Source of the DNA: Flavobacterium sp. 270
GTDB taxonomy: Bacteria; Bacteroidota; Bacteroidia; Flavobacteriales; Flavobacteriaceae
Direction of reading: 5' to 3'
Assembly: GCF_004368785.1 (NCBI RefSeq)
Contig: NZ_SODM01000009.1
Span: 1 to 64,000, forward strand
DNA length: 64,000 nt
Shown here: positions 1 to 64,000 of the stretch, one piece after another
Layout of the letters: every line of letters starts with the position of its first letter
Position numbering within the stretch: the first letter of the stretch is position 1
Position numbers and translations under genes: made by a program
Notes under the pieces: model-generated
Told to the model about the DNA's origin: nothing
Databases searched by the model: none
Seen by the model: the letters and a program-made list of their open reading frames with translations, nothing else

Positions 1-95
1 AACCTGAAACCTGAAACCTGAAACCTGAAACCTGAAACCTGAAACCTGAAACCTGAAACCTGAAACCTGAAACCTGAAACCTGAAACCTGAAACC
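1..95. repeat. Heptamer tandem repeat array (AACCTGA)n
   Basis: Thirteen perfect copies of AACCTGA (1-91) followed by four more matching bases. It ends 8 bases before the stop codon of the minus-strand TPM gene. The array starts at base 1, so it probably continues to the left of the window. There is no spacer sequence between units, so it is a simple-sequence array and not CRISPR. Confidence 0.97.
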
Positions 96-102
96 AAATT
101 CC

Positions 103-936
103 TTACCAGCTTCCGCCAGAACCGCCGCCAGAGAAACCGCCTCCGCCAAATCCGCCTCCGAAGCCACCGCCTCCGCCACCAAAGCCACCGCCTGATGAAC
201 CGCCGAAGCCTCCAAAACCACCACTGCTGCGTCCTAAATTACTCAAAATAATCGCATCCAGAAGACTTGGTCCTCCGCCACTATTTCCAGAATTTCCTCC
301 GCCGCCACGTTTGTTTCTAGACAACAAAATTAATACAATTACCACAATTACAATAAAAGGAAAGATAGGAAAATCTTTTCCTTTACTTTGTTGTTTGCGT
401 TCGCCTTTGTATTTTCCTTTAAAAACATCAATTATAGCTGAGGTTCCTTTATCAAGACCGTTATAATAGCTTCCGGCTTTAAATTCAGGAATGATGATAT
501 TTCTTGTGATTTCTCCTCCAATACCAGCTGTTAAACGATCTTCTAAACCGTAACCTGGCGAAATCCAGATTCTTCTTTCGTCTTTAGCCAACAAAATTAA
601 AACCCCATTATCATCTTTAGCTGTTCCTCCAATTCCCCATTGTTGTGCCCATTTAGGAGTAAGAATACCAATATCTTCACCTTTAAGGCTTTCAATCGTA
701 ATTACAACAATCTGAGTAGTAGTCGAATCAGAATAACGGATTAGTTTTTCTTCTAATTGTGATTTTTCGCCAGCGCTCAAAACATTTGCATAATCATAAA
801 CCGAAGTCTGAAAACTAGGTTTTTCCGGAATTGTAAATTGGGCAAAAATACTTGTAAAAGTAAAAAAGGCAATTAACAGAAAGGATAATCGAAAAATTCC
901 TTTAGAATTTGTGGTATTAGTAGTGGAAAATTTCAT
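103..936 (-). CDS. TPM-domain (YgcG-like) membrane protein with Gly-rich tail
   Basis: 277 residues. An N-terminal signal sequence (hydrophobic to about residue 32, ending FAQ) is followed by a TPM domain (about 38-165), a single transmembrane segment (about 190-207) and a long C-terminal tail made almost only of Gly, Phe and Ser. This is the classic YgcG architecture, and the domain is thought to face the periplasm. The family has been linked to photosystem repair in plants, but its bacterial role is not settled. The stop codon of the next TPM gene lies 3 bases upstream of this start, and lemA follows in the same direction, so the three are probably one transcript. The LemA/TPM neighbourhood is common in Bacteroidota. 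The function is inferred from the domain only. Confidence 0.9.
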   Translation of the reverse strand: MKFSTTNTTNSKGIFRLSFLLIAFFTFTSIFAQFTIPEKPSFQTSVYDYANVLSAGEKSQLEEKLIRYSDSTTTQIVVITIESLKGEDIGILTPKWAQQWGIGGTAKDDNGVLILLAKDERRIWISPGYGLEDRLTAGIGGEITRNIIIPEFKAGSYYNGLDKGTSAIIDVFKGKYKGERKQQSKGKDFPIFPFIVIVVIVLILLSRNKRGGGGNSGNSGGGPSLLDAIILSNLGRSSGGFGGFGGSSGGGFGGGGGGFGGGFGGGGFSGGGSGGSW

Positions 937-939
937 TAG

Positions 940-1377
940 TTATCCTTTAGAGATTTCGTTTGATAATTCATTTGTGTCGCCTTCAGACCAAGGAAAATAT
1001 TTTTTTAATTGTTCTCCGGCACACAAAATACCATCAACTATTCCCTGTTTAAAATTACCGAATTTAAATTGAGCGGTCATTTTATCTTTGGTAATATCCC
1101 AAAAATCAGAAGCAACCAAATCGTTAATACCTTTGTCGCCGCAAATAATAAAATTTTTATCCTTTACAGCAAAATAGAATAAAACGCCATTTTTAAGATG
1201 GGTTTGATCCATTTTTAATTCATGAAAAACTTCTAAAGCCCTATCAAAATGGACTTTAGAAGTTGTACTTTCTATGTGAACTCTAATTTCGCCAGAAGTA
1301 TTATTTTCAGCCATACAAATAGCATCAACAATTTCTTGTTCTTCTTGTTTAGTTAAAAAATCTTCTACTTGTGACAT
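940..1377 (-). CDS. TPM-domain protein, soluble form
   Basis: 145 residues with no signal peptide or membrane segment. It opens with an acidic stretch (MSQVEDFLTKQEEQEIVDA) and continues with a TPM-type fold (SGEIRVHIE, then a hydrophobic strand ending FAVKDKNFIICGDKGI). It is a shorter relative of the secreted TPM protein immediately downstream, 3 bases away. Between it and lemA is a 77-base gap holding a TTTAGATT-type dispersed repeat. The paired long and short TPM genes next to lemA are a conserved Bacteroidota arrangement. The biochemical role is unknown. Confidence 0.88.
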   Translation of the reverse strand: MSQVEDFLTKQEEQEIVDAICMAENNTSGEIRVHIESTTSKVHFDRALEVFHELKMDQTHLKNGVLFYFAVKDKNFIICGDKGINDLVASDFWDITKDKMTAQFKFGNFKQGIVDGILCAGEQLKKYFPWSEGDTNELSNEISKG

Positions 1378-1454
1378 ACAATTATTTTAGAGTTTAGATT
1401 TTAGAATTTAGATTGGCTTTGAATCTAAATCAGAAATCAAAAATATTGAATTTA

Positions 1455-2039
1455 TTAGAATTTTACTTCAACTGGTTTATCAGCACCTGTAGAAGCTTCA
1501 AAATATGGTTTTTCTTTGTATTTTCCTAAGAACCAGTTGTTCGGAATTGCTAAAATGTATCCGTTGTATTCTTGTACAGATTCGTTAAAACGAGTTCTTG
1601 CCGTCAGGATTTGATTTTCTGTACTTGCCAATTCATCTTGTAATTTCAAGAAATTCTCGTTTGCTTTTAATGTTGGATATTGCTCCACAGAAACCAATAA
1701 TCTTGATAAAGAAGAAGAAACACCGCTTTGAGCCTGATTGAATTGATTTAATTGCTCAGGAGTTACATTACTTGGATCAATTGTTACAGAAGTAGCTTTT
1801 GCACGCGCTTCGATAACGGCAGTCAAAGTAGATTTTTCAAAATCTGCAGCACCTTTTACAGTATTTACTAAATTCCCGATAAGGTCATTACGTCTTTGGT
1901 AAGCAGTTTGTACATTTCCCCATTCTTTGTTAACAGCCTGGCTGTATTTTAATCCATTGTTTTTAATTCCAATAGACCAGAAAGCAATAATAGCAATTAA
2001 GACTACAATAATTCCTACGGGGATTAACCATTTTTTCAT
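1455..2039 (-). CDS. lemA: LemA family protein
   Basis: 194 residues. The N-terminus is a single membrane anchor (about residues 4-26) with short cytoplasmic Lys residues, followed by the LemA helical domain: YSQAVNKEWGNVQTAYQRRNDL, then LVNTVKGAADFEKSTL and the conserved VEQYPTLKANENFLKLQDEL. The C-terminal NGYILAIPNNWFLGKYKEKPYFEA region matches the usual LemA ending. Length and layout are normal for the family. It lies upstream of the two TPM genes on the same strand. LemA proteins are membrane-anchored with no defined enzymatic activity. Confidence 0.95.
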   Translation of the reverse strand: MKKWLIPVGIIVVLIAIIAFWSIGIKNNGLKYSQAVNKEWGNVQTAYQRRNDLIGNLVNTVKGAADFEKSTLTAVIEARAKATSVTIDPSNVTPEQLNQFNQAQSGVSSSLSRLLVSVEQYPTLKANENFLKLQDELASTENQILTARTRFNESVQEYNGYILAIPNNWFLGKYKEKPYFEASTGADKPVEVKF

Positions 2040-2080
2040 ATTTGTTGAGATTTAAGTTGGTTTTTAATTTTGAGAATATG

Positions 2081-2413
2081 TTATAATTCGTTTTTAATTT
2101 CGTTTAATTGTGTTTTTATGGTCTCTAATTTACGTATTATTTCGAATTTATCTAATGTTTTCTTCTGACCTTCTTTTAAATGCGTTTTGGCACCATCGAG
2201 CGTAAAACCTCTTTCCTTAACCAGATGATAAATCAATTGCAGATTTGTAATATCTTCCGGCGTAAACATTCTGTTGCCTTTGGCGTTTTTTTTAGGTTTT
2301 AGAATATCAAATTCGCTGTCCCAAAACCGAATCAATGATGCATTGACATTAAAAGCTTTGGCAACTTCGCCAATACTATAATATCTTTTATCCTTTGAAA
2401 GCTCAATATGCAT
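2081..2413 (-). CDS. MerR-family transcriptional regulator
   Basis: 110 residues. A MerR-type winged helix-turn-helix fills the first 75 residues (YYSIGEVAKAFNVNASLIRFWD, then the wing with RMFTPEDI), followed by a short coiled-coil tail for dimerisation. There is no extra ligand domain and no Cys metal-binding signature, so an inducer cannot be predicted. It sits between the M23 peptidase and lemA on the same strand. A TAnnTTTG match on the minus strand at 2437-2444 may be its own promoter. The same MerR-M23-LemA order is common in Flavobacteria. Confidence 0.92.
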   Translation of the reverse strand: MHIELSKDKRYYSIGEVAKAFNVNASLIRFWDSEFDILKPKKNAKGNRMFTPEDITNLQLIYHLVKERGFTLDGAKTHLKEGQKKTLDKFEIIRKLETIKTQLNEIKNEL

Positions 2414-2459
2414 GATTTGTTTTTTTCTATTTTATTCAAAAATAATACTTTTTACAGTA

Positions 2460-3437
2460 TTAATCTAATGACTGGTTTTCTTGGTTGGCTAAATGTGATA
2501 TTGCCACATATTCTGCAGCCGAAATATTTCCGTAATAAAAATTCAACGGATTTACGACTTTTCCGTCTTTATGAACTTCGTAATGACAATGCGGTCCTTC
2601 AGATCTTCCTGTACTTCCAACATACCCAATCACGTCGCCACGTTTGACACGTTGACCGGGTCTGCAATTGTATTTGCTCAAATGTGCATACAAACTCTCA
2701 TATCCAAAACCATGCCTGATCACCACATGGTTTCCAAACCCTGACGCTGCGGCATCTGCTCTGTCAACAACGCCATCGCCGGTGGCATAAACAGGCGTGC
2801 CGGTGTTGGCACTAAAATCCATTCCGTTATGCATTTTTCGCACTTTCGTGAAAGGATCAGTTCTGTATCCAAATCCGGAAGCCATTCGTTTTAAATTTTC
2901 ATTTCGAACAGGCTGAATTGCCGGAATCGCAAGCAATAAATTCTTTTTTGTACTCGCCAATTTCAAAATCTCATCTAATGATTTAGATTGAATTGCCAGT
3001 TGTTTATAAAGTTTATCAATTCGTTTTGTAGTTTTATATACCAGCTGCGAATTGTTGTAACCTTCTAATTTCGAATATCTTTTAGGATCTTTAAAACCTG
3101 CTTTTCGAATAGAATCAGGAATCTCGGATTTATTAAAATAAACTCTGTATATATTATTGTCACGATCTTCCAATGCTTCGGCAACATCATCCATCTCGTC
3201 CATTTTTTTATTCAAAATGTCATATTGTAATTTCAAATTCTCGATTTCACGTGCCTGTAGACGATCTTTTGGAGTTTCAAAATAAGGGGTGTTGATTAAA
3301 AGCACAAAAACTAAAAATCCAAACAATGCCGAAGCCAGCAAAAACAATAAACCATAACCAATTTTGATTCTTTTTCTGGTTTTTATTTTTGTATAAGCCA
3401 GATTTTCTGAGTCGTAATAATATTTTACTTTCGCCAT
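2460..3437 (-). CDS. M23 family metallopeptidase (membrane-anchored LytM-like)
   Basis: 325 residues. A short basic cytoplasmic N-terminus, one membrane segment (about 26-50) and a coiled-coil stretch (about 60-100) precede a C-terminal LytM/M23 domain (about 195-300). The zinc ligands are visible: HNGMDF (HxxxD) and HCHYEVH (HxH). The domain also shows GNHVVIRHGFGYESLYAHL, typical of active M23 enzymes, which cut peptide crosslinks in peptidoglycan. The active-site residues look intact, so catalysis is likely. The 46-base gap to the MerR gene suggests co-transcription. Confidence 0.94.
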   Translation of the reverse strand: MAKVKYYYDSENLAYTKIKTRKRIKIGYGLLFLLASALFGFLVFVLLINTPYFETPKDRLQAREIENLKLQYDILNKKMDEMDDVAEALEDRDNNIYRVYFNKSEIPDSIRKAGFKDPKRYSKLEGYNNSQLVYKTTKRIDKLYKQLAIQSKSLDEILKLASTKKNLLLAIPAIQPVRNENLKRMASGFGYRTDPFTKVRKMHNGMDFSANTGTPVYATGDGVVDRADAAASGFGNHVVIRHGFGYESLYAHLSKYNCRPGQRVKRGDVIGYVGSTGRSEGPHCHYEVHKDGKVVNPLNFYYGNISAAEYVAISHLANQENQSLD

Positions 3438-3452
3438 ATTTTAAAATACGCT

Positions 3453-3716
3453 ATTTTTGCACCTTGTAAAATGAATTAGTCGGATAAAATTGAAAATGTT
3501 TCAGTTCCAGACGACTTTTTTACAAGAACATAGGTTAATTAGATAATTGGGGTAATTAGATAATTAGATAATGCGCAAAATAAGGAATTTATTGTTTTAA
3601 ACGATTAGTTTTTTATTATCGATTTCGAAATTAATATATTATCAAAATTCACAAATTATCTAATTGTCTAATTATCAAATTGACACATTAAAACAGACAC
3701 ATTTTCTAATTTAAAT
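3453..3716. repeat. AT-rich intergenic region with dispersed TAATTATCTAATT repeats before alaS
   Basis: The gap carries a TTAGATAATT run at about 3536-3575 and its complementary form AATTATCTAATT with CAAATTGACACATT at 3653-3689. The same element recurs at 32862-32898 and 33036-33075, so it is a dispersed flavobacterial intergenic repeat. A TATTTTTG -7-like box lies at 3452-3459 on the plus strand, far from alaS. I see no tRNA or T-box-like structure. Confidence 0.6.
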
Positions 3717-6353
3717 ATGAAATCACAAGACGTACGTAAACAATTTTTAGACTTTTTTAAGAGCAACGGACACTTAATCGTTCCATCTGCTCCAATCGTG
3801 CTTAAAGACGATCCAACCCTTATGTTCAATAACTCTGGAATGGCCCAGTTTAAAGAATATTTCTTAGGAAACGGAACACCAAAAAGTCCAAGAATAGCCG
3901 ATACACAAAAATGTCTTCGTGTTTCTGGAAAACATAATGATCTTGAAGATGTAGGTTTTGATACCTATCACCATACGATGTTCGAAATGCTGGGTAACTG
4001 GTCTTTTGGAGATTATTTCAAAAAAGAAGCAATCAACTGGGCTTGGCAATTATTGACAGAAGTTTATAAAATTCCTAAAGAAAATCTTTATGTTTCTGTT
4101 TTTGAAGGAAGTAAAGAAGATAATGTTCCGTTTGACCAAGAAGCTTGGGATATCTGGAAAACTTTAATCGACGAAGACAGAATTATCCTTGGAAACAAAA
4201 AAGATAATTTCTGGGAAATGGGAGACCAAGGACCATGCGGACCTTGTTCTGAAATTCACGTTGATTTACGTCCGGAAGCTGAAAAAGCTTTAGTTTCAGG
4301 AAAGAGTTTAGTGAATAACGATCACCCGCAAGTAGTTGAAATCTGGAATAATGTATTCATGGAATTCAACCGTAAAGCAGATGGTTCTTTAGAAAAACTT
4401 CCTGCACAACACGTAGATACCGGAATGGGATTTGAGCGTTTGTGTATGGCTTTACAAGGAAAAACATCTAATTATGATACCGATGTTTTTACACCGCTTA
4501 TTGAAAAAATAGAACAAATTACAGGTTTAAAATACACGCCTGATGAAGTTAAAAACATCAGCGAAGAACAAAATAAAACCAACATCGCGATTCGTGTTGT
4601 GGTAGATCACGTTCGTGCGGTTGCTTTTGCAATTGCAGACGGACAATTACCATCTAATACTGGAGCTGGTTATGTAATTCGTAGAATCTTGCGTCGTGCT
4701 ATTCGTTACGGATTTACTTTTTTAGGTACAAAAGAACCTTTTATCAATAAATTGGTAGAAGTTTTGGCAAACCAAATGGGAGAATTTTTCCCAGAGATCA
4801 AATCACAACAACAATTGGTTACGAATGTAATTCGTGAAGAAGAAGCTTCTTTCTTAAGAACTTTGGATCAAGGTTTACAATTATTGGATAACGTAATTGC
4901 AGAAACTAAAGGACAAGAAGTTTTGGGCGCTAAAGTTTTTGAATTATATGATACTTTCGGATTTCCAAAAGATTTAACGGCTTTGATTCTAAAAGAAAAA
5001 GGATTCTCTTATAATGAAGAAGAATTTGAAGTTGAATTACAAAAGCAAAAAGCACGTTCTCGCGCTGCTTCTGAAGTTTCTACAGAAGACTGGAAAGTTT
5101 TGATTCCCGGAAATGTGGAAACATTTGTTGGTTATGATAAAACGAATAACGAAGTAAAAATTACCCGTATCAGAAAAGTAGATTCTAAAAAAGATGGTAT
5201 TTTGTACCAAATCGTTTTGGACAATACACCGTTTTACCCAGAAGGAGGAGGACAAGTTGGAGATAAAGGAACATTGGTTTCTGCAAATGAGACAATCGAA
5301 ATTATCGATACGAAAAAAGAAAACAACTTAATTCTGCATTTCGCAAAACAACTTCCTGAAAATATAGAAGCAGGTTTTGTAGCAAAAGTAAATACCGATT
5401 TAAGAACATCAACTTCTAAAAATCACTCGGCTACGCACTTGATGCATTTGGCTTTAAGAAACATTTTAGGAACACACGTGGAGCAAAAAGGTTCATTAGT
5501 AAATCCAAATTATTTACGTTTTGACTTTTCTCATTTTAGTAAAGTTTCTGACGAAGAAATTAAACAAGTTGAGGCTTCTGTAAATGCGCAGATTGAAGCG
5601 CAATTGCAATTGGTAGAACACAGGAATATTCCAATTAAAGAAGCTTTAGATAAAGGCGCAATGGCTTTATTTGGAGAAAAATATGGAGATAATGTTCGTA
5701 TGATCGAATTTGGTGACAGTAAAGAATTATGTGGAGGTATTCACGTAAAAAACACTGCTGAAATCTGGCATTTCAAAATTATTTCTGAAGGTGCTGTTGC
5801 AGCTGGAATTCGTCGTATCGAAGCAATTACCGGAGATGCAGTGAAAAACTTCTACGTAAATCAGGAAAATACTTTAGCAGAAATAAAAGAAACACTTAAA
5901 AATCCACAGGATATTTTAAAATCGGTTGCTTCTCTTCAGGATGATAATGCAAAACTGAAAAAACAAATTGAGCAATTGCTTAAAGAAAAAGTAGGTGCAT
6001 TAAAATCTGAATTAGAAAAAGATTTCACAGAAGTAAACGGTGTAAATTTCCTTGCAAAACAAGTTGATTTAAGCATGGCTTCGACGAAAGATTTGGCTTC
6101 TGCTTTAGGAAGTTCAAAACCAGATTCGTTTGTGTTTTTAGCTTCTGTAGAGGATGGTCAGCCTAATATTCACTGTTATATTGCTAAAGAATTAGTTGCA
6201 GCTAAAAGCTTAAATGCCAATGCAGTAATTAAAGAACTAGGAAAATACATTGATGGAAATGGAGGAGGACAGCCTTTCTTCGCTTCTGGAAAAGGTAAAA
6301 ATGCTGGAGGAATTGCTGAGGCTCTTTCTAAAGCTATTGATTTTGTGAAGTAA
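3717..6353 (+). CDS. alaS: Alanine--tRNA ligase
   Basis: 878 residues, full length for bacterial AlaRS. The class II aminoacylation domain is N-terminal ([32 protein letters not shown] at about 172; DTGMGFERL). It is followed by the tRNA-recognition region, the editing domain with its zinc-binding HxxxH (SATHLMH, about 572) and CGGIH (about 672), and the C-terminal DHHA1/C-Ala domain with [14 protein letters not shown]. All key motifs are present, so charging and Ser/Gly editing should both work. It is transcribed alone and ends at a strong hairpin at 6385-6418. The start follows an A/T-rich leader with no clear Shine-Dalgarno, normal for this phylum. Confidence 0.99.
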
Positions 6354-6354
6354 T

Positions 6355-6377
6355 TTTTTTAATCTCGCAAAGACGCA
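6355..6377. repeat. Left arm of 23-bp inverted repeat flanking the GxxExxY gene
   Basis: T-run followed by AATCTCGCAAAGACGCA. It is perfectly complementary to 6900-6922 on the other side of the GxxExxY gene. The CGCAAAGACGCAAAG motif is a familiar dispersed repeat in Flavobacteria. Confidence 0.85.
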
Positions 6378-6384
6378 AAGACGC

Positions 6385-6418
6385 AAAGGCGCAAAGTTTT
6401 TTAAGCTTTTGCGCCTTT
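6385..6418 (+). terminator. Intrinsic terminator after alaS
   Basis: An 11-bp perfect stem, AAAGGCGCAAA (6385-6395) with TTTGCGCCTTT (6408-6418), ending in a T-run. It is placed 31 bases after the alaS stop. Confidence 0.8.
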
Positions 6419-6435
6419 TTTAAGCTTTATAAAAT

Positions 6436-6443
6436 TATATTTG
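6436..6443 (+). promoter_or_regulatory. -7 box (TATATTTG) for the GxxExxY gene
   Basis: Exact match to the Bacteroidota TAnnTTTG -7 consensus, 28 bases upstream of the ATG at 6471. No TTG -33 element is visible at 17-23 bases, so only half of the promoter is supported. Confidence 0.5.
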
Positions 6444-6470
6444 TAAGTTTTTACTTTAATTTTTTTAAGA

Positions 6471-6848
6471 ATGAGCGAGAATGAAATTTCTGCTATTGTA
6501 GTAGATGTTTGTTATAAAATACATGTGAAACTTGGACCAGGATTATTAGAATCTGTTTATGAAGCTATTTTATATCATGAGTTAACCAAAAGAGGATTGA
6601 GTGTAGAAAGACAAAAAACATTGCCTGTAGTTTGGGATCAAATAAATTTGGATATCGGTTTTAGAGCTGATTTAATAGTTGAAAATAAAGTAATTTTAGA
6701 AATAAAATCAATTGAACAACTCACAGACATTCGTGCCAAACAAGTTTTAACTTATCTCAAAATAACAAAAATGAAATTAGGTTTATTGATTAATTTTAAT
6801 GTTCCAATCATTAAATTGGGTATAAAAAGAGTAGTAAGTAATCTCTAA
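6471..6848 (+). CDS. GxxExxY family protein
   Basis: 125 residues. The signature reads GPGLLESVYEAILYHEL, giving G-x-x-E-x-x-Y exactly. A second conserved patch, GFRADLIVENKVILEIKS, has the D...ExK spacing of PD-(D/E)XK nuclease-like folds. The family is widespread in Bacteroidota and its cellular role is not established. The gene is alone between two hairpins and bounded by a perfect 23-bp inverted repeat (6355-6377 and 6900-6922), so it may have moved or duplicated as a small cassette. Nuclease activity is only an inference from the fold. Confidence 0.93.
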   Translation: MSENEISAIVVDVCYKIHVKLGPGLLESVYEAILYHELTKRGLSVERQKTLPVVWDQINLDIGFRADLIVENKVILEIKSIEQLTDIRAKQVLTYLKITKMKLGLLINFNVPIIKLGIKRVVSNL

Positions 6849-6866
6849 AAAAACTTTTAAAAAAAA

Positions 6867-6900
6867 AGAGTCGCAAAGCTAAAAAAAACTTTGCGACTCT
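6867..6900. terminator. Bidirectional terminator between GxxExxY and ABC transporter genes
   Basis: Perfect 12-bp stem AGAGTCGCAAAG (6867-6878) / CTTTGCGACTCT (6889-6900), with an A-run on its left side serving as the U-tract for the minus strand. It lies between two convergent genes. Confidence 0.75.
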
Positions 6901-6922
6901 GCGTCTTTGCGAGATTAAAAAA
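6900..6922. repeat. Right arm of 23-bp inverted repeat flanking the GxxExxY gene
   Basis: TGCGTCTTTGCGAGATT plus six A; exact reverse complement of 6355-6377. It touches the terminator stem. Confidence 0.85.
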
Positions 6923-6930
6923 GAAAACTT

Positions 6931-8676
6931 CTACTTACGCTCCCCAATCTGCTGACGCCACATAGCGTAATACAAACCTCTCTCAACAATTAAATCTTCA
7001 TGTTTACCTTGCTCGATAATTTTACCTTGCTCTAAAACAAAAATTCGATCAGCATGCATAACAGTTGATAAACGGTGTGCGATTAAAACCGTGATTCTGT
7101 TTTTATCAGAGATATTTCGAATAGTAGCATTAATTTCTTCTTCAGTGATAGAATCTAAAGCAGAAGTAGCTTCATCAAAAATCAATAAGTTTGGATTCCT
7201 TAAGATCGCTCTTGCGATAGATAAGCGTTGTTTTTCTCCACCAGAAACTTTAATTCCGCCTTCACCGATTGTGGTGTTTAGACCATCTTCGGCACGTTTT
7301 AAAAGTTTCTCACAAGAAGCTCTTTTTAAAGCATCATATAAATCTTCGTCGGTTGCATTTGGTTTTACAAACAATAAATTTTCGCGGATCGTTCCAGAGA
7401 ATAATTGTGCATCCTGGGTTACAAAACCTAATTGTTTTCTTAAATCTAGTAAATCAATTTCGGTTGAATCAATTTCATTATAAAAAACCTGACCTTCTGC
7501 CGGAACATATAATCCAACTAATAATTTTACTAAAGTTGTTTTTCCGGAACCAGACGGGCCGACAAAAGCAACAGTTTGTCCTTGTTTAATTTCGAAGTTA
7601 ATATTCTCGACAGCTTTAAATTTTGCTGTTTTATGTTGAAAACTCACATTAGAAAAAAGCAAAGATTGAATTGCTCCAACATGTTTTGGATTTGTAGGGC
7701 GAAATTCTTTTGGAGCATTTAATAAAACTCTGAAATTTTCCATAGAAACTTTAGTTTCATTCAATGCAATAATAAAGTTTCCTAATTCCTGTAAAGGGCC
7801 AAAAATGAAGAAAGTAAAGAATACCATCGTCAATAAATCTCCGACAATAATTTTTCCTCCAAACAAGAAATAATACAAAGTAAAAACGACACAAGTTCTT
7901 AAAAAGTGAACGGTTGTCCCTTGTATAAAACTTAAACTTCGGATGAAACGGATTTTCTCCAATTCAAGATGAAGGATTTTAAACGTATTTAAATTCAAAC
8001 GTTTTTCTTCCTGATAGGTTAAACCAAGACTTTTTACAAGTTCGATGTTTCTTAAACTTTCGGTTGTAGAACCTGCCAATGCATTCGTTTGATTGACAAT
8101 TTTCTTAGAAACGATTTTTATCTTTTTACCCAAATAAGAACTAACCAAAGCAATAATTGGCGCTGTAATTAAAAAGATTACTGAAATCCTGTAATCAATT
8201 CTCGAAACGTAGAGAATTACAAATACAAACCCAATAATAGTTTGAAAAATCAAAGAAATCGAAAGTGTAATTAATTTTTCTGAATCAGAACGTACTTTGG
8301 TTAATTTGCTTAATGTTTCGCCGCTTCGTTGATCTTCAAATTCGGCGTAAGGTAAATCAAGGGATTTTTTAATACCGTCTGTATACATTTGTGCACCAGT
8401 TCTCTGAATGACAATGTTGGTAAAATAATCCTGAAAGTTTTTGGTAATTCTGGAAATCATGGCAGCACCAAGAGAAAGTCCAAGCCAAAATGATAAAGAT
8501 TTGATAAATCCAGCTGCATTTCCTTCATATTTATGCAGTCCTACACCGCAATCCTGCATTAATTTACCGGTAATAATAGAGTCTGATAAGCTGAAACAGA
8601 TGTTAATAGTAGCCATAATCAAAGCAAAAAACAATAGCATTTTGTGTTTGATTATATAAGAATATAGTAATTTCAT
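6931..8676 (-). CDS. ABC transporter, fused membrane and ATPase domains (type I exporter half)
   Basis: 581 residues from the ATG at 8676. I prefer this start because the upstream 13-codon extension (MLTFASSIFLKSL) is not family-like and overlaps a promoter-like box. Six transmembrane helices occupy about residues 1-310, then an ATPase domain with Walker A GPSGSGKTTL (about 372), signature VSGGEKQRLSIARA (about 480), Walker B LLIFDEATSALD and the H-loop LIAHRLST. As a half-transporter it should work as a homodimer, or as a heterodimer with a partner encoded elsewhere. The substrate (lipid, peptide or drug) cannot be read from the sequence. It stands alone on the minus strand. Confidence 0.95.
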   Translation of the reverse strand: MKLLYSYIIKHKMLLFFALIMATINICFSLSDSIITGKLMQDCGVGLHKYEGNAAGFIKSLSFWLGLSLGAAMISRITKNFQDYFTNIVIQRTGAQMYTDGIKKSLDLPYAEFEDQRSGETLSKLTKVRSDSEKLITLSISLIFQTIIGFVFVILYVSRIDYRISVIFLITAPIIALVSSYLGKKIKIVSKKIVNQTNALAGSTTESLRNIELVKSLGLTYQEEKRLNLNTFKILHLELEKIRFIRSLSFIQGTTVHFLRTCVVFTLYYFLFGGKIIVGDLLTMVFFTFFIFGPLQELGNFIIALNETKVSMENFRVLLNAPKEFRPTNPKHVGAIQSLLFSNVSFQHKTAKFKAVENINFEIKQGQTVAFVGPSGSGKTTLVKLLVGLYVPAEGQVFYNEIDSTEIDLLDLRKQLGFVTQDAQLFSGTIRENLLFVKPNATDEDLYDALKRASCEKLLKRAEDGLNTTIGEGGIKVSGGEKQRLSIARAILRNPNLLIFDEATSALDSITEEEINATIRNISDKNRITVLIAHRLSTVMHADRIFVLEQGKIIEQGKHEDLIVERGLYYAMWRQQIGERK

Positions 8677-8702
8677 AAGTGATTTTAAAAAAATGGAAGA
8701 TG

Positions 8703-8710
8703 CAAAAGTA
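8703..8710 (-). promoter_or_regulatory. -7 box (TACTTTTG) for the ABC transporter
   Basis: Minus-strand TACTTTTG matches TAnnTTTG 27 bases upstream of the chosen start at 8676. A TTC lies 19 bases further upstream in place of the usual TTG. It supports the internal start over the longer frame. Confidence 0.45.
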
Positions 8711-8898
8711 AGCAATTGTTTTAGTTTGTGAATTAGTTTTTAGTTATTAAAAATGTAAATTTTTTGCAAGTAGAATTAAAGCAGTATTTTTTGTATTTCT
8801 GTACTATTTTGTTTGTCAATAATGCATTAAAAAGGGCTTAAATTATTTACTATTTGTGTCAATGTGGAATCCCGTAAGGTTTTCATATAAGGTTGTAT

Positions 8899-8906
8899 TA
8901 CGTTTG
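8899..8906 (+). promoter_or_regulatory. -7 box (TACGTTTG) for the downstream lipoprotein
   Basis: Exact TAnnTTTG match 25 bases upstream of the ATG at 8931. No TTG element is clear at the expected distance. Confidence 0.5.
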
Positions 8907-8930
8907 CGGTAATAACAAATATCATTAAAA

Positions 8931-9680
8931 ATGAAAAAAATTTTATGCCTTTTTGGAGCTTTGACTCTATTATTAACATCTTGTTCAAGTGATGATTCTT
9001 CTTCAAGTTCTGATCTTGTTTTGCTTAAAAAAACAGTTATCACAAGTCCCGAAGGTGATAAAGCTACTATTAACTATAAATATGATGGTAATAAAATAGT
9101 AAGTGCAATAGATGATTCTGGATTCTTCAATCTGAATTATACTTATACTGGAGATTTAATTACAAAAATTGATTTCAAACTTCCTAATGGAAAATCAGAG
9201 CAAGTAAATACTTTTACATACACTGCTGATGGAAAACTATCAACTTTTGTAAGAGTTGAATATGAAGTAGAGGATGGAAATTCAGTATTAAGAGGCTATA
9301 AAGAAGTTTATACTTATAATACTGATGGTACAATTTCAGTAAAAGGATATTCAGGAAATGATATTTCTCAAACTATTGCTTCTGGAACAGGTACAGTTAA
9401 ATTTGTAAATGGCGAAGTAAGTGAAATTACCAGCACTAATTCACCAACTCATAAGTATACGTATGACACTAAAAATAATCCTGCGAAAAATATTTTAGGA
9501 ATGGATAAGATTGCATTTGCTGACGGAGAAGGAAATGGAATTAAATTTAACATTTTAACAGATACAGCAGGAAGCAGTATGTGGACAAACAGTACTTTTA
9601 CTTATAATGATCAAGGATACCCAACTAAAGAAGTTGATAAGGGAACTGAAAGTTTAGGTACTAGTGAGTATTTTTACTAG
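8931..9680 (+). CDS. Hypothetical lipoprotein with YD-like repeats
   Basis: 249 residues. The signal peptide has a lipobox (LLLTSCSSDD, Cys18) followed by a Ser/Asp-rich linker, suggesting surface or outer-membrane attachment in a Bacteroidota cell. The rest is a series of short beta-strand repeats of the type Y.YDGN.I..I and YTYTGDLITKIDF, TYTADGKLSTF, YTYNTDGTISVKGY, resembling YD or RHS-like repeat strands. No catalytic domain is seen. It is monocistronic, with a promoter box at 8899 and a terminator at 9751-9787. The function is unknown. Confidence 0.85.
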   Translation: MKKILCLFGALTLLLTSCSSDDSSSSSDLVLLKKTVITSPEGDKATINYKYDGNKIVSAIDDSGFFNLNYTYTGDLITKIDFKLPNGKSEQVNTFTYTADGKLSTFVRVEYEVEDGNSVLRGYKEVYTYNTDGTISVKGYSGNDISQTIASGTGTVKFVNGEVSEITSTNSPTHKYTYDTKNNPAKNILGMDKIAFADGEGNGIKFNILTDTAGSSMWTNSTFTYNDQGYPTKEVDKGTESLGTSEYFY

Positions 9681-9750
9681 TATTTAAATTTAATTATAAG
9701 TCATATTTACTTCTGTCTTAACAGAATTGATTATTTCTATAAAACAAACT

Positions 9751-9793
9751 ACCCAAATAAAGCATTTTACTTATGCTATATTTGGGTTTTTTG
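9751..9793 (+). terminator. Intrinsic terminator after the 8931 lipoprotein gene
   Basis: A 15-base stem, ACCCAAATAAAGCAT (9751-9765) with ATGCTATATTTGGGT (9773-9787), one mismatch, followed by a T-run. Confidence 0.8.
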
Positions 9794-9833
9794 TTTCTAA
9801 AAAATAAACGAAATTTGTGTAAAACTATACACA

Positions 9834-10802
9834 ATGCAATTCAGAACTCAAATTCCAATTTCAGTAAGTAAAAGCCCAATCGATTATAATTCGAAAATAC
9901 TTTCTATTGGTTCTTGTTTTGCAGAAAATATGGCGGATAAATTCGATTATTTTAAGTTTCAGAATGAAACCAATCCATTCGGAATTATTTTTAATCCGGT
10001 TTCGATAGAGAAATTATTTGACAGAATCTGCAACGAGAAATTGTTTGAAGAAAAAGATGTTTTCTTTCACAACGAGCGTTGGCAAAGTTTTGAAGCGCAT
10101 TCCGATTTAAGTAATCCGGATAGACAAGAATTTCTGGAAACGCTCAATAAAGCAGTTACAGAAACCAACAAACAGCTAAAAGAAGCAACACATATTATTA
10201 TCACTTACGGAACTTCCTGGATTTACAGAAATTTAGAAAGCGAAGAAATTGTTGCCAATTGCCATAAAGTACCTCAAAAGCAATTTTCAAAAGAATTATT
10301 ATCAGCTGAGGTTATAGAGAAAAGCATTCAAAATACAATCCAATTAATTCAGGGTTTAAATCCTGAAATCAACTTTATTTTTACGGTTTCGCCTGTGCGT
10401 CATATAAAAGATGGTTTCGTAGAAAATCAGTTAAGCAAATCACATCTTTTTACAGCACTGCATTCCAATCTAAAATCTATCCCGACGCTTCGGGACAACA
10501 ATCTAAAATCAGAATATTTTCCTTCTTACGAAATCATGATGGACGAACTTCGCGATTATCGTTTTTATGCCGAAGATATGCTGCATCCCAACCCAATTGC
10601 GATAGATTATATCTGGAAGCTTTTCAGCGAAAATTTCATTTCAGAAGATGCCGTTTCTGTAATGAAAGAAATAGATGAAATTCAAAAAAGCCTTCGTCAC
10701 AGAAGTTTCAATCCTGAATCTGAACAGCACCAAAAATTCCTTGCCAAACTACAGCAAAAGATTAATCTTTTAAAAGAAAAACAACCTCATATTACATTCT
10801 AA
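9834..10802 (+). CDS. GSCFA domain-containing protein
   Basis: 322 residues. The family-naming motif is present near the start (SIGSCFAENMADKFDYF, then NPFGIIFNP), and the C-terminal half shows the SGNH-hydrolase-like ending (EDMLHPNPIAIDYIW) with the conserved Asp and His. The preceding FTVSPVRHIKDG block also fits. GSCFA proteins are thought to be SGNH-type esterases, but the substrate is unknown. There is no signal peptide, so it is probably cytoplasmic. Residues around 212-222 are encoded by a 33-bp palindromic insertion with 12-bp direct repeats (10466-10510), so the NLKS sequence occurs twice. Confidence 0.93.
   Translation: MQFRTQIPISVSKSPIDYNSKILSIGSCFAENMADKFDYFKFQNETNPFGIIFNPVSIEKLFDRICNEKLFEEKDVFFHNERWQSFEAHSDLSNPDRQEFLETLNKAVTETNKQLKEATHIIITYGTSWIYRNLESEEIVANCHKVPQKQFSKELLSAEVIEKSIQNTIQLIQGLNPEINFIFTVSPVRHIKDGFVENQLSKSHLFTALHSNLKSIPTLRDNNLKSEYFPSYEIMMDELRDYRFYAEDMLHPNPIAIDYIWKLFSENFISEDAVSVMKEIDEIQKSLRHRSFNPESEQHQKFLAKLQQKINLLKEKQPHITF
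10466..10510. repeat. In-frame palindromic micro-insertion with 12-bp direct repeats inside the GSCFA gene
   Basis: CAATCTAAAATC occurs at 10466-10477 and again at 10499-10510, exactly 33 bases apart. Between the copies lies a hairpin, TCCCGA-CGCT-TCGGGA (10480-10495). The distance is a multiple of three, so the frame stays open and 11 residues are added. Confidence 0.75.
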
Positions 10803-10910
10803 AAGCTCAACAAGTCGTTTAAAAAACACTGTCTAAATTTTGCTTTTTCAAAAGTAAGAAATTAACTATTTAACAGTGAATTTTAGAATAATTGCAAATA
10901 ATTATGTAAA

Positions 10911-10938
10911 TTGTTAAGATTAAAATTTTACAATTTTG
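10911..10938 (+). promoter_or_regulatory. Possible promoter of the tamB-tamL operon
   Basis: TTG (10911-10913), a 17-base spacer and CAATTTTG (10931-10938), one mismatch from TAnnTTTG. It overlaps a small palindrome, TTACAA-TT-TTGTAA, which could be an operator. Confidence 0.4.
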
Positions 10939-10996
10939 TAAGATGTCTAATCCCAGCTTTTTCCAAAGCAATTAATCTAATGTGTTTTGTTGACGT

Positions 10997-13900
10997 ATGA
11001 ATAAGAAAACCACTCATTTTCTAAAAAAAACATTACGTGTACTGCTTTGGTGCGTGGTTTCAGTAGTCTCACTTTTACTTCTTCTTACCGTTTTAATCCA
11101 AATACCGTCAATTCAGAATTTCGCTAAAGATAAGGCGATAACGTACCTTCATAACAAAATAAAAACCAAAGTTGCATTAGACAAAATTCTGATCAAATTT
11201 CCAAAAGACGTAGTTCTGGAAGGTTTCTATTTTGAAGATCAAAAAAAAGACACCTTGCTGGCTGGTAAACGTTTAGTGGTCGATGTTGATTTGTTTAAAC
11301 TCGTTAGCAGTGAACTCGAAATCAATTCTGTTTCTTTAGAAGACACAAAAGCTAATATTTCCAGAAATAAAAACGGCGTTTTCAATTTTGATTACATCAT
11401 AAAAGCATTCGAATCTAAAGAACCAAAAAAGGAAGATCCGGACAGCAAACCTTTTAAAATATCCGTCGTAAAAGTCAATCTGGACAATATCAAATTCAAT
11501 TTTAAAGACAATTATTCTAAAAATGATATTCGTGTAAATCTGACTCATTTTGATACTAAATTCAAAACATTTGATTTGGACAAAATGGATTTTAATATTC
11601 CGAATATTACTCTAGACGGACTTAAATTGGTTTTAAATCAAGATGTTGTAGAACAAATTGCAGTCGTTTCTGTAAAAACCGTTGATACTATTTCAAAACG
11701 AAAAGACTTCAAACTAAAACTAGGCAAAATCGCTTTGTCTAAAATCAATATTTTATATGATAACAAAGATTCCAGATTAGATTCTGGAATACAATTAGGA
11801 AACTTAAATCTAACAGTAAATGAAATCGATCTTAATAAACAGCTTTTGGATTTTGATACTTTTCAAGTTAAAAATCTTAAAGGAAATCTACGTTTGGGTG
11901 CAAAAGATAAGCAGATCAATGCACCAAACCTCGACAGCACAGCAATAAAACAAACAGGCTGGAAAGTAAAACTCAACGATGTTGATCTGGAAAATATCGC
12001 GTTTAAATTTGATGATATGCAGTCAAAACCTGTTGTAAAAGGAATTGATTACAAACATCTTGATTTGAATAAATTCAATTTTGAAGCCGAAAAATTATAT
12101 TACGGAAATGACACCATTTCTGGAAATATAAAAACTTTAACGGTAAACGATAAAAGCGGTTTGCAAATTCAATCTCTGAAAACGGACTTCTTTTACGGTC
12201 CAAAAAATGCGTATCTGAATAATTTGTATTTAAGAACACCGCAAACACTGGTTCAAAATCAGATTAAAGCCGGATATCCATCAATTGCATCACTTTCTAA
12301 AAACATCGAAAACCTTTCGATAGACGCCAATTTAAAACAATCTAAAATTGGATTTAAAGATATTTTGCTTTTTGTGCCAACATTGCAAAACCAAAATCCA
12401 TTTAAAAGCAATCCAAATGCAATCGTGTATTTGAATACGCGAGTTAATGGAAAAGTAAGCGATTTGAATATTCCGCAATTTGAAATGAGTGGTATCGGTG
12501 CTACAAAAGTGGCCCTTTCGGGGAAAATTAAAGGCTTGCCAGATGCTAAAAAATCCTATTTTGATTTAGACATCAAAAAACTTTCAACTACATCAAAAGA
12601 CATCAATACGTTTGTGCCGGCGGGAACAATTCCGAAAAACATTCAATTGCCTTCTCAAATAAATTTGACCGGAAAATTTAAAGGTTCGCTTCAGAATTTC
12701 AAAACGAATCTGGCTTTAAACAGCAATTTTGGAAATGCAAAAGTGGATGGAATGTTTGATCAGCGCGTAAAAAAACGGGAAGTTTATGATGCTTCTGTTT
12801 ATCTTTTGGATTTTGATTTAGGACGATTAATCAAAAACGATTCGATCGGAAAAATTACGCTTAAAGCGAAAGTAAAAGGAAAAGGTTTAGACCCAAAAAC
12901 GGCTGACGCAGCAATTGATGGCTTGGTTCAGAAAGCCGTTTTTAATCGATATACGTATAGAGATTTAGCCTTAAAAGGAAATATAGAAAATGGTTCGTTT
13001 GCCGTAAAATCCGGAATGAAAGATCCAAACCTAAATTTTGATCTAACAGCAAGTGGCGACACAAAAGACAAATATCCGAGCATAAAATTAAAATTGAATC
13101 TGGATATTGCCGATTTAGAAAAACTAAACCTTCATGCCGGTCCAATGAAATTACGCGGAAATATTGACGCAGATATTGCCAACAGTAATCCTGATTTTCT
13201 AAACGGAAAAGTATTTTTGTCTAATATTCAAATCTTGCAAAAAGAAGAACCAATTGTTTTAGATTCGATTAGAGTTTTGGCTTTTGCCAATAAAGACAGC
13301 AACAGTATTAAAATTTCGTCTCAATTTTTGAAAGCCGAAGTTGTTGGAAAATACAAATTGACAACACTTACTAATTCAATTAAAAAATCAATTTCTAAAT
13401 ATATTGATCTTCATACTCCAAAAGTAAATAACGAGTCAGACGAACAGCGATTAGCTTTTACATTAAAAGTAGATAATGATCCAATACTTTTTAAATTGGT
13501 TCCAAAACTTACAGGTTTAGAGCCTTTTACCATTACTGGAAAATACAACAACAAAACAGATTCATTAGAAGTAAAAGGAGAAATCCCGAGAATTGTCTAT
13601 GCAGATAATACGATTTCTGATGCCAAAATTAATATCGAAGCAAAAGAAAATGCGCTGGAATATTTGGTTTCTGTTGCCACGATAGAAAGCGGTTCGCTAA
13701 AAATTCCGTTTACCAGTTTATCAGGAAAAGTAGAAAATAACATTTTGACTTACGCGCTTGAAGTTCAGGATGCGAAGAAAAAACAACAATATTATATTGC
13801 CGGAAATTTAGCAAGCGAAAATGCCAAAAACATCTTTAAAATTGATGCCCAAACTTTTGTACTTAATTATGATCAATGGAACATTGATCCCGAAAATGCA

Positions 13901-16099
13901 GTAGAGTTTGGAGGAAAAAGACTTTATATCAATAAATTTTATTTGGATAATGCGGGGAATCAATTAAAAATTCAATCTCAGGGAACTCAGGATAATGCGC
14001 CTTTGCAAGTTGATTTTGTGAATTTCAAAATTGAAACCATTCTGAATATCGTCAAGAAAGACAAACTATTAATGCAAGGATTAATAAATGGTTCGGCATT
14101 GGTAGAAAACGTGATGACAAAACCCACTTTTACCTCTGATTTAAAAATTGATGATTTTACTTTTAAAGGAGAAAAAGTCGGCGATCTTGAAGTAAAAGTC
14201 GATAACAAAACCAATAATACACTCGCAGCAAATGTAAAATTAAGCGACGAAGGAAATGATGTAAACCTTACCGGAGATTATAAATTAGATGCCGGAACTT
14301 TTGATTTTGATGTCGCTATTAATAAACTGAACATCAAAAGTATTCAAGGTTTTAGCATGGATAATATTACCGAAGGAAGCGGTTACTTATCAGGAAATTT
14401 TAAACTTACAGGAAATACTGCAGCGCCAAAAATTAACGGAGAATTAAACTTTAACGATGCTGCATTTAGAGTTACACAGCTTAATTCTTATTTTAAAATC
14501 AAGAAAGAAAAAATCAGTTTTAATAACGAAAGCATTTCGTTTGATAAATTCTCGCTTTTAGACGAAAATGACAATGAATTGTTTGTAGACGGAGATATTA
14601 AATCAACTGATTTTAAAAATTTCAATTTCGATTTATTAGTTCAGGCAAATGATTTTAGAGCCATAAATTCTAAAGCAAAAGACAATGATTTGTTCTACGG
14701 AGATTTATTTCTGGACACCAAATTAAACATTAAAGGAAATCTTGACAGTCCGGTTATCGACGGAACAATTAAAATCAATAAAGAAACCAAATTTACCGTT
14801 GTTTTGCCTCAGTCAGATCCATCGATTGCAGACAGAGAAGGAATTGTAGAGTTTGTTGATGAAGATAATATGTATCTGAAACAAACTGTTGCAATGAAAG
14901 AAAAACTCAACCAATCGGAGTTGAAAGGTATGAATGTAAATGTTGGAATTACGATTGATAAAGAAGCAGAACTGAATTTGATTATTGATAAAGGAAACGG
15001 TGATTACCTAAGATTAAAAGGTGAAGCTGAACTTGTGGGAGGAATTGATCAGTCTGGTAAAACGACTTTGGTTGGTAAATATCTGTTTGATGAAGGTGCG
15101 TATGAAATGAATTTCAACGGAATTAAAAGAAAATTCGAACTTCAAAAAGGAAGTTTTATTACCTGGAATGGCGAGCCGACAATGGCAAATGTAAATATTA
15201 CTGCAATTTATAGAGTAAACACGGCGCCGATAGATTTGTTGGGAAATCAATTAGGAACTGATGATCAGTCTAAAAGAAATACATACAAACAAAAACTTCC
15301 GTTTCAGACTTTATTAAAAATGAACGGAGAATTGATGAAGCCTCAAATTTCATTCGGCATTAATTTGCCAGACGGAAATTACGACGTTTCGTCTGATATT
15401 GTAGAACTTACACAAACCAAATTAAAACAGCTGGAACAAGATCCAGATGAAATGAATAAACAGGTTTTTGCCCTTTTATTATTAGGCAGATTTGTGGGTG
15501 AAAATCCGTTTGCTAGCGAAAGCGGTGGTACTAATGCAGAATCTCTGGCAAGAGCAAGTGTAAGTAAAATTCTTTCGCAGCAATTGAATAATCTTGCCAG
15601 CGAATTGATTACTGGTTTTGAAGTCAATTTTGATTTGGAATCTACTGAAGATTACACTTCTGGCGCTATGGAAAACAGAACCGATCTAAATGTTGCGGTT
15701 TCAAAAAGATTGCTGGATGACAGGCTTAAAGTAACCGTAGGAAGCAGTTTTGGAGTGGAAGGACAAGACCGCGCCAACGAAGAAAGCACTAATATTGCCG
15801 GCGACGTCGCACTGGATTATCAGCTTACAAAAGACGGCAGATATGTGGTAAGAGCTTATAGAAAAAATCAATATCAGGTTGCGGTAGAAGGTCAGGTAGT
15901 AGAAACCGGAGTAGCGTTTGTTATCACGATGAGTTACAATAAATTCAGAGAACTTTTTCATCGTTCCGAACAAGAAAAACAATTGATTAAAGAAGAAAAA
16001 CTTCGTAAGCAAAAACAGAAACAAAAAGAAAAAGAAGATAAAGAAAAAAAGGAAAATCAACCGGAAAATGAAATTAAAGGAAATGAACAAAAAACATAA
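10997..16099 (+). CDS. tamB: Translocation/assembly module TamB
   Basis: 1700 residues. It has an N-terminal membrane anchor (about 14-36), then a very long stretch of repeated amphipathic beta-strands as in AsmA/TamB/YhdP-type lipid-transport bridges, and a C-terminal TamB (DUF490) domain from about residue 1280 (GKYLFDEGAYEMNFNGIKRKF; later ALLLLGRFVGEN). The tail is a charged Lys/Glu-rich coil. Proteins of this class span the periplasm and are thought to carry phospholipid, or help insert outer-membrane proteins, with a TamA partner. The downstream gene is that partner and overlaps this one, supporting translational coupling. Confidence 0.95.
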   Translation: MNKKTTHFLKKTLRVLLWCVVSVVSLLLLLTVLIQIPSIQNFAKDKAITYLHNKIKTKVALDKILIKFPKDVVLEGFYFEDQKKDTLLAGKRLVVDVDLFKLVSSELEINSVSLEDTKANISRNKNGVFNFDYIIKAFESKEPKKEDPDSKPFKISVVKVNLDNIKFNFKDNYSKNDIRVNLTHFDTKFKTFDLDKMDFNIPNITLDGLKLVLNQDVVEQIAVVSVKTVDTISKRKDFKLKLGKIALSKINILYDNKDSRLDSGIQLGNLNLTVNEIDLNKQLLDFDTFQVKNLKGNLRLGAKDKQINAPNLDSTAIKQTGWKVKLNDVDLENIAFKFDDMQSKPVVKGIDYKHLDLNKFNFEAEKLYYGNDTISGNIKTLTVNDKSGLQIQSLKTDFFYGPKNAYLNNLYLRTPQTLVQNQIKAGYPSIASLSKNIENLSIDANLKQSKIGFKDILLFVPTLQNQNPFKSNPNAIVYLNTRVNGKVSDLNIPQFEMSGIGATKVALSGKIKGLPDAKKSYFDLDIKKLSTTSKDINTFVPAGTIPKNIQLPSQINLTGKFKGSLQNFKTNLALNSNFGNAKVDGMFDQRVKKREVYDASVYLLDFDLGRLIKNDSIGKITLKAKVKGKGLDPKTADAAIDGLVQKAVFNRYTYRDLALKGNIENGSFAVKSGMKDPNLNFDLTASGDTKDKYPSIKLKLNLDIADLEKLNLHAGPMKLRGNIDADIANSNPDFLNGKVFLSNIQILQKEEPIVLDSIRVLAFANKDSNSIKISSQFLKAEVVGKYKLTTLTNSIKKSISKYIDLHTPKVNNESDEQRLAFTLKVDNDPILFKLVPKLTGLEPFTITGKYNNKTDSLEVKGEIPRIVYADNTISDAKINIEAKENALEYLVSVATIESGSLKIPFTSLSGKVENNILTYALEVQDAKKKQQYYIAGNLASENAKNIFKIDAQTFVLNYDQWNIDPENAVEFGGKRLYINKFYLDNAGNQLKIQSQGTQDNAPLQVDFVNFKIETILNIVKKDKLLMQGLINGSALVENVMTKPTFTSDLKIDDFTFKGEKVGDLEVKVDNKTNNTLAANVKLSDEGNDVNLTGDYKLDAGTFDFDVAINKLNIKSIQGFSMDNITEGSGYLSGNFKLTGNTAAPKINGELNFNDAAFRVTQLNSYFKIKKEKISFNNESISFDKFSLLDENDNELFVDGDIKSTDFKNFNFDLLVQANDFRAINSKAKDNDLFYGDLFLDTKLNIKGNLDSPVIDGTIKINKETKFTVVLPQSDPSIADREGIVEFVDEDNMYLKQTVAMKEKLNQSELKGMNVNVGITIDKEAELNLIIDKGNGDYLRLKGEAELVGGIDQSGKTTLVGKYLFDEGAYEMNFNGIKRKFELQKGSFITWNGEPTMANVNITAIYRVNTAPIDLLGNQLGTDDQSKRNTYKQKLPFQTLLKMNGELMKPQISFGINLPDGNYDVSSDIVELTQTKLKQLEQDPDEMNKQVFALLLLGRFVGENPFASESGGTNAESLARASVSKILSQQLNNLASELITGFEVNFDLESTEDYTSGAMENRTDLNVAVSKRLLDDRLKVTVGSSFGVEGQDRANEESTNIAGDVALDYQLTKDGRYVVRAYRKNQYQVAVEGQVVETGVAFVITMSYNKFRELFHRSEQEKQLIKEEKLRKQKQKQKEKEDKEKKENQPENEIKGNEQKT

Positions 16100-18404
16100 T
16101 CATATAGAAACCCAATATGTAAAGTATTTTGTACTGCTGTCCTTATTTTTTGTTTTTGGATGCAGCAATACCAAATATCTTCCGGAAGGTGAATTATTAT
16201 ATACAGGCGGTTCTGTAACCGTAAAAGATTCTGTTATAAAAAAGAAAGACAGAAAAGCATTAGAAACCGAAATGGAAGGTTTACTGCGTCCAAAACCCAA
16301 TAAAAAAATCCTCGGATTAAGACCAAAATTATGGATTTATAATATTGCCGGCGAACCCAAAAAAGAAAAAGGGTTTAGATATTGGCTTCGAAATAAAGTA
16401 GGAGAAGAGCCAGTGCTTTTTAGCAAAGTAGATTTAGATTATAACGCCTCAGTATTAAGAAATTTTGCAGAAAACCGCGGCTATTTTAAAACTCGCGTAA
16501 GTGCAGATTCTACGGTAAGAAATAAGAGAGTTACGGCAGAATATACCGTTACACCAAAAAAGCAATACATTATAAAAAGTGTGACTTTTCCAGACGATTC
16601 GCTAAAAATGTCTAAAATAATTGCCCGATCAAGCCGACGCAGTTTATTAAAAGTGGGAAAACCTTATGATCTGGAACTCATAAAAGCAGAAAGAGAACGT
16701 ATTGACGCCAGACTAAAAGAAAAAGGATATTTTTATTTTAATCCGGATTACATTCTGGCAAAAGTGGACAGCAGCAAAGGCGATCATGAAGTTAAAATCA
16801 GATTGGTCATAAAAGACGAAGCCCCAGTAAAAGCTTTGACGGCTTATAAAATTGATAAAATCTTTGTTTATCCTAATTATTCATTGTCCAACGACAGTGT
16901 GGTTTACAGAAAAAAAGACATTACACAATACAATGATTTTACGATTATTGATACGGCAGATACTTTTAAGCCAAGGATTTTTGACAGAACTATTTATTTT
17001 AAAAAAGGCGATTTATACAACAGAAAAGATCATAATCTTACCTTAAACCGATTTGTAAATCTGGGAACATTTAGTTTTGTAAAAAACGAATTTAAACCCT
17101 CAGACAGCATTCCAAAAACTTTAGATGCGTATTATTATCTTACGTTACTCCCTAAAAAGTTTATTAGAGTTGAGGTTTTGGGTAAAACCAACTCGGCGAG
17201 TTATACCGGTTCTGAAATTAATCTGAATTGGAATAACAGAAACTTTTTTAGAGGAGCAGAATTGTTTACAGCCTCTATTTTTGGCGGTGCTGATTTTCAA
17301 TTGGGCGGTGAAAATAAAGGGAAAAACATTTATAAACTCGGAGCAGAAACCAGTTTAACCTGGCCAAGATTTATAGTGCCTTTTTTTCATATTCAAGGAA
17401 ACAGCGAGTTTGTGCCCAGAACCAAAGCCACTTTACGTTATGAATATCAAAAACGAACAGAATTGTATGCGTTGAATTCGTTTAATGCCTCATTTGGTTA
17501 TTTATGGAAAGAAAACGTTCGTAAAGAACATCAATTAAATGTAATTGATATCACTTATGTAAGCCCAAATAACGTAACGCCGGAATATCAGGAAGATATT
17601 TTAGAAGATCCTGCTTTAGGAAAAGTGATCGAAAAACAATTGATTTTTGGTCCAACGTATTCTTACACGTTTACTAATACAATGCAGAAGCGTAAAAAAA
17701 ATACGTTCTATTTTAATGGAGAATTGGATCTCGCCGGAAATATAACTGGTTTAGTAACAGGTGCAAACGTGGATAAAGGTAAAGAAAAGACAATATTTGA
17801 TGTTCCGTTTAGTCAATACGTAAAAATTAAAACTGATTTTAGGCATTATTTAAAATTAGGAAAAGAAAGCGAATTGGCGAGCAGGGTAATAGTTGGTATA
17901 GGATATGCGTACGGAAATTCGAGTACGCTGCCAGCATCAAAACAATTTGTGGTAGGAGGAACCAATAGTATCCGTGCGTTTAGAGCGAGAACTTTAGGGC
18001 CAGGTAGTTATGTGATTCCGCCATCGACGAACTTAAATTATACACCAGATCAATCGGCAGATTTAAAGCTTGAATTTAATACAGAATACAGGGCAAAACT
18101 TTTTAGTATTGTACGAGGCGCATTGTTTGTAGATGCCGGAAATATTTGGCTTCTAAATGCCGACCCAAATAAGCCTGGAGCCGAAATCACAAAAGATTTT
18201 ATGAAACAGCTTGCCGTTGGTGCAGGTGCAGGTTTACGTTTTGATTTGTCATTTCTAGTCTTAAGAACCGATTTAGCATTTCCGCTTAGAGATCCTTCAC
18301 TTCCAGATGGACAAAGGTGGGTAATTGATAAAATTAATTTCGGAAGCGGCCCGTGGAGAAAAGACAATCTAATTTTGAATATTGCGATTGGATATCCGTT
18401 CTAG
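16083..18404 (+). CDS. tamL: TamA/BamA-like outer-membrane lipoprotein (TamL)
   Basis: 773 residues from the ATG at 16083, overlapping the end of tamB by 17 bases; a second ATG at 16068 is possible. The signal peptide ends in a lipobox (FFVFGCSNTKYLPEG), so the protein is a lipid-anchored member of the Omp85 superfamily, the Bacteroidota variant called TamL. POTRA-like domains occupy about 35-370. A 16-strand barrel with the conserved late motifs (FVVGGTNSIRAFRARTLGPG; GAGAGLRFDLSFLVLRTDLAFPLRDP) follows, and the chain ends in an aromatic residue (NIAIGYPF), as outer-membrane barrels do. Confidence 0.93.
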   Translation: MNKKHNHIETQYVKYFVLLSLFFVFGCSNTKYLPEGELLYTGGSVTVKDSVIKKKDRKALETEMEGLLRPKPNKKILGLRPKLWIYNIAGEPKKEKGFRYWLRNKVGEEPVLFSKVDLDYNASVLRNFAENRGYFKTRVSADSTVRNKRVTAEYTVTPKKQYIIKSVTFPDDSLKMSKIIARSSRRSLLKVGKPYDLELIKAERERIDARLKEKGYFYFNPDYILAKVDSSKGDHEVKIRLVIKDEAPVKALTAYKIDKIFVYPNYSLSNDSVVYRKKDITQYNDFTIIDTADTFKPRIFDRTIYFKKGDLYNRKDHNLTLNRFVNLGTFSFVKNEFKPSDSIPKTLDAYYYLTLLPKKFIRVEVLGKTNSASYTGSEINLNWNNRNFFRGAELFTASIFGGADFQLGGENKGKNIYKLGAETSLTWPRFIVPFFHIQGNSEFVPRTKATLRYEYQKRTELYALNSFNASFGYLWKENVRKEHQLNVIDITYVSPNNVTPEYQEDILEDPALGKVIEKQLIFGPTYSYTFTNTMQKRKKNTFYFNGELDLAGNITGLVTGANVDKGKEKTIFDVPFSQYVKIKTDFRHYLKLGKESELASRVIVGIGYAYGNSSTLPASKQFVVGGTNSIRAFRARTLGPGSYVIPPSTNLNYTPDQSADLKLEFNTEYRAKLFSIVRGALFVDAGNIWLLNADPNKPGAEITKDFMKQLAVGAGAGLRFDLSFLVLRTDLAFPLRDPSLPDGQRWVIDKINFGSGPWRKDNLILNIAIGYPF

Positions 18405-18614
18405 TTTTTTTGCGATGTTCTTTTGCAACGATTGCACAAATTTCCTCGGATTTTTTTGTTTGTATTATTTCTAATTTCAAAAATAAAATTCGAGAAATTG
18501 CATTTTAGATAAAATAAATTAGTGTTAATTAGTGCAATTCGTGGCAAAAAAAGAAATATTTAGTGGCAAACAAAACTAAAAAAATAACTAATTTGGTCTA
18601 AATATTTTAGAAGA

Positions 18615-19244
18615 ATGCAAAATTTAATTAAAAGAGTTATAGGGGTAGGAATCATTGTTTTAGTCATAATTTTGGCTTTCAAATATTGTCAGTTCAAAAA
18701 AGACGACGATTCTACAATCGATTATAATACCAATTTAATTCAGCAGCAAATCTTAAATGTTGGAAAATTGGTTGTCACCGAAGGACATTTCTCTGAAGTA
18801 ATCACGTATAAAAATCAACAGAAATATTTAATGGATATGATTTCTTTTGAGAAAAAAGCGCTGATCGTCGTAAATGCCGATGTTACCGTTGCCTACGACC
18901 TTCATCAAATGAAATACGATATTGACGAAAAAAACAAAACAATCACCATTCTAAATATTCCAAAAGAAGAAATAAAAATCAATCCTGATATTCAGTTTTA
19001 CGACGTAGAACAAAGTAAACTAAATCCTTTTACAGGAGATGATTACAATAAAATCAACAAATCTGTAAAAGCAAATCTTGCCAAGAAAATCGAAAAATCT
19101 TCTCTTAAAACCAATGCCCAAAACAGATTAATCAGCGAATTGTCTAAGATTTTAATTTTGACAAATTCAATGGGTTGGAAATTGCAATACAATGGAAAAA
19201 CAATTGAGTCTGATAAGGATTTTTCTAATGATTTGAAGCTTTAA
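18615..19244 (+). CDS. DUF4230 domain-containing protein
   Basis: 209 residues. An N-terminal membrane segment (about 7-22) is followed by a DUF4230 domain: VGKLVVTEGHFSEVITYKNQQ, then KKALIVVNADVTVAYDLHQMKYDID and the strand KTITILNIPKEEIKINPDIQFYDVEQS. The C-terminal half is helical. The function is unknown, and it is probably anchored facing the periplasm. The 210-base gap from tamL contains only a dispersed TTAGTGCAATTCGTGGC-type repeat, so it is likely transcribed separately. Confidence 0.88.
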   Translation: MQNLIKRVIGVGIIVLVIILAFKYCQFKKDDDSTIDYNTNLIQQQILNVGKLVVTEGHFSEVITYKNQQKYLMDMISFEKKALIVVNADVTVAYDLHQMKYDIDEKNKTITILNIPKEEIKINPDIQFYDVEQSKLNPFTGDDYNKINKSVKANLAKKIEKSSLKTNAQNRLISELSKILILTNSMGWKLQYNGKTIESDKDFSNDLKL

Positions 19245-19363
19245 GTAGAGGTTCAAAGGCTCAAAGTAACAAAGCGACAAAGGTTTTTTGCCAATCTTAG
19301 TCATTGCGAGGAACAGATTGCATATTAATATATTTATTATCCAATAATAATATACTCATAGTA

Positions 19364-19467
19364 TTGTCATTTCGACGAAAGGAGAAATCACACTAGAAAC
19401 TCCATATAGTATCATGTCAATCTTTATAGATATACGAGTGTGATTTCTCCTTTCGTCGAAATGACAA
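19364..19467. repeat. Long perfect inverted repeat (31-bp arms), dispersed intergenic element
   Basis: TTGTCATTTCGACGAAAGGA... at 19364-19394 is the exact reverse complement of 19437-19467; the 42-base loop is AT-rich. The GTCATTTCGACGAAAGGAGAAATC core is a known style of dispersed hairpin in Bacteroidota. Just upstream (about 19299-19323) is TTAGTCATTGCGAGGAACAG, which looks like a fragment of a second such family. Confidence 0.9.
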
Positions 19468-19524
19468 AAAAAGCGAGAATCACCTAAATCTGCCAAATCT
19501 GCGAGAAACAAAAAAACTTAACGT

Positions 19525-21291
19525 TTAGTGTCTTTGTGGCAAAACATCATCAAAAATCAAATCCAAACCGCCAGAAATCAAATGCGCGATTTCAGGACGT
19601 TTAGACTTCAATACATCCAAATGATTTAAAACTTCCTGCAATAATTGAGTTTCATTAGAATCTTTCAGAAGTTCTGCAATTTCTACAGAAAGCAACCAAT
19701 CATTAGAATGCTTTTCTTTTAGTTTTTCAAAAACATTTTTAAGTTCAGTTTTAGAGTCTTTATTTTCTCTAATTAAACGAACAGTTTGGTAAAGAACTTC
19801 CAAATCATCACGTTCATCAGAATGTTTTGCTTTTATAGTGGTCGTTTTCGGTACATTATTAATCAAATCAAAACTGTTTACATCAGCTGGACCAGAAAAT
19901 GCCGAAACGACTTTTTTACCAATGGCCATATCGTAATTTCCCCATTCGGGTTTAAACAAAATTTCGTCGCCATGCATAACGGTACAATTTCTAAAACTAA
20001 TTAGAATAATTTCTCCGTGAAGATTTCTGGAACCCGTAATAATTTCACCTTCAACAATAATATTACCTTCAAATTCCAATTTTACAGTTTCATTTTCAAC
20101 AATACTATAAGCCTGCAAATCCATCGGACTCATATCTTCAATCGCAAGATTAAAACCTTTCAATTTCCCAATCGGACTTCCAAAACCGTCAGGATGTGTT
20201 AAAGTTCCGTGACCAACCAATTCTTTTTCTCGGTACGATAATGCCGTTTTTCCAGTTGCCTGAATATAAACTGGTTTGCCTTCTTCTTCAATCACTTTCG
20301 TGAAAACTCCAGAAATCTGCAGACCCGTACTCAATTCAATAGTTCCTAAAGCATTGGACTGAATTAATTTTTTAATTCCGGAAATTCCGCCAGTTCGCAA
20401 CGCCATTTTATTAGCAAATTCTTCTAAGATCAAACTTAAATGAGAAAAAGTAGGCGTAACATAAAGTTGAGGTTGTAATTGCGTAATATCAAAATTTTGG
20501 TTTGCTGCCGAAATATCATAAGGGATTTTCTTCACATTATCCGTCATACACCACGCACTTTCTCCAATTGAAGAAAGTAATCCAGCACCGTAAATTTTAG
20601 GATTTTCAACCGTTCCAATCAAACCGTATTCAACTGTCCACCAATGTAGGTTTCTAATTTGGGCCATTTCAGACAATTCGCCCATATTGTTTTGTAAATC
20701 AGCAACAGCTTTTTCGGCTTCATCAATTTTTTCCTGAGGCGTATCTTCGGCTTCTTTCAAAATAGAAAGCAGTCGAATCGCTTCGTACATCTGATAATCT
20801 TTATGAGAAGAAATCGCTTTACAGCCAATTTCGCCAAAACGACGCAGATATTCAGCATATTCAGGATTAGCTATAATAGGAGCGTGGCCGGCACCTTCGT
20901 GAATAATATCCGGAGCGGGTGTATATTCGATATGTTCTAACTGACGAATATCAGAAGCAATAACCAGAACATTATAAGCCTGAAATTCCATAAAAGCATT
21001 GGGCGGAATAAACCCGTCAACTGCAACCGCAGCCCAGCCAATTTCGGTCAGGATTCGGTTCATGCCGTACATACTTGGAATCGAGTTAACTTCAATTCCG
21101 GTTTTTTTCAATCCATCCAAATACGAATGATGCGCTACTTTAGATAAATAATCAACATTTTTACGCATTACATAGCGCCAAACCGCTTGATTTATTGGCG
21201 TATAATCGCTGTAATCCTGAGGTTTGATAAATTGCTTTAAATGCTTCGGAAGTCTTTCTAATAACGGATTAGTTTCAATATTTGGATTCAT
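19525..21291 (-). CDS. phhA: Aromatic amino acid hydroxylase (phenylalanine 4-monooxygenase type) with C-terminal extension
   Basis: 588 residues. The catalytic iron site is clear: PDIIHEGAGHAP supplies His131 and His136, and WTVEYGLIG supplies Glu221, equal to the 2-His-1-Glu facial triad of pterin-dependent hydroxylases. The family converts Phe to Tyr with tetrahydrobiopterin and oxygen. Bacterial PhhA is normally about 260-300 residues. Here about 250 further residues follow (VELEFEGNIIVEGEIITG-type strands, ending in a helical region), a longer form seen in Bacteroidota whose extra part I cannot assign. The substrate could be Phe or Trp. It is monocistronic, with a divergent effector cluster on its upstream side. 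Confidence 0.9.
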   Translation of the reverse strand: MNPNIETNPLLERLPKHLKQFIKPQDYSDYTPINQAVWRYVMRKNVDYLSKVAHHSYLDGLKKTGIEVNSIPSMYGMNRILTEIGWAAVAVDGFIPPNAFMEFQAYNVLVIASDIRQLEHIEYTPAPDIIHEGAGHAPIIANPEYAEYLRRFGEIGCKAISSHKDYQMYEAIRLLSILKEAEDTPQEKIDEAEKAVADLQNNMGELSEMAQIRNLHWWTVEYGLIGTVENPKIYGAGLLSSIGESAWCMTDNVKKIPYDISAANQNFDITQLQPQLYVTPTFSHLSLILEEFANKMALRTGGISGIKKLIQSNALGTIELSTGLQISGVFTKVIEEEGKPVYIQATGKTALSYREKELVGHGTLTHPDGFGSPIGKLKGFNLAIEDMSPMDLQAYSIVENETVKLEFEGNIIVEGEIITGSRNLHGEIILISFRNCTVMHGDEILFKPEWGNYDMAIGKKVVSAFSGPADVNSFDLINNVPKTTTIKAKHSDERDDLEVLYQTVRLIRENKDSKTELKNVFEKLKEKHSNDWLLSVEIAELLKDSNETQLLQEVLNHLDVLKSKRPEIAHLISGGLDLIFDDVLPQRH

Positions 21292-21434
21292 TTCGAAAAC
21301 GTTGTAGATTAAAATGTAAAATTACGAATTTACAAGTCGATTTTTCATCAAACATCACAAAATTTTTATTCTAAAGTATCTTTTATTGCGTTATCTGTGA
21401 TTTTTTATGCAATCATTATATAATTCTGCGGATA

Positions 21435-21442
21435 TAATTTTG
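21435..21442 (+). promoter_or_regulatory. Possible -7 box (TAATTTTG) for the DUF4280 gene cluster
   Basis: Exact TAnnTTTG match 85 bases upstream of the ATG at 21527. No -33 TTG is seen. Confidence 0.35.
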
Positions 21443-21526
21443 TAGGAAAATATATCAATTATTTGTTTAAAAGTACTATATTAGCTAAATACATAGGATT
21501 TGTTATACAAATTAATACTTTTTATT

Positions 21527-22018
21527 ATGGCAAAAAAACACGTAGTAGTACAAGGTGCAACCCTTAAATGTCAGTTTAGTGTAGCACCACAAACAGATAT
21601 TTTAAAAGTCTTGACCCAAAAAAAACATTTTGCAAATGATCACGAAAGCGAAAGTAAACTCATTGCAACTAGTAAAGAAATTGGTCAGACATTAGAGAAG
21701 AATACTTTTGGGAAATGTAAAAAACAACCATCAGGAAATGATTATTTGCCATGTGTGGTACAAATTACAAAGTGGAGTAATTTTTATGAAAAAGTCACTT
21801 TATCTAATAATGGCAAAATATTGCTTGAAGATAGTAAAGCAACGTGTCCAATGGGAACAACAGATTGCATCAGTATTACAAAAAATGGACAAAAAGCAGA
21901 ATTAACTAAAACTCATTTTATGAAAGCCAATCCAATGATAAGTAATATTATTAATCCATTAGTGGATATATCTGAATTTAAAAACGAGTTAAACGGAGTA
22001 CCTGAAGTTGAAAAATAA
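21527..22018 (+). CDS. DUF4280 (PAAR-like) protein
   Basis: 163 residues from the ATG at 21527 (MAKKHVVVQGATLKC); an upstream in-frame ATG at 21500 would add a non-conserved hydrophobic leader. The start GATLKC, the FGKCKKQPSG motif and the later CPMGTTDCISITKNGQ are the conserved Cys- and Gly-bearing patches of DUF4280, a PAAR-like family. PAAR-type proteins cap the tip of contractile injection systems and carry effectors. It is immediately followed (6-base gap) by a Tle1-like lipase and then by a lipoprotein, a chain that suggests cargo loading. No VgrG, Hcp or sheath gene is in the window. Confidence 0.85.
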   Translation: MAKKHVVVQGATLKCQFSVAPQTDILKVLTQKKHFANDHESESKLIATSKEIGQTLEKNTFGKCKKQPSGNDYLPCVVQITKWSNFYEKVTLSNNGKILLEDSKATCPMGTTDCISITKNGQKAELTKTHFMKANPMISNIINPLVDISEFKNELNGVPEVEK

Positions 22019-22024
22019 ATAATT

Positions 22025-24100
22025 ATGAGTTTTTATATAAAAGGAGATACAAGACCTGTACTAGGTAAAAATGTTTATACATTAATGTCAACAATTGACC
22101 CCCACGTAAAGAAAAAAATTGAACTTTATATTGATCCAAATGCAAATAATACACCAAAAGTAGATCTCTCAAGAATTGTAAAACAACGTTGGGAATTGCT
22201 AAAAAAAGGGAAGCAAATCTTAGATTTAGGAAATGATGGAGGAGTTACTTTTAACCAGAGCAGTTTAGGAATAGAATATACAATAAAAGTATTTTTTACA
22301 GATGCATTTGGTATATCCAGCAGTACTACACTAGATTTAATTCCTATAGCAGGAAAGCCAAGTATTCAAAATCTTAAATGGCAAGATGAATATTACGAAG
22401 ATTTAAACGGTAGAGCAATTGCGTATCTGGATAATGTGCGTTTATATATTCATACACTCAACATTCCTGTAGGCGATACACTTGAAGTAACTATTTGGGA
22501 AGACGAAGGTCTTGATGGTCATGATAAAAAATCCAGAAATATGGGGACTTGTAAAACAACCCGAGTTGATAGATACGGAAAATCAGAACTGTTTTTTAAT
22601 AATTTAAAATTGTATCAAAAAATACTTAATGATAAGGATTATATTAATGAAGACATGCATGAGTTTTATGCTGAAGTTAAGTACAAAGGCAAAATTGATG
22701 TAATTGAAGATAAAATACAGCTTAAAGTTTTTAACAATTTGGTAAAGAGAGTCGAAAGGCCAAAGAGCAATAGCCCAATGGTTGTTCATATTCCTGACAA
22801 ACTTAAAAAGCCAGAAAATAAAAAAGGTGTAAAAGTGAATATAAATGTATTTTTTGACGGAACATTAAATAACTCCAATAATACAGATGCAAGATTAGTT
22901 TATGAAAAAAAGAAAAAAGGACTCCCATTAACTCCTAAAGAAACAAAAGCTGCAGAAGCGTATAAAAAGAATAAAGAAAATGGCAGTAGTTATGATAATT
23001 ACTACTCAAATATTGCCATTTTACATCAAATGAATATTGCAGATAATAAAAACAAAGAAATAAAAATATACTTAGAAGGCGAAGGAACGGAAGATTATCA
23101 AGTTGATGATACTGATGGTTATGCTTTTGGCAGCGGAAAAACAGGAATTCCCGCAAAAGTGAATAAGGCTTTTGTGAAAATTAAAAATGATATTGAAAAA
23201 CTAACCGAAAAGAAAATTATAACAGAAAAAGAGTTCATAAAAGAAATAGAGTTAACCGTTTTTGGTTTTAGCCGTGGTGCTGCTGCAGCTCGCCATTTTA
23301 TTGCGCTTAAATATAAAATACAGGATAAATACGATATAGAATCGTCTAATTTTTCTGTGAAATTTGCAGGTTTATTCGATACTGTTTCGTCTTATCATGA
23401 TGCGCATAGTTTGGTGACTGGAGCAGTTAACAAAGATTTTGAGAATGATGTCGATGAGTTAAAATTAAAAATGGAAGGCGTTAAGAAGGTCTTTCATCTT
23501 ACAGCTGCAGATGAGTATAGAGAAAACTTTTCCCTCACTACCATAGAACATTCAATTGCAGCAGGAGTTGGTTATGAGTTAGAAATTCCAGGAGCACACA
23601 GTGATGTAGGCGGAGGTTATGGCGAGATAGAAAACGAAACACGGTATTTTAGAGATGAACCCGATTTTAAAAATATCCAAAAAGTTTTACTGGAACAAGG
23701 ATGGTACACACCAGAACAGCTTAATTACCCAATGAAAAGTGAACAAGCCGGAAAACCTTACGGAGGCACTCGCACAGGCATACCAAACAGTTACCAGTAT
23801 ATTGGGCTGGTTATCATGGTAAAAATGGCGGAGAAACACGGTTTAAACTTTGATAAAACGCTGATAGAAGGAAGTAAAGATGCTATTTATAGAGTGCCTG
23901 ATGATTTAGTTTTCGCGAAGGAAAATTTAATAAACTATGCTTTAAAAAATGATGGCGCACATAGTTTAAAAGCTACAATTCGGGAAGAGCATCTAAAACC
24001 GATCCGCAATAAATACCTCCACCGTTCAACCTCAAACGCTTTAGGTAAAGGAGGACGATATAAAGATGGTAAACCTTATAGAAAACCCATAAAAGGTTAA
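22025..24100 (+). CDS. Tle1-like (DUF2235) phospholipase, probable type VI effector
   Basis: 691 residues, no signal peptide. The first 265 residues are beta-rich with two Ig-like segments, likely the loading or delivery part. The catalytic half starts with INVFFDGTLNNSNNT, typical of DUF2235, and has a full triad: nucleophile Ser416 in GFSRG, Asp452 in AGLFDTVSS, and His525 in GAHSDVGGGY. These match Tle1-type T6SS phospholipase effectors, which hydrolyse membrane phospholipids of rivals. It sits 6 bases after the PAAR-like gene and 6 bases before a lipoprotein that could be the immunity partner. The effector role is inferred from family and context. Confidence 0.85.
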   Translation: MSFYIKGDTRPVLGKNVYTLMSTIDPHVKKKIELYIDPNANNTPKVDLSRIVKQRWELLKKGKQILDLGNDGGVTFNQSSLGIEYTIKVFFTDAFGISSSTTLDLIPIAGKPSIQNLKWQDEYYEDLNGRAIAYLDNVRLYIHTLNIPVGDTLEVTIWEDEGLDGHDKKSRNMGTCKTTRVDRYGKSELFFNNLKLYQKILNDKDYINEDMHEFYAEVKYKGKIDVIEDKIQLKVFNNLVKRVERPKSNSPMVVHIPDKLKKPENKKGVKVNINVFFDGTLNNSNNTDARLVYEKKKKGLPLTPKETKAAEAYKKNKENGSSYDNYYSNIAILHQMNIADNKNKEIKIYLEGEGTEDYQVDDTDGYAFGSGKTGIPAKVNKAFVKIKNDIEKLTEKKIITEKEFIKEIELTVFGFSRGAAAARHFIALKYKIQDKYDIESSNFSVKFAGLFDTVSSYHDAHSLVTGAVNKDFENDVDELKLKMEGVKKVFHLTAADEYRENFSLTTIEHSIAAGVGYELEIPGAHSDVGGGYGEIENETRYFRDEPDFKNIQKVLLEQGWYTPEQLNYPMKSEQAGKPYGGTRTGIPNSYQYIGLVIMVKMAEKHGLNFDKTLIEGSKDAIYRVPDDLVFAKENLINYALKNDGAHSLKATIREEHLKPIRNKYLHRSTSNALGKGGRYKDGKPYRKPIKG

Positions 24101-24106
24101 CAGAAT

Positions 24107-25246
24107 ATGAAAAAATACAGAAAAATAATAATGGTAGTGCTCTTAATAATTGTTTTGGGCTGTAAAAAACAAGAAAAAGATATGTTTGTAAAAATAGAAA
24201 AATTTGAATGGAGTTCGGCAGTAAGCGCCGATGAGTGTTATCCTATGAGAGTAATTAATGGCAGTTTTATACTATCAGACAGTACTAGTGTCTGGATACC
24301 AAGCAGAGAAATTCTTAGAGGGACTTGGGGGTTTAGCAACAGTTCTTATGTAGTGGGAGAGGATAATAAAAAAGTACCAGAAAGTATGGAGATAACCTGG
24401 TTCTCTTATACCGAGAATAAATTTTATACGGGAGATTTTGAGTTACCTCAAAAAAAGATCTATGAAATATTTAAGAAAGATTATGGCACCTCTTTTTATC
24501 CTGATGGCGAAGAGTATAAAAAAGCATATAATACTCTCGAAGTTGGAATTGCCCCACTTGGCATGATAACAGTTTGGATGGGAGGTAGTGCGGGTTATAA
24601 AGAAATAGGGACCTATCAAGCACACGAAACTTTTGATGAAGACTGGAACGATTTTAGTAAAAATCTTGACCGCAAAAGTGTTATGAAATCCTACTACAAT
24701 GATTTTTTACCTTTTGTTCAGAAAGAAATAGATGATAATAAAATAAGCAATACATATTTTAAAAATCTTCTTAAGAGATATCATTATACTATTGGCACCA
24801 ATAATCCGGACTTTAAAATTTACGATTTTGATATTCCTTTTCTTAATGGTGAAGTAATAGATAAAAGTAATGCAGGTCTAGAGTTTTTGACAGATATAGT
24901 ATATGGCAAAGGTATCCCAAAGACAATGGCAATTTTTATTAAAGACCGATTCAACAGAAAATTAGAAGTTAGAATCTGGGTTGATTTGTTGGATGGTAAA
25001 ACGGTTGATGAAAATGATCATCTAAAAGATCCAATGGAAGAACGTGTTTTTAATAATCAATTGATGAATCGTTTCGAATCATTTTTTGAGAAAAATAAAA
25101 ATGTCGAGCTGTATATAAAATTTGATAAAGAAATTAAAAAAAGTAATATTAATAAACCCGTTTATTGTGGTAAAGTTTGTTTGAAGTCACCAACAAATGA
25201 ACTTAAAATTCCAAACTCAAAAGTTGAGGTTTATGATGCGCAATAA
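24107..25246 (+). CDS. DUF2931 family lipoprotein (candidate immunity protein)
   Basis: 379 residues. The signal peptide ends in a lipobox (LLIIVLGCKKQ, Cys21), so the protein is lipid-anchored. It matches DUF2931 by the opening KIEKFEWSSAVSADECYPM and the IRGTWGFSNSS / ITWFSYTENKFYTGDFELP region. It follows the Tle1-like lipase by 6 bases on the same strand. Periplasmic or membrane-bound lipoproteins downstream of Tle lipases are usually their immunity proteins, protecting the producer from its own lipase. That assignment is a context inference; no interaction can be seen in the sequence. Confidence 0.8.
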   Translation: MKKYRKIIMVVLLIIVLGCKKQEKDMFVKIEKFEWSSAVSADECYPMRVINGSFILSDSTSVWIPSREILRGTWGFSNSSYVVGEDNKKVPESMEITWFSYTENKFYTGDFELPQKKIYEIFKKDYGTSFYPDGEEYKKAYNTLEVGIAPLGMITVWMGGSAGYKEIGTYQAHETFDEDWNDFSKNLDRKSVMKSYYNDFLPFVQKEIDDNKISNTYFKNLLKRYHYTIGTNNPDFKIYDFDIPFLNGEVIDKSNAGLEFLTDIVYGKGIPKTMAIFIKDRFNRKLEVRIWVDLLDGKTVDENDHLKDPMEERVFNNQLMNRFESFFEKNKNVELYIKFDKEIKKSNINKPVYCGKVCLKSPTNELKIPNSKVEVYDAQ

Positions 25247-25308
25247 ATTAACTTATTAAGTGCTAATTCTCGATGCTAATAAATCGAGAATTAGTTATCA
25301 TAAGATTA

Positions 25309-25689
25309 TTACTTTTCAGCATTCCTAAAATATTCAATTTTATGGCTGAACATAAACGCCATATTTGTAGCACGCATTTTCGCCTCTTCAGTAATTGGCC
25401 CGACAAATTGAGCATCTATTGTAGTATTAAAAATACTTATCCAACGGTCAAAATGAGTTTGATCTACCGGTAATTGTTTGTGTGGCGGAAAAGGTGTTCC
25501 TGAGTAAGCACGAACATCGAATAAAATAGTCTGCCAGAAATTGTACATTTTTTGCAAATGCGGTTCCCAGCGGTCTTGTAATTTATCATTAAAAATAGGA
25601 CCAATAAGATCGTCTTTTCTAACATTACCATAAAAACTGTTGACCATTTGTTTTATATCTTCTATAGTTGAAATATCGTGAAGTTCCAT
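25309..25689 (-). CDS. Group III truncated hemoglobin
   Basis: 126 residues from the ATG at 25689 (MELHDISTIEDIKQMV). A longer frame to 25842 exists, but the extra 51 residues are Lys-rich and not globin-like, and a TACTTTTG -7 box sits at 25716-25723, just upstream of the chosen start. The chain shows the helical pattern of 2-on-2 globins (MVNSFYGNVRKDDLIGPIFND, then WEPHLQKMYNFWQTILF) and the PFPPHKQLPVDQTHFDRWISIF block, whose His is the likely proximal haem ligand. Group III globins bind oxygen or NO; the role here is unknown. It converges on the effector cluster. Confidence 0.9.
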   Translation of the reverse strand: MELHDISTIEDIKQMVNSFYGNVRKDDLIGPIFNDKLQDRWEPHLQKMYNFWQTILFDVRAYSGTPFPPHKQLPVDQTHFDRWISIFNTTIDAQFVGPITEEAKMRATNMAFMFSHKIEYFRNAEK

Positions 25690-26074
25690 TCTCGTTTGTA
25701 TTTTTAAATCCTTTACAAAAGTACGATATAACTCGTCTGCTGTTTTCTGATATTTATCATTTAATGATTTTTTCTGATCTTTTTTTGTTTGTATATAAGG
25801 TGCTAAAGGATGTTTTTGAAAGCAATTTGAATACCTCGTCAAGTAGTATGTTTTTTTGAGTTTTGTAAGGGTTGTGTTTTTTATTTATTTTATTGATAAT
25901 CAATATTTTGTATTTTGTTATGATAAGCTTTTGTAAGGTTTTAAAGCAATTTTGATGTGTATTTGTAAGGTTAATAAAATGTTATATAATTAATATTTAA
26001 CATAAATTTGATTGTTATTAATAAAATTAATCTTAAAAACAAAGAAAAATTAAATTATCAAAAACTTAAAAACT
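25690..26074. promoter_or_regulatory. Divergent control region between the globin and GH30 genes
   Basis: Plus-strand TAAATTTG at 26003-26010 is an exact TAnnTTTG box, with TTA 18 bases upstream, 65 bases before the GH30 ATG. Minus-strand TACTTTTG at 25716-25723 precedes the globin start. Between them, (T/A)TTTGTAAGG occurs three times in the same orientation: 25861-25870, 25929-25938 and 25961-25970, a candidate operator array. The rest is featureless AT-rich DNA. Confidence 0.5.
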
Positions 26075-28477
26075 ATGCACAAAATTACCCCAAAAACCAC
26101 AAAAAGAATAAAATTAATCATAATGATGCAAATCATTATGCTGACTTTATTTATTACTAAAACAAATGCGCAAACTGTTACACCTTGGATAACATCAAGC
26201 GATCAGAGCAAACTATTGCAGCAACAATCTACTGTAAGTTTTGGTACAAATTCAGGAACCAATCCGTCAACTGTAACAGTTAATCCATCAACTACTTATC
26301 AAACAATGGATGGTTTTGGTTACACACTTACCGAAGGAAGCTGCGAAGTCATATCAGGAATGGCAGCTACACAGCAAAATCAATTATTAAATGATTTATA
26401 CAATCCGACAACAGGATTAAATGCCAATGTTGTTCGTATTAGTATTGGTGCTTCAGATTTAAGCAGTTCTTCTTATAGTTACAACGAAACTTCCGGGGAT
26501 ACTAATATGAATAATTTTAGCCTTAACGGGCCGGACTTAACGTATTTAATTCCGATTATCAAAAAGATAAAACTAATTAATCCTAACATCAAAATATTGG
26601 CAACACCTTGGTCGCCACCGCGTTGGATGAAAACTAATAATTCTTGGTTTGGCGGTTCTTTGCAGACACAATATTATGCTGCGTATGCCAAATATTTTGT
26701 AAAATATTTTGATGCAATGGCTGCGCAGGGTATTTCAATTTGGGGAATCACGCCGCAAAACGAACCCGAAAATCCAAATAATGAGCCAAGTATGCTAATG
26801 AATTCTACAGAGCAAAAGAATTTCATTAATCAACAACTTGGTCCACAAATGGCAGCAGCAGGTTACGGAGGAATAAAAATCATTGCTTTTGATCATAATT
26901 GTGATAATCCTGATTATCCAATTGATGTTCTTAACAATAGTTCTTATGTAGATGGCGCTGCATTTCACTTGTATTTAGGAAATATTTCGAATATGTCAGT
27001 AGTAAAAACGGCAACCAATAAAAACGTCTATTTTACAGAACAATATACAGGTTCAGGCGGTAGTTTTGGCGGCGATTTTGGCTGGCACATGCAAAATGTT
27101 GTTATCGGAAGTACCAACAATTGGGCTAAAACAGTTCTAGAATGGAATGCTGCAAACAATTCTAGTATTGGGCCGCATACACCAGGTGGCTGTAACACTT
27201 GTTTAGGAGCCGTAACAGTTACCAGTAGTACAAGTTATACTAAAAATGTAGCGTATTATATTATAGGGCAAATTTCGAAATTTGTAAAACCAGGCGCACA
27301 AAGAATTGGTTCTTCAAGCACAAGCGGCAGTATTCTTTCTGTTGGATTTAAAAATCCTGACGGATCAATTGCTCTTTTGGTTTATAACACAAGCGGATCA
27401 TCAAATACAATTAAGATTGTTTCAGGATCATCAGCTTTTAATTATGCCGTTCCTGCAAATGCTGCGGTAACTTTCAATTGGACAACAAGTGCTCCGGTAG
27501 CCGTTACAGGAGTTACTATGAGTCCGACTTCTGCATCAATTGCAGCTGGATCAAGCACACAGTTAACAGCAACAGTTGCTCCGAGTAATGCCACAAATAA
27601 AAATGTAAACTGGAGTAGCAGCAACACAGCCGTTGCAACAGTAAACGGTTCTGGATTGGTTACAGGAATTGCTGCAGGAACAGCCGTAATTACGGTAACA
27701 ACTGCAGACGGAAACAAAACCGCAACAAGTACTATTACGGTTACAGGATCAGCAGCAACTTTTCCGGGATATTATAATATAATTTCAAGAAACAGTAATA
27801 AAGGTTTAGATGTTGCCGATAATTCTACGACAAGCGGAGGAAGAATTCAGCAATATGATATTACAAACGGAGGCGGAAGCAATCAGCGTTGGAAGTTTGT
27901 TTCTGCCGGAAGCGGTAATTTTTATATCGTAGTAAAATCGACTCAAATGTATCTGGCGACAGAAAATAACGGTACTGGAGATGGTGTAAAAGTGGTGCAG
28001 CGAACAGCTGGAACTTCAAACGAATTTAAATGGACGGTTACAAGTCTTGGCGGAGGTTATTATAAAATTATAAATGTAAACAGCGGAAAATCACTTGATG
28101 TTGAGAATGTTTCTACAGTAAACGGAGCCAATATTCAGGTTTGGGCTTACACAGGAGGATTGAATCAGCAATGGCAGTTGGTGCAGGTTGAAACTTCTGC
28201 AACTGGAAAAAAAGTTGCTGTAAATACAATAGAAACACCACAAGAAGAGAAACTAGTTATTTATTCAAGTGATAATACGATTAAAGTAAATAGTAATTAT
28301 TCGACTTATGCTCAGGCAGAATTATATTCATTATCAGGTCAGGTTTTGGCTAAAAAAGAATTTGATTTTTCGAATAATCAAACCAATGAAATTGATATTT
28401 CTGCATTGGCGAAAGGAATTTATATCGTAAAAGTTATCGATGAAAAAGGAGTTCACACACAAAAAATTATAAAATAA
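26075..28477 (+). CDS. Secreted GH30 glycosidase with Big2, ricin-type and T9SS sorting domains
   Basis: 800 residues. Signal peptide to about residue 33 (ITKTNAQ). A GH30 catalytic domain (about 55-480) opens with TMDGFGYTLTEGSCEVI; Glu230 in ITPQNEPEN is the likely acid/base and Glu322 in VYFTEQYTG the nucleophile. A Big2 Ig-like domain (about 485-565), a ricin-type beta-trefoil lectin module (about 570-705) and a C-terminal type IX secretion sorting domain (about 725-800, ending KGIYIVKVIDEKGVHTQKIIK) follow. GH30 enzymes include glucosylceramidases, beta-1,6-glucanases and xylanases; the exact substrate is not determined. Secretion through T9SS and anchoring or release at the cell surface are expected. 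Confidence 0.93.
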   Translation: MHKITPKTTKRIKLIIMMQIIMLTLFITKTNAQTVTPWITSSDQSKLLQQQSTVSFGTNSGTNPSTVTVNPSTTYQTMDGFGYTLTEGSCEVISGMAATQQNQLLNDLYNPTTGLNANVVRISIGASDLSSSSYSYNETSGDTNMNNFSLNGPDLTYLIPIIKKIKLINPNIKILATPWSPPRWMKTNNSWFGGSLQTQYYAAYAKYFVKYFDAMAAQGISIWGITPQNEPENPNNEPSMLMNSTEQKNFINQQLGPQMAAAGYGGIKIIAFDHNCDNPDYPIDVLNNSSYVDGAAFHLYLGNISNMSVVKTATNKNVYFTEQYTGSGGSFGGDFGWHMQNVVIGSTNNWAKTVLEWNAANNSSIGPHTPGGCNTCLGAVTVTSSTSYTKNVAYYIIGQISKFVKPGAQRIGSSSTSGSILSVGFKNPDGSIALLVYNTSGSSNTIKIVSGSSAFNYAVPANAAVTFNWTTSAPVAVTGVTMSPTSASIAAGSSTQLTATVAPSNATNKNVNWSSSNTAVATVNGSGLVTGIAAGTAVITVTTADGNKTATSTITVTGSAATFPGYYNIISRNSNKGLDVADNSTTSGGRIQQYDITNGGGSNQRWKFVSAGSGNFYIVVKSTQMYLATENNGTGDGVKVVQRTAGTSNEFKWTVTSLGGGYYKIINVNSGKSLDVENVSTVNGANIQVWAYTGGLNQQWQLVQVETSATGKKVAVNTIETPQEEKLVIYSSDNTIKVNSNYSTYAQAELYSLSGQVLAKKEFDFSNNQTNEIDISALAKGIYIVKVIDEKGVHTQKIIK

Positions 28478-28505
28478 TTAATTTGTAATTCACGTTGGTT
28501 TTAAA

Positions 28506-28536
28506 AGCTGTCTGAGATTTTTCAGACAGCTTTTTT
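28506..28536 (+). terminator. Intrinsic terminator after the GH30 gene
   Basis: Perfect 10-bp stem AGCTGTCTGA (28506-28515) / TCAGACAGCT (28522-28531) followed by a T-run. Confidence 0.85.
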
Positions 28537-28539
28537 GTT

Positions 28540-28619
28540 TCCTGCAAGGTTTCCAAAACCTTGTAGGTATTATTCTTTGTAGACTCAAATACCTACAAGG
28601 TTTTGGAAACCTTGCAGGA
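28540..28619. repeat. Perfect inverted repeat with 32-bp arms between GH30 and ilvA
   Basis: 28540-28571 (CCTGCAAGGTTTCCAAAACC and onward) is the exact reverse complement of 28588-28619, with a 16-base loop. It is a dispersed hairpin of a type common in Flavobacteria, positioned where two convergent genes end. It may also act as a bidirectional terminator, but the stem lacks a U-tract. Confidence 0.9.
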
Positions 28620-28656
28620 GTTAAACATCTTATAATAGTCAAATTCAGGTTTTAAA

Positions 28657-29901
28657 TTAACCAATCAGCTGCGTAAACAAATCCTGATTATCATTGAGAT
28701 ATTGAAATTCAAAACCATTTTGTGTCATGTTTATTTTGATAGCCATAATATCATCTTTATTTTTCAACTCTAAACCAACCACTACAGAACCTACTTCGCG
28801 GTTGTTTTTTTTATGAAACTGAAAATACGTAATGTCATCATCGGGACCTAAAATATTATTTACAAATTCTTTTAAAGCGCCCGGACGTTGCGGAAACTGA
28901 ATCATAAAATAATGCATCAAACCTTCATAAAGTAAAGAACGTTCCTTTATTTCGGCAGTTCTTTCGATATCATTATTGCTGCCACTCACAACGCAGACAA
29001 CGGTTTTACCTTTTATTTTATCTTTATAAAGATCTAAAGCTGCAATTGTCAATGCGCCGGCAGGTTCTACAACCATTGCTTCTTCATTATACAATCTCAA
29101 AATTGTGGTGCAGACTTTTCCTTCGGGAACGAGAATTATATCTTCCAGATTTTGTTTGCAGATTTCAAAAGTCATATCGCCGACTTGTTTTACAGCGGCG
29201 CCGTCTACAAATTTATCAATGGTTTTTAGGGCTGTATTTTTATTTTCTTCAATAGAAGTTTTCATCGAAGGCGCGCCTTTTGGTTCAACGCCAATTATTT
29301 TAGTATTCGGACTCAAATGTTTAAAAACTTCCGATAATCCAGAAGCCAGTCCGCCGCCGCCAATCGGAACAAAAACATAATCAATAGGTGCTGCATAAGT
29401 TTCTAGAATTTCTAAACCAACAGTTCCCTGACCGGCAATTACTTTTAAATCATCAAAAGGATGCACAAATGTTTTGTGATTTTTAATGGCATCTGCTGTT
29501 GCCGAAGCATAAGCATCATCAAAAGTATCTCCGGTAAGAACAATTTCAACAAAAGATTTTCCGAACAATTGTACTTGTTTTACTTTTTGTTTCGGAGTTG
29601 TTTTGGGCATATAAATTTTGCCGTTTATCTGAAGTAAATTACAGGAATAAGCAACGCCCTGCGCATGATTTCCGGCACTGGCACAAACAATTCCGTTAGC
29701 TTTTTCTTTTTCAGTCAAAGATGAAATTTTGTTGTAAGCACCTCTAATTTTGTATGATCTTACAATTTGTAAATCTTCTCTTTTTAATAAAATAGTTGCT
29801 CCAAATTCATCCGAGAGATTCAAATTTTGAGTAAGCGGGGTAGCAGCAACTACGTTTTCTAAATGTTTTTTGGCGGCGAGTACTTCGTTGAATAATTCCA
29901 T
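28657..29901 (-). CDS. ilvA: Threonine ammonia-lyase (threonine dehydratase)
   Basis: 414 residues, PLP-dependent. The Schiff-base Lys lies in LKREDLQIVRSYKIRGAYNKI, followed by the SAGNHAQGVAYSCN phosphate-binding loop and the Gly-rich PIGGGGLASG. A C-terminal ACT-like regulatory domain (about 330-414, IQFPQRPGALKEFVNNILGPDD) is consistent with feedback control by isoleucine. The enzyme turns Thr into 2-oxobutanoate, the first step of isoleucine biosynthesis. No other ilv genes lie next to it. Its leader carries an Ile-rich peptide and attenuator (30011-30138) that should couple expression to Ile-tRNA charging. Confidence 0.95.
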   Translation of the reverse strand: MELFNEVLAAKKHLENVVAATPLTQNLNLSDEFGATILLKREDLQIVRSYKIRGAYNKISSLTEKEKANGIVCASAGNHAQGVAYSCNLLQINGKIYMPKTTPKQKVKQVQLFGKSFVEIVLTGDTFDDAYASATADAIKNHKTFVHPFDDLKVIAGQGTVGLEILETYAAPIDYVFVPIGGGGLASGLSEVFKHLSPNTKIIGVEPKGAPSMKTSIEENKNTALKTIDKFVDGAAVKQVGDMTFEICKQNLEDIILVPEGKVCTTILRLYNEEAMVVEPAGALTIAALDLYKDKIKGKTVVCVVSGSNNDIERTAEIKERSLLYEGLMHYFMIQFPQRPGALKEFVNNILGPDDDITYFQFHKKNNREVGSVVVGLELKNKDDIMAIKINMTQNGFEFQYLNDNQDLFTQLIG

Positions 29902-29922
29902 AATGGTTGTTTTTGTTTTTTT

Positions 29923-30000
29923 GCCACGAATTACACGAATTGCACTAATTTTTTTAGCTCAAACAAAGGAAAAAATTCGAGTAATTGTGTAATTCGTGGC
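29923..30000. repeat. Imperfect inverted repeat in the ilvA leader (GCCACGAATTACAC type)
   Basis: GCCACGAATTACAC (29923-29936) pairs perfectly with GTGTAATTCGTGGC (29987-30000). A related GTGCAATTCGTGGC sequence recurs near 18530-18545, so this is a dispersed element and not part of the attenuator logic. Confidence 0.7.
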
Positions 30001-30011
30001 GACTTAAAAAT

Positions 30012-30038
30012 AAAAAACCTCCCAGTTTTGGGAGGTTT
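30012..30038 (-). terminator. ilvA attenuator: intrinsic terminator (3:4 hairpin)
   Basis: On the minus strand AAACCTCCC (30030-30038) pairs with GGGAGGTTT (30015-30023) around a 6-base loop, followed by a T-rich tract. It lies between the Ile-rich leader peptide and ilvA, about 110 bases upstream of the ilvA start, so it can only serve to stop transcription before ilvA. Confidence 0.85.
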
Positions 30039-30100
30039 CATAAATTGTATGTTTACTTATTTATATAACACCTCGCCATTATTGCGTAATTGCAATAATG
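30032..30100 (-). promoter_or_regulatory. ilvA attenuator: alternative 1:2 and 2:3 RNA hairpins
   Basis: Minus-strand RNA. Region 1 CATTATTGC (30092-30100) pairs perfectly with GCAATAATG (30077-30085) at the end of the leader frame. Region 2 (30059-30074: GAGGT and ATAAAT) can instead pair with region 3 (30032-30045: ATTTAT and ACCTC), which overlaps the 5' arm of the terminator. The terminator and the 2:3 hairpin are therefore mutually exclusive, as in classical amino acid attenuators. Bulges are present in the 2:3 pairing. Confidence 0.75.
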
Positions 30101-30138
30101 CTGATAATAGCGATAATAATGTTATTAAAATTCGTCAT
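30079..30138 (-). CDS. Ile-rich leader peptide of ilvA (19 residues)
   Basis: Reads MTNFNNIIIAIISIIAITQ and a TAA stop; 8 of 19 codons are Ile and 2 are Thr. The frame is too short for standard gene callers. It is followed directly by the alternative hairpins and terminator and then by ilvA. A TACATTTG -7 box sits 19 bases upstream of the ATG. Isoleucine is the end product of the pathway that IlvA starts, so ribosome stalling at the Ile codons when Ile-tRNA is low would favour the antiterminator. The peptide itself is unlikely to have a function beyond sensing. Confidence 0.85.
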   Translation of the reverse strand: MTNFNNIIIAIISIIAITQ

Positions 30139-30156
30139 TTTTTCTTGTTTGAAAAA

Positions 30157-30164
30157 CAAATGTA
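30157..30164 (-). promoter_or_regulatory. -7 box (TACATTTG) of the ilvA leader transcript
   Basis: Exact TAnnTTTG on the minus strand, with CTG 18 bases upstream in place of TTG. It lies between the DUF4136 stop codon (30172) and the leader ATG (30138), so transcription would start a few bases before the leader frame, independent of the DUF4136 gene. Confidence 0.6.
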
Positions 30165-30171
30165 CTTAAAA

Positions 30172-30708
30172 TTATTTTTTTACAGGCGGATATTGCGCTA
30201 AAATTTTAGTTACAAACTCATTAACTTTTTCGTCTTTTTTATCAACGTTTTTAGTTAAGTTTCCGATTCCTTCACCTTGCCAAATCATTTCTTTCTTTTT
30301 AGCATCGATTAAATCAATGTATAAAGTTCCTTCTGTAGAAGTAGAAACAGAAGTCTGATTTCCATACATCATGTAAGGATTCCAACCCCAGCCCCAGCCG
30401 TAACCCCAGCCAGCGCTAAATTGATTTACATTTACCTGTTCTCTCGATTTAGTAAAAATGTTTACTAATAAATCCGGGTTTTCACTTTTAGTAAAACCTT
30501 TGGCTTGCATTTGCTCATCTATGGCACGTAAAATACGTCTTTTATCCAAATCAGAAATTTCGACCTTATCAATTCCGGGCTTAAAAAAAGCATAAGTCTT
30601 ATAAGGCGCAAAATCTACGTTTTTATCGTAATCAGAATAAACACTAACGGTACTACATGAGGCTAGTATTAAAAGCAAAAAAACTGGGACTAATTTGAAT
30701 GTTTTCAT
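30172..30708 (-). CDS. DUF4136 domain-containing lipoprotein
   Basis: 178 residues from the ATG at 30708 (MKTFKLVPVF). A longer in-frame start at 30768 overlaps the end of hutU and adds no signal peptide. The lipobox LLLILASCSTV marks a lipoprotein; the DUF4136 domain follows with YDKNVDFAPYKTYAFFKPG and a C-terminal strand LIDAKKKEMIWQGEGIGNLTKNVDKKDEKVNEFVTKILAQYPP. A Trp/Gly/Tyr patch (GWGYGWGWGWNPYMMYG) sits in the middle. The role is unknown. It lies 37 bases after hutU on the same strand, but a functional link is not evident. Confidence 0.9.
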   Translation of the reverse strand: MKTFKLVPVFLLLILASCSTVSVYSDYDKNVDFAPYKTYAFFKPGIDKVEISDLDKRRILRAIDEQMQAKGFTKSENPDLLVNIFTKSREQVNVNQFSAGWGYGWGWGWNPYMMYGNQTSVSTSTEGTLYIDLIDAKKKEMIWQGEGIGNLTKNVDKKDEKVNEFVTKILAQYPPVKK

Positions 30709-30745
30709 ATTTATAAATATTAATTGTTCTCGTTTTATTAAAAAA

Positions 30746-32722
30746 CTAAAGCAAACTTTCATCCACAAAATTGGGCAAAGTTACCTTTAATAAAGGCTGA
30801 ACTTCCATTGCACGTTTTATAGCAAAAACAGCACCTTCATTTCGAGCCCAGCTTCGTCTTGAAATTCCGTTGTTAACATCCCAAAAAAGCATTGATGCTA
30901 AACGGTTTGAAGCCTCTTTAGAACCATCAAGAACCATACCAAATCCACCGTTTATAACCTCTCCCCAGCCAACGCCGCCACCGTTATGGATTGATACCCA
31001 GGTAGCTCCTCTAAAACTGTCCCCAATTACGTTCTGAATCGCCATATCAGCCGTAAAACGGGAGCCATCATAGATATTTGAAGTTTCTCTGTACGGAGAA
31101 TCCGTTCCCGAAACATCATGATGATCGCGACCTAAAACCACAGCGCCAATTTCGCCTTTAGCAATCGCCTGATTAAAAGCTTCTGCGATCTTAACGCGAC
31201 CTTCGGCATCAGCATATAAAATGCGTGCCTGAGAACCCACAACCAGTTTGTTTTCCTGCGCGCCTTTTATCCATTTAATGTTATCCTGCATTTGCTGCTG
31301 AATTTCGTCTGGAGCGGTTTTCGCCATTTCTTCTAAAACCTGAGAAGCAATTGCATCAGTCTTTACTAAATCTTCCGGTTTTCCAGAAGTACAAACCCAA
31401 CGGAAAGGCCCAAATCCATAATCAAAACACATTGGTCCCATAATATCCTGCACGTAACTCGGATATTTAAAATCGATATTATTTTCGGACATTACATCAG
31501 CTCCTGCACGTGAAGCTTCTAATAAAAAAGCATTTCCGTAATCAAAAAAGTACGTTCCTTTTGCCGTATGTTTGTTAATTGCATCGGCATGACGACGTAA
31601 GGTTTCCTGAACTTTTTCTTTGAATAATTCCGGGTTATTGGCCATCATCTCGTTAGCTTCTTCAAAGGAAATTCCAACCGGATAATAACCGCCCGCCCAC
31701 GGATTATGAAGCGAAGTCTGATCTGAACCTAAATCAATTTTGATATTTTCCTTATCGAAACATTCCCAAACGTCAACAACATTTCCTAAATAGGCGATAG
31801 AAACCGTTTCTTTTTTGGCTTTCGCCGAATTGACTCTGGCAACCAATTCTTCTGTTGAAGTTACAATTTCGTTAATCCAGCCTTGTTCGTGGCGGATTTT
31901 AGTAATCTTCGGATTTACTTCGGCACAAACCGTAATACAGCCTGCTATATTTCCGGCTTTTGGCTGTGCGCCAGACATGCCGCCAAGTCCAGAAGTTACG
32001 AATAAATTGCCTTCGGGATTTAGTTTTATTTTTCTAAAACCATTCAAAACTGTAATGGTAGTTCCGTGTACAATTCCCTGTGGGCCAATGTACATATAAC
32101 TTCCCGCTGTCATTTGTCCGTATTGCGAAACGCCCAAAGCATTCATTTTTTCCCAATCGTCGGGTTTAGAATAATTCGGAATTACCATTCCGTTTGTTAC
32201 TACAACTCTTGGTGCTTCTTTATGCGAAGGAAATAATCCCATCGGATGTCCAGAATACATGGTTAAAGTCTGCTCGTCTGTCATTTCAGACAAATATTGC
32301 ATCGTCAATAAATATTGCGCCCAGTTCTGAAAAACCGCACCATTTCCGCCATAGGTAATCAATTCGTGCGGATGTTGTGCCACAGCATAATCCAGATTGT
32401 TTTGAATCATGTGCATAATCGCTTTTGCCTGCAAAGATTTTCCCGGATATTCGTCAATTGGTCTCGCGTACATTCTGTAATCCGGACGAAGACGATACAT
32501 ATAAATGCGACCGTATTTTTCTAATTCTTCCGAAAATTCAACAATTAATTCGGCGTGATGTTGAGGTTCAAAATAACGTAAAGCATTTTTTAAAGCCAGT
32601 TTTTTTTCTTCTGCGGAAAGAATTTCTTTTCGTTTTGGCGCGTGGTTTATTGCCAAATCGTATGCTTTTTTTGGAGGTAATATAGAAGGAATTCCTTGTT
32701 GTATTTCTTGTTGAAAGGTCAT
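30746..32722 (-). CDS. hutU: Urocanate hydratase (urocanase)
   Basis: 658 residues, the length of the Bacteroidota form of urocanase. The NAD-binding region GLGGMSGAQPKAGN and the active-site block with the conserved Cys (GFGPFRWVCTSGKPED) are present, as is RDHHDVSGTDSPYRET. The enzyme hydrates urocanate to imidazolonepropionate, the second step of histidine breakdown. The other hut genes (hutH, hutI, hutG) are not within the window, so the pathway is split. The upstream gap (32723-33062) contains only dispersed repeats, and I found no good promoter box. Confidence 0.97.
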   Translation of the reverse strand: MTFQQEIQQGIPSILPPKKAYDLAINHAPKRKEILSAEEKKLALKNALRYFEPQHHAELIVEFSEELEKYGRIYMYRLRPDYRMYARPIDEYPGKSLQAKAIMHMIQNNLDYAVAQHPHELITYGGNGAVFQNWAQYLLTMQYLSEMTDEQTLTMYSGHPMGLFPSHKEAPRVVVTNGMVIPNYSKPDDWEKMNALGVSQYGQMTAGSYMYIGPQGIVHGTTITVLNGFRKIKLNPEGNLFVTSGLGGMSGAQPKAGNIAGCITVCAEVNPKITKIRHEQGWINEIVTSTEELVARVNSAKAKKETVSIAYLGNVVDVWECFDKENIKIDLGSDQTSLHNPWAGGYYPVGISFEEANEMMANNPELFKEKVQETLRRHADAINKHTAKGTYFFDYGNAFLLEASRAGADVMSENNIDFKYPSYVQDIMGPMCFDYGFGPFRWVCTSGKPEDLVKTDAIASQVLEEMAKTAPDEIQQQMQDNIKWIKGAQENKLVVGSQARILYADAEGRVKIAEAFNQAIAKGEIGAVVLGRDHHDVSGTDSPYRETSNIYDGSRFTADMAIQNVIGDSFRGATWVSIHNGGGVGWGEVINGGFGMVLDGSKEASNRLASMLFWDVNNGISRRSWARNEGAVFAIKRAMEVQPLLKVTLPNFVDESLL

Positions 32723-33062
32723 TTTTTTAAAGATGCTGAGTTGCTAAGGTCCTAAGCTGCTAAGATATTTCAGTTAGATTAACAACAGATTAATTTTTTT
32801 GTTCTTTGGTTCAAATGCGACCAAAATTTTAATTTATGCAATTTGAATTTAAAATTTATTTAAATTATCTAATTTTCAAATTGTCACATTTTCTAATTAA
32901 AGCAACTAAGGATAACGAATATCCGACCTATGATAAGATTTGTGGATTTTAATCCTAAATTTTCTTGAGCGAATATCCATGTATATTTTAGATTTCTGAT
33001 TTTAGACTTTAGATTGAATTGGAATTTGATTTTAAAAATTATCTAATTTTCAAATGGCCACA
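32723..33062. other. Intergenic region with repeat fragments, no gene seen
   Basis: The stretch is a patchwork of short dispersed repeats: GAGTTGCTAAGGTCCTAAGCTGCTAAG at about 32740-32764, AAATTATCTAATTTTCAAATTGTCACATT at 32862 and again at 33036, and a TTTAGATTTCTGATTTTAGA element near 32987. No open frame, RNA gene or clear promoter is recognisable. Confidence 0.65.
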
Positions 33063-33263
33063 TTATCTAATTTTCTTTATTTCTCCCGTTTGTTTATCAT
33101 ATCCGTACGGACAATGACGACAGCCGCTTTTACAGCAGTAACCACGTTTAAGATGGTGTTTTTCGGTAAAACATTTATAACCTTCGGGCGTATAATAAAA
33201 ATCTTCGCCTTCGATTAATTTATTTTCATTACTTTGTTCTTTCATAAACCTGTTTTGTGGCAT
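33063..33263 (-). CDS. DUF5522 domain-containing protein
   Basis: 66 residues from the ATG at 33263 (a second in-frame ATG lies at 33245). It is small and Cys-rich. The core FYYTPEGYKCFTEKHHLKRG is followed by YCCKSGCRHCPYGYDK, which carries the four clustered Cys that define DUF5522 and probably bind a metal or iron-sulfur centre. The family is a conserved small protein of Bacteroidota with no assigned role. It is divergent from the gene at 33359. Confidence 0.87.
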   Translation of the reverse strand: MPQNRFMKEQSNENKLIEGEDFYYTPEGYKCFTEKHHLKRGYCCKSGCRHCPYGYDKQTGEIKKIR

Positions 33264-33358
33264 TGTTTTGGTTTTAATTAAAAAATAACAATCTTGAGAT
33301 TGGATTTTAATGAAAAACAAACAATTTTGCCTTTACAAATTTATAAATTTTACAGTAA

Positions 33359-33700
33359 ATGTTTCTGATTGTTGCTAAATATTTAATTCCGAAAGGTTAT
33401 CGTGGCATGACGGTTTATCCCTTTATTTTAATTAAATATTATAAAGACCAGGTAAATGCTGTTTTTTTAAATCATGAAAAAATACATTTACGCCAACAGT
33501 TAGAAATGCTTATTCTTCCTTTTTTTATTTGTTATTTTCTGGAATTTTTAATTCGTTTTATTCAATATAAAAACAAAGATTTAGCTTATCGAAACATCAG
33601 TTTTGAAAGAGAAGCTTATGCCAATGAAACTGACTTTAATTATTTAAAAAATCGTTCCTTTTTTCAATCTTGGAATTATTTAACTTTAAAACAAAAATAG
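33359..33700 (+). CDS. Small membrane protein with HExxH motif (mini M56-like)
   Basis: 113 residues. One hydrophobic segment follows the motif NHEKIHLRQQ (HExxH), and the C-terminal FEREAYANETD provides the extra Glu expected of a gluzincin. This arrangement resembles the catalytic core of BlaR1-type M56 membrane peptidases without their sensor and extra helices. It is probably membrane embedded. Catalysis has not been shown for these short forms, and I do not know a partner. The next gene starts 3 bases downstream, so the two are likely co-transcribed. Confidence 0.7.
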   Translation: MFLIVAKYLIPKGYRGMTVYPFILIKYYKDQVNAVFLNHEKIHLRQQLEMLILPFFICYFLEFLIRFIQYKNKDLAYRNISFEREAYANETDFNYLKNRSFFQSWNYLTLKQK

Positions 33701-33703
33701 ATT

Positions 33704-34600
33704 TTGAACCAAGAAATTCATATCGATTTTCCTAATACTATTTCTTTATCCATAAAACGAGAAGACTTGATTCATCCGTTTGTTTCGGGAAATAAATTTA
33801 GAAAACTAAAATACAATTTACTTCAGGCGAAAGCCGAAAATCAAGAAACAGTACTGACTTTTGGAGGTGCATTTTCTAATCATATTGCCGCGGTCGCTTA
33901 TGCAGGAAAAGAGCAGGGTTTTAAAACTATCGGAATTATTCGCGGGGAAGAACTTTTGGATAAAATTGAAGAAAACCCAACGTTAAAATTTGCTCAGGAA
34001 AACGGAATGCAATTCGTGTTTGTTTCGAGAGAAGATTATCGACTTAAAAACGAAATTTCATTTATAGAAGATTTAAAACAGAAATTTGGTAATTTTTATT
34101 TGGTACCCGAAGGTGGTACAAATGAATTGGCTGTAAAAGGCTGTGAAGAAATCTTAACAGAAGAAGATGCAGATTTTAATTACGTTTGCTGTGCTGTAGG
34201 AACTGGAGGTACAATTTCGGGTTTGATAAATAGTGCTTTTCCAAATCAGAAAGTTTTAGGGTTTCCAGCGTTAAAAGGTGACTTTTTAAAGGATGAAATT
34301 CGTATTTTTGCAAAAAAAGATAACTGGGATTTAATTTCTGACTATCATTTTGGAGGTTATGGGAAGATAAATTTAGAATTAATTGAATTTATCAATACTT
34401 TTTTAGAAGAAAATAAAGTGCCTTTAGATCCAGTTTATACAGGAAAGATGGTTTTTGGCGTTATAGATTTAATTCATAAAAATTATTTTCCTGCGCATTC
34501 AAAAATTTTACTCATTCACACCGGCGGCTTACAAGGTATTGACGGAATGAATTTAAAATTGAAGCAGAAGAAATTACCAATACTAAAAAAGAATGTTTAA
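33704..34600 (+). CDS. PLP-dependent D-cysteine desulfhydrase / ACC deaminase family protein
   Basis: 298 residues. The start codon appears to be TTG (33704), 3 bases after the stop of the upstream gene; there is no upstream in-frame ATG. The PLP Lys lies in HPFVSGNKFRKLKYNLLQA; GGAFSNHIAAVAYAG binds the phosphate side, and GTGGTISGLI is the Gly-rich loop. The fold is that of 1-aminocyclopropane-1-carboxylate deaminases and D-cysteine desulfhydrases; which reaction occurs cannot be decided here. The ATG of the next gene overlaps its stop region. Confidence 0.9.
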   Translation: MNQEIHIDFPNTISLSIKREDLIHPFVSGNKFRKLKYNLLQAKAENQETVLTFGGAFSNHIAAVAYAGKEQGFKTIGIIRGEELLDKIEENPTLKFAQENGMQFVFVSREDYRLKNEISFIEDLKQKFGNFYLVPEGGTNELAVKGCEEILTEEDADFNYVCCAVGTGGTISGLINSAFPNQKVLGFPALKGDFLKDEIRIFAKKDNWDLISDYHFGGYGKINLELIEFINTFLEENKVPLDPVYTGKMVFGVIDLIHKNYFPAHSKILLIHTGGLQGIDGMNLKLKQKKLPILKKNV

Positions 34601-35498
34601 AAAAATATCGATACTTTTCGCCATCGCAGTGTTAGCAAGCTGTTCTTCCAGTAAGCCTGCAATCGCGACGACTAAAAAAGCGGCAGCAGTTCAAACCAGA
34701 ACGGCTTCGACAAAAAGAGGCACTCCCGTTAAGCCAATCGGCAAAAATTATCCTTCTACAAATAATACAACTGAGGTTATTCAATCTACTTCAAAAACAG
34801 TTGTAACCAGCGATTTAATTAATAATTATGTGTTGCAGTTTAAAGATATTGCAATGAGTAATATGCAGAAATACGGTATTCCGGCAAGTATTATTTTGGC
34901 GCAGGGCATTTTAGAATCGGGCGCGGGAAGAGGAGATTTGGCGGTAGAAGCCAATAATCATTTCGGAATAAAATGTCATGCGGATTGGTTAGGAGAAAGC
35001 GTTCGTCATGACGATGATTCTTCTCAGGAATGTTTTAGAAAATATCCAGAAGCTTCAGAATCATACAGAGATCACGCTTTATTTTTGGTTGGGAAGAAAA
35101 GATACGCGACTTTGTTTACTTACGAAAAAGACGATTATAAGGCGTGGTCAAAAGGTTTGCGTGCAGCAGGTTATGCAACAGATCCTAATTATCCCGATAA
35201 ATTAATCAGTTATATTGAGCGCTATAATCTGCATCAATACGATTGTCAGGTTACAGGAAAAACCTATGTAGCAATTAATAAAACGGCTCCGATAAGAAAT
35301 TCATCTTCTACGCCGACATCAAATACAAAAACAAATTCGAACTCAAATTCAAATGATCCTTCTTTGTATGAAGTTCAAAAAGGAGATACTTTGTATTCAA
35401 TTTCGAAAAAGTTTAATGTATTGGTTGATGATTTAAAACAAAAGAATAATCTTTCGGATAATGCAATTTCGATTGGTCAAAAATTAAAAGTAAAATAG
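34593..35498 (+). CDS. Glucosaminidase-LysM lipoprotein (peptidoglycan hydrolase)
   Basis: 301 residues. The lipobox AIAVLASCSSS marks a lipoprotein. After a Thr/Lys-rich linker comes a mannosyl-glycoprotein endo-beta-N-acetylglucosaminidase-like domain (about 80-215) with IILAQGILESGAGRGDLA, in which the Glu of LESGAG is the likely catalyst, and NNHFGIKCHADW. A single C-terminal LysM domain (about 255-300, YEVQKGDTLYSISKKF) gives wall binding. It would cut glycan strands in the periplasm. It overlaps the upstream PLP gene by 8 bases. Confidence 0.93.
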   Translation: MFKKISILFAIAVLASCSSSKPAIATTKKAAAVQTRTASTKRGTPVKPIGKNYPSTNNTTEVIQSTSKTVVTSDLINNYVLQFKDIAMSNMQKYGIPASIILAQGILESGAGRGDLAVEANNHFGIKCHADWLGESVRHDDDSSQECFRKYPEASESYRDHALFLVGKKRYATLFTYEKDDYKAWSKGLRAAGYATDPNYPDKLISYIERYNLHQYDCQVTGKTYVAINKTAPIRNSSSTPTSNTKTNSNSNSNDPSLYEVQKGDTLYSISKKFNVLVDDLKQKNNLSDNAISIGQKLKVK

Positions 35499-35552
35499 TT
35501 TTCAGTTAGAAATAAATCTAAAATCTGAACTCTAAAATCTAAAATAAAAACA

Positions 35553-36839
35553 ATGTTATATAAAAGAAGTAGTCAGCTTTTTGCTGAAGCAGAAAAAGTA
35601 ATTCCGGGAGGAGTAAATTCGCCAGTTCGTGCTTTTAAAGCCGTTGGAGGAACTCCGATTTTTGTAAAAAGCGCTAAAGGTGCTTATTTGTATGACGAAG
35701 ACGGAAACAAATTAATTGATTACATCAATTCTTGGGGACCAATGGTTTTGGGTCACGCATTTCAACCTGTTGTTGATGCAGTAATTGAAAAAGCAAAACT
35801 GGGAACTTCATTTGGAATGCCGACAGAATTGGAAACTGAAATTGCTGCGTTAGCAGTTTCAATGGTTCCGAATATTGATAAAATTCGTTTTGTAAATTCA
35901 GGAACAGAAGCTTGTATGAGCGCAATTCGTCTGGCGAGAGGTTTTACAAAAAGAGATAAAATTATAAAATTTGCAGGCTGTTACCACGGACATTCGGATT
36001 CGTTTTTGATTCAGGCTGGGAGCGGGGCCGTAACTTTTGGTTCTCCAAACAGTCCAGGTGTTACCAGCGGCACTGCAAAAGATACTTTGTTAGCTAAATA
36101 CAATGATTTAGAGAATGTAAAAACGCTAATCGAAGCGAATCAAAATGAAATTTCGGCTATTATTATTGAGCCAGTTGCCGGAAATATGGGCTGTATTCCG
36201 CCTCAAAAAGGTTTCTTGCAAGGTTTAAGAGATTTGTGTTCTGCAAACGGAATTTTATTGATTTTTGATGAGGTTATGACGGGTTTCCGTTTGGCAAAAG
36301 GAGGAGTTCAGGAATTATATAATATTAATGCTGATATCGTGACTTTTGGAAAAGTAATCGGAGGCGGACTTCCGGTTGGTGCTTTTGCTGCGCGCGAAGA
36401 AATCATGAATTATTTAGCACCGCTTGGTCCAGTTTATCAAGCCGGAACATTATCTGGAAATCCTTTGGCAATGGCTGCAGGATTGGCAATGTTGCAAGCT
36501 TTAAACAATGACGCAGCAATTTTTACACGCTTAGAAGAAAAAACAGCTTATTTAGAAGCTGGAATTGACCGAGTGCTAAAAGCCAATAATGTTGTATTTA
36601 CAATCAATAGAGTAGGTTCTATGATTTCTGTACATTTTGATGCAAATCCTGTTACTGATTTTCAAACGGCTGCAAAAGGAGATAATGAAACGTTCAAAAA
36701 ATTCTTCCACGGATTATTAAACGAAGGTGTTTACATTGCGCCATCTGCTTATGAAACTTGGTTTATTACAGATGCATTGTCTTATGAAGATTTGGATTTT
36801 ACAATTAATGCGATCGACAAAGTTTCCAAAACATTTTAA
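35553..36839 (+). CDS. hemL: Glutamate-1-semialdehyde 2,1-aminomutase
   Basis: 428 residues. Class III aminotransferase fold with [18 protein letters not shown] at the N-terminus, [16 protein letters not shown], and the PLP Lys in [16 protein letters not shown]. It matches HemL throughout its length and converts glutamate-1-semialdehyde to 5-aminolevulinate, the first committed tetrapyrrole precursor in the C5 route. A bidirectional terminator at 36845-36870 separates it from the convergent Spy-like gene. The 54-base gap upstream carries a TCTAAAATCT-type repeat. Confidence 0.97.
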
Positions 36840-36844
36840 TAACA

Positions 36845-36870
36845 AAAAAGAGGCTTTAAAGCCTCTTTTT
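36845..36870. terminator. Bidirectional terminator between hemL and the Spy-like gene
   Basis: Perfect 13-bp stem AAAAAGAGGCTTT / AAAGCCTCTTTTT with T-run on both sides, between two convergent genes. Confidence 0.9.
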
Positions 36871-36881
36871 TTTGATCTCAA

Positions 36882-37616
36882 TTACATTTTATCTTTTCGG
36901 TGATCTTTCATTTTGTCTTTGTGCTCTTTCTGAATTGCTGTCCATTTTTTATATTGATCTGCATTCAGAATAGCTTTCATTTTAGCATCATTTGCTTTAT
37001 GATCTTCTTCCATTTGTTTCTTCATGGCATCTTTTTCAGCATCTGTAGGCTTTGTGTCTTTTCTGCTTTTTTTCAGCATTGCCATTTTAGTACTTCTGTC
37101 AGATAAAAGTTCACTCACTTTTTTTTGCTGATCCGCATTTAAGTTTAACTCAGTTGTTAGTTTTTGCAAATGCGCTGCATCACGTTCTTGAGGTGTTTTA
37201 AAATCACCTCTGTGATGATTTTTTCCTTTATGATCATGATCTTTTTTAAGCGCTGTCCATTTTGTATATTGGTCAGCATTCAGGATTGCTTTTACTTTTG
37301 CATCGTTAGCTGTTTTTTCGGCTTCCATTTGTTTTTTAAAAGCTTCTCTTTCTTCTGCAGTAGGTTTTGTTTTACTGTCTTTTCTGGCATCTCTAAATTT
37401 TTCGGCTTTCGCACTTCTTTCTGCCAAGAGCTGTTTAAATTGTTCCTGTTGCTTTTTATCCAAATTCAATTCAGAAGTCAGCTTTTGCAAATGTTTCTCG
37501 TTACGTTGCTCAGGAGTTAGTTTTTCTTTTTGATCCTTACCAGTTTTCTGATTGATGTCTTGTGCAAAACTTACTATTCCAACAAATAATAAGACTGCAA
37601 TAAATATCTTTTTCAT
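36882..37616 (-). CDS. Spy/CpxP-like periplasmic protein with duplicated LTxxQ domain
   Basis: 244 residues. A clear signal peptide (MKKIFIAVLLFVGIVSFAQ) is followed by two copies of a charged helical domain, at about 30-135 and 140-244, each with the pattern KLTSELNLDKKQQEQFKQLLAERSAK, then KAILNADQYTKWTALKK. The single-domain paralogue lies upstream at 37769. Such Lys/Glu-rich helical proteins resemble Spy/CpxP-type chaperones and would act in the periplasm under envelope stress; this is inferred. Both genes share conserved upstream blocks that look like an ECF-type promoter or operator. Confidence 0.88.
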   Translation of the reverse strand: MKKIFIAVLLFVGIVSFAQDINQKTGKDQKEKLTPEQRNEKHLQKLTSELNLDKKQQEQFKQLLAERSAKAEKFRDARKDSKTKPTAEEREAFKKQMEAEKTANDAKVKAILNADQYTKWTALKKDHDHKGKNHHRGDFKTPQERDAAHLQKLTTELNLNADQQKKVSELLSDRSTKMAMLKKSRKDTKPTDAEKDAMKKQMEEDHKANDAKMKAILNADQYKKWTAIQKEHKDKMKDHRKDKM

Positions 37617-37647
37617 AATTAGTTATTTTTAAAGTTTATATCAATTA

Positions 37648-37676
37648 GACTTCAAAGAGTTTGCTAAGTTTAATTG
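37648..37676 (-). promoter_or_regulatory. Conserved promoter/operator-like blocks upstream of the two-domain Spy-like gene
   Basis: On the minus strand CAATTAAAC, 17 bases, GTCTAATTGATATAA. The GTC is 32 bases upstream of the start. The two blocks match those upstream of the paralogue at 38237-38265, whereas the spacer does not. The AAC-N17-GTC layout fits an ECF sigma promoter; the two blocks also form a dyad. Confidence 0.6.
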
Positions 37677-37742
37677 AATTGTCAGGTTTGTCTTTTATTT
37701 AACAGAAAGTATTAAGAAAAACATAATGTGTTTAAAATAAAA

Positions 37743-37763
37743 AAGAGGCTTAAAAAGCCTCTT
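37743..37763 (-). terminator. Terminator of the single-domain Spy-like gene
   Basis: Stem AAGAGGCT (37743-37750) / AGCCTCTT (37756-37763) with T-run on the minus-strand side, directly after the stop. Confidence 0.8.
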
Positions 37764-37768
37764 CTATA

Positions 37769-38206
37769 TTATTGATTTTCATCTCTGCGATCTTTCATTC
37801 GATCCATCATCTTGTCCTTTTTTTCTTGCTGTAAAGTTTTCCATTTTGTGTATTGGTCTGCTTTTAAGATCGATTTCATTTTAGTGTCGTTTGCCGCTAC
37901 TTCATCTTCCATTTGTTTTTTAACAGCCGCTCTTTCTTCAGCAGTAGGTTTTACATTGCTGTCTTTTTTTGCTTTACGTTCTTCTCTAAGTTTTTCTGCT
38001 TTAGCGCTTCTGTCAGCCAAAAGCTGTTTTACCTGAGCTTGTTGATTAGCATCCAGACTTAATTCTGAAGTTAGTTTTTTTAATTGTCTTTCATTACGTT
38101 CTTCAGGCGTCATTCTCTCTTTTTGTGGTCTTGCAGGCGGATCTGCATCTTGAGCAAAACTTGCTGCACCAACCAATAACATAGCTGCGATAATTAATTT
38201 TTTCAT
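37769..38206 (-). CDS. Spy/CpxP-like periplasmic protein, single domain
   Basis: 145 residues: a signal peptide (MKKLIIAAMLLVGAASFAQ) and one copy of the charged helical LTxxQ-like domain that occurs twice in the downstream paralogue (KLTSELSLDANQQAQVKQLLADRSAKAEKLREE; SILKADQYTKWKTLQQEKK). The two genes are tandem and each has its own terminator and its own copy of the conserved upstream blocks, so the duplication included the control region. A chaperone-like or stress role is inferred. Confidence 0.87.
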   Translation of the reverse strand: MKKLIIAAMLLVGAASFAQDADPPARPQKERMTPEERNERQLKKLTSELSLDANQQAQVKQLLADRSAKAEKLREERKAKKDSNVKPTAEERAAVKKQMEDEVAANDTKMKSILKADQYTKWKTLQQEKKDKMMDRMKDRRDENQ

Positions 38207-38236
38207 GATTTATTTTTTTTAAGGTTATATCAATTA

Positions 38237-38265
38237 GACTGTAGGAAATTCATTTGGTTTAATTG
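38237..38265 (-). promoter_or_regulatory. Conserved promoter/operator-like blocks upstream of the single-domain Spy-like gene
   Basis: On the minus strand CAATTAAAC, 17 bases, GTCTAATTGATATAA. The GTC is 31 bases upstream of the start. Identical blocks, with the same 17-base spacing but a different spacer sequence, precede the paralogue at 37648. Confidence 0.6.
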
Positions 38266-38379
38266 ACGGAAATAAATGTTGTTTTAATTAACAAATTGAA
38301 AATCATTAATCAAACGGATAATTAGATTGTCAGAATTTATCAGTAAATTTATATTAACGAATAAATAACTAATAATATT

Positions 38380-39402
38380 ATGGGTTTGGACGCATCTTTA
38401 ACTGGAAATAAAATTGCTTTTTTTTCGACTCAGCCTTATGATAAAACTTTCTTTAATAAATACAATGAGTTTGGTTTTGAATTGGATTTTTTTGAAACCC
38501 AGCTTAATCCGCAAACCGTAACTTTGATTCAGGATTGTGCTATTGTTTGTGTTTTTGTAAATGATATTGTAAATGAAGCTGTGATAAAACAATTGGCAGA
38601 AAAGCAAGTTAAAATTATTGCTTTGCGTTGTGCAGGTTTCAATAATGTAGATTTAGAGGCTGCGAAAAAATACAATATTAAAGTTTGTCGTGTTCCTGCG
38701 TATTCGCCTCAAGCGGTTGCAGAACATGCAATGGCCATGATTTTGACTTTAAACAGAAAAACACACAAAGCTTATAATAGGGTTAGAGAACAAAATTTTT
38801 CTTTACACGGATTGTTAGGTTTTGATTTATTCGGAAAAACTATCGGAATCATCGGAACTGGAAATATTGGTAAAGCTTTCGCTAAAATCGCTTTAGGTTT
38901 TGGATGTAAAGTTTTGGCTTACGACATTGTAACGAATCAGGAAATGGAGAAAGACGGCGTTGTTTTTACCGATTTAAATACAATTTTTAAAGAAAGTGAT
39001 ATTATTTCGCTGCATTGTCCATTAAACGATCAAACGAAACATATAATCAATAAAAGTTCAATCGATTTGATGAAAGATAATGTTATGATCATCAACACAA
39101 GCCGTGGCGGATTAATAGAAACTCCTTGCGTTATTGAAGGTTTAAAAGAAGGCAAAATTGGTTATCTCGGAATCGATGTTTACGAGCAGGAAGAGAAATT
39201 GTTTTTTAGAGATCTTTCGGCAGATATTATTCAGGATGATAACATTCAACGATTAATGAGTTTTCCGAATGTTTTGGTTACGGCCCATCAGGCATTTTTT
39301 ACGAATGAAGCTTTGACACAGATTGCTTTGGTAACGTATAATAATATCAAAGAGCTTTTAACTCAAAATAATATCGAAAACAAAGCCGCTTTACTTGTTT
39401 AG
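38380..39402 (+). CDS. ldhA: D-2-hydroxyacid dehydrogenase (D-lactate dehydrogenase type)
   Basis: 340 residues. The NAD-binding GTGNIGKAFAKIALGFGC and the catalytic residues are seen: Arg in INTSRGGLIETPC, Glu in GIDVYEQEEKLFF and His in VTAHQAFFTNEA. The pattern and length match D-lactate dehydrogenases of the LdhA kind, which reduce pyruvate to D-lactate. Another 2-hydroxyacid substrate is possible. It is followed after 18 bases by a lipoprotein gene on the same strand, probably co-transcribed. Confidence 0.9.
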   Translation: MGLDASLTGNKIAFFSTQPYDKTFFNKYNEFGFELDFFETQLNPQTVTLIQDCAIVCVFVNDIVNEAVIKQLAEKQVKIIALRCAGFNNVDLEAAKKYNIKVCRVPAYSPQAVAEHAMAMILTLNRKTHKAYNRVREQNFSLHGLLGFDLFGKTIGIIGTGNIGKAFAKIALGFGCKVLAYDIVTNQEMEKDGVVFTDLNTIFKESDIISLHCPLNDQTKHIINKSSIDLMKDNVMIINTSRGGLIETPCVIEGLKEGKIGYLGIDVYEQEEKLFFRDLSADIIQDDNIQRLMSFPNVLVTAHQAFFTNEALTQIALVTYNNIKELLTQNNIENKAALLV

Positions 39403-39420
39403 AAATTAAAAATAGAAACT

Positions 39421-40023
39421 ATGAGAAATATTATTTTAATTGCATTTGTAATTCTATCCGTGTATTCCTGTCAGAAGAAAGATCCTGCAGTCAAAAAAAA
39501 TATCATTAAAGCCATTATCGAAGATACATTAACCAAAACAGCAGCTGGAACCGCAGATGTAAGTGATGCTCCGGCAAAAGATGATAAAGTGGTTAATATG
39601 ATTAGGAAACAGCTTTTGATTTTACTTCAAAAAGACGTGCCGGCTATGACAAAAGAAGATCGCTTTTTTTACTACGATGCTGTTGACTTAAATAATGATA
39701 AAAAAGACGAATATGTTGTTGGTTTCACTAATTCTTATTTTTGCGGAAGCGGAGGTTGTTCGGGCTACATTTTAAATAATGACGGAAGTGTAATAAGCAA
39801 TTTCACTGTAACAGAATTTCCAATTTTAATTGCACCGAGTTCTTCAGAAAAATTCCAGGATCTTTTGTTTTCAAGTAAAGGAAAATTTCATTTAATGAAA
39901 ATGAAAAATGGGAAATATCCGCCAAACCCATCTGTTCAGGAAATTTGGAAAGAAAAAATTCCTGAAAAAGCATTTAAGATTTTAGATATTTATAAAGAGA
40001 AATATGAGAAGTTTTCGTTTTAG
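39421..40023 (+). CDS. Hypothetical lipoprotein
   Basis: 200 residues. The lipobox SVYSCQKK (Cys17) marks a lipoprotein. A region DAVDLNNDKKDEYVVGFTNSYFCGSGGCSGYILNND has Asp and Asn spaced like a calcium-binding or FG-GAP-like loop and two Cys that may form a disulfide. No known family was recognised with certainty. It follows the D-lactate dehydrogenase by 18 bases, with a hairpin after its stop. Confidence 0.75.
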   Translation: MRNIILIAFVILSVYSCQKKDPAVKKNIIKAIIEDTLTKTAAGTADVSDAPAKDDKVVNMIRKQLLILLQKDVPAMTKEDRFFYYDAVDLNNDKKDEYVVGFTNSYFCGSGGCSGYILNNDGSVISNFTVTEFPILIAPSSSEKFQDLLFSSKGKFHLMKMKNGKYPPNPSVQEIWKEKIPEKAFKILDIYKEKYEKFSF

Positions 40024-40035
40024 AATTAAAATACA

Positions 40036-40067
40036 AAACCCGACAGGTTTTAAAGGTTGTCGGGTTT
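40036..40067 (+). terminator. Terminator / CCCGACA hairpin left of the toxin-antitoxin pair
   Basis: Stem AAACCCGACA (40036-40045) / TGTCGGGTTT (40058-40067). A closely related longer hairpin occurs at 40646-40678 on the other side of the toxin-antitoxin module. Confidence 0.75.
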
Positions 40068-40072
40068 GAAAA

Positions 40073-40384
40073 TTAAAATTGTTCTTTTAAAATTTTGAAA
40101 AGTTTTTTAGGATTTTGACGATTGTCCCAAAAAGCCATTACTATAAACTCACTTTCGGTTACTTTGTAAAAAATATTATAGTGTCCTAATGTTGAGGTAC
40201 GTATATCAATAAAACTTGTTTTTATATAAATTTCAGGATTGTTAACTAAAAACTGTACTCTTTCTGCAATTTCGATAATTAGTTTTTTCGAGTAGGTTGC
40301 AGATTTATTTCTTTTAGTCCAATATATTAATATTTTTCTTCTTTGATTAACAGCAGTTTTTGTCCAGATTATTTTGAAAGCCAT
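40073..40384 (-). CDS. RelE/ParE-type toxin
   Basis: 103 residues. The opening KIIWTKTAVNQRRKILIYW and the ending FYKVTESEFIVMAFWDNRQNPKKL match the RelE/ParE superfamily of type II toxins; the family acts either on ribosome-bound mRNA or on gyrase. It overlaps the upstream antitoxin by 16 bases, the usual coupling. Whether it is of the RelE or ParE type cannot be decided here. Confidence 0.87.
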   Translation of the reverse strand: MAFKIIWTKTAVNQRRKILIYWTKRNKSATYSKKLIIEIAERVQFLVNNPEIYIKTSFIDIRTSTLGHYNIFYKVTESEFIVMAFWDNRQNPKKLFKILKEQF

Positions 40385-40602
40385 TCTAAATCTTCTTTAT
40401 CTAAATCTTCTTGGGAAATAACTCTTCCATATTTTAAATCCTCTTCGCTTTCTTGCAGCATATCAATTTCATATTGTTCCAATTGATAGACTTTAGATGT
40501 ATCAGCATTTTTTAATATGCTTCTTATTTTTTCAAGTAAACTTATATCTTCAATGTTTTTTAACTTGTCAAATATTTCTAGTTTTATTTCTAAAGCACCC
40601 AT
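40369..40602 (-). CDS. Antitoxin partner of the RelE/ParE toxin
   Basis: 77 residues, acidic, with a helical N-terminus (IKLEIFDKLKNIEDISLLEKIRSIL) and an acidic C-terminal tail (EDLKYGRVISQEDLDKEDLEWLSK) expected to wrap the toxin. It precedes and overlaps the toxin by 16 bases. A TACCTTTG -7 box lies at 40623-40630. The antitoxin role is inferred from position, size and charge. Confidence 0.82.
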   Translation of the reverse strand: MGALEIKLEIFDKLKNIEDISLLEKIRSILKNADTSKVYQLEQYEIDMLQESEEDLKYGRVISQEDLDKEDLEWLSK

Positions 40603-40622
40603 AATAATGTAATTTGAATTAT

Positions 40623-40630
40623 CAAAGGTA
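40623..40630 (-). promoter_or_regulatory. -7 box (TACCTTTG) of the toxin-antitoxin operon
   Basis: Exact minus-strand TAnnTTTG, 21 bases upstream of the antitoxin ATG at 40602. The hairpin at 40646-40678 occupies the expected -33 region, so no TTG is available. Confidence 0.5.
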
Positions 40631-40645
40631 TGTAATTAAAATAAA

Positions 40646-40678
40646 AAACCCGACAGGTTTTTAAAACCTGTCGGGTTT
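40646..40678. terminator. lysS terminator / CCCGACAGG hairpin right of the toxin-antitoxin pair
   Basis: Perfect 15-bp stem AAACCCGACAGGTTT (40646-40660) / AAACCTGTCGGGTTT (40664-40678). It follows the lysS stop on the minus strand and is the longer twin of the hairpin at 40036-40067. Confidence 0.8.
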
Positions 40679-40736
40679 GAAATATTATAAACTCAATTTT
40701 TAGAATTTGGAATTTCTAAAATTGGATTTTTTTAAC

Positions 40737-42440
40737 TTACCCCACCAATTCAACAAATTTAAACTCGCCATCAACAGCAACTTTAGTCAAACCGTGTTTA
40801 GATAAGTTTTTCATAGAAGCATCCCATTTTTTACCGCTTAAGTTAGCAGCAACTTTAAGCTGGGCCAATTCCATTTTATTTTCGTTAGCTTTTAATAAAG
40901 TAATAATTATTTTCTCTTCATCAGACAATTCAATCTGAGAAAGTTTTTTCTCCGGACGCATTTGTGGGAACAATAAAACTTCCTGAATAGAAGCGTTGTT
41001 CGTTAAATACATAATCAAACGGTCCATTCCAATTCCCATTCCAGAAGTTGGAGGCATACCGTATTCAAGAGCTCTTAAGAAATCCTCATCGATAATTCCG
41101 TTAGCTTCGTCATCACCTTTTGCAGCCAAACGCATTTGATCTTCAAAACGCTCTCTTTGATCAATTGGGTCATTCAATTCAGAATAAGCATTTGCAATTT
41201 CTTTACCACAAACCATTAATTCAAAACGTTCTGTCAATTCTGGATTGTCGCGGTGTTCTTTACAAAGTGGCGACATTTCTTTTGGATAATCAGTAATAAA
41301 AGTTGGCTGAATATAATTTCCTTCACATTTAGCTCCAAAAATTTCATCAATCAATTTTCCTTTACCCATTGTTTTGTCAACCTCAATTCCCATTCCTCTG
41401 GCAGCTTCAAACAATTCTTCTTCTGTTTTTCCAGAAATGTCAAAACCAGTAAAATGTTTAATAGAATCTGTCATTGTAACGCGTGCATAAGGCGCTTTAA
41501 AGTTGATTTGGTGCTCACCAAAAGTAACTTCGCTAGTTCCATTTACAGCAATAGCACAATGCTCTAGCAAACCTTCAGCAAATTCCATCATCCAGTTGTA
41601 GTCTTTGTAGGCTACATATATTTCCATTGCGGTAAATTCAGGATTATGCGTTCTGTCCATACCTTCGTTACGGAAGTTTTTAGAGAACTCATAAACACCT
41701 TCAAATCCACCAACAATTAATCTTTTTAAATACAATTCATTCGCAATACGCATGTAAAGCGGAATATCTAGCGAATTATGGTGCGTAATAAACGGACGTG
41801 CAGAAGCTCCACCAGGAATGGATTGCAAAACTGGAGTTTCTACTTCAATATAACCAGCATCATTAAAATAACCACGCATAGCATTAAACAACTTCGTACG
41901 TTTAAGGAAAGTTTCTTTAACGTGTTGATTTACTGTTAAATCTACATAACGCATTCTGTAACGTAATTCAGCGTCATTAAAAGCATCGTGAATATTTCCT
42001 TCTTCATCTACTTTTGGTAAAGGAAGCGGACGTAAAGTTTTACTCAAGAAAGTAAAACCACTCACGCGAATACATTTTGCACCAACTTGTGTGGTAAACA
42101 ATTCACCTTCAATACCAATAAAATCTCCTAAATCGGTTAATTTTTTGAATACTTGGTTGTATAAAGTTTTGTCGTCACCTTCGCATAAAACATCACGATT
42201 CACGTACAATTGAATACGTCCTTCGCTGTCCTGCAATTCGGCAAAACAAGCTTTTCCCTGATCACGAACACTCATCAAACGTCCGGCAACGATCACCTTC
42301 TTACCTTCTTCAAACGTTTCCTTTATCTGTTTTGAAGTATGATTTACAGGAAAAAGATTTGCTGGATAAGGATTGATTCCTAAGTTGCGTAAGTTTTGAA
42401 GTTTTTCTCTTCGAATGATTTCTTGTTCAGATAAGGCCAT
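40737..42440 (-). CDS. lysS: Lysine--tRNA ligase, class II
   Basis: 567 residues. An N-terminal OB-fold anticodon-binding domain (about 50-160) is followed by the class II catalytic core (motif 2 FRNEGMDRTHNPEFTAMEIY, motif 3 GIGMDRLIMYL). The C-terminal 60 residues (EEKIIITLLKANENKMELAQLKVAANLSGKKW) form an extra helical domain typical of the Bacteroidota enzyme. It charges tRNA-Lys. A strong promoter lies at 42463-42492, and the hairpin at 40646-40678 ends the transcript. Confidence 0.98.
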   Translation of the reverse strand: MALSEQEIIRREKLQNLRNLGINPYPANLFPVNHTSKQIKETFEEGKKVIVAGRLMSVRDQGKACFAELQDSEGRIQLYVNRDVLCEGDDKTLYNQVFKKLTDLGDFIGIEGELFTTQVGAKCIRVSGFTFLSKTLRPLPLPKVDEEGNIHDAFNDAELRYRMRYVDLTVNQHVKETFLKRTKLFNAMRGYFNDAGYIEVETPVLQSIPGGASARPFITHHNSLDIPLYMRIANELYLKRLIVGGFEGVYEFSKNFRNEGMDRTHNPEFTAMEIYVAYKDYNWMMEFAEGLLEHCAIAVNGTSEVTFGEHQINFKAPYARVTMTDSIKHFTGFDISGKTEEELFEAARGMGIEVDKTMGKGKLIDEIFGAKCEGNYIQPTFITDYPKEMSPLCKEHRDNPELTERFELMVCGKEIANAYSELNDPIDQRERFEDQMRLAAKGDDEANGIIDEDFLRALEYGMPPTSGMGIGMDRLIMYLTNNASIQEVLLFPQMRPEKKLSQIELSDEEKIIITLLKANENKMELAQLKVAANLSGKKWDASMKNLSKHGLTKVAVDGEFKFVELVG

Positions 42441-42462
42441 TATATACTGTTTTTTAAGAGCG

Positions 42463-42492
42463 CAAAGATAGTTAAATTTGAAAAAACGGCAA
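42463..42492 (-). promoter_or_regulatory. lysS promoter (TTG-N19-TATCTTTG)
   Basis: On the minus strand TTG (42490-42492), 19 bases, then TATCTTTG (42463-42470), both matching the Bacteroidota -33/-7 consensus. The -7 box is 22 bases upstream of the ATG at 42440. Confidence 0.7.
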
Positions 42493-42583
42493 TTTCTTCA
42501 TTTGAAAATAATTATAGTTTTTTCAGGGACAGAAAATTCTCAGTATTTTAGCAATTCAAATTTGAGAATCTTCAAAAATATCA

Positions 42584-43309
42584 ATGAAAAAAATAATACT
42601 ATTTCTGCCTTTCTTTTTTCTTATTAGCTGTCAAATCACAGAAACAATTCATCTAAATTCAGATGGCAGTGGCAATATTGAAGTTAGTGCGCTTCGGGAC
42701 GAAAACAGTTATTTGCAATTGGCTCACGGAGAATATTCAAAAGAAGAAATATTTAGGGATAGTAGCTATGTTTTTAATGATTATATAACGAAATATGCTG
42801 TAAATTTCTCAAAACTTCCTGCATCAGAAAAAGCTATTTTCAATAAATACAAAAATGTAAAATGGCATATAAAAGAGAGTTCGTTTGAGAAAGAATTCAG
42901 ATGCGAGTTTGAACAGGATTTTATTAACGCAGCGTCAATTCCAGATTTATACAAAACCGAAGAATATGCAGGTGACTTGAAACATAATTATGCATTAAGC
43001 GCAGAAGATCATTGTTTTAATATGAGCTATTTTTTTGATGGAACAGTTTTTAAAAGAATTGTAAAAATTACTGACACTGAAGAACTAAAGAAAAAGAGAA
43101 AACAAATTGAAGAGTTTAGAAAGCAGATTTCTGGATTTAAATTACTGCATACACTTACTCTGGAATATCATTTTCCCAGGAATATAAAATCTGTTTCTAA
43201 TGAAAAAGCAATTATGAGCTCAGACAAGCAATCGCTTAAATTGATTTTACAGCTTTTAGATTGTCAGCAAAATCCTGAAATTGGTAATCTTGAAGTGATT
43301 TTAGAATAA
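42584..43309 (+). CDS. Hypothetical lipoprotein, paralogue of the 45901 gene
   Basis: 241 residues. The lipobox FFFLISCQIT (Cys16) is followed by HLNSDGSGNIEV. The C-terminal part ends in LTLEYHFPRNIKSVSNEKAIMSSDKQSLKL. Both stretches align with the lipoprotein at 45901-46653 (NINDNGTGNFSV; LKYHFPKKIKKVSNPNALFSEDRKTI), so these are paralogues. No known domain is assigned. It converges on the DUF1254 gene. Confidence 0.8.
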   Translation: MKKIILFLPFFFLISCQITETIHLNSDGSGNIEVSALRDENSYLQLAHGEYSKEEIFRDSSYVFNDYITKYAVNFSKLPASEKAIFNKYKNVKWHIKESSFEKEFRCEFEQDFINAASIPDLYKTEEYAGDLKHNYALSAEDHCFNMSYFFDGTVFKRIVKITDTEELKKKRKQIEEFRKQISGFKLLHTLTLEYHFPRNIKSVSNEKAIMSSDKQSLKLILQLLDCQQNPEIGNLEVILE

Positions 43310-43318
43310 ATATTTAAA

Positions 43319-44725
43319 CTAAAGCTTTTTTACACTTGGCGGTGTCCAATTCCCGTTAAGTATTTCTTGTTTAGGCCAATAAACTCTCAATAATAAATTA
43401 AAATCTCCTTTTGGAGACGGCAGCCAATTGGTTTCTTTGCTTTTTTCTGGTGTATTTTTTTGAATGTAAATATCTACAGATCCATCTGCATTGGTTTTTA
43501 AATTGCTTCGGTCTCCCAATGTATATCGATTGATATTGTTACTGATAAAATAACCCTCGGGATCATACATTGTGAGCGACCAAAATGCATTAGCCGGCGG
43601 TGTTTTACCTTTTTCAAAATGCAATACGTATTTATTTGCGCCATTTAATTTTTTTCCTTCATTATCAAAAAAACAGGAGGGGTAAATTGCATCTTCCCGC
43701 AAATTTGCACCGAGACCAAAATAAGCAGTAGAAGCTCTGCTATAATAATCAGTTCCATAACTACCAATTATTTTGCGACCAAGATTCCATCCATTTATTA
43801 ATTTGTTTGTGATTGATTTTTCTTTACTAAAAGTTTCAAAAACCTGATTCGGAATTTCGTGTATAGCTGTTTTTACTTGTGGTGAAAAAACCTTTAAATC
43901 AAATCTTTTTCCCGCTCCAATTCCTAAAGAAGCAAATTTTTCTAAGGTTTTTTTCTCATTTTCAGGAGGAGAATTTTTAGCAAGTAAATCATTTACAAGG
44001 TTAAAATATTCTTCAACAGGCATACTTTTTACTAATTGATTCGGATCTCCTTTCGGCATTTCAAATGAGGATGCTTTTGGAGTTATTACATTAGATTTCT
44101 TTTCCCAAACACTTAATGAAATAATTTTATATTGCTGTTGTAAAGGAATGACATTTTTTATGCCGTCTTCTTTGCTATTAACTTGTGTTCTTCCAATAAT
44201 CCAAACCGTATTGGTAGGAGAAGAAATTTGTTTTGAGTTGTCTGGAATTTTGCCTTTCCAGTCCGGACCGTTAATAAAAAGATTTATAGCTTTATTTCCT
44301 GTAGTTCTGGTTCCTGGCGAAGAAAATACATTAGAATAAGCATCCATTATTGGCATCATATAATAGCGTCCATGTGTATCAGGAAGTGATAAAATAATAG
44401 GTTCTGCAGACAAATCAAGCCATGCAATAGAATAATAAGTGTCTGCATTTGGTCGAACAACATTTTTAAAATTGGCATCTGGAAAATCAGAATTATGTCT
44501 AAATTGATTAACAGGTTTGTAATTTTTTCCTGCATCTGGATGTGTCATTTGTCTACGTGTAATATCCATCAAAACCATTGGAAGGCCGTACAAATAAGCT
44601 TCTTTTGCAGTTTCTGCAACTGTTGTATCAACCGCTGTTTTTATATCAGTATTATTGTCTTGATTTTTTTTGCAGCTTATCGTAAGAAATAATAGTAAAA
44701 TCAAAGAAATTTTATACCAGTTCAT
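43319..44725 (-). CDS. DUF1254/DUF1214 lipoprotein
   Basis: 468 residues. The signal peptide carries a lipobox (FLTISCKKNQ). The DUF1254 part (about 40-180) has EAYLYGLPMVLMDITRRQMT and the NVVRPNADTYYSIAWLDL segment, and the DUF1214 part (about 330-460) ends with FWSLTMYDPEGYFISNNINRYTLGDR. The family is common in envelope-associated proteins of unknown enzymatic role. It is 18 bases downstream of the B3-type metallo-beta-lactamase and probably co-transcribed with it. Confidence 0.9.
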   Translation of the reverse strand: MNWYKISLILLLFLTISCKKNQDNNTDIKTAVDTTVAETAKEAYLYGLPMVLMDITRRQMTHPDAGKNYKPVNQFRHNSDFPDANFKNVVRPNADTYYSIAWLDLSAEPIILSLPDTHGRYYMMPIMDAYSNVFSSPGTRTTGNKAINLFINGPDWKGKIPDNSKQISSPTNTVWIIGRTQVNSKEDGIKNVIPLQQQYKIISLSVWEKKSNVITPKASSFEMPKGDPNQLVKSMPVEEYFNLVNDLLAKNSPPENEKKTLEKFASLGIGAGKRFDLKVFSPQVKTAIHEIPNQVFETFSKEKSITNKLINGWNLGRKIIGSYGTDYYSRASTAYFGLGANLREDAIYPSCFFDNEGKKLNGANKYVLHFEKGKTPPANAFWSLTMYDPEGYFISNNINRYTLGDRSNLKTNADGSVDIYIQKNTPEKSKETNWLPSPKGDFNLLLRVYWPKQEILNGNWTPPSVKKL

Positions 44726-44743
44726 AATAAGTTATTTTAAAAT

Positions 44744-45688
44744 TTAATGTGTTTTATCGGTACTGTCCATCTCAGTGCTTAGTTCATTTTTAAATTTAAT
44801 GCGTTCACCTGCAATTCTTTTTTGATATCCTTCACGGTCTATCCATGCTTTAATACCTTCGGCTGCGGCACGATTTCTTTTGTTTTCAAAATCAAAAAAA
44901 TCTGTATGACAGGAAAGCCAAATATCCGGTTTCAGCATTTCAAGTTTATTCAAAGTGCTTCGGTAATTATTTTCAATCCCTGCGTATGAAGGATTTTTTA
45001 CAAGTCTGTAGCCCGGATTAATGCTGGTTCCGTCAGGAAAAACCACATTGTATTTTTGTCCGTCTATCATAATATCTGTAACCCAGGTTGTATCTCCTTT
45101 AGTGTGTCCCGGCGTGAGATAAGCAGTCATGATTATTTCTCCTAATTTTATCGTATCTCCGTTATGGAGAATTTTATCAGCTTTTACAGGATCAAACCAG
45201 AATTCTGGTATTTTTCCGTAATGAAAATCAGTTTTGCCACCACTTTCCAATAGTTCTTTTTCTTCGCTCATTATTGGAGTTTTAGCTCCTGATATTTTTT
45301 TTAAATAAGCATGCCCGCCAGCATGATCGCTATGAGCATGACCTGATAAAATGTATTTAATATCAGAAGGCTTAAAGCCTAATTTTTTTATAGAAGATTC
45401 AATCATTGGACCAGAGCCGGGCATACCTGTATATAATAAAATAAGCCCCTTGCTAGTAGAAATTAAATAAGAGCCAAGTCCTTTTGTACCTACAAAATAA
45501 ATTGGACCGGCAATTTGTAAAGGCTCGGCAGGTTCAGTCCACTTTAATGTTTTAGAAGCTAAATTCAAAAACATAACGGGATTTTTGGCAAGAGAATCAC
45601 GTGTCTGGGCATTTGAATTTATCCAAAAACAAAAAAAAGTTAGCAATAGCAGCATTTTTTTGTGAGTAAATTTTAAAATGATATTCAT
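44744..45688 (-). CDS. Subclass B3-like metallo-beta-lactamase
   Basis: 314 residues from the ATG at 45688 (the longer frame to 45727 adds no signal). A signal peptide ending NSNAQ places it in the periplasm. The zinc ligands are complete: GHAHSDHAGG gives His117, His119, Asp121 and His122, TPGHTKG gives the third zinc-1 His and SCHTDFF the zinc-2 His. The layout and spacing match B3 enzymes. Closely related folds also hydrolyse other substrates (for example lactones), so beta-lactam activity needs testing. It precedes the DUF1254 gene by 18 bases and lies between two paralogous lipoprotein genes. Confidence 0.88.
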   Translation of the reverse strand: MNIILKFTHKKMLLLLTFFCFWINSNAQTRDSLAKNPVMFLNLASKTLKWTEPAEPLQIAGPIYFVGTKGLGSYLISTSKGLILLYTGMPGSGPMIESSIKKLGFKPSDIKYILSGHAHSDHAGGHAYLKKISGAKTPIMSEEKELLESGGKTDFHYGKIPEFWFDPVKADKILHNGDTIKLGEIIMTAYLTPGHTKGDTTWVTDIMIDGQKYNVVFPDGTSINPGYRLVKNPSYAGIENNYRSTLNKLEMLKPDIWLSCHTDFFDFENKRNRAAAEGIKAWIDREGYQKRIAGERIKFKNELSTEMDSTDKTH

Positions 45689-45876
45689 AATGATATTTTT
45701 AAGTTGAAGAATTAGTTTAGGCAGCAACGAAATATCAGATTATGGCGTAGAAAGTTGTATAAAATTAAATATTTTTATTTAAAGTTTTGATTTTTAATGA
45801 ATTGTATTTTTTGTGATTTGTTTTTGAAATGTATTCATTAAAAAAATGAGCAATTCACAATTCAAAATAGTCTTCG

Positions 45877-45884
45877 TATCTTTG
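45877..45884 (+). promoter_or_regulatory. -7 box (TATCTTTG) of the 45901 lipoprotein gene
   Basis: Exact TAnnTTTG 17 bases upstream of the ATG, with TTC 20 bases further upstream in place of TTG. Confidence 0.5.
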
Positions 45885-45900
45885 ATAAAAATAATCCACG

Positions 45901-46653
45901 ATGAAATTATATAAATTACTTAGTTTTTCTTTTTTATTAGCTACACTTACAAGCTGCACTTTCACAGAAAATATCAATATAAACGATAACGGAACAGGAA
46001 ATTTCTCTGTAGATATGGATGGTTCTTCTTTAATGGCAATGGCAGGCGACCAAATTGGCAATCAAATGGGAACTGCTGCAAAAAAAGATATCGATTCTAC
46101 TTTTACTTTCAAACAATTATTTGAAGACAAAAAAGACAGTATCGCTAAGCTTTCTCCAGAATCTCAAAAAGAACTTAAAAAAATAGAAAACTTTGTAGTG
46201 CACACTAAAATGAGTGCTGAAAAAAAAGAATTTGTAATGAATCTTGCTACAGATTTTAAAAATGTAAATGAATTGCAGGATGTTTTACAAACATTGAGCA
46301 CTTTTCAGAAATTAGAAAAAGGTGGCGGTGCATCGCCTTTTGGAAATAATTTTGGTGATAATAACAGCAAATTAAGTTATACTTATAACGGAAAGAAATT
46401 TACGCGTACAGCAGTAATCGATCAGCAAAAACTGGCTCAAAAAGCAAAAGACAGTAGTGCAGATATGTCTAAGATGATTTTTGCTTCGTCTACTTATGTT
46501 TTAAAATATCATTTCCCGAAAAAGATCAAAAAAGTATCCAATCCAAATGCTTTGTTTAGCGAGGATAGAAAAACAATTACAATTCAATACCCTTTTACGG
46601 ATTATATGGAGAATCCGGACAAACTCAACTTTGAAGTAGAGTTTGAAAAATAA
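45901..46653 (+). CDS. Hypothetical lipoprotein, paralogue of the 42584 gene
   Basis: 250 residues. The lipobox LATLTSCTFT (Cys19) is followed by NINDNGTGNFSVDMDGSS. The C-terminus has LKYHFPKKIKKVSNPNALFSEDRKTITIQYPF. Both ends align with the lipoprotein at 42584. The middle is Lys-rich and helical with a Gly/Asn-rich loop. No family known to me fits. It is 6 bases upstream of lipB, so the two could be co-transcribed. Confidence 0.8.
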   Translation: MKLYKLLSFSFLLATLTSCTFTENININDNGTGNFSVDMDGSSLMAMAGDQIGNQMGTAAKKDIDSTFTFKQLFEDKKDSIAKLSPESQKELKKIENFVVHTKMSAEKKEFVMNLATDFKNVNELQDVLQTLSTFQKLEKGGGASPFGNNFGDNNSKLSYTYNGKKFTRTAVIDQQKLAQKAKDSSADMSKMIFASSTYVLKYHFPKKIKKVSNPNALFSEDRKTITIQYPFTDYMENPDKLNFEVEFEK

Positions 46654-46658
46654 TAAAA

Positions 46659-47360
46659 ATGAATAAAACAATTCAACTTCAGGATTTAGGTCAAAAAGAT
46701 TATAAAGAAACTTGGGAATATCAAGAAGAGCTTTTTAAGGACATTGTTGATCTAAAAATAAAAAACAGAAGAGAGGAACTTGATTTAGCAACTCCAAATT
46801 ACCTCATTTTTGTAGAGCATCCGCATGTTTATACTTTGGGTAAAAGCGGTGATTTTGAAAACCTGCTTTTAAACGAAAAACAACTTGAGGCCAAAGGAGC
46901 AACTTTCTATAAAATTAATAGAGGCGGCGATATTACGTATCACGGACCCGGACAAATTGTGGGTTATCCGATTTTAGATTTAGAAAATTTCTTTAAAGAT
47001 ATTCATAAATACCTTCGCTTTCTCGAAGAATCTGTTATTCTAACATTGGCAGAATATGGTTTAGAATGTGGCAGAAGTGAAGGAGAAACAGGCGTTTGGC
47101 TTGGTGTTGGCACCCCGTTTGCCCGCAAAATTTGTGCACTTGGTGTACGCGCTTCACGCTGGGTAACGATGCACGGATTTGCCTTAAATGTAAATGTAGA
47201 TTTAGGTTATTTTGATAATATAATTCCGTGTGGAATTCGCGGAAAAAGCGTTACTTCTTTACAGGTAGAATTAGGTGTCGAAAAAGTAGATGAAGAAGAA
47301 GTGAAAACTAAAATCTTAAAACATATGACTGCTTTGTTTGAAGCCGAATTTGTTATGTAA
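46659..47360 (+). CDS. lipB: Octanoyltransferase
   Basis: 233 residues. The family signature RGGDITYHGPGQIVGYPILDL is complete, and the catalytic Cys (GVGTPFARKICALGVRASRWVTMHG) and Lys are present. LipB moves octanoyl groups from acyl carrier protein to lipoate-dependent proteins, the first step of de novo lipoate synthesis. No lipA is nearby. It starts 6 bases after the upstream lipoprotein gene. Confidence 0.97.
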   Translation: MNKTIQLQDLGQKDYKETWEYQEELFKDIVDLKIKNRREELDLATPNYLIFVEHPHVYTLGKSGDFENLLLNEKQLEAKGATFYKINRGGDITYHGPGQIVGYPILDLENFFKDIHKYLRFLEESVILTLAEYGLECGRSEGETGVWLGVGTPFARKICALGVRASRWVTMHGFALNVNVDLGYFDNIIPCGIRGKSVTSLQVELGVEKVDEEEVKTKILKHMTALFEAEFVM

Positions 47361-47385
47361 TAATTTATTTTAGAAAGAAAATAGA

Positions 47386-48207
47386 ATGAAAAATTCTGAA
47401 GGAAATAACGATTACAGAATTGCTGTTCCTTCAGAATTTGAAACTGTTTTTTCTCATTTTTATTTTGCCGAAAATAAAACCGATTTTCCGATCACGAAAA
47501 CTTTACTGCCCAGTTTTCAGACTATTCTTGTTTTTAATTTTGGAGCAGAAGCTTTTTTAAAATCACAGCAAAACAACATTCTTAAAGCTGAAAAATGTCT
47601 TGTTTTAGGACCGATAAAACAGGCTTTTGATTACACTTTAAAGCCAAATGCTGCAATTCTGGTGGCTAATTTTAAAGAAGATGCTTTTTACAGGTTTTTT
47701 GGGAATGCACTTTTAACACATTCGCTTCCCATTCATACGGATGCATTAATTCCCGAAAATTGTTTTACGACTTTATGGGAAGAATTAAAAGAGATTCCAG
47801 ACAATAAACAGCGTGTCGATTATATATTAAAATTCTGTAAACCTTATTTGCGGGAACAAAATAAGATTACAACACTTTTGGCTGATTTTAAGGATGAAGC
47901 TTTAAATCCTATAAAAGCAATTGCTTCTTCGACCAATCAAACAGAAAGAAATATTCAGCTTAACCAAAAGAAGTTTTTTGGTTATACCATTAAAGAAGTC
48001 AATCGATACGAACGCTTTCTAAAAGCAGTAGAATTGATCCAGAAAAGTGCTGTTGCAACAGAAAAAATAGATTGGATTGCTATTGTTGACGTTTGTGGTT
48101 ATTACGATCAGAGTCAGCTTATTCACGATTTTAAATATTATATGAATATCTCGCCAACCAAATTTTTAAAATTTCAGAGTGATATCTGTGGTTTTAAAAC
48201 AGCGTAA
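47386..48207 (+). CDS. AraC-family transcriptional regulator
   Basis: 273 residues. An N-terminal sensor-like region (about 1-160) carries no known domain, and a C-terminal AraC helix-turn-helix (about 170-270) shows IASSTNQTERNIQLNQKKFFGYTIKE and the second helix WIAIVDVCGYYDQSQLIHDFKYYMNISPTKFLKF. It sits directly upstream of a flavodoxin-fold oxidoreductase whose promoter box overlaps the intergenic gap, so it is a likely regulator of that gene. The inducer is unknown. Confidence 0.9.
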   Translation: MKNSEGNNDYRIAVPSEFETVFSHFYFAENKTDFPITKTLLPSFQTILVFNFGAEAFLKSQQNNILKAEKCLVLGPIKQAFDYTLKPNAAILVANFKEDAFYRFFGNALLTHSLPIHTDALIPENCFTTLWEELKEIPDNKQRVDYILKFCKPYLREQNKITTLLADFKDEALNPIKAIASSTNQTERNIQLNQKKFFGYTIKEVNRYERFLKAVELIQKSAVATEKIDWIAIVDVCGYYDQSQLIHDFKYYMNISPTKFLKFQSDICGFKTA

Positions 48208-48252
48208 ATTTCAGATTTCGTTTTCTTACAATTCTACCTTATTGATGCGTTT

Positions 48253-48260
48253 TACATTTG
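48253..48260 (+). promoter_or_regulatory. -7 box (TACATTTG) of the oxidoreductase gene
   Basis: TACATTTG at 48253-48260 is an exact TAnnTTTG with TTC 18 bases upstream. It overlaps a possible longer start at 48258, which supports the start at 48288. Confidence 0.55.
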
Positions 48261-48287
48261 TCATGTTCAATCTTTAAAAATAGAAAC

Positions 48288-48887
48288 ATGAAAAATTTAA
48301 TTGTTTACGCACATCCAAATTCAAGTAGTTTAAATCATTTCTTCAAAGAAACTATTCTGGAAAGCCTTAAAAAATCTGGACAAGAAGTTGAGGTTCGGGA
48401 TTTATATCAGCTTAATTTTAACCCCGTTTTTTCTTTGGAAGATATGAATGGACAGCGAATGGGAAAAGTGGCTCAGGAAATACAAACGGAACAGGACTTT
48501 ATTACATGGGCAGATCGAATAATTTTTGTTTACCCAATTTGGTGGACGGGAATGCCGGCAATTATGAAGGGATATATTGATCGTGTTTTTAGTTACGGAT
48601 TTGCTTATCGATATGATCAGGGAATTCAAAAAGGTTTGCTGGCAGGAAAAAAAGCTATTATTGTAAATTCTCACGGAAAATCGAATGCTGAATATGAAGC
48701 AATTGGTTTAGACAGAGCTTTGGCTTTAACATCTGATACCGGAATTTTTAATTATTGCGGTTTTGAAATTCAAAAGCATTTTTATTTTGATAAAGCCGAC
48801 AGGGCTTCTTCTGAAAGCATTATTGATTGGGAAAAGCAACTTAAGACTGTTTTTAAACTTACAGATGATGTGTCTGTTTTTGGATAG
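48288..48887 (+). CDS. NAD(P)H oxidoreductase, flavodoxin-like fold
   Basis: 199 residues from the ATG at 48288 (MKNLIVYAHPNSSS). The flavin-binding segment FVYPIWWTGMPAIMKGYIDRVFSYGFAY and the N-terminal VYAHPNSSSLNH match NAD(P)H dehydrogenase (quinone) and KefF/MdaB-type flavoproteins, which reduce quinones or electrophiles. It is probably controlled by the AraC-type regulator just upstream. The exact acceptor is unknown. Confidence 0.9.
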   Translation: MKNLIVYAHPNSSSLNHFFKETILESLKKSGQEVEVRDLYQLNFNPVFSLEDMNGQRMGKVAQEIQTEQDFITWADRIIFVYPIWWTGMPAIMKGYIDRVFSYGFAYRYDQGIQKGLLAGKKAIIVNSHGKSNAEYEAIGLDRALALTSDTGIFNYCGFEIQKHFYFDKADRASSESIIDWEKQLKTVFKLTDDVSVFG

Positions 48888-49003
48888 AAATTTATTTTTG
48901 AAAAAGATTATTGCAGAAAACGTAAAAATGATTTTTTTAAAAGGTCTGATTTTAAATTGATAGCAAATTAAAGAATTATGTTGATTTTATAGTGTTTTTA
49001 TGC

Positions 49004-49011
49004 TAAATTTG
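49004..49011 (+). promoter_or_regulatory. -7 box (TAAATTTG) of the 49061 gene
   Basis: TAAATTTG with TTG (48981-48983) 20 bases upstream, a full -33/-7 match, 49 bases before the ATG. Confidence 0.6.
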
Positions 49012-49060
49012 GTTTTATACTTTAATATAAGCTTTTAACTAAATTTAAACTGAATAACTT

Positions 49061-49918
49061 ATGAGAAAAATCTACTTACTCTGCTTCCTTTTTATGCTTA
49101 ATGGTCTTTTTGCTCAAAAGAAGGATAAATTATACCCAATTTCAGTTTATGAAAAAGTATGGCTGGAACACGGTAGCGATGCGAGACTAAAATTGATAAA
49201 AACGATTTGGTTAGACGATAGTACTTTTGAAGATCCTTCTGCATCTATAAAAGGAGCTGTGGCATTAAATAATGTTATTAATGAATTTTATAAAAAATTC
49301 CCAGACGCTGTATTGACATCTGGGGCAAAAATAGTAAAAGACAATTATGTGAGCTGGGATTGGAAAATTGTCGATTCTAAAAACAAACTTATAATGGCAG
49401 GGCGTGATTTTGCGAGATTGAATGGTAAAGGCCAGGTTAGTAAAATTATTGGTTTTTGGGATACTGCAGCATTAACGGCTGTTCCTGAAGTCGATGTTTT
49501 AAAAACTCTTGAAGCTGATAATTTTAAAGTTGTGGCAAAATATTATGAATGTCTCTTTAAAACCAGAGATTTTGATACAATGGCAACTTTAATTGAAGAC
49601 GGCGCAATTTATAATCAGGCTGTAGGTTTGCCGTACGGAGGAACTTATACCGGTTTTAGCGAATGGACCAAAATGTATGCAAAATCAAGTGAGTTTTTTG
49701 ATTTGCAAATAGAAAAAGAACCTGTTTATTTTAGTGATGCTTCTAAAAATGAAGTGATTATTTATTTCACTATAAATTGTAAAGCCAAAAAATCAGGAAA
49801 ATCAATGTCGATGCCAATTTCTGAACATTTTGATTTAAAGAATGGAAAGATTACGGCTATTCGACCATTTTATTTTGATACAAAACAATTTGCGGAATTT
49901 TTGAAAAGCAAAAAGTAG
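49061..49918 (+). CDS. Secreted protein with two NTF2/SnoaL-like domains
   Basis: 285 residues. A signal peptide (MLNGLFAQ) is followed by two NTF2-like folds: about 22-140 (VSWDWKIVDSKNKLIMAGRDFARLN; KIIGFWDTAAL) and about 155-285 (VVAKYYECLFKTRDFDTMATLIEDGAIYNQAVG; FDLKNGKITAIRPFYFD). NTF2/SnoaL-like proteins bind small molecules or catalyse isomerisations. The role here is unknown. A strong terminator at 49933-49975 follows. Confidence 0.82.
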   Translation: MRKIYLLCFLFMLNGLFAQKKDKLYPISVYEKVWLEHGSDARLKLIKTIWLDDSTFEDPSASIKGAVALNNVINEFYKKFPDAVLTSGAKIVKDNYVSWDWKIVDSKNKLIMAGRDFARLNGKGQVSKIIGFWDTAALTAVPEVDVLKTLEADNFKVVAKYYECLFKTRDFDTMATLIEDGAIYNQAVGLPYGGTYTGFSEWTKMYAKSSEFFDLQIEKEPVYFSDASKNEVIIYFTINCKAKKSGKSMSMPISEHFDLKNGKITAIRPFYFDTKQFAEFLKSKK

Positions 49919-49932
49919 AAGAAATTCTCTTT

Positions 49933-49975
49933 AAAACAAAAAAGACTTATCACATTGATAAGTCTTTTTTGTTTT
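49933..49975. terminator. Bidirectional terminator between the NTF2-like gene and rnhB
   Basis: Perfect 19-bp stem (49933-49951 / 49957-49975) around a 5-base loop, with T-run on both sides. The genes converge here. Confidence 0.9.
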
Positions 49976-50633
49976 AAAGATCCAAGCTTAACTGCTCAGG
50001 CAGAAGTCTGAAAGTCATTCTATGATAAATCGTACTGCCGTATTTTCTAATCGCATCCCGATGTTCTTTGGTTGGATAACCTTTGTTTTGTTTCCAATTG
50101 TACATCGGAAATTCTTCATGAATTTTATCCATATATTCATCCCGATAGGTTTTTGCCAAAACTGAAGCTGCAGCAATACTTAAATATTTAGAATCTCCTT
50201 TTATTATGCTTTGATTCGGAATCGATTTTAATAATTCTATTTCAGTTAAAGAAAATTGTTTTCCAAAAGTGTTTTTTAAACCCAATTTTGCATTTAATGC
50301 ACGATTTCCATCTACAATAATAAATTCTGGCTTCTGATTTAATTTTAAAATACATTCCTGCATTCCTTTCATAGAAGCGTTCAGGATATTTATTTCGTCA
50401 ATTTCATTCGGATGTAAATGAGTAACAGAAAAGCAAACCGCATGCTGTTCTATAATAGGTTTTAGTTGTCCCCTAATTTTTTCTGATAACTGTTTACTGT
50501 CATTTAATGCTTCATTATGAAAATCAGCAGGTAAAATTACGGCCGCTGCAGTTACAGGTCCGGCAAGACAGCCACGACCAGCTTCATCAGTGCCAGTTTC
50601 AAAAGCGAATCCAGAGAAATTTCTTTCGAGCAT
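49974..50633 (-). CDS. rnhB: Ribonuclease HII
   Basis: 219 residues. The catalytic Asp16 and Glu17 lie in [21 protein letters not shown], with the later Asp in [10 protein letters not shown] and [14 protein letters not shown]. It removes RNA from RNA:DNA hybrids and cleaves at single ribonucleotides. The length is standard. The stop overlaps the terminator stem. A TATATTTG -7 box is at 50654-50661. Confidence 0.97.
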
Positions 50634-51014
50634 TTTATAATTTTTTCGAAAGGCAAATATATTGCAAATTTTTCAACATCTTATTTTTTGTTTTTTGATG
50701 AATATTGTTGGTTTTGTCAAAACCTTAAAATTGATATTGATTTTAACGATCTTCATAAAAGTTGCTACGTTTTTTTATAGGATTAATTAAATTATAACTA
50801 AATATGTTAAAATAGAGTTAATTTTAACAATGCAATGAAATACATAAAAATCATATTTTAAGGAATTCTCTCGTTATAAATGAATATTATTTATCTTTTT
50901 AGGAGCTACATTAAAATATCATTAAAAAATTAAATTAAATTTAAGTTAAAAATAGTTTGGAGTTTTAAGAAATAATTAAGATGTTTGTCGCATACTAATT
51001 CAAAATAAATTAAA
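50634..51014. other. Intergenic region upstream of susC, no gene seen
   Basis: AT-rich. On the minus strand TATATTTG (50654-50661) fits the rnhB -7 box. On the plus strand TTG (50957-50959), 20 bases, GATGTTTG (50980-50987) is one base off TAnnTTTG and may be the susC promoter. No repeat or RNA gene is recognisable. Confidence 0.5.
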
Positions 51015-54000
51015 ATGAAATTAAAATTACAATGGATTTGTACGCTATTATTGGCGTTGTCTATGCAGTTTTCTTTTGCTCAAGAGAAAACTGTTTCCGG
51101 AAAGGTGTCTGACCAAACAGGCGTTATTCCAGGAGTAAATGTTGTTGTTAAAGGAAGTAAGGTAAGTACTTATACTGATTTTGACGGGAGCTACTCAATA
51201 AAAGCAAAAACGGGAGATGTTTTAGTTTTTACATACGTAGGTATGAGTAACAAACAAGTAACTGTTGGAGCTTCAAATAGTTTAAATGTAACTTTAGAAT
51301 CTGAGGCACAATTAATGAACGAGGTAGTTGTTGTTGGTTACGGTGTTCAGAAAAGAAAAGAAGTAACCGGTTCTATTTCTAAAATTGCAGGAAAAGACAT
51401 ATCAAATTTGGTGACTCCAAGTTTTGAAGGTGTTCTTGCTGGTAGAGCAACAGGTGTTCAGGTTTTGACTAACACAGGTATTATCGGATCTGCTCCAAAA
51501 ATTAGAATTAGAGGTATTTCATCTATTTCTGGAAGTACAGAGCCTTTAATTGTTGTTGATGGTATTCCTATTTATTCAGGAGATATCGGAGGAGTTTCTG
51601 CTACAAATGGTTTAGCAGACATCAATCCAGAAGATATTGAGTCTTTTGACGTTTTAAAAGATGGTGCTGCAACAGCTATTTATGGATCTAGAGCTGCAAA
51701 TGGTGTAATTTTGATTACTACTAAAAGCGGTAAAAAAGGTACTTTAAAAGTAACTTATTCAAGTGTTTTTGGTGTTGCTAGTGCAGCTAAAAAATATGAT
51801 TTACTTCAAACTCCTGATTTTATTACTATTTCTAATGAAAAAAGAACAAATGCAGGACAAACTCCATGGGCTATTGGAAATACATTCAATACAGATTGGC
51901 AAAGTGCTGTTTTAAGAAATGCTCCTCAAATGACGCATAATCTTAATTTTAGCGGAGGTTCAGAAAAAACAAAATACTATTTGTCTTTAGGTATGTCTGA
52001 TTTAGACGGTATCAACTTGGCAAATGATATGAAAAAATATTCTGTAAGAGCTAATATCGATCAGGATGTAAACAAATGGTTAAGTGTTGGTACTAATGTT
52101 AATATCAGCAGAACAGAATATAATGGTTTGAATATCAATGCAAGTGGTTTATCTGGTAATATCTTTAATACTATTAGACAATTACCAAACACACCAATTT
52201 ATGATGCTGCTGATCCAACAGGTTATAATCTTTCACCAAATAATGCAAACGTTGGTCAATGGGATAATACAGATCCTGCAGGAGATAATATTACAAATAT
52301 TATTTACGTTCTTGATCATAATAAATATAAGTCAACTACAACAAGACTTATTGTAAGTGCATTTGCTAATGCAAAAATTACATCAGACTTAAGTTATAAA
52401 TTACAAGTAAGTGGTGATAATGCTATGACAGATGGTTATCAATATTGGAATCCAATACATGGTGACGGACGTGGAACAAATGGATATTTATACCAAGATA
52501 ATACAAATCTTTTGAGATGGAACTGGCAAAATATTTTGAATTACAAACATACTTTTGCTGAAGATCACAATATTGGTTTAACAGGTGTTGCTGAATATCA
52601 AAAATCTAGAAGCAAAAACTTCTGGGGTACAGGAACAGATATCTTAAGTGATTTCTTTGATGAGAATTTAGTAACAGGTACTTATAGTACTAAAGATTCT
52701 GGTGGTGGTGCTTCAGAAAAAGGAATTATTTCATATTTAGGTCGTTTTACTTACAACTATAAAGAGAAATATTTTGTACAAGCTTCTCTTAGACGTGATG
52801 GAATTTCACAATTTGAGAAAGATGTTAGATATCATAACTTCCCTGGAGTTTCTGCAGGTTGGACAGTTTCTAAAGAAAGTTTTATGGAAGGAATCAGTAA
52901 TACTGTTTCTGACTTGAAATTGAGAGGTTCTTATTCAGAAGTAGGTAACGTTGATGTATTAAATCAAGCAGCTTACCCTTCAAAAGGTCTTACAGTTGGT
53001 TCTCCTTACGGTAACTTAAATGGAATTGGATATTACCAATTTGGTAATGATCAATTACAATGGGAAACAAGTAATAAAGTTGATTTTGGTTTAGATTTAG
53101 GTCTTTTCAATAACCGTTTAACTTTAGCATTTGATTATTATAAAAATGATATTGATGGAATCGTTTTAGCAGCTCCAGTTGCTCCATCTTTAGGTATTCC
53201 GAATAGTATTATCAACTCTAACGTTGGTAAAATGAACAACAAAGGATATGAATTTGCTGTAAGCTTTAAAGCAATAAATACTGCAAACTTTTCATGGGAT
53301 GTTTCTTCTAACTTAACACTTACTAAAAACGTAGTTACTGGTTTGGTTAATGGACAAGACATTACAGGTGGTTCATCTGCTTTTGGAACTAGTGCTGATA
53401 TTACTAACATTGCTCCAAATATTATTATCAGACAAGGTGAATCTATCAACTCTTTATACGGATACGAATATTGGGGTGTTAACAAAGCAAATGGTAACCC
53501 AGTTTACTACAAAGCAGATGGTACTTTAGTACAAGGAAGAAATCTACCTACAGCAGCTTATTTTGTATTTGATCCTAGCAATCCAACAGATATGAGTAAA
53601 TCTGCTACTTTGGCAGCTTCTGATAAAAAAGTTTTAGGTAATACTTTACCAACTTACTTCGGATCATTTACTTCTAATATGAAATACAAAAACATTGATT
53701 TAGGTTTCATGTTTAGATTTAGTGGAGGAAATAAAATTTTCAATGCTACAAGAAGAGAGTTAATGAACCAAAACTTTAACAATAACGGTACTGAAATCTT
53801 AGGAAGATGGCAAAGTGTTGATAATCCTGGAGACGGATGGACACCAAGATTATACGCAAGTTCTAATACTTTTACTAACCTTTCTGGAAGTGCTAGTACT
53901 CGTTTTGTTGAAAAAGGAGATTTTATTTCACTTGATAATATTAGTTTAGGTTATACATTGCCTAAAATGTTAATGGATAAAATGGGTGTGGATAACTTTA

Positions 54001-54140
54001 GAATCTTTGCTCAGGCACAAAATATCTGGTTAATTTCTGATTACAAAGGTATTAATCCTGAAATGGAAACAAATGGAGTAGATATTAATGGTACTCCACG
54101 TTCAAAAGTGATCTCAATGGGAATAAATGTAAGTTTATAA
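51015..54140 (+). CDS. SusC-type TonB-dependent outer-membrane receptor
   Basis: 1041 residues. Signal peptide (QFSFAQEK), then a carboxypeptidase-D-regulatory-like domain (VSGKVSDQTGVIPGVNVVVKG; YTDFDGSYSIKAKTGD), a plug domain (about 100-230, with GTAATAIYGSRAANGVILITTK) and a 22-strand barrel ending GTPRSKVISMGINVSL. It is the SusC/RagA partner of SusD at 54150 and should import a glycan or peptide with TonB. The nearest glycosidase is elsewhere in the window, so the substrate is unknown. Confidence 0.97.
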   Translation: MKLKLQWICTLLLALSMQFSFAQEKTVSGKVSDQTGVIPGVNVVVKGSKVSTYTDFDGSYSIKAKTGDVLVFTYVGMSNKQVTVGASNSLNVTLESEAQLMNEVVVVGYGVQKRKEVTGSISKIAGKDISNLVTPSFEGVLAGRATGVQVLTNTGIIGSAPKIRIRGISSISGSTEPLIVVDGIPIYSGDIGGVSATNGLADINPEDIESFDVLKDGAATAIYGSRAANGVILITTKSGKKGTLKVTYSSVFGVASAAKKYDLLQTPDFITISNEKRTNAGQTPWAIGNTFNTDWQSAVLRNAPQMTHNLNFSGGSEKTKYYLSLGMSDLDGINLANDMKKYSVRANIDQDVNKWLSVGTNVNISRTEYNGLNINASGLSGNIFNTIRQLPNTPIYDAADPTGYNLSPNNANVGQWDNTDPAGDNITNIIYVLDHNKYKSTTTRLIVSAFANAKITSDLSYKLQVSGDNAMTDGYQYWNPIHGDGRGTNGYLYQDNTNLLRWNWQNILNYKHTFAEDHNIGLTGVAEYQKSRSKNFWGTGTDILSDFFDENLVTGTYSTKDSGGGASEKGIISYLGRFTYNYKEKYFVQASLRRDGISQFEKDVRYHNFPGVSAGWTVSKESFMEGISNTVSDLKLRGSYSEVGNVDVLNQAAYPSKGLTVGSPYGNLNGIGYYQFGNDQLQWETSNKVDFGLDLGLFNNRLTLAFDYYKNDIDGIVLAAPVAPSLGIPNSIINSNVGKMNNKGYEFAVSFKAINTANFSWDVSSNLTLTKNVVTGLVNGQDITGGSSAFGTSADITNIAPNIIIRQGESINSLYGYEYWGVNKANGNPVYYKADGTLVQGRNLPTAAYFVFDPSNPTDMSKSATLAASDKKVLGNTLPTYFGSFTSNMKYKNIDLGFMFRFSGGNKIFNATRRELMNQNFNNNGTEILGRWQSVDNPGDGWTPRLYASSNTFTNLSGSASTRFVEKGDFISLDNISLGYTLPKMLMDKMGVDNFRIFAQAQNIWLISDYKGINPEMETNGVDINGTPRSKVISMGINVSL

Positions 54141-54149
54141 AAAAAACAT

Positions 54150-55700
54150 ATGAAAAATTTAATAAAAACAATTTTACTTTCTGTAGCTGTACTCGGGATG
54201 AGTTCATGTACAGAGGACAAAATACTGGATTTAAATCCAATAAACAATATTTCTGACGCAGCTGCTTTTTCAACTCCTGCTTACATAGCAGCATACATGA
54301 ATGGTGTTTATAACGCAGCAGCAATCGGACAATATAATGCAGCATCTACAAGTCCAAATGGTGGTAGAGGTTATATTTGGGGAGCAGCCTTCGTAGAACA
54401 AGGAGAAGCTAGAGGAGAAGATGTTGTTAATATGGCTACTTTTTACCAATTAACATACACAGCTACTTACGATCCAACAACTGCTAATAACGTTTATTAC
54501 TGGGTTGATGGTTACAGATTAATTGGTAGATGTAACCTTATGATCGAAGGTGTAAATGATGCCGTTTCTAAAGGTATTATTACTCAGGCTGTTGCTAATG
54601 ATTATATTGGACAAGCTAAGTTTTTAAGAGCAATTACTCATTTTGAAATACTAACCAATTTTGCACGACCATACAACTTTACTGCTGGTGGAACACATCC
54701 TGGTATTCCATACAGAGAAGTAGGTGTTAATACAGTAGCTGAAATTACATCTGAAGCTGCAAAACCAAGAAATACTGTTGCTGAATGTTATGCAAAAGTT
54801 TTGGCTGATTTAACAGATGCTGAAAATTTAATTACTACAAAATTAACTGCAAAAGCTTCAAAAGGCGCTGCAATTGCTTTCAAAACGAGAGTTTATCTTC
54901 AAAAAAGAGACTGGGCAAACGTAATTGCTGAAGGGACTAAATTAAATGGACTTTACAAGTTAACAGAAGATCCAGCTGCACCGTTTGTATTGGCTAATAA
55001 TTTAACTAATACGGAGTCTATTTTCTCTATCCAGCATTCTGCAACATCTAACCCTCAGGTAAATGCTGCATTAGCAAGTGTTTTGAAAAACAGAGCTTTA
55101 GTTGCAATTAGTCCAATTTTATGGAGAGATCCAAGCTGGTTGGCAGATGATAAACGTAGAGAAGATGGAAAAATGATCTACACTGCTGCTGGAATAAAAT
55201 ATACTAACAAGTATACAGACGTTACAAATATGTCTGACGCTGCACCAGTAATTAGATATGCTGAAGTAGTATTGAATATGGCAGAAGCTCAAGCTCGTTT
55301 GTCAAACTTACCTGCTGCTTTAACTTTATTAAACTCTGTTAGAAATAGATCTTTAGCTACTCCTGCGACTCAGGCTTACACAGCTGCTTCTTTTACTACA
55401 GATGCTGCTATGGTTGCTGCTATTCTTAAAGAAAGAAGAATTGAGTTTTTACAAGAAGGCCGTAGATGGGCAGATATTCACAGATTACAAGGAGATCCAA
55501 TAGCTTCTGTTGCTATTAACGGAATTCCTGCAAAAGTTGCTAATGCAACTCCTAATAAAGATGCATATGTATTAGGAAATGGTTTTGTTGTTACTACACC
55601 AGTTGCTGCTATTCCAAGTACTGACTATAGATTCTTATGGCCAATACCACAAGTAGAAATGAATACTAATCCAGGTTTAGGACAAAATCCAGACTGGTAG
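54150..55700 (+). CDS. SusD/RagB family outer-membrane lipoprotein
   Basis: 516 residues. Lipobox GMSSCTEDKI; the start KILDLNPINNISDAAAFSTPAYI and the C-terminal AILKERRIEFLQEGRRWADIHRLQGDP are hallmarks of SusD/RagB. It lies 10 bases after the SusC gene and forms its lid for substrate capture. No glycosidase gene follows. The terminator is at 55725-55760. Confidence 0.97.
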   Translation: MKNLIKTILLSVAVLGMSSCTEDKILDLNPINNISDAAAFSTPAYIAAYMNGVYNAAAIGQYNAASTSPNGGRGYIWGAAFVEQGEARGEDVVNMATFYQLTYTATYDPTTANNVYYWVDGYRLIGRCNLMIEGVNDAVSKGIITQAVANDYIGQAKFLRAITHFEILTNFARPYNFTAGGTHPGIPYREVGVNTVAEITSEAAKPRNTVAECYAKVLADLTDAENLITTKLTAKASKGAAIAFKTRVYLQKRDWANVIAEGTKLNGLYKLTEDPAAPFVLANNLTNTESIFSIQHSATSNPQVNAALASVLKNRALVAISPILWRDPSWLADDKRREDGKMIYTAAGIKYTNKYTDVTNMSDAAPVIRYAEVVLNMAEAQARLSNLPAALTLLNSVRNRSLATPATQAYTAASFTTDAAMVAAILKERRIEFLQEGRRWADIHRLQGDPIASVAINGIPAKVANATPNKDAYVLGNGFVVTTPVAAIPSTDYRFLWPIPQVEMNTNPGLGQNPDW

Positions 55701-55724
55701 GAAAATAAATATTTTGATTTTTTT

Positions 55725-55762
55725 AAAACCCCTTGATCACTTTTCTGATTGGGGGGTTTTTG
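55725..55762 (+). terminator. Intrinsic terminator after susD
   Basis: AAAACCCC (55725-55732) pairs with GGGGTTTT (55753-55760) around an AT-rich loop and a T-run. Confidence 0.7.
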
Positions 55763-55833
55763 CTTAAATAGGTTTGTTGTAAAAAACTTCTGCACACTGC
55801 CAATTTGTTTTTTATTTATACGTTTATATAATT

Positions 55834-55841
55834 TACCTTTG
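55834..55841 (+). promoter_or_regulatory. -7 box (TACCTTTG) of the putative porin gene
   Basis: Exact TAnnTTTG 45 bases upstream of the ATG. No TTG at 17-23 bases. Confidence 0.5.
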
Positions 55842-55885
55842 CTTCATTAAATTGACAGAATAATATCTATATATAATCCAGACAA

Positions 55886-57868
55886 ATGAGAATACTCTTT
55901 TTTTTATATCTATTAGTTGTACCAGCATTTTTGTTTTCTCAAGAAAAAAATACTTCTAAAAGTAATTTAGATATGAATACTAAGTATAATAGTATAACAG
56001 ATACAATAAAAAAGAAAAAAACAAAAATTGCAACGATAGATCAGTATCAGATTATTACACTGGAACACGATACTACTTATGTAGATACTTCATTAACACT
56101 AAAAAGTGCCTACAAGCAAAATCACATTAGAAGAGATGAGTTCGGGCTTTTACCATTCTCTAATATTGGTCAGCCATACAATACATTGCAATACAGTTTA
56201 AATAGTTTTTCACCATATCCCGAAATTGGTTTTAATGCAAAACATTTTAATTTTATAGAAGCAGATCAAGTTCGATATTATTCTGTAGCAACTCCTTTAA
56301 CTGAACTATTTTTTAATACAACAATCAACAAAGGACAAAATGTAGATTCGTTTATAACATTAAATGTTTCAAAAAATCTTAATTTTTCTATCGCTTACAG
56401 AGGTTTGCGTTCAGAAGGAGATTATATTAATCAATTAGTAAGTTCAGGAAGTTTTAGATTTACAACAAGTTATGCTACTACAAGTAAACGATATGTTTTA
56501 AATGCACATTATGTAGGTCAGGATAATATGAACGAAGAAAATGGCGGTATTACAGATCCGGGATTTTTTGAAGGTGACAATAAAGATTATAAAAACCGTC
56601 AGAGATTACAAGTATATCTAACAGATGCAGAATCAACATTAAAAGGAAAACGCTTATTTTTTGATCATGCCTTTAGAATAAATCCTACAGCTGGAAATAA
56701 CAATCTATATATCAATCATCAATTAAACTATGAGTATAAAACATACGAGTACAAACAGCCTACCGTAACTTCTATAATAAACAATAAACAGATACAGCGT
56801 TTTGGCGAATCATATGTAACAAATAACATAAGTGATAAAACAAGATTCGAAAAATTATACAATAAAGTTGGACTTGCGTATGAAAATTCTCTTTTAGGAA
56901 AGTTTAATTTTTTTATTGATGATTATAGATCAAACTACGAATACAATCGTATTATCGTATATGAAGATAACTCAACAACCCCATCGCATTTATACCAACA
57001 GATTAATAATTTTGGAGGACAATATGAATATCAAAAAAATAAATGGAACGGTCGTTTCTTATACACAAGATCAATTACCAAGCAATCTCTTTCTGATTTA
57101 GATGCAAAACTAAGATACAATTATAGCGACAAAATCAAATTTGATTTTAGATACAGAAACATAAACAAATTGCCAAACTACAACTATAACCTGTACCAAA
57201 GCAGCTGGGTATCTTATAATTGGTCTCATAATTATAAAAACGAAAAAATCAATTTGATAAGTGCAGATATTTCTACACCTTGGGTAAATCTTCAGGCTCA
57301 ATATACAGTTCTAAAAGATCATTTATATTTTAGCGATGTTTCTAGCGCGACACAGAGACAAAAAGACAGCTTAATTCAAATAATAAAACCAGAACAATAT
57401 GGTAACGTTATTAATTATTTAGAAATAAAAGCAAACAAAGAATTCAAATTCGGGAAATTTGCGTTGGATAATACCCTTTTATACCAAAAAGTAGATCAAA
57501 CAGATTTAATTTTAAATGTACCGGATTTTGTAACCAGAAATACATTTTATTATTCAGGGCACTTTTTTAAGAAAGCCTTATTTATGCAGAGTGGTATTAC
57601 ATTTAATTATTTTACAAAATATTATGCCAACGGATATAATCCTGTTATTGGAGAGTTTTTTGTTCAAAATCCTGAAATTGCTCAAAAAATTGGAAATTTT
57701 GCTACTTTCGACTTTTTTGTAAATGCAAGAATACGCCAAACGCGATTTTATTTAAAAGCAGAACATCTTAACGCCGCTTTTTCAAAAAGCAATTATTACT
57801 CGGCGCCTGATAATCCTTATCGTGATTTTGTTATCCGATTTGGTTTAGTTTGGAATTTCTTCCAATAA
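55886..57868 (+). CDS. Putative porin (outer-membrane beta-barrel)
   Basis: 660 residues. Signal peptide (VVPAFLFSQ) and then a run of amphipathic strands with Tyr/Asn-rich turns (YRGLRSEGDYINQLVSSGSF; FRYRNINKLPNYNYNLYQSSW), ending in RFGLVWNFFQ with an aromatic C-terminus typical of outer-membrane barrels. It belongs to a Bacteroidota-type putative porin family. The substrate is unknown. It is separated from susD by a terminator and has its own -7 box. Confidence 0.87.
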   Translation: MRILFFLYLLVVPAFLFSQEKNTSKSNLDMNTKYNSITDTIKKKKTKIATIDQYQIITLEHDTTYVDTSLTLKSAYKQNHIRRDEFGLLPFSNIGQPYNTLQYSLNSFSPYPEIGFNAKHFNFIEADQVRYYSVATPLTELFFNTTINKGQNVDSFITLNVSKNLNFSIAYRGLRSEGDYINQLVSSGSFRFTTSYATTSKRYVLNAHYVGQDNMNEENGGITDPGFFEGDNKDYKNRQRLQVYLTDAESTLKGKRLFFDHAFRINPTAGNNNLYINHQLNYEYKTYEYKQPTVTSIINNKQIQRFGESYVTNNISDKTRFEKLYNKVGLAYENSLLGKFNFFIDDYRSNYEYNRIIVYEDNSTTPSHLYQQINNFGGQYEYQKNKWNGRFLYTRSITKQSLSDLDAKLRYNYSDKIKFDFRYRNINKLPNYNYNLYQSSWVSYNWSHNYKNEKINLISADISTPWVNLQAQYTVLKDHLYFSDVSSATQRQKDSLIQIIKPEQYGNVINYLEIKANKEFKFGKFALDNTLLYQKVDQTDLILNVPDFVTRNTFYYSGHFFKKALFMQSGITFNYFTKYYANGYNPVIGEFFVQNPEIAQKIGNFATFDFFVNARIRQTRFYLKAEHLNAAFSKSNYYSAPDNPYRDFVIRFGLVWNFFQ

Positions 57869-57915
57869 ATCAAGTTCAAATTCATTTTAAAACCAAATAT
57901 TAAACTTAAATAAAA

Positions 57916-59277
57916 ATGGACTTTTCAAAGAATATTTTAGAAACAATAGGTAATACACCTTTAGTAAAACTCAACAAAATTGTTGCTGAAATCGATGCAT
58001 TAGTATTGGCAAAAGTCGAAACATTTAATCCTGGAAATTCTGTAAAAGACAGAATGGCCGTAAAAATGATTGAAGATGCAGAGGCTGACGGGCGATTAAA
58101 ACCGGGTGGAACTATTATTGAAGGAACTTCTGGAAATACCGGAATGGGACTTGCACTTGTAGCTATTATCAAAGGATACAAATTGATTTGTGTAATCTCT
58201 GATAAACAATCAAAAGAAAAGATGGATATTTTGCGTGCCGTTGGTGCCAAAGTAGTAGTTTGTCCAACAGATGTTGAGCCAACAGATCCTCGTTCATATT
58301 ATTCAGTTTCAAAGCGTTTAGCAGAAGAAACTCCCAATTCCTGGTATGTAAACCAATACGATAATATGTCCAATTCTTTGGCGCATTACGAGCAGACCGG
58401 ACCAGAAATCTGGAAGCAGACAGATGGTAAAATCACTCATTTTGTAGTTGGAGTAGGAACAGGAGGAACTATTTCTGGAGTTGGAAAATATTTAAAAGAG
58501 CAAAACCCAAACATTAAAATCTGGGGAATTGACACCTATGGTTCAGTCTTTAAAAAATACCACGAAACTGGAATTTTTGATGAAAACGAAATCTATTCTT
58601 ATATCACAGAAGGAATTGGAGAAGACATTCTTCCTAAAAATGTAGATTTTTCTCTAATTGATGGATTTACCAAAGTAACAGATAAAGACGCCGCGGTTTA
58701 CACTAGAAAAATTGCACTTGAAGAAGCTATTTTTGTTGGAAATTCTGCCGGTGCATGTATAAAAGGATTATTACAGCTAAAAGAACATTTTAAGCCAGAT
58801 GACGTCGTAGTAGTATTATTTCACGATTCTGGAAGCCGTTATGTAGGTAAAATGTTTAATGACGATTGGATGCGTGAGCGCGGTTTCTTAGACGAAAACG
58901 TTACCAAAGCCGAAGATGTAATTAAAGATCATATTGATAAACAATTAATAGTAGTTCGTACAGAAGAATTAGTTTCGCACGCCATCGAGCGTATGCGTAA
59001 ATATAAGATTTCGCAGATTCCGGTTGTAGATATCAACGGATTTGTGGGTTCTGTAGATGAAACAGATTTGTTTAGAAGTTATGTTGCCGATAAAAATGTT
59101 GCCGAAAAACCAATTAAAGAAGTAATGGGCAAGCCATTCCCGATTGTAAAATTAGCAACACCAATAGAAGAAGTATCTAAGTTATTTACTAAAGAAAATG
59201 ATGCTGTTTTGGTTGATTTAGAAAACGGAAATCATCACATTATAACCAAATATGATATTATCGGAGCGATAAAATAA
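57916..59277 (+). CDS. PLP-dependent cysteine/cystathionine beta-synthase with CBS domains
   Basis: 453 residues. The PLP Lys is in FNPGNSVKDRMAVKM and the substrate loop in EGTSGNTGMGLALV; GVGTGGTISGVGKYL binds the phosphate. Two CBS domains (about 330-450, YKISQIPVVDINGFVGSVDE and FPIVKLATPIEEVSKL) give likely adenylate control. Without a haem domain it could be cysteine synthase or cystathionine beta-synthase; CBS domains favour the latter. A terminator at 59298-59338 follows. Confidence 0.93.
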   Translation: MDFSKNILETIGNTPLVKLNKIVAEIDALVLAKVETFNPGNSVKDRMAVKMIEDAEADGRLKPGGTIIEGTSGNTGMGLALVAIIKGYKLICVISDKQSKEKMDILRAVGAKVVVCPTDVEPTDPRSYYSVSKRLAEETPNSWYVNQYDNMSNSLAHYEQTGPEIWKQTDGKITHFVVGVGTGGTISGVGKYLKEQNPNIKIWGIDTYGSVFKKYHETGIFDENEIYSYITEGIGEDILPKNVDFSLIDGFTKVTDKDAAVYTRKIALEEAIFVGNSAGACIKGLLQLKEHFKPDDVVVVLFHDSGSRYVGKMFNDDWMRERGFLDENVTKAEDVIKDHIDKQLIVVRTEELVSHAIERMRKYKISQIPVVDINGFVGSVDETDLFRSYVADKNVAEKPIKEVMGKPFPIVKLATPIEEVSKLFTKENDAVLVDLENGNHHIITKYDIIGAIK

Positions 59278-59297
59278 GAGCATAATAAAAACGCTAT

Positions 59298-59345
59298 AAT
59301 CCATAAATCTGATTTTGTATAAATTAGATTTATGGATTTTTTTAG
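59298..59345 (+). terminator. Terminator after the cystathionine synthase gene
   Basis: Perfect 13-bp stem AATCCATAAATCT (59298-59310) / AGATTTATGGATT (59326-59338) followed by a T-run. Confidence 0.85.
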
Positions 59346-59365
59346 CTTTAGAAAATATATAAAAA

Positions 59366-59848
59366 ATGAATTTTACTGCCATAGATTTTGAAACTGCAAC
59401 CGCTTATCATCCATGTTCTGTTGGTATTGTTACGGTACAAGACGGAATAATTGTAGATGAATTTGTTACGCTGATAAAACCGCCAAATAACGAATACAAT
59501 TCTTTTACGATTCGTGTACATGGTATTTATCCGAGAGATACTGCAAATGCCAAAACATTTTTACAAGTCTATCCCGAAATAGAAAGAAGGCTAAAAAACA
59601 GAGTAGTTGTAGCGCATAACGAAAGTTTCGATCGAAATGTTTTAATGAAATCAATGGCGCTGCATGGTTTGCAATATGAAGATTTGAATATTGCTCCGAA
59701 ATGGGAATGCACCGTTAAAATTTATAAATCAAAAGGATTTAAGCCAACTAAATTGAGTGACTGTTGCCGCGAAATGAATATTAAACTGAATCATCACGAA
59801 GCACTTTCGGATGCCCGGGCTTGTGCAAAATTATATTTGTTGAAATAA
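59366..59848 (+). CDS. 3'-5' exonuclease (DEDDh, DnaQ-like)
   Basis: 160 residues, a single exonuclease domain. The DEDDh residues appear as FTAIDFETATAYHP (Asp and Glu), VVAHNESFDRNVL (Asp) and HEALSDARACAKLYL (His and Asp). It resembles the epsilon subunit of DNA polymerase III, but as a free small enzyme. Which nucleic acid it trims is unknown. Confidence 0.93.
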   Translation: MNFTAIDFETATAYHPCSVGIVTVQDGIIVDEFVTLIKPPNNEYNSFTIRVHGIYPRDTANAKTFLQVYPEIERRLKNRVVVAHNESFDRNVLMKSMALHGLQYEDLNIAPKWECTVKIYKSKGFKPTKLSDCCREMNIKLNHHEALSDARACAKLYLLK

Positions 59849-59920
59849 AACAATTACAAATTTGTAAGATTAGTATTATTTTTCTTAATTTAGTTTTTGT
59901 AAAAAAAATATAAAAACTAA

Positions 59921-61192
59921 ATGAAAGAAGACTTTCTTCATTATCTCTGGAGATTCAAGAAGTTTGAAACTTTAAATTTAAGAACAACCCAAGAAGAGCA
60001 GATTACGATTATAAAAACAGGTGATTATTTAGGACTTGCCGGACCAGATTTTTTTAATGCTCAAATTATAATCGGTGATCAAAAATGGGCAGGAAATGTA
60101 GAAATTCATTTAAAATCTTCTGATTGGTATTTACATGGACATGAAAAAGATGTAGCGTACGAGAATGTAATTTTGCATGTAGTTTGGGAAAATGATACGG
60201 CTATTTTTAGAGAAAATAATACAGAAATTCCTGTTTTGGTTTTAAAAGATTATGTTTCATCCGATACATTATCAAATTACAATTCATTAGCATCTCCAAA
60301 ATCTTGGATATTCTGCGAAAAACAAATTGTACAAACAGACGAATTTGTCTTTAAAAACTGGTTGGAAAGATTGTTTTTTGAACGTTTAGAACGAAAATCA
60401 AAATTCATCTACGATTTATTACAAGAAACAAATTCAGATTGGGAAGCAGTTTTGTTTTGCTTACTGGCAAAGAATTTTGGTTTAAACACCAATGGAAATT
60501 CTTTTTTGCAAATTGCTAAATCCATTCCGTTTTCAATAATAAGAAAAGAAAGTTTTGAAGCAGAAAACCTCGAAGCTTTATTGTTTGGAAATGCAGGTTT
60601 ATTAAACACAGACAAAGAAGATGTTTATTTTAAAGATTTAAAAATCAGATATTTTTATCTTTTGCATAAATATCAATTAGAAAAAATAATTGTAGAGCCA
60701 GTTCAGTTTTTTAAACATCGTCCCGATAATTTCCCAACAATAAGACTCTCTCAATTAGCAGGATTGTATAAAAAACATCAAAATTTATTTTCTAAAATTA
60801 TCGCATTAAAATCTGTAAAAGAAGTTTACCAGATATTGTCAGTTACAGCAAGTGAGTATTGGCAGAATCATTATCAGTTTGATAAAGAAAGTGCTAAAAA
60901 AGCAAAAACATTATCAAAATCATTTATAGATTTAGTGATTTTGAATACAATAATTCCAATACAATTTGCTTATGCCGAAAGAATGGGAGAATCTAATTTT
61001 GAAGATTTAATTAGTTTTATGAATGAAGTCCCGCCAGAGAAAAATTCGATCATTGATAAATTTGAGTCTTTTGGTATAATTCCTGACAATGCATTTGGAA
61101 CACAAACTTTAATACAGCTAAAAAATGAATACTGTAATCAAAAAGCATGTTTGAAATGCGCAATAGGAATGGAATTGCTAAAAAATAATTAG
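59921..61192 (+). CDS. DUF2851 family protein
   Basis: 423 residues, no signal. The N-terminal GDYLGLAGPDFFNAQIIIGDQKWAGNVEIHLKSSDWYLHGHEKD is the diagnostic DUF2851 block, and the C-terminus ends in YCNQKACLKCAIGMELL with three Cys. It is a conserved Bacteroidota protein of unknown function. It is followed by the PspC gene after 55 bases. Confidence 0.93.
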   Translation: MKEDFLHYLWRFKKFETLNLRTTQEEQITIIKTGDYLGLAGPDFFNAQIIIGDQKWAGNVEIHLKSSDWYLHGHEKDVAYENVILHVVWENDTAIFRENNTEIPVLVLKDYVSSDTLSNYNSLASPKSWIFCEKQIVQTDEFVFKNWLERLFFERLERKSKFIYDLLQETNSDWEAVLFCLLAKNFGLNTNGNSFLQIAKSIPFSIIRKESFEAENLEALLFGNAGLLNTDKEDVYFKDLKIRYFYLLHKYQLEKIIVEPVQFFKHRPDNFPTIRLSQLAGLYKKHQNLFSKIIALKSVKEVYQILSVTASEYWQNHYQFDKESAKKAKTLSKSFIDLVILNTIIPIQFAYAERMGESNFEDLISFMNEVPPEKNSIIDKFESFGIIPDNAFGTQTLIQLKNEYCNQKACLKCAIGMELLKNN

Positions 61193-61246
61193 ATAATTAA
61201 GCATTAAAAAATTTTGTAATTTTGTCTAAAATCTAAAATTAAAAAT

Positions 61247-61474
61247 ATGTCTGCCATTCTAAAACTAAAATTCTTCTTTGAAAAATACGGATTTCATGTT
61301 TCGTCTCGATTAGCAGATAAACTAGGAATGCGCGTTACGAGCGTACGACTGTTTTTTATATACATATCTTTTGTAACCGCTGGTTTAGGATTTGGAGTTT
61401 ATTTGACTTTGGCATTTTGGATACGTCTAAAAGATTTAATCCGTGCCAAACGCACTTCTGTATTTGATTTATAA
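61247..61474 (+). CDS. PspC domain-containing protein
   Basis: 75 residues. The PspC domain covers most of the chain (FEKYGFHVSSRLADKLGMRVTSVRLFFIYISF) with one membrane segment. PspC-type proteins sense membrane stress. A TAATTTTG box is at 61217-61224. A bidirectional terminator follows. Confidence 0.88.
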   Translation: MSAILKLKFFFEKYGFHVSSRLADKLGMRVTSVRLFFIYISFVTAGLGFGVYLTLAFWIRLKDLIRAKRTSVFDL

Positions 61475-61492
61475 AGTTATTTTAAAGCATAA

Positions 61493-61533
61493 AAAAAAGG
61501 ATTATAAAGTTTCAAACTCTATAATCCTTTTTT
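61493..61533. terminator. Bidirectional terminator between pspC-like and permease genes
   Basis: Stem of about 20 bases (61493-61512 / 61514-61533), one mismatch, with A and T runs, between convergent genes. Confidence 0.8.
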
Positions 61534-61548
61534 CATTTATAAGAAATA

Positions 61549-63000
61549 CTATTTTTCCGGATTGTTTAATTTACTGTTTTTCTTTCCGTAAACAAAGTAA
61601 ATAATAATACCTAAAGCCATCCAGATTACAAGTCTAGCCCAGCTTTCGTTTGGTAATGAATACATTAATGCCAAACAGATTACAATACCAGCTACAGGTA
61701 CAAACGGAACTAAAGGAGTTCTAAAAGCTCTTGGAGCATCTGGCATTTTTTTACGCATAACCATAACACCAATACAAACTAAAACAAACGCTAATAAAGT
61801 TCCGATACTTACCATATGTCCTAAATCACTAACAGGAACAAGACCAGCAAATATACTTACGAACACTAAAAAGAATAAATTAGTTTTCCAAGGAGTACGG
61901 AATTTTGGGTGGATTGAGCTGAAAAATGGAGGTAATAAACCATCTTTACTCATCGTGTAAAATACACGGCTTTGCCCCATAAGCATTACTAACATTACAG
62001 AAGTATAACCAGCTAAAATTGCTATAATTAAACCAGTTTGTAAAAAGTCATAACCTGTAACTGCAAAAGCAGTAGCAGCAGGTTTTGCATCTCCTGCAAA
62101 TTTATAATAAGGTACAAGTCCCGTCATAACGTGAGAGAACAATACATATAATATAGTACAAATAACTAATGAACCTAAAATACCAATTGGCATTCCTTTT
62201 TGCGGATTTTTTGCCTCTTGTGCTGCAGTAGAAACCGCATCAAAACCAATAAAAGCAAAAAATACAGTACCAGCTCCAGCAGCAATTCCAGACCATCCAA
62301 ATTTACCAAAAACACCAGTGTTTTCAGGAATATAAGGCACATAGTTTGTTGGGTCAATAAATTTCCATCCTAAAACAATAAAGATGATAACTACCGCAAC
62401 TTTTACTACAACTAATATATTGTTTATTGTTGCAGATTCTTTTGTACCCTTAATTAATAATAAAGAAAGTAAAGAAACAATGAAGATTGCAGGTAAGTTA
62501 ACAATTCCGCCATTGATTACAGTTCCATTACTTAAAGTTAAGGTTTCCCAGGGCGAACATATTAACGAGGGAGGAAGATGAATATTAAATTTTGCAAGTA
62601 ATTCTAATAAATACCGCGACCAGCTCACACCCACAGTTGCGGCTCCTAATGCATATTCTAAAACTAAATCCCAACCGATAATCCAAGCCATAAATTCTCC
62701 CATAGTGGCATAAGAATAAGTGTAGGCACTACCGGCAACAGGTATCATTGAAGCAAATTCAGCATAACATAGACCTGCAAATGCGCAGCCTACAGCGGCT
62801 AAAATAAAAGAAATTGTAACTGCTGGACCTGCATGGTCTGCAGCGGCAATTCCGGTTAGCGAAAATAGTCCCGCTCCAATAATTGCTCCAACTCCAAGTG
62901 CAACAAGCGAACGTGAAGATAAGGTTCTTTTTAGTCCTTTTTCAGATTCGGATGCTTCACCAAGCAATACCGAAAGAGGTTTAGTTTTCCAAATTGACAT
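61549..63000 (-). CDS. Amino acid permease (APC family, CAT-like)
   Basis: 483 residues from the ATG at 63000 (MSIWKTKPLSVLLGEASES). The longer frame is not conserved. Twelve or so membrane segments; the signature GVGAIIGAGLFSLTGIAAADHAGPAV and the CAT-like SMIPVAGSAYTYSYATMGEF are present. The substrate is probably a cationic or small amino acid. A TTG-N23-TACATTTG promoter lies at 63032-63065. Confidence 0.95.
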   Translation of the reverse strand: MSIWKTKPLSVLLGEASESEKGLKRTLSSRSLVALGVGAIIGAGLFSLTGIAAADHAGPAVTISFILAAVGCAFAGLCYAEFASMIPVAGSAYTYSYATMGEFMAWIIGWDLVLEYALGAATVGVSWSRYLLELLAKFNIHLPPSLICSPWETLTLSNGTVINGGIVNLPAIFIVSLLSLLLIKGTKESATINNILVVVKVAVVIIFIVLGWKFIDPTNYVPYIPENTGVFGKFGWSGIAAGAGTVFFAFIGFDAVSTAAQEAKNPQKGMPIGILGSLVICTILYVLFSHVMTGLVPYYKFAGDAKPAATAFAVTGYDFLQTGLIIAILAGYTSVMLVMLMGQSRVFYTMSKDGLLPPFFSSIHPKFRTPWKTNLFFLVFVSIFAGLVPVSDLGHMVSIGTLLAFVLVCIGVMVMRKKMPDAPRAFRTPLVPFVPVAGIVICLALMYSLPNESWARLVIWMALGIIIYFVYGKKNSKLNNPEK

Positions 63001-63031
63001 ACTATAATATTGGTTTATTGTTATTAAGTTC

Positions 63032-63065
63032 CAAATGTATTGTTTTTTATAAATAATAAAAACAA
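63032..63065 (-). promoter_or_regulatory. Permease promoter (TTG-N23-TACATTTG)
   Basis: Minus-strand TACATTTG (63032-63039) with TTG (63063-63065) 23 bases upstream, the upper end of the accepted spacing. It lies about 35 bases before the chosen start. Confidence 0.55.
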
Positions 63066-63273
63066 TTATCATGTTTTAAGTTATAAAATATTTAATTTAT
63101 TTGTACAACTCGTAATAAAGCTTTTACAGGAAGTAGAATTCATTAATTTAATTGCTATTTAGTAACAGAATAAATAATCTTTCAGAACTCGTGTTTTTAC
63201 TATTTTTCTGAATAATTCAGTATTTTTTCTCTTAATTTATATTTTTAAATCAAAACAGAAATTTTATTAAACA

Positions 63274-64000
63274 ATGAGTTTTAGAAAAGCAGCGATGTAT
63301 TTTAAATTTACAAAGCAGCAACGTACCGGGATTTTTTTACTGTTCATCATTATTATTGTATTACAGGCAGTTTACTTTTTTGCTGATTTTAATCCGCCCG
63401 TAAAATCTTTCCCTGAAAAAGAACAATGGATGGCTTTACAGTCCGAAATTGATGCAGCAAAATCGGAAAAGAATAATGAGAAACATAAAGTTTATACCTT
63501 TAATCCAAACTTTATTTCTGATTATAAAGGATATAAACTCGGAATGTCTGTTCAGGAAATCGATCGGCTTCTGGCATTTCGCAAAGAAAATAAGTATGTA
63601 AGCTCTGCCGAAGAGTTTCAACAGGTAACAAAGATTTCTGATTCTTTGTTAAAGGAAATATCTCCTTTATTTAAATTCCCAGATTGGATTAATAATAAGA
63701 AGGAGTTTGTAAATTATAAAAAAGACTATAAAGATTACAAAGATTATAAAAACGCATCCAGTCAAACCTTTGCTAAAAAAGAAAAAACCGCATTGCTTGA
63801 CATTAATCAGGCGACACAGGAGGATTTAGTTAAAATATACGGAATAGGTGAAGCCTTGTCATCACGTATATTAAAGCAAAAAGAGATTTTAGGAGGATTT
63901 GTTTCAATGGAACAATTAGCTGAAGTTTGGGGACTTTCGCCAGAAGTTATTTATAAATTAAGCTCCCATTTTAAAATTTATGAAGTGCCGGGCTTTAAAA
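63274..64000 (+). CDS. Helix-hairpin-helix (ComEA-like) membrane protein, partial
   Basis: At least 242 residues, running off the window end. One membrane segment (about 18-38) is followed by a charged region and two helix-hairpin-helix motifs: SVQEIDRLLAFRKENKYVSS (about 90-130) and LLDINQATQEDLVKIYGIGE (about 178-230). The second is the ComEA/ComE type that binds DNA non-specifically. The anchor places the motifs in the periplasm, so a role in DNA uptake is possible but not shown. The end of the protein is not seen. Confidence 0.85.
   Translation, partial: MSFRKAAMYFKFTKQQRTGIFLLFIIIIVLQAVYFFADFNPPVKSFPEKEQWMALQSEIDAAKSEKNNEKHKVYTFNPNFISDYKGYKLGMSVQEIDRLLAFRKENKYVSSAEEFQQVTKISDSLLKEISPLFKFPDWINNKKEFVNYKKDYKDYKDYKNASSQTFAKKEKTALLDINQATQEDLVKIYGIGEALSSRILKQKEILGGFVSMEQLAEVWGLSPEVIYKLSSHFKIYEVPGFK

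Follow-up and report, generated by a model that had tools for sequence, protein, structure and literature searches.

The expression of ilvA in Flavobacterium sp. 270, the gene for threonine ammonia-lyase, is very probably set by a ribosome-mediated transcription attenuator that responds to charged tRNA-Ile. In the window, the whole stretch of 64,000 nucleotides of DNA that was analysed, an Ile-rich leader frame, three RNA pairings including an intrinsic terminator, and a promoter box were identified by computation upstream of ilvA (Table 1), and are conserved in relatives. An Ile-responsive transcription attenuator of ilvA had been proposed in an earlier note made from the same DNA, and is still the best reading.

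Amino acid attenuators are best known from Proteobacteria and less so from Actinobacteria and Firmicutes, and the enterobacterial ilvGMEDA, thr, trp and his leaders are the classical leader-peptide attenuators. The unit before ilvA is similar to these in its short frame rich in codons for the regulated amino acid, in its mutually exclusive antiterminator and terminator, and in the position of the terminator just before the biosynthetic gene, but is different with respect to the leader, which holds almost Ile codons alone, and to the single gene ilvA under its control. IlvA is the committed (first) enzyme of Ile synthesis, on which Ile feeds back. The window protein scored 632.5 bits against the NCBIfam equivalog threonine ammonia-lyase IlvA (cut-off 421) and contains Pfam Thr_dehydrat_C; given this assignment and the established role of IlvA in Ile synthesis, the putatively sensed amino acid is the product of the pathway of the regulated gene. 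The locus offers a concrete, conserved and testable attenuator of Bacteroidetes, in which the committed step towards Ile would be governed by a putative sensor of Ile only.

Table 1. Features around the start of ilvA in the window. Nucleotide (nt) ranges under Remarks are counted along the leader.
Feature	Position	Strand	Remarks
ilvA, threonine ammonia-lyase with C-terminal regulatory domain	28657-29901	(-)	Family matches
84-bp palindromic repeat	29918-30001	(-)	Between terminator and ilvA; not in switch
Intrinsic terminator (3:4)	30014-30039	(-)	-16.3 kcal/mol; T-rich tail to 30006
Antiterminator (2:3), TGGcGAGGT..ATAAAT with ATTTAT..ACCTCCCA	30029-30078	(-)	Arms 30078-30059 and 30045-30029; -13.1 kcal/mol
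Extended 1:2 pairing	30066-30124	(-)	Outer helices nt 15-21/67-73 and nt 26-29/63-66
9-bp hairpin (1:2 core), CATTATTGC/GCAATAATG	30077-30100	(-)	3' arm over leader stop codon
Leader peptide frame MTNFNNIIIAIISIIAITQ	30079-30138	(-)	ATG at 30138, stop ends at 30079; 19 codons and stop
TACATTTG, match to TAnnTTTG	30157-30164	(-)	26 nt before leader ATG
DUF4136 gene	30172-30768	(-)	Upstream neighbour of leader; end lies about 130 nt before terminator hairpin

The Ile-rich leader frame and its promoter box

The leader frame encodes eight Ile and two Thr among its 19 codons, and no other ATG frame of 12-30 codons on either strand of the window reaches 40% Ile. The number of such frames expected by chance was 0.22 per 64 kb of first-order Markov sequence and 0.00025 for a 270-nt region of local composition, and on these values a chance frame was rejected. 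Comparison of 38 distinct 19-codon leaders gave a pN/pS of 0.37, with pN of 0.028 against pS of 0.120 at the eight Ile positions. This ratio would be, if anything, conservative, because RNA pairing also limits synonymous change. Alignment gaps within the frame were multiples of three as displayed, and gaps after the frame were not. Among 60 distinct leader peptides, Ile accounted for 41.9% of residues, Leu for 3.4% and Val for 1.1%. This pattern points to purifying selection on the frame at the protein level, and the pN/pS is an indirect sign that the leader may be translated.

A total of 80 loci of named Flavobacterium-type records were collected by protein search, and an Ile-rich ATG frame was found upstream of ilvA in 78. 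The two loci lacking it were L055 (F. araucananum, on the same contig as L010) and L104, for which only 118 nt of upstream sequence was available. In addition, the lone ilvA of genome G091 (locus L120) is preceded by a terminator and no Ile frame. The leader is therefore not universal, standalone ilvA genes without it being present in L055/L010 and G091. In more distant Flavobacterium genomes the frame was found in some only, largely in line with the setting of ilvA, either alone or last in an ilv operon. A covariance model, R1, was built from these leaders. Out of 150 genomes, 60 carried ilvA (E <= 3.3e-159), and by hand tally R1 matched at E <= 1e-8 in 41 of the 60 genomes with ilvA and in none of the 90 without; of the 150, at least 149 seem to have been included in the R1 search.

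The octamer TACATTTG fits TAnnTTTG, which we take to be the consensus of the Bacteroidetes -7 promoter box. When 101 distinct 45-nt regions upstream of Ile leaders were examined, 96 contained this motif, against a chance of 0.018 per region. In most cases it lay 25-28 nt ahead of the ATG, and the five leaders without it were all second leaders of tandem pairs. In further sets it preceded 6/7 ilvD leaders and 10/10 orphan-ilvN leaders. Among leaders arranged in series, it was found before 8/9 first leaders versus 1/10 later ones, that one at -56. Of 19 leaders from outside the genus, only three had an exact TAnnTTTG upstream, in each case away from the usual position; either the box differs in these genera or the TAnnTTTG rule does not carry over. 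A scan of sigma-70-type promoters was uninformative (19 found versus 19.6 expected), as is to be expected because the phylum has other promoters.

Conserved pairings of the leader RNA

The RNA of positions 30006-30145 was predicted to fold with z = -5.65, none of 200 shuffled sequences being as stable. The elements that the earlier note had named were all recovered as listed in Table 1: the 19-codon frame on the ilvA strand with its Ile and Thr codons, the box just upstream of it, a perfect 9-bp hairpin over the end of the frame, the alternative pairing of GAGGT/ATAAAT with ATTTAT/ACCTC that overlaps the 5' arm of the terminator, and a terminator with T-rich tail before ilvA, for which the terminator scan gave 11 pairs and which is kept in relatives. 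The description of the locus was incomplete in two respects, omitting the 84-bp palindromic repeat and the outward extension of the 1:2 hairpin. This extension joins leader nt 15-29 with nt 63-73, and in predicted folds it is the extended form, not the core alone, that competes with the antiterminator.

For analysis of conservation, 130 candidate rows were reduced to 112 distinct stretches. Eight rows had no terminator by rule, comprising second-in-tandem units (L032, L115, L116 and L143) and non-leaders (L030 twice, L074 and L114). Clustering of 104 distinct segments gave 66; omission of the second-in-tandem copies of L034 and L117 left 64 for alignment. In this alignment of 64 leaders, 93.3% of cells were paired for extended 1:2, 92.9% for 2:3 and 96.4% for 3:4, against at most 59.1%, 55.5% and 77.2%, respectively, in slid controls. 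Within 1:2, the 9-bp core helix was paired in 96.2% of cells and the two outer multi-pair helices in 90.1% and 89.9%.

Two-sided changes were counted in 9 cells for 1:2 (shuffled mean 3.3; 1/500 shuffles as high) and in 1 cell for 3:4 (shuffled mean 0.1; 37/500 as high). For 2:3, the 5 cells with such changes (shuffled mean 3.5; 182/500 as high) were not significant within the genus. The pairings are thus conserved, but two-sided covariation inside the genus is modest. It had been anticipated that an alignment of the ilvA upstream regions of Flavobacterium would retain the Ile codons, the terminator and the three pairings with compensatory changes; the Ile frame (78/80), the pairings and the terminator were indeed kept, and only the compensatory changes fell short, being few.

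For 2:3, a clearer result came from a test on single sequences, made with 96 distinct leaders. When the arm shared with the terminator was fixed and the spacer was shuffled, the 2:3 pairing gave a mean z of -3.96, with 95/96 leaders below -1.5. Viewed by eye across classes of attenuators, the terminator and antiterminator sequences change together, as GGcGAGGT/ACCTCCC before ilvA, GACGAG..AGG/CCTTTCTCGTC in second-position leaders, and GGGAAtGG/CCTTCCC in other genera. The antiterminator strand, again by eye, lies at most about ten bases from the stop codon or overlaps it in the classes viewed.

The proposed mechanism and its OFF state

From this arrangement we infer translation of the leader, stalling, termination, a response to Ile and a dominant OFF state, in the following order of events. 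Transcription would start just after TACATTTG, giving a short RNA with the Ile-rich leader. Upon scarcity of charged tRNA-Ile, the ribosome would stall in the Ile-rich stretch (codons 7-17) and leave the strand just after the stop codon (GAGGTGTTATATAAAT) free to pair with ATTTAT..ACCTCC; this 2:3 pairing would withhold the 5' arm of the terminator, and the polymerase would read through into ilvA. When tRNA-Ile is charged, the ribosome would reach the stop codon, which abuts the antiterminator strand, and its footprint would hide that strand, whereupon the terminator would form and transcription would end before ilvA. After release of the ribosome, the extended 1:2 hairpin may hold the antiterminator strand.

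This course was simulated with the 94 leaders that contain CCTCC, by folding the nascent RNA up to the 5' arm of the terminator under assumed positions and an assumed footprint of the ribosome. When the ribosome was placed on an Ile codon, be it the first, a middle or the penultimate one, the arm of the terminator was predicted to be mostly otherwise paired in 94/94 leaders. With the ribosome at the stop codon it was otherwise paired in 0/94, a result owed for the most part to the footprint chosen, under which the RNA was masked up to 12 nt beyond the stop. Without ribosome, the antiterminator was predicted in 83/94 leaders, and therefore at equilibrium the protector would not keep the system OFF.

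The role of the 1:2 hairpin is the point at which the locus may depart from the classical three-state logic, in which the OFF state requires this hairpin and a leader that is not translated is also OFF. The high pairing of 1:2 and its excess of two-sided changes over shuffled sequences speak for such a role, and since 1:2 is made before the antiterminator, it could win kinetically. In addition, synonymous recoding of the frame weakened 1:2 somewhat (mean z -1.49; 47/96 below -1.5). However, when the sequence after the stop codon was shuffled, the natural 1:2 was no better than the shuffled ones (mean z -0.69; 14/96 below -1.5), and the equilibrium state without ribosome was the antiterminated one. 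The classical protector is thus not clearly selected, as it is not distinguishable from shuffled downstream sequence. Of the 1:2, 2:3 and 3:4 logic claimed for this locus at first, the antiterminator and the terminator were upheld and the protector received weak support; we regard the full three-state logic as less likely than not, with a substantial minority share of probability. We prefer the ribosome at the stop codon as the principal OFF signal, because the stop codon stands beside the antiterminator strand and because the predicted state without ribosome is so often antiterminated; the 1:2 hairpin may assist it kinetically.

F. johnsoniae would be a clean system for two questions, namely whether a protector hairpin is needed when the stop codon adjoins the antiterminator, and whether coupling of transcription and translation in Bacteroidetes is close enough for attenuation.

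Related putative attenuators before other ilv genes

In this genome, an ilvD-ilvB-ilvN-ilvC set is located on another contig, after leu-like genes; ilvD was assigned by Pfam PF00920, and the labels ilvB, ilvN, ilvC, ilvE, leuA and leuB, here and in relatives, are ones we presume from recognised resemblance of the translations. A second attenuator precedes this ilvD (L176, 9941-10071; G000:C1:157940-158070); its leader, MQISIIITSVVVVNVFSTSASGMV, mixes Ile and Val, and its terminator is AACCTTCC..GGAAGGTT. A pattern search of the genome for the terminator gave three copies, at ilvA, at ilvD, and after a small 90-aa gene; at the last copy no Ile-rich leader was found.

Some other Flavobacterium species have a complete ilv operon that ends in ilvA, and in two genomes (G042 and G060) such an operon adjoins urocanase or DUF4136 genes, a neighbourhood that recalls the window. 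There are also shorter forms, ilvB-ilvN-ilvA (L145) and ilvN-ilvA (L143, L144, L192 and L193). The series of forms suggests a stepwise break-up of an ilv operon that left ilvA behind.

Among the upstream regions of 13 loci of these full and shorter forms, two or three leader-terminator units were found in eight by script and in a ninth (L186) by eye. Series of two or three Ile-rich attenuators before ilv genes are those of L183 (3867-4264), L184, L185, L188, L189, L143, L144 and L145. Of another 20 R1 loci retrieved in the genus, 12 stand before an ilvN-like gene, resembling genes for the small subunit of acetolactate synthase, without adjacent ilvB (L230-L236, L239, L240 and L247-L249), six before ilvD and two before ilvA. 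In L231 and L239 the orphan ilvN-like gene is followed by a second ilvA-like gene, and one genome (G585) carries three attenuator loci of the orphan-ilvN kind. The two genes of these 12 that were scanned, in L230 and L231, pass TIGR00119 and fail the NF008864 cut-off, and the ilvN-like gene of L143 is below both cut-offs.

Outside the genus, 21 of the best 28 R1 loci are followed on their strand by ilvA at 5.7-7.4 kb, a distance from which these loci would stand before ilv operons. From the best 28 loci, 19 leaders were taken, rich in Ile and Val (e.g., MKKQILNIVSIIVIVIISQR); L256 and L259, of Ile/Val-rich look, were left out of the 19. A second Ile-rich leader with terminator follows in 7 of the 19, as compared with 0 of 950 Markov controls. 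In second-position leaders of other genera (L253, L264, L269, L275 and others) the same terminator recurs, CCTGTATCA..TGATACAGG, together with a matching strand similar to TGATGCAG that follows the stop codon. At E <= 0.01, R1 matched in 112 of 219 genomes; matches at E of 0.001-0.01 in other genera were numerous, and many of those below the best 28 loci may be chance. Of 57 related attenuators, one (the second of L186) was without terminator by rule and hence unscored; for the other 56, the spacer test gave a mean z of -1.35, with 23/56 below -1.5. This score is weaker than that before ilvA partly because in some of them the antiterminator strand lies inside the frame, outside the tested stretch.

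These loci raise a wider reading, which is tentative and to which we give slightly less than an even chance. The ilvA unit would belong to a family of Ile/Val attenuators throughout Flavobacteriaceae, often two or three in series per transcript, with no separate promoter box for the later ones, and with the stop-codon ribosome rather than a protector as OFF signal. The unit would have moved as a module: with ilvA it would have become Ile-only after the break-up of an ancestral ilv operon, the relocated ilvDBNC would have a mixed Ile/Val leader, and copies, up to three per genome, would control orphan ilvN-like subunits. If this is true, the fractions of read-through at successive attenuators would be multiplied, and the response would be sharper. 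With the copies in series in relatives, it becomes testable what the stacking of identical sensors does quantitatively.

Attenuation by leader peptide is itself of a known kind, and the serial, module-like family outside the window is the more novel part. The ilvB-II motif of Corynebacterium, the ilvB motif of Leptospira and the ilvB-OMG motif of various phyla are described as uORFs rich in branched-chain amino acids, with attenuation proposed and, for ilvB-II, reporter data (PMC10272879); they share with the present leaders an amino-acid-rich uORF upstream of branched-chain genes, but are different in preceding ilvB. The ilv-leu operon of Staphylococcus aureus is likewise under leader-peptide control of branched-chain synthesis, but its attenuator peptide is leucine-rich, senses leucine and belongs to another phylum (PMC5794164). 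Tandem attenuators are described for Salmonella mgtCBR, with two small frames in one leader that sense ATP and proline (PMC3641672); the frames stand in series there as well, but all series leaders in the relatives studied here are Ile(/Val)-rich. Within the same genus, leader-peptide attenuators have been inferred in F. psychrophilum as a general remark, with conserved 5' elements at pheA and hisG; the string ilv is absent from the main text of that study, and its supplement may overlap with the present findings (PMC9723704). Searchable texts on attenuation in Bacteroidetes give general remarks only, and a search that covered a minority of subscription papers and no supplements listed none on attenuation of ilvA in Flavobacterium or Bacteroidetes.

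The occurrence of the unit in these other contexts also bears on whether the hairpin merely terminates the DUF4136 gene upstream, the Ile-rich frame being there by coincidence. The short distance on the same strand (Table 1) fits such a view, and so does the G091 locus, in which the similar terminator lies right after the DUF4136 stop codon. However, the interval between the DUF4136 gene and the hairpin contains a promoter box as well as a frame that is under purifying selection, and the leader-attenuator unit is also present before orphan ilvN (12/20 fetched loci), before ilvD (6/20), and before ilv operons in other genera. On these grounds, termination of DUF4136 was rejected as the whole story and is held to be very improbable. 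Control of ilvA by a metabolite-binding riboswitch or a T-box, for which the structured 5' region and the terminator ahead of a biosynthetic gene would speak, is scarcely credible and the least probable of all, since no Rfam family, T-box and known riboswitches included, reached its gathering score in the 64-kb window (the best sub-threshold match, Thr_leader RF00506, gave 31.2 bits against a gathering score of 55), the Ile codons and the helices account for the conserved bases, and the substitution pattern is that of protein-coding sequence.

The 84-bp palindromic repeat between terminator and ilvA is matched 80 times in the genome when the palindrome is counted in both orientations. In relatives, the distance from leader to ilvA falls into groups of about 133-160, 205-266 and farther, as if palindromic-repeat-like elements come and go at this position. 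In L103 (F. hydrocarbonoxydans), 682 nt separate leader and ilvA, with several GCCACGAATT-like repeats within. In one relative (G120:C3:113522-114762), ilvA is in two pieces, one with an internal stop, and the leader is intact. A globin-family gene (Pfam Bac_globin) is located at 25309-25842 of the window on the minus strand, and globin-like frames, identified by eye, also adjoin ilvA in L237, L238 and L143.
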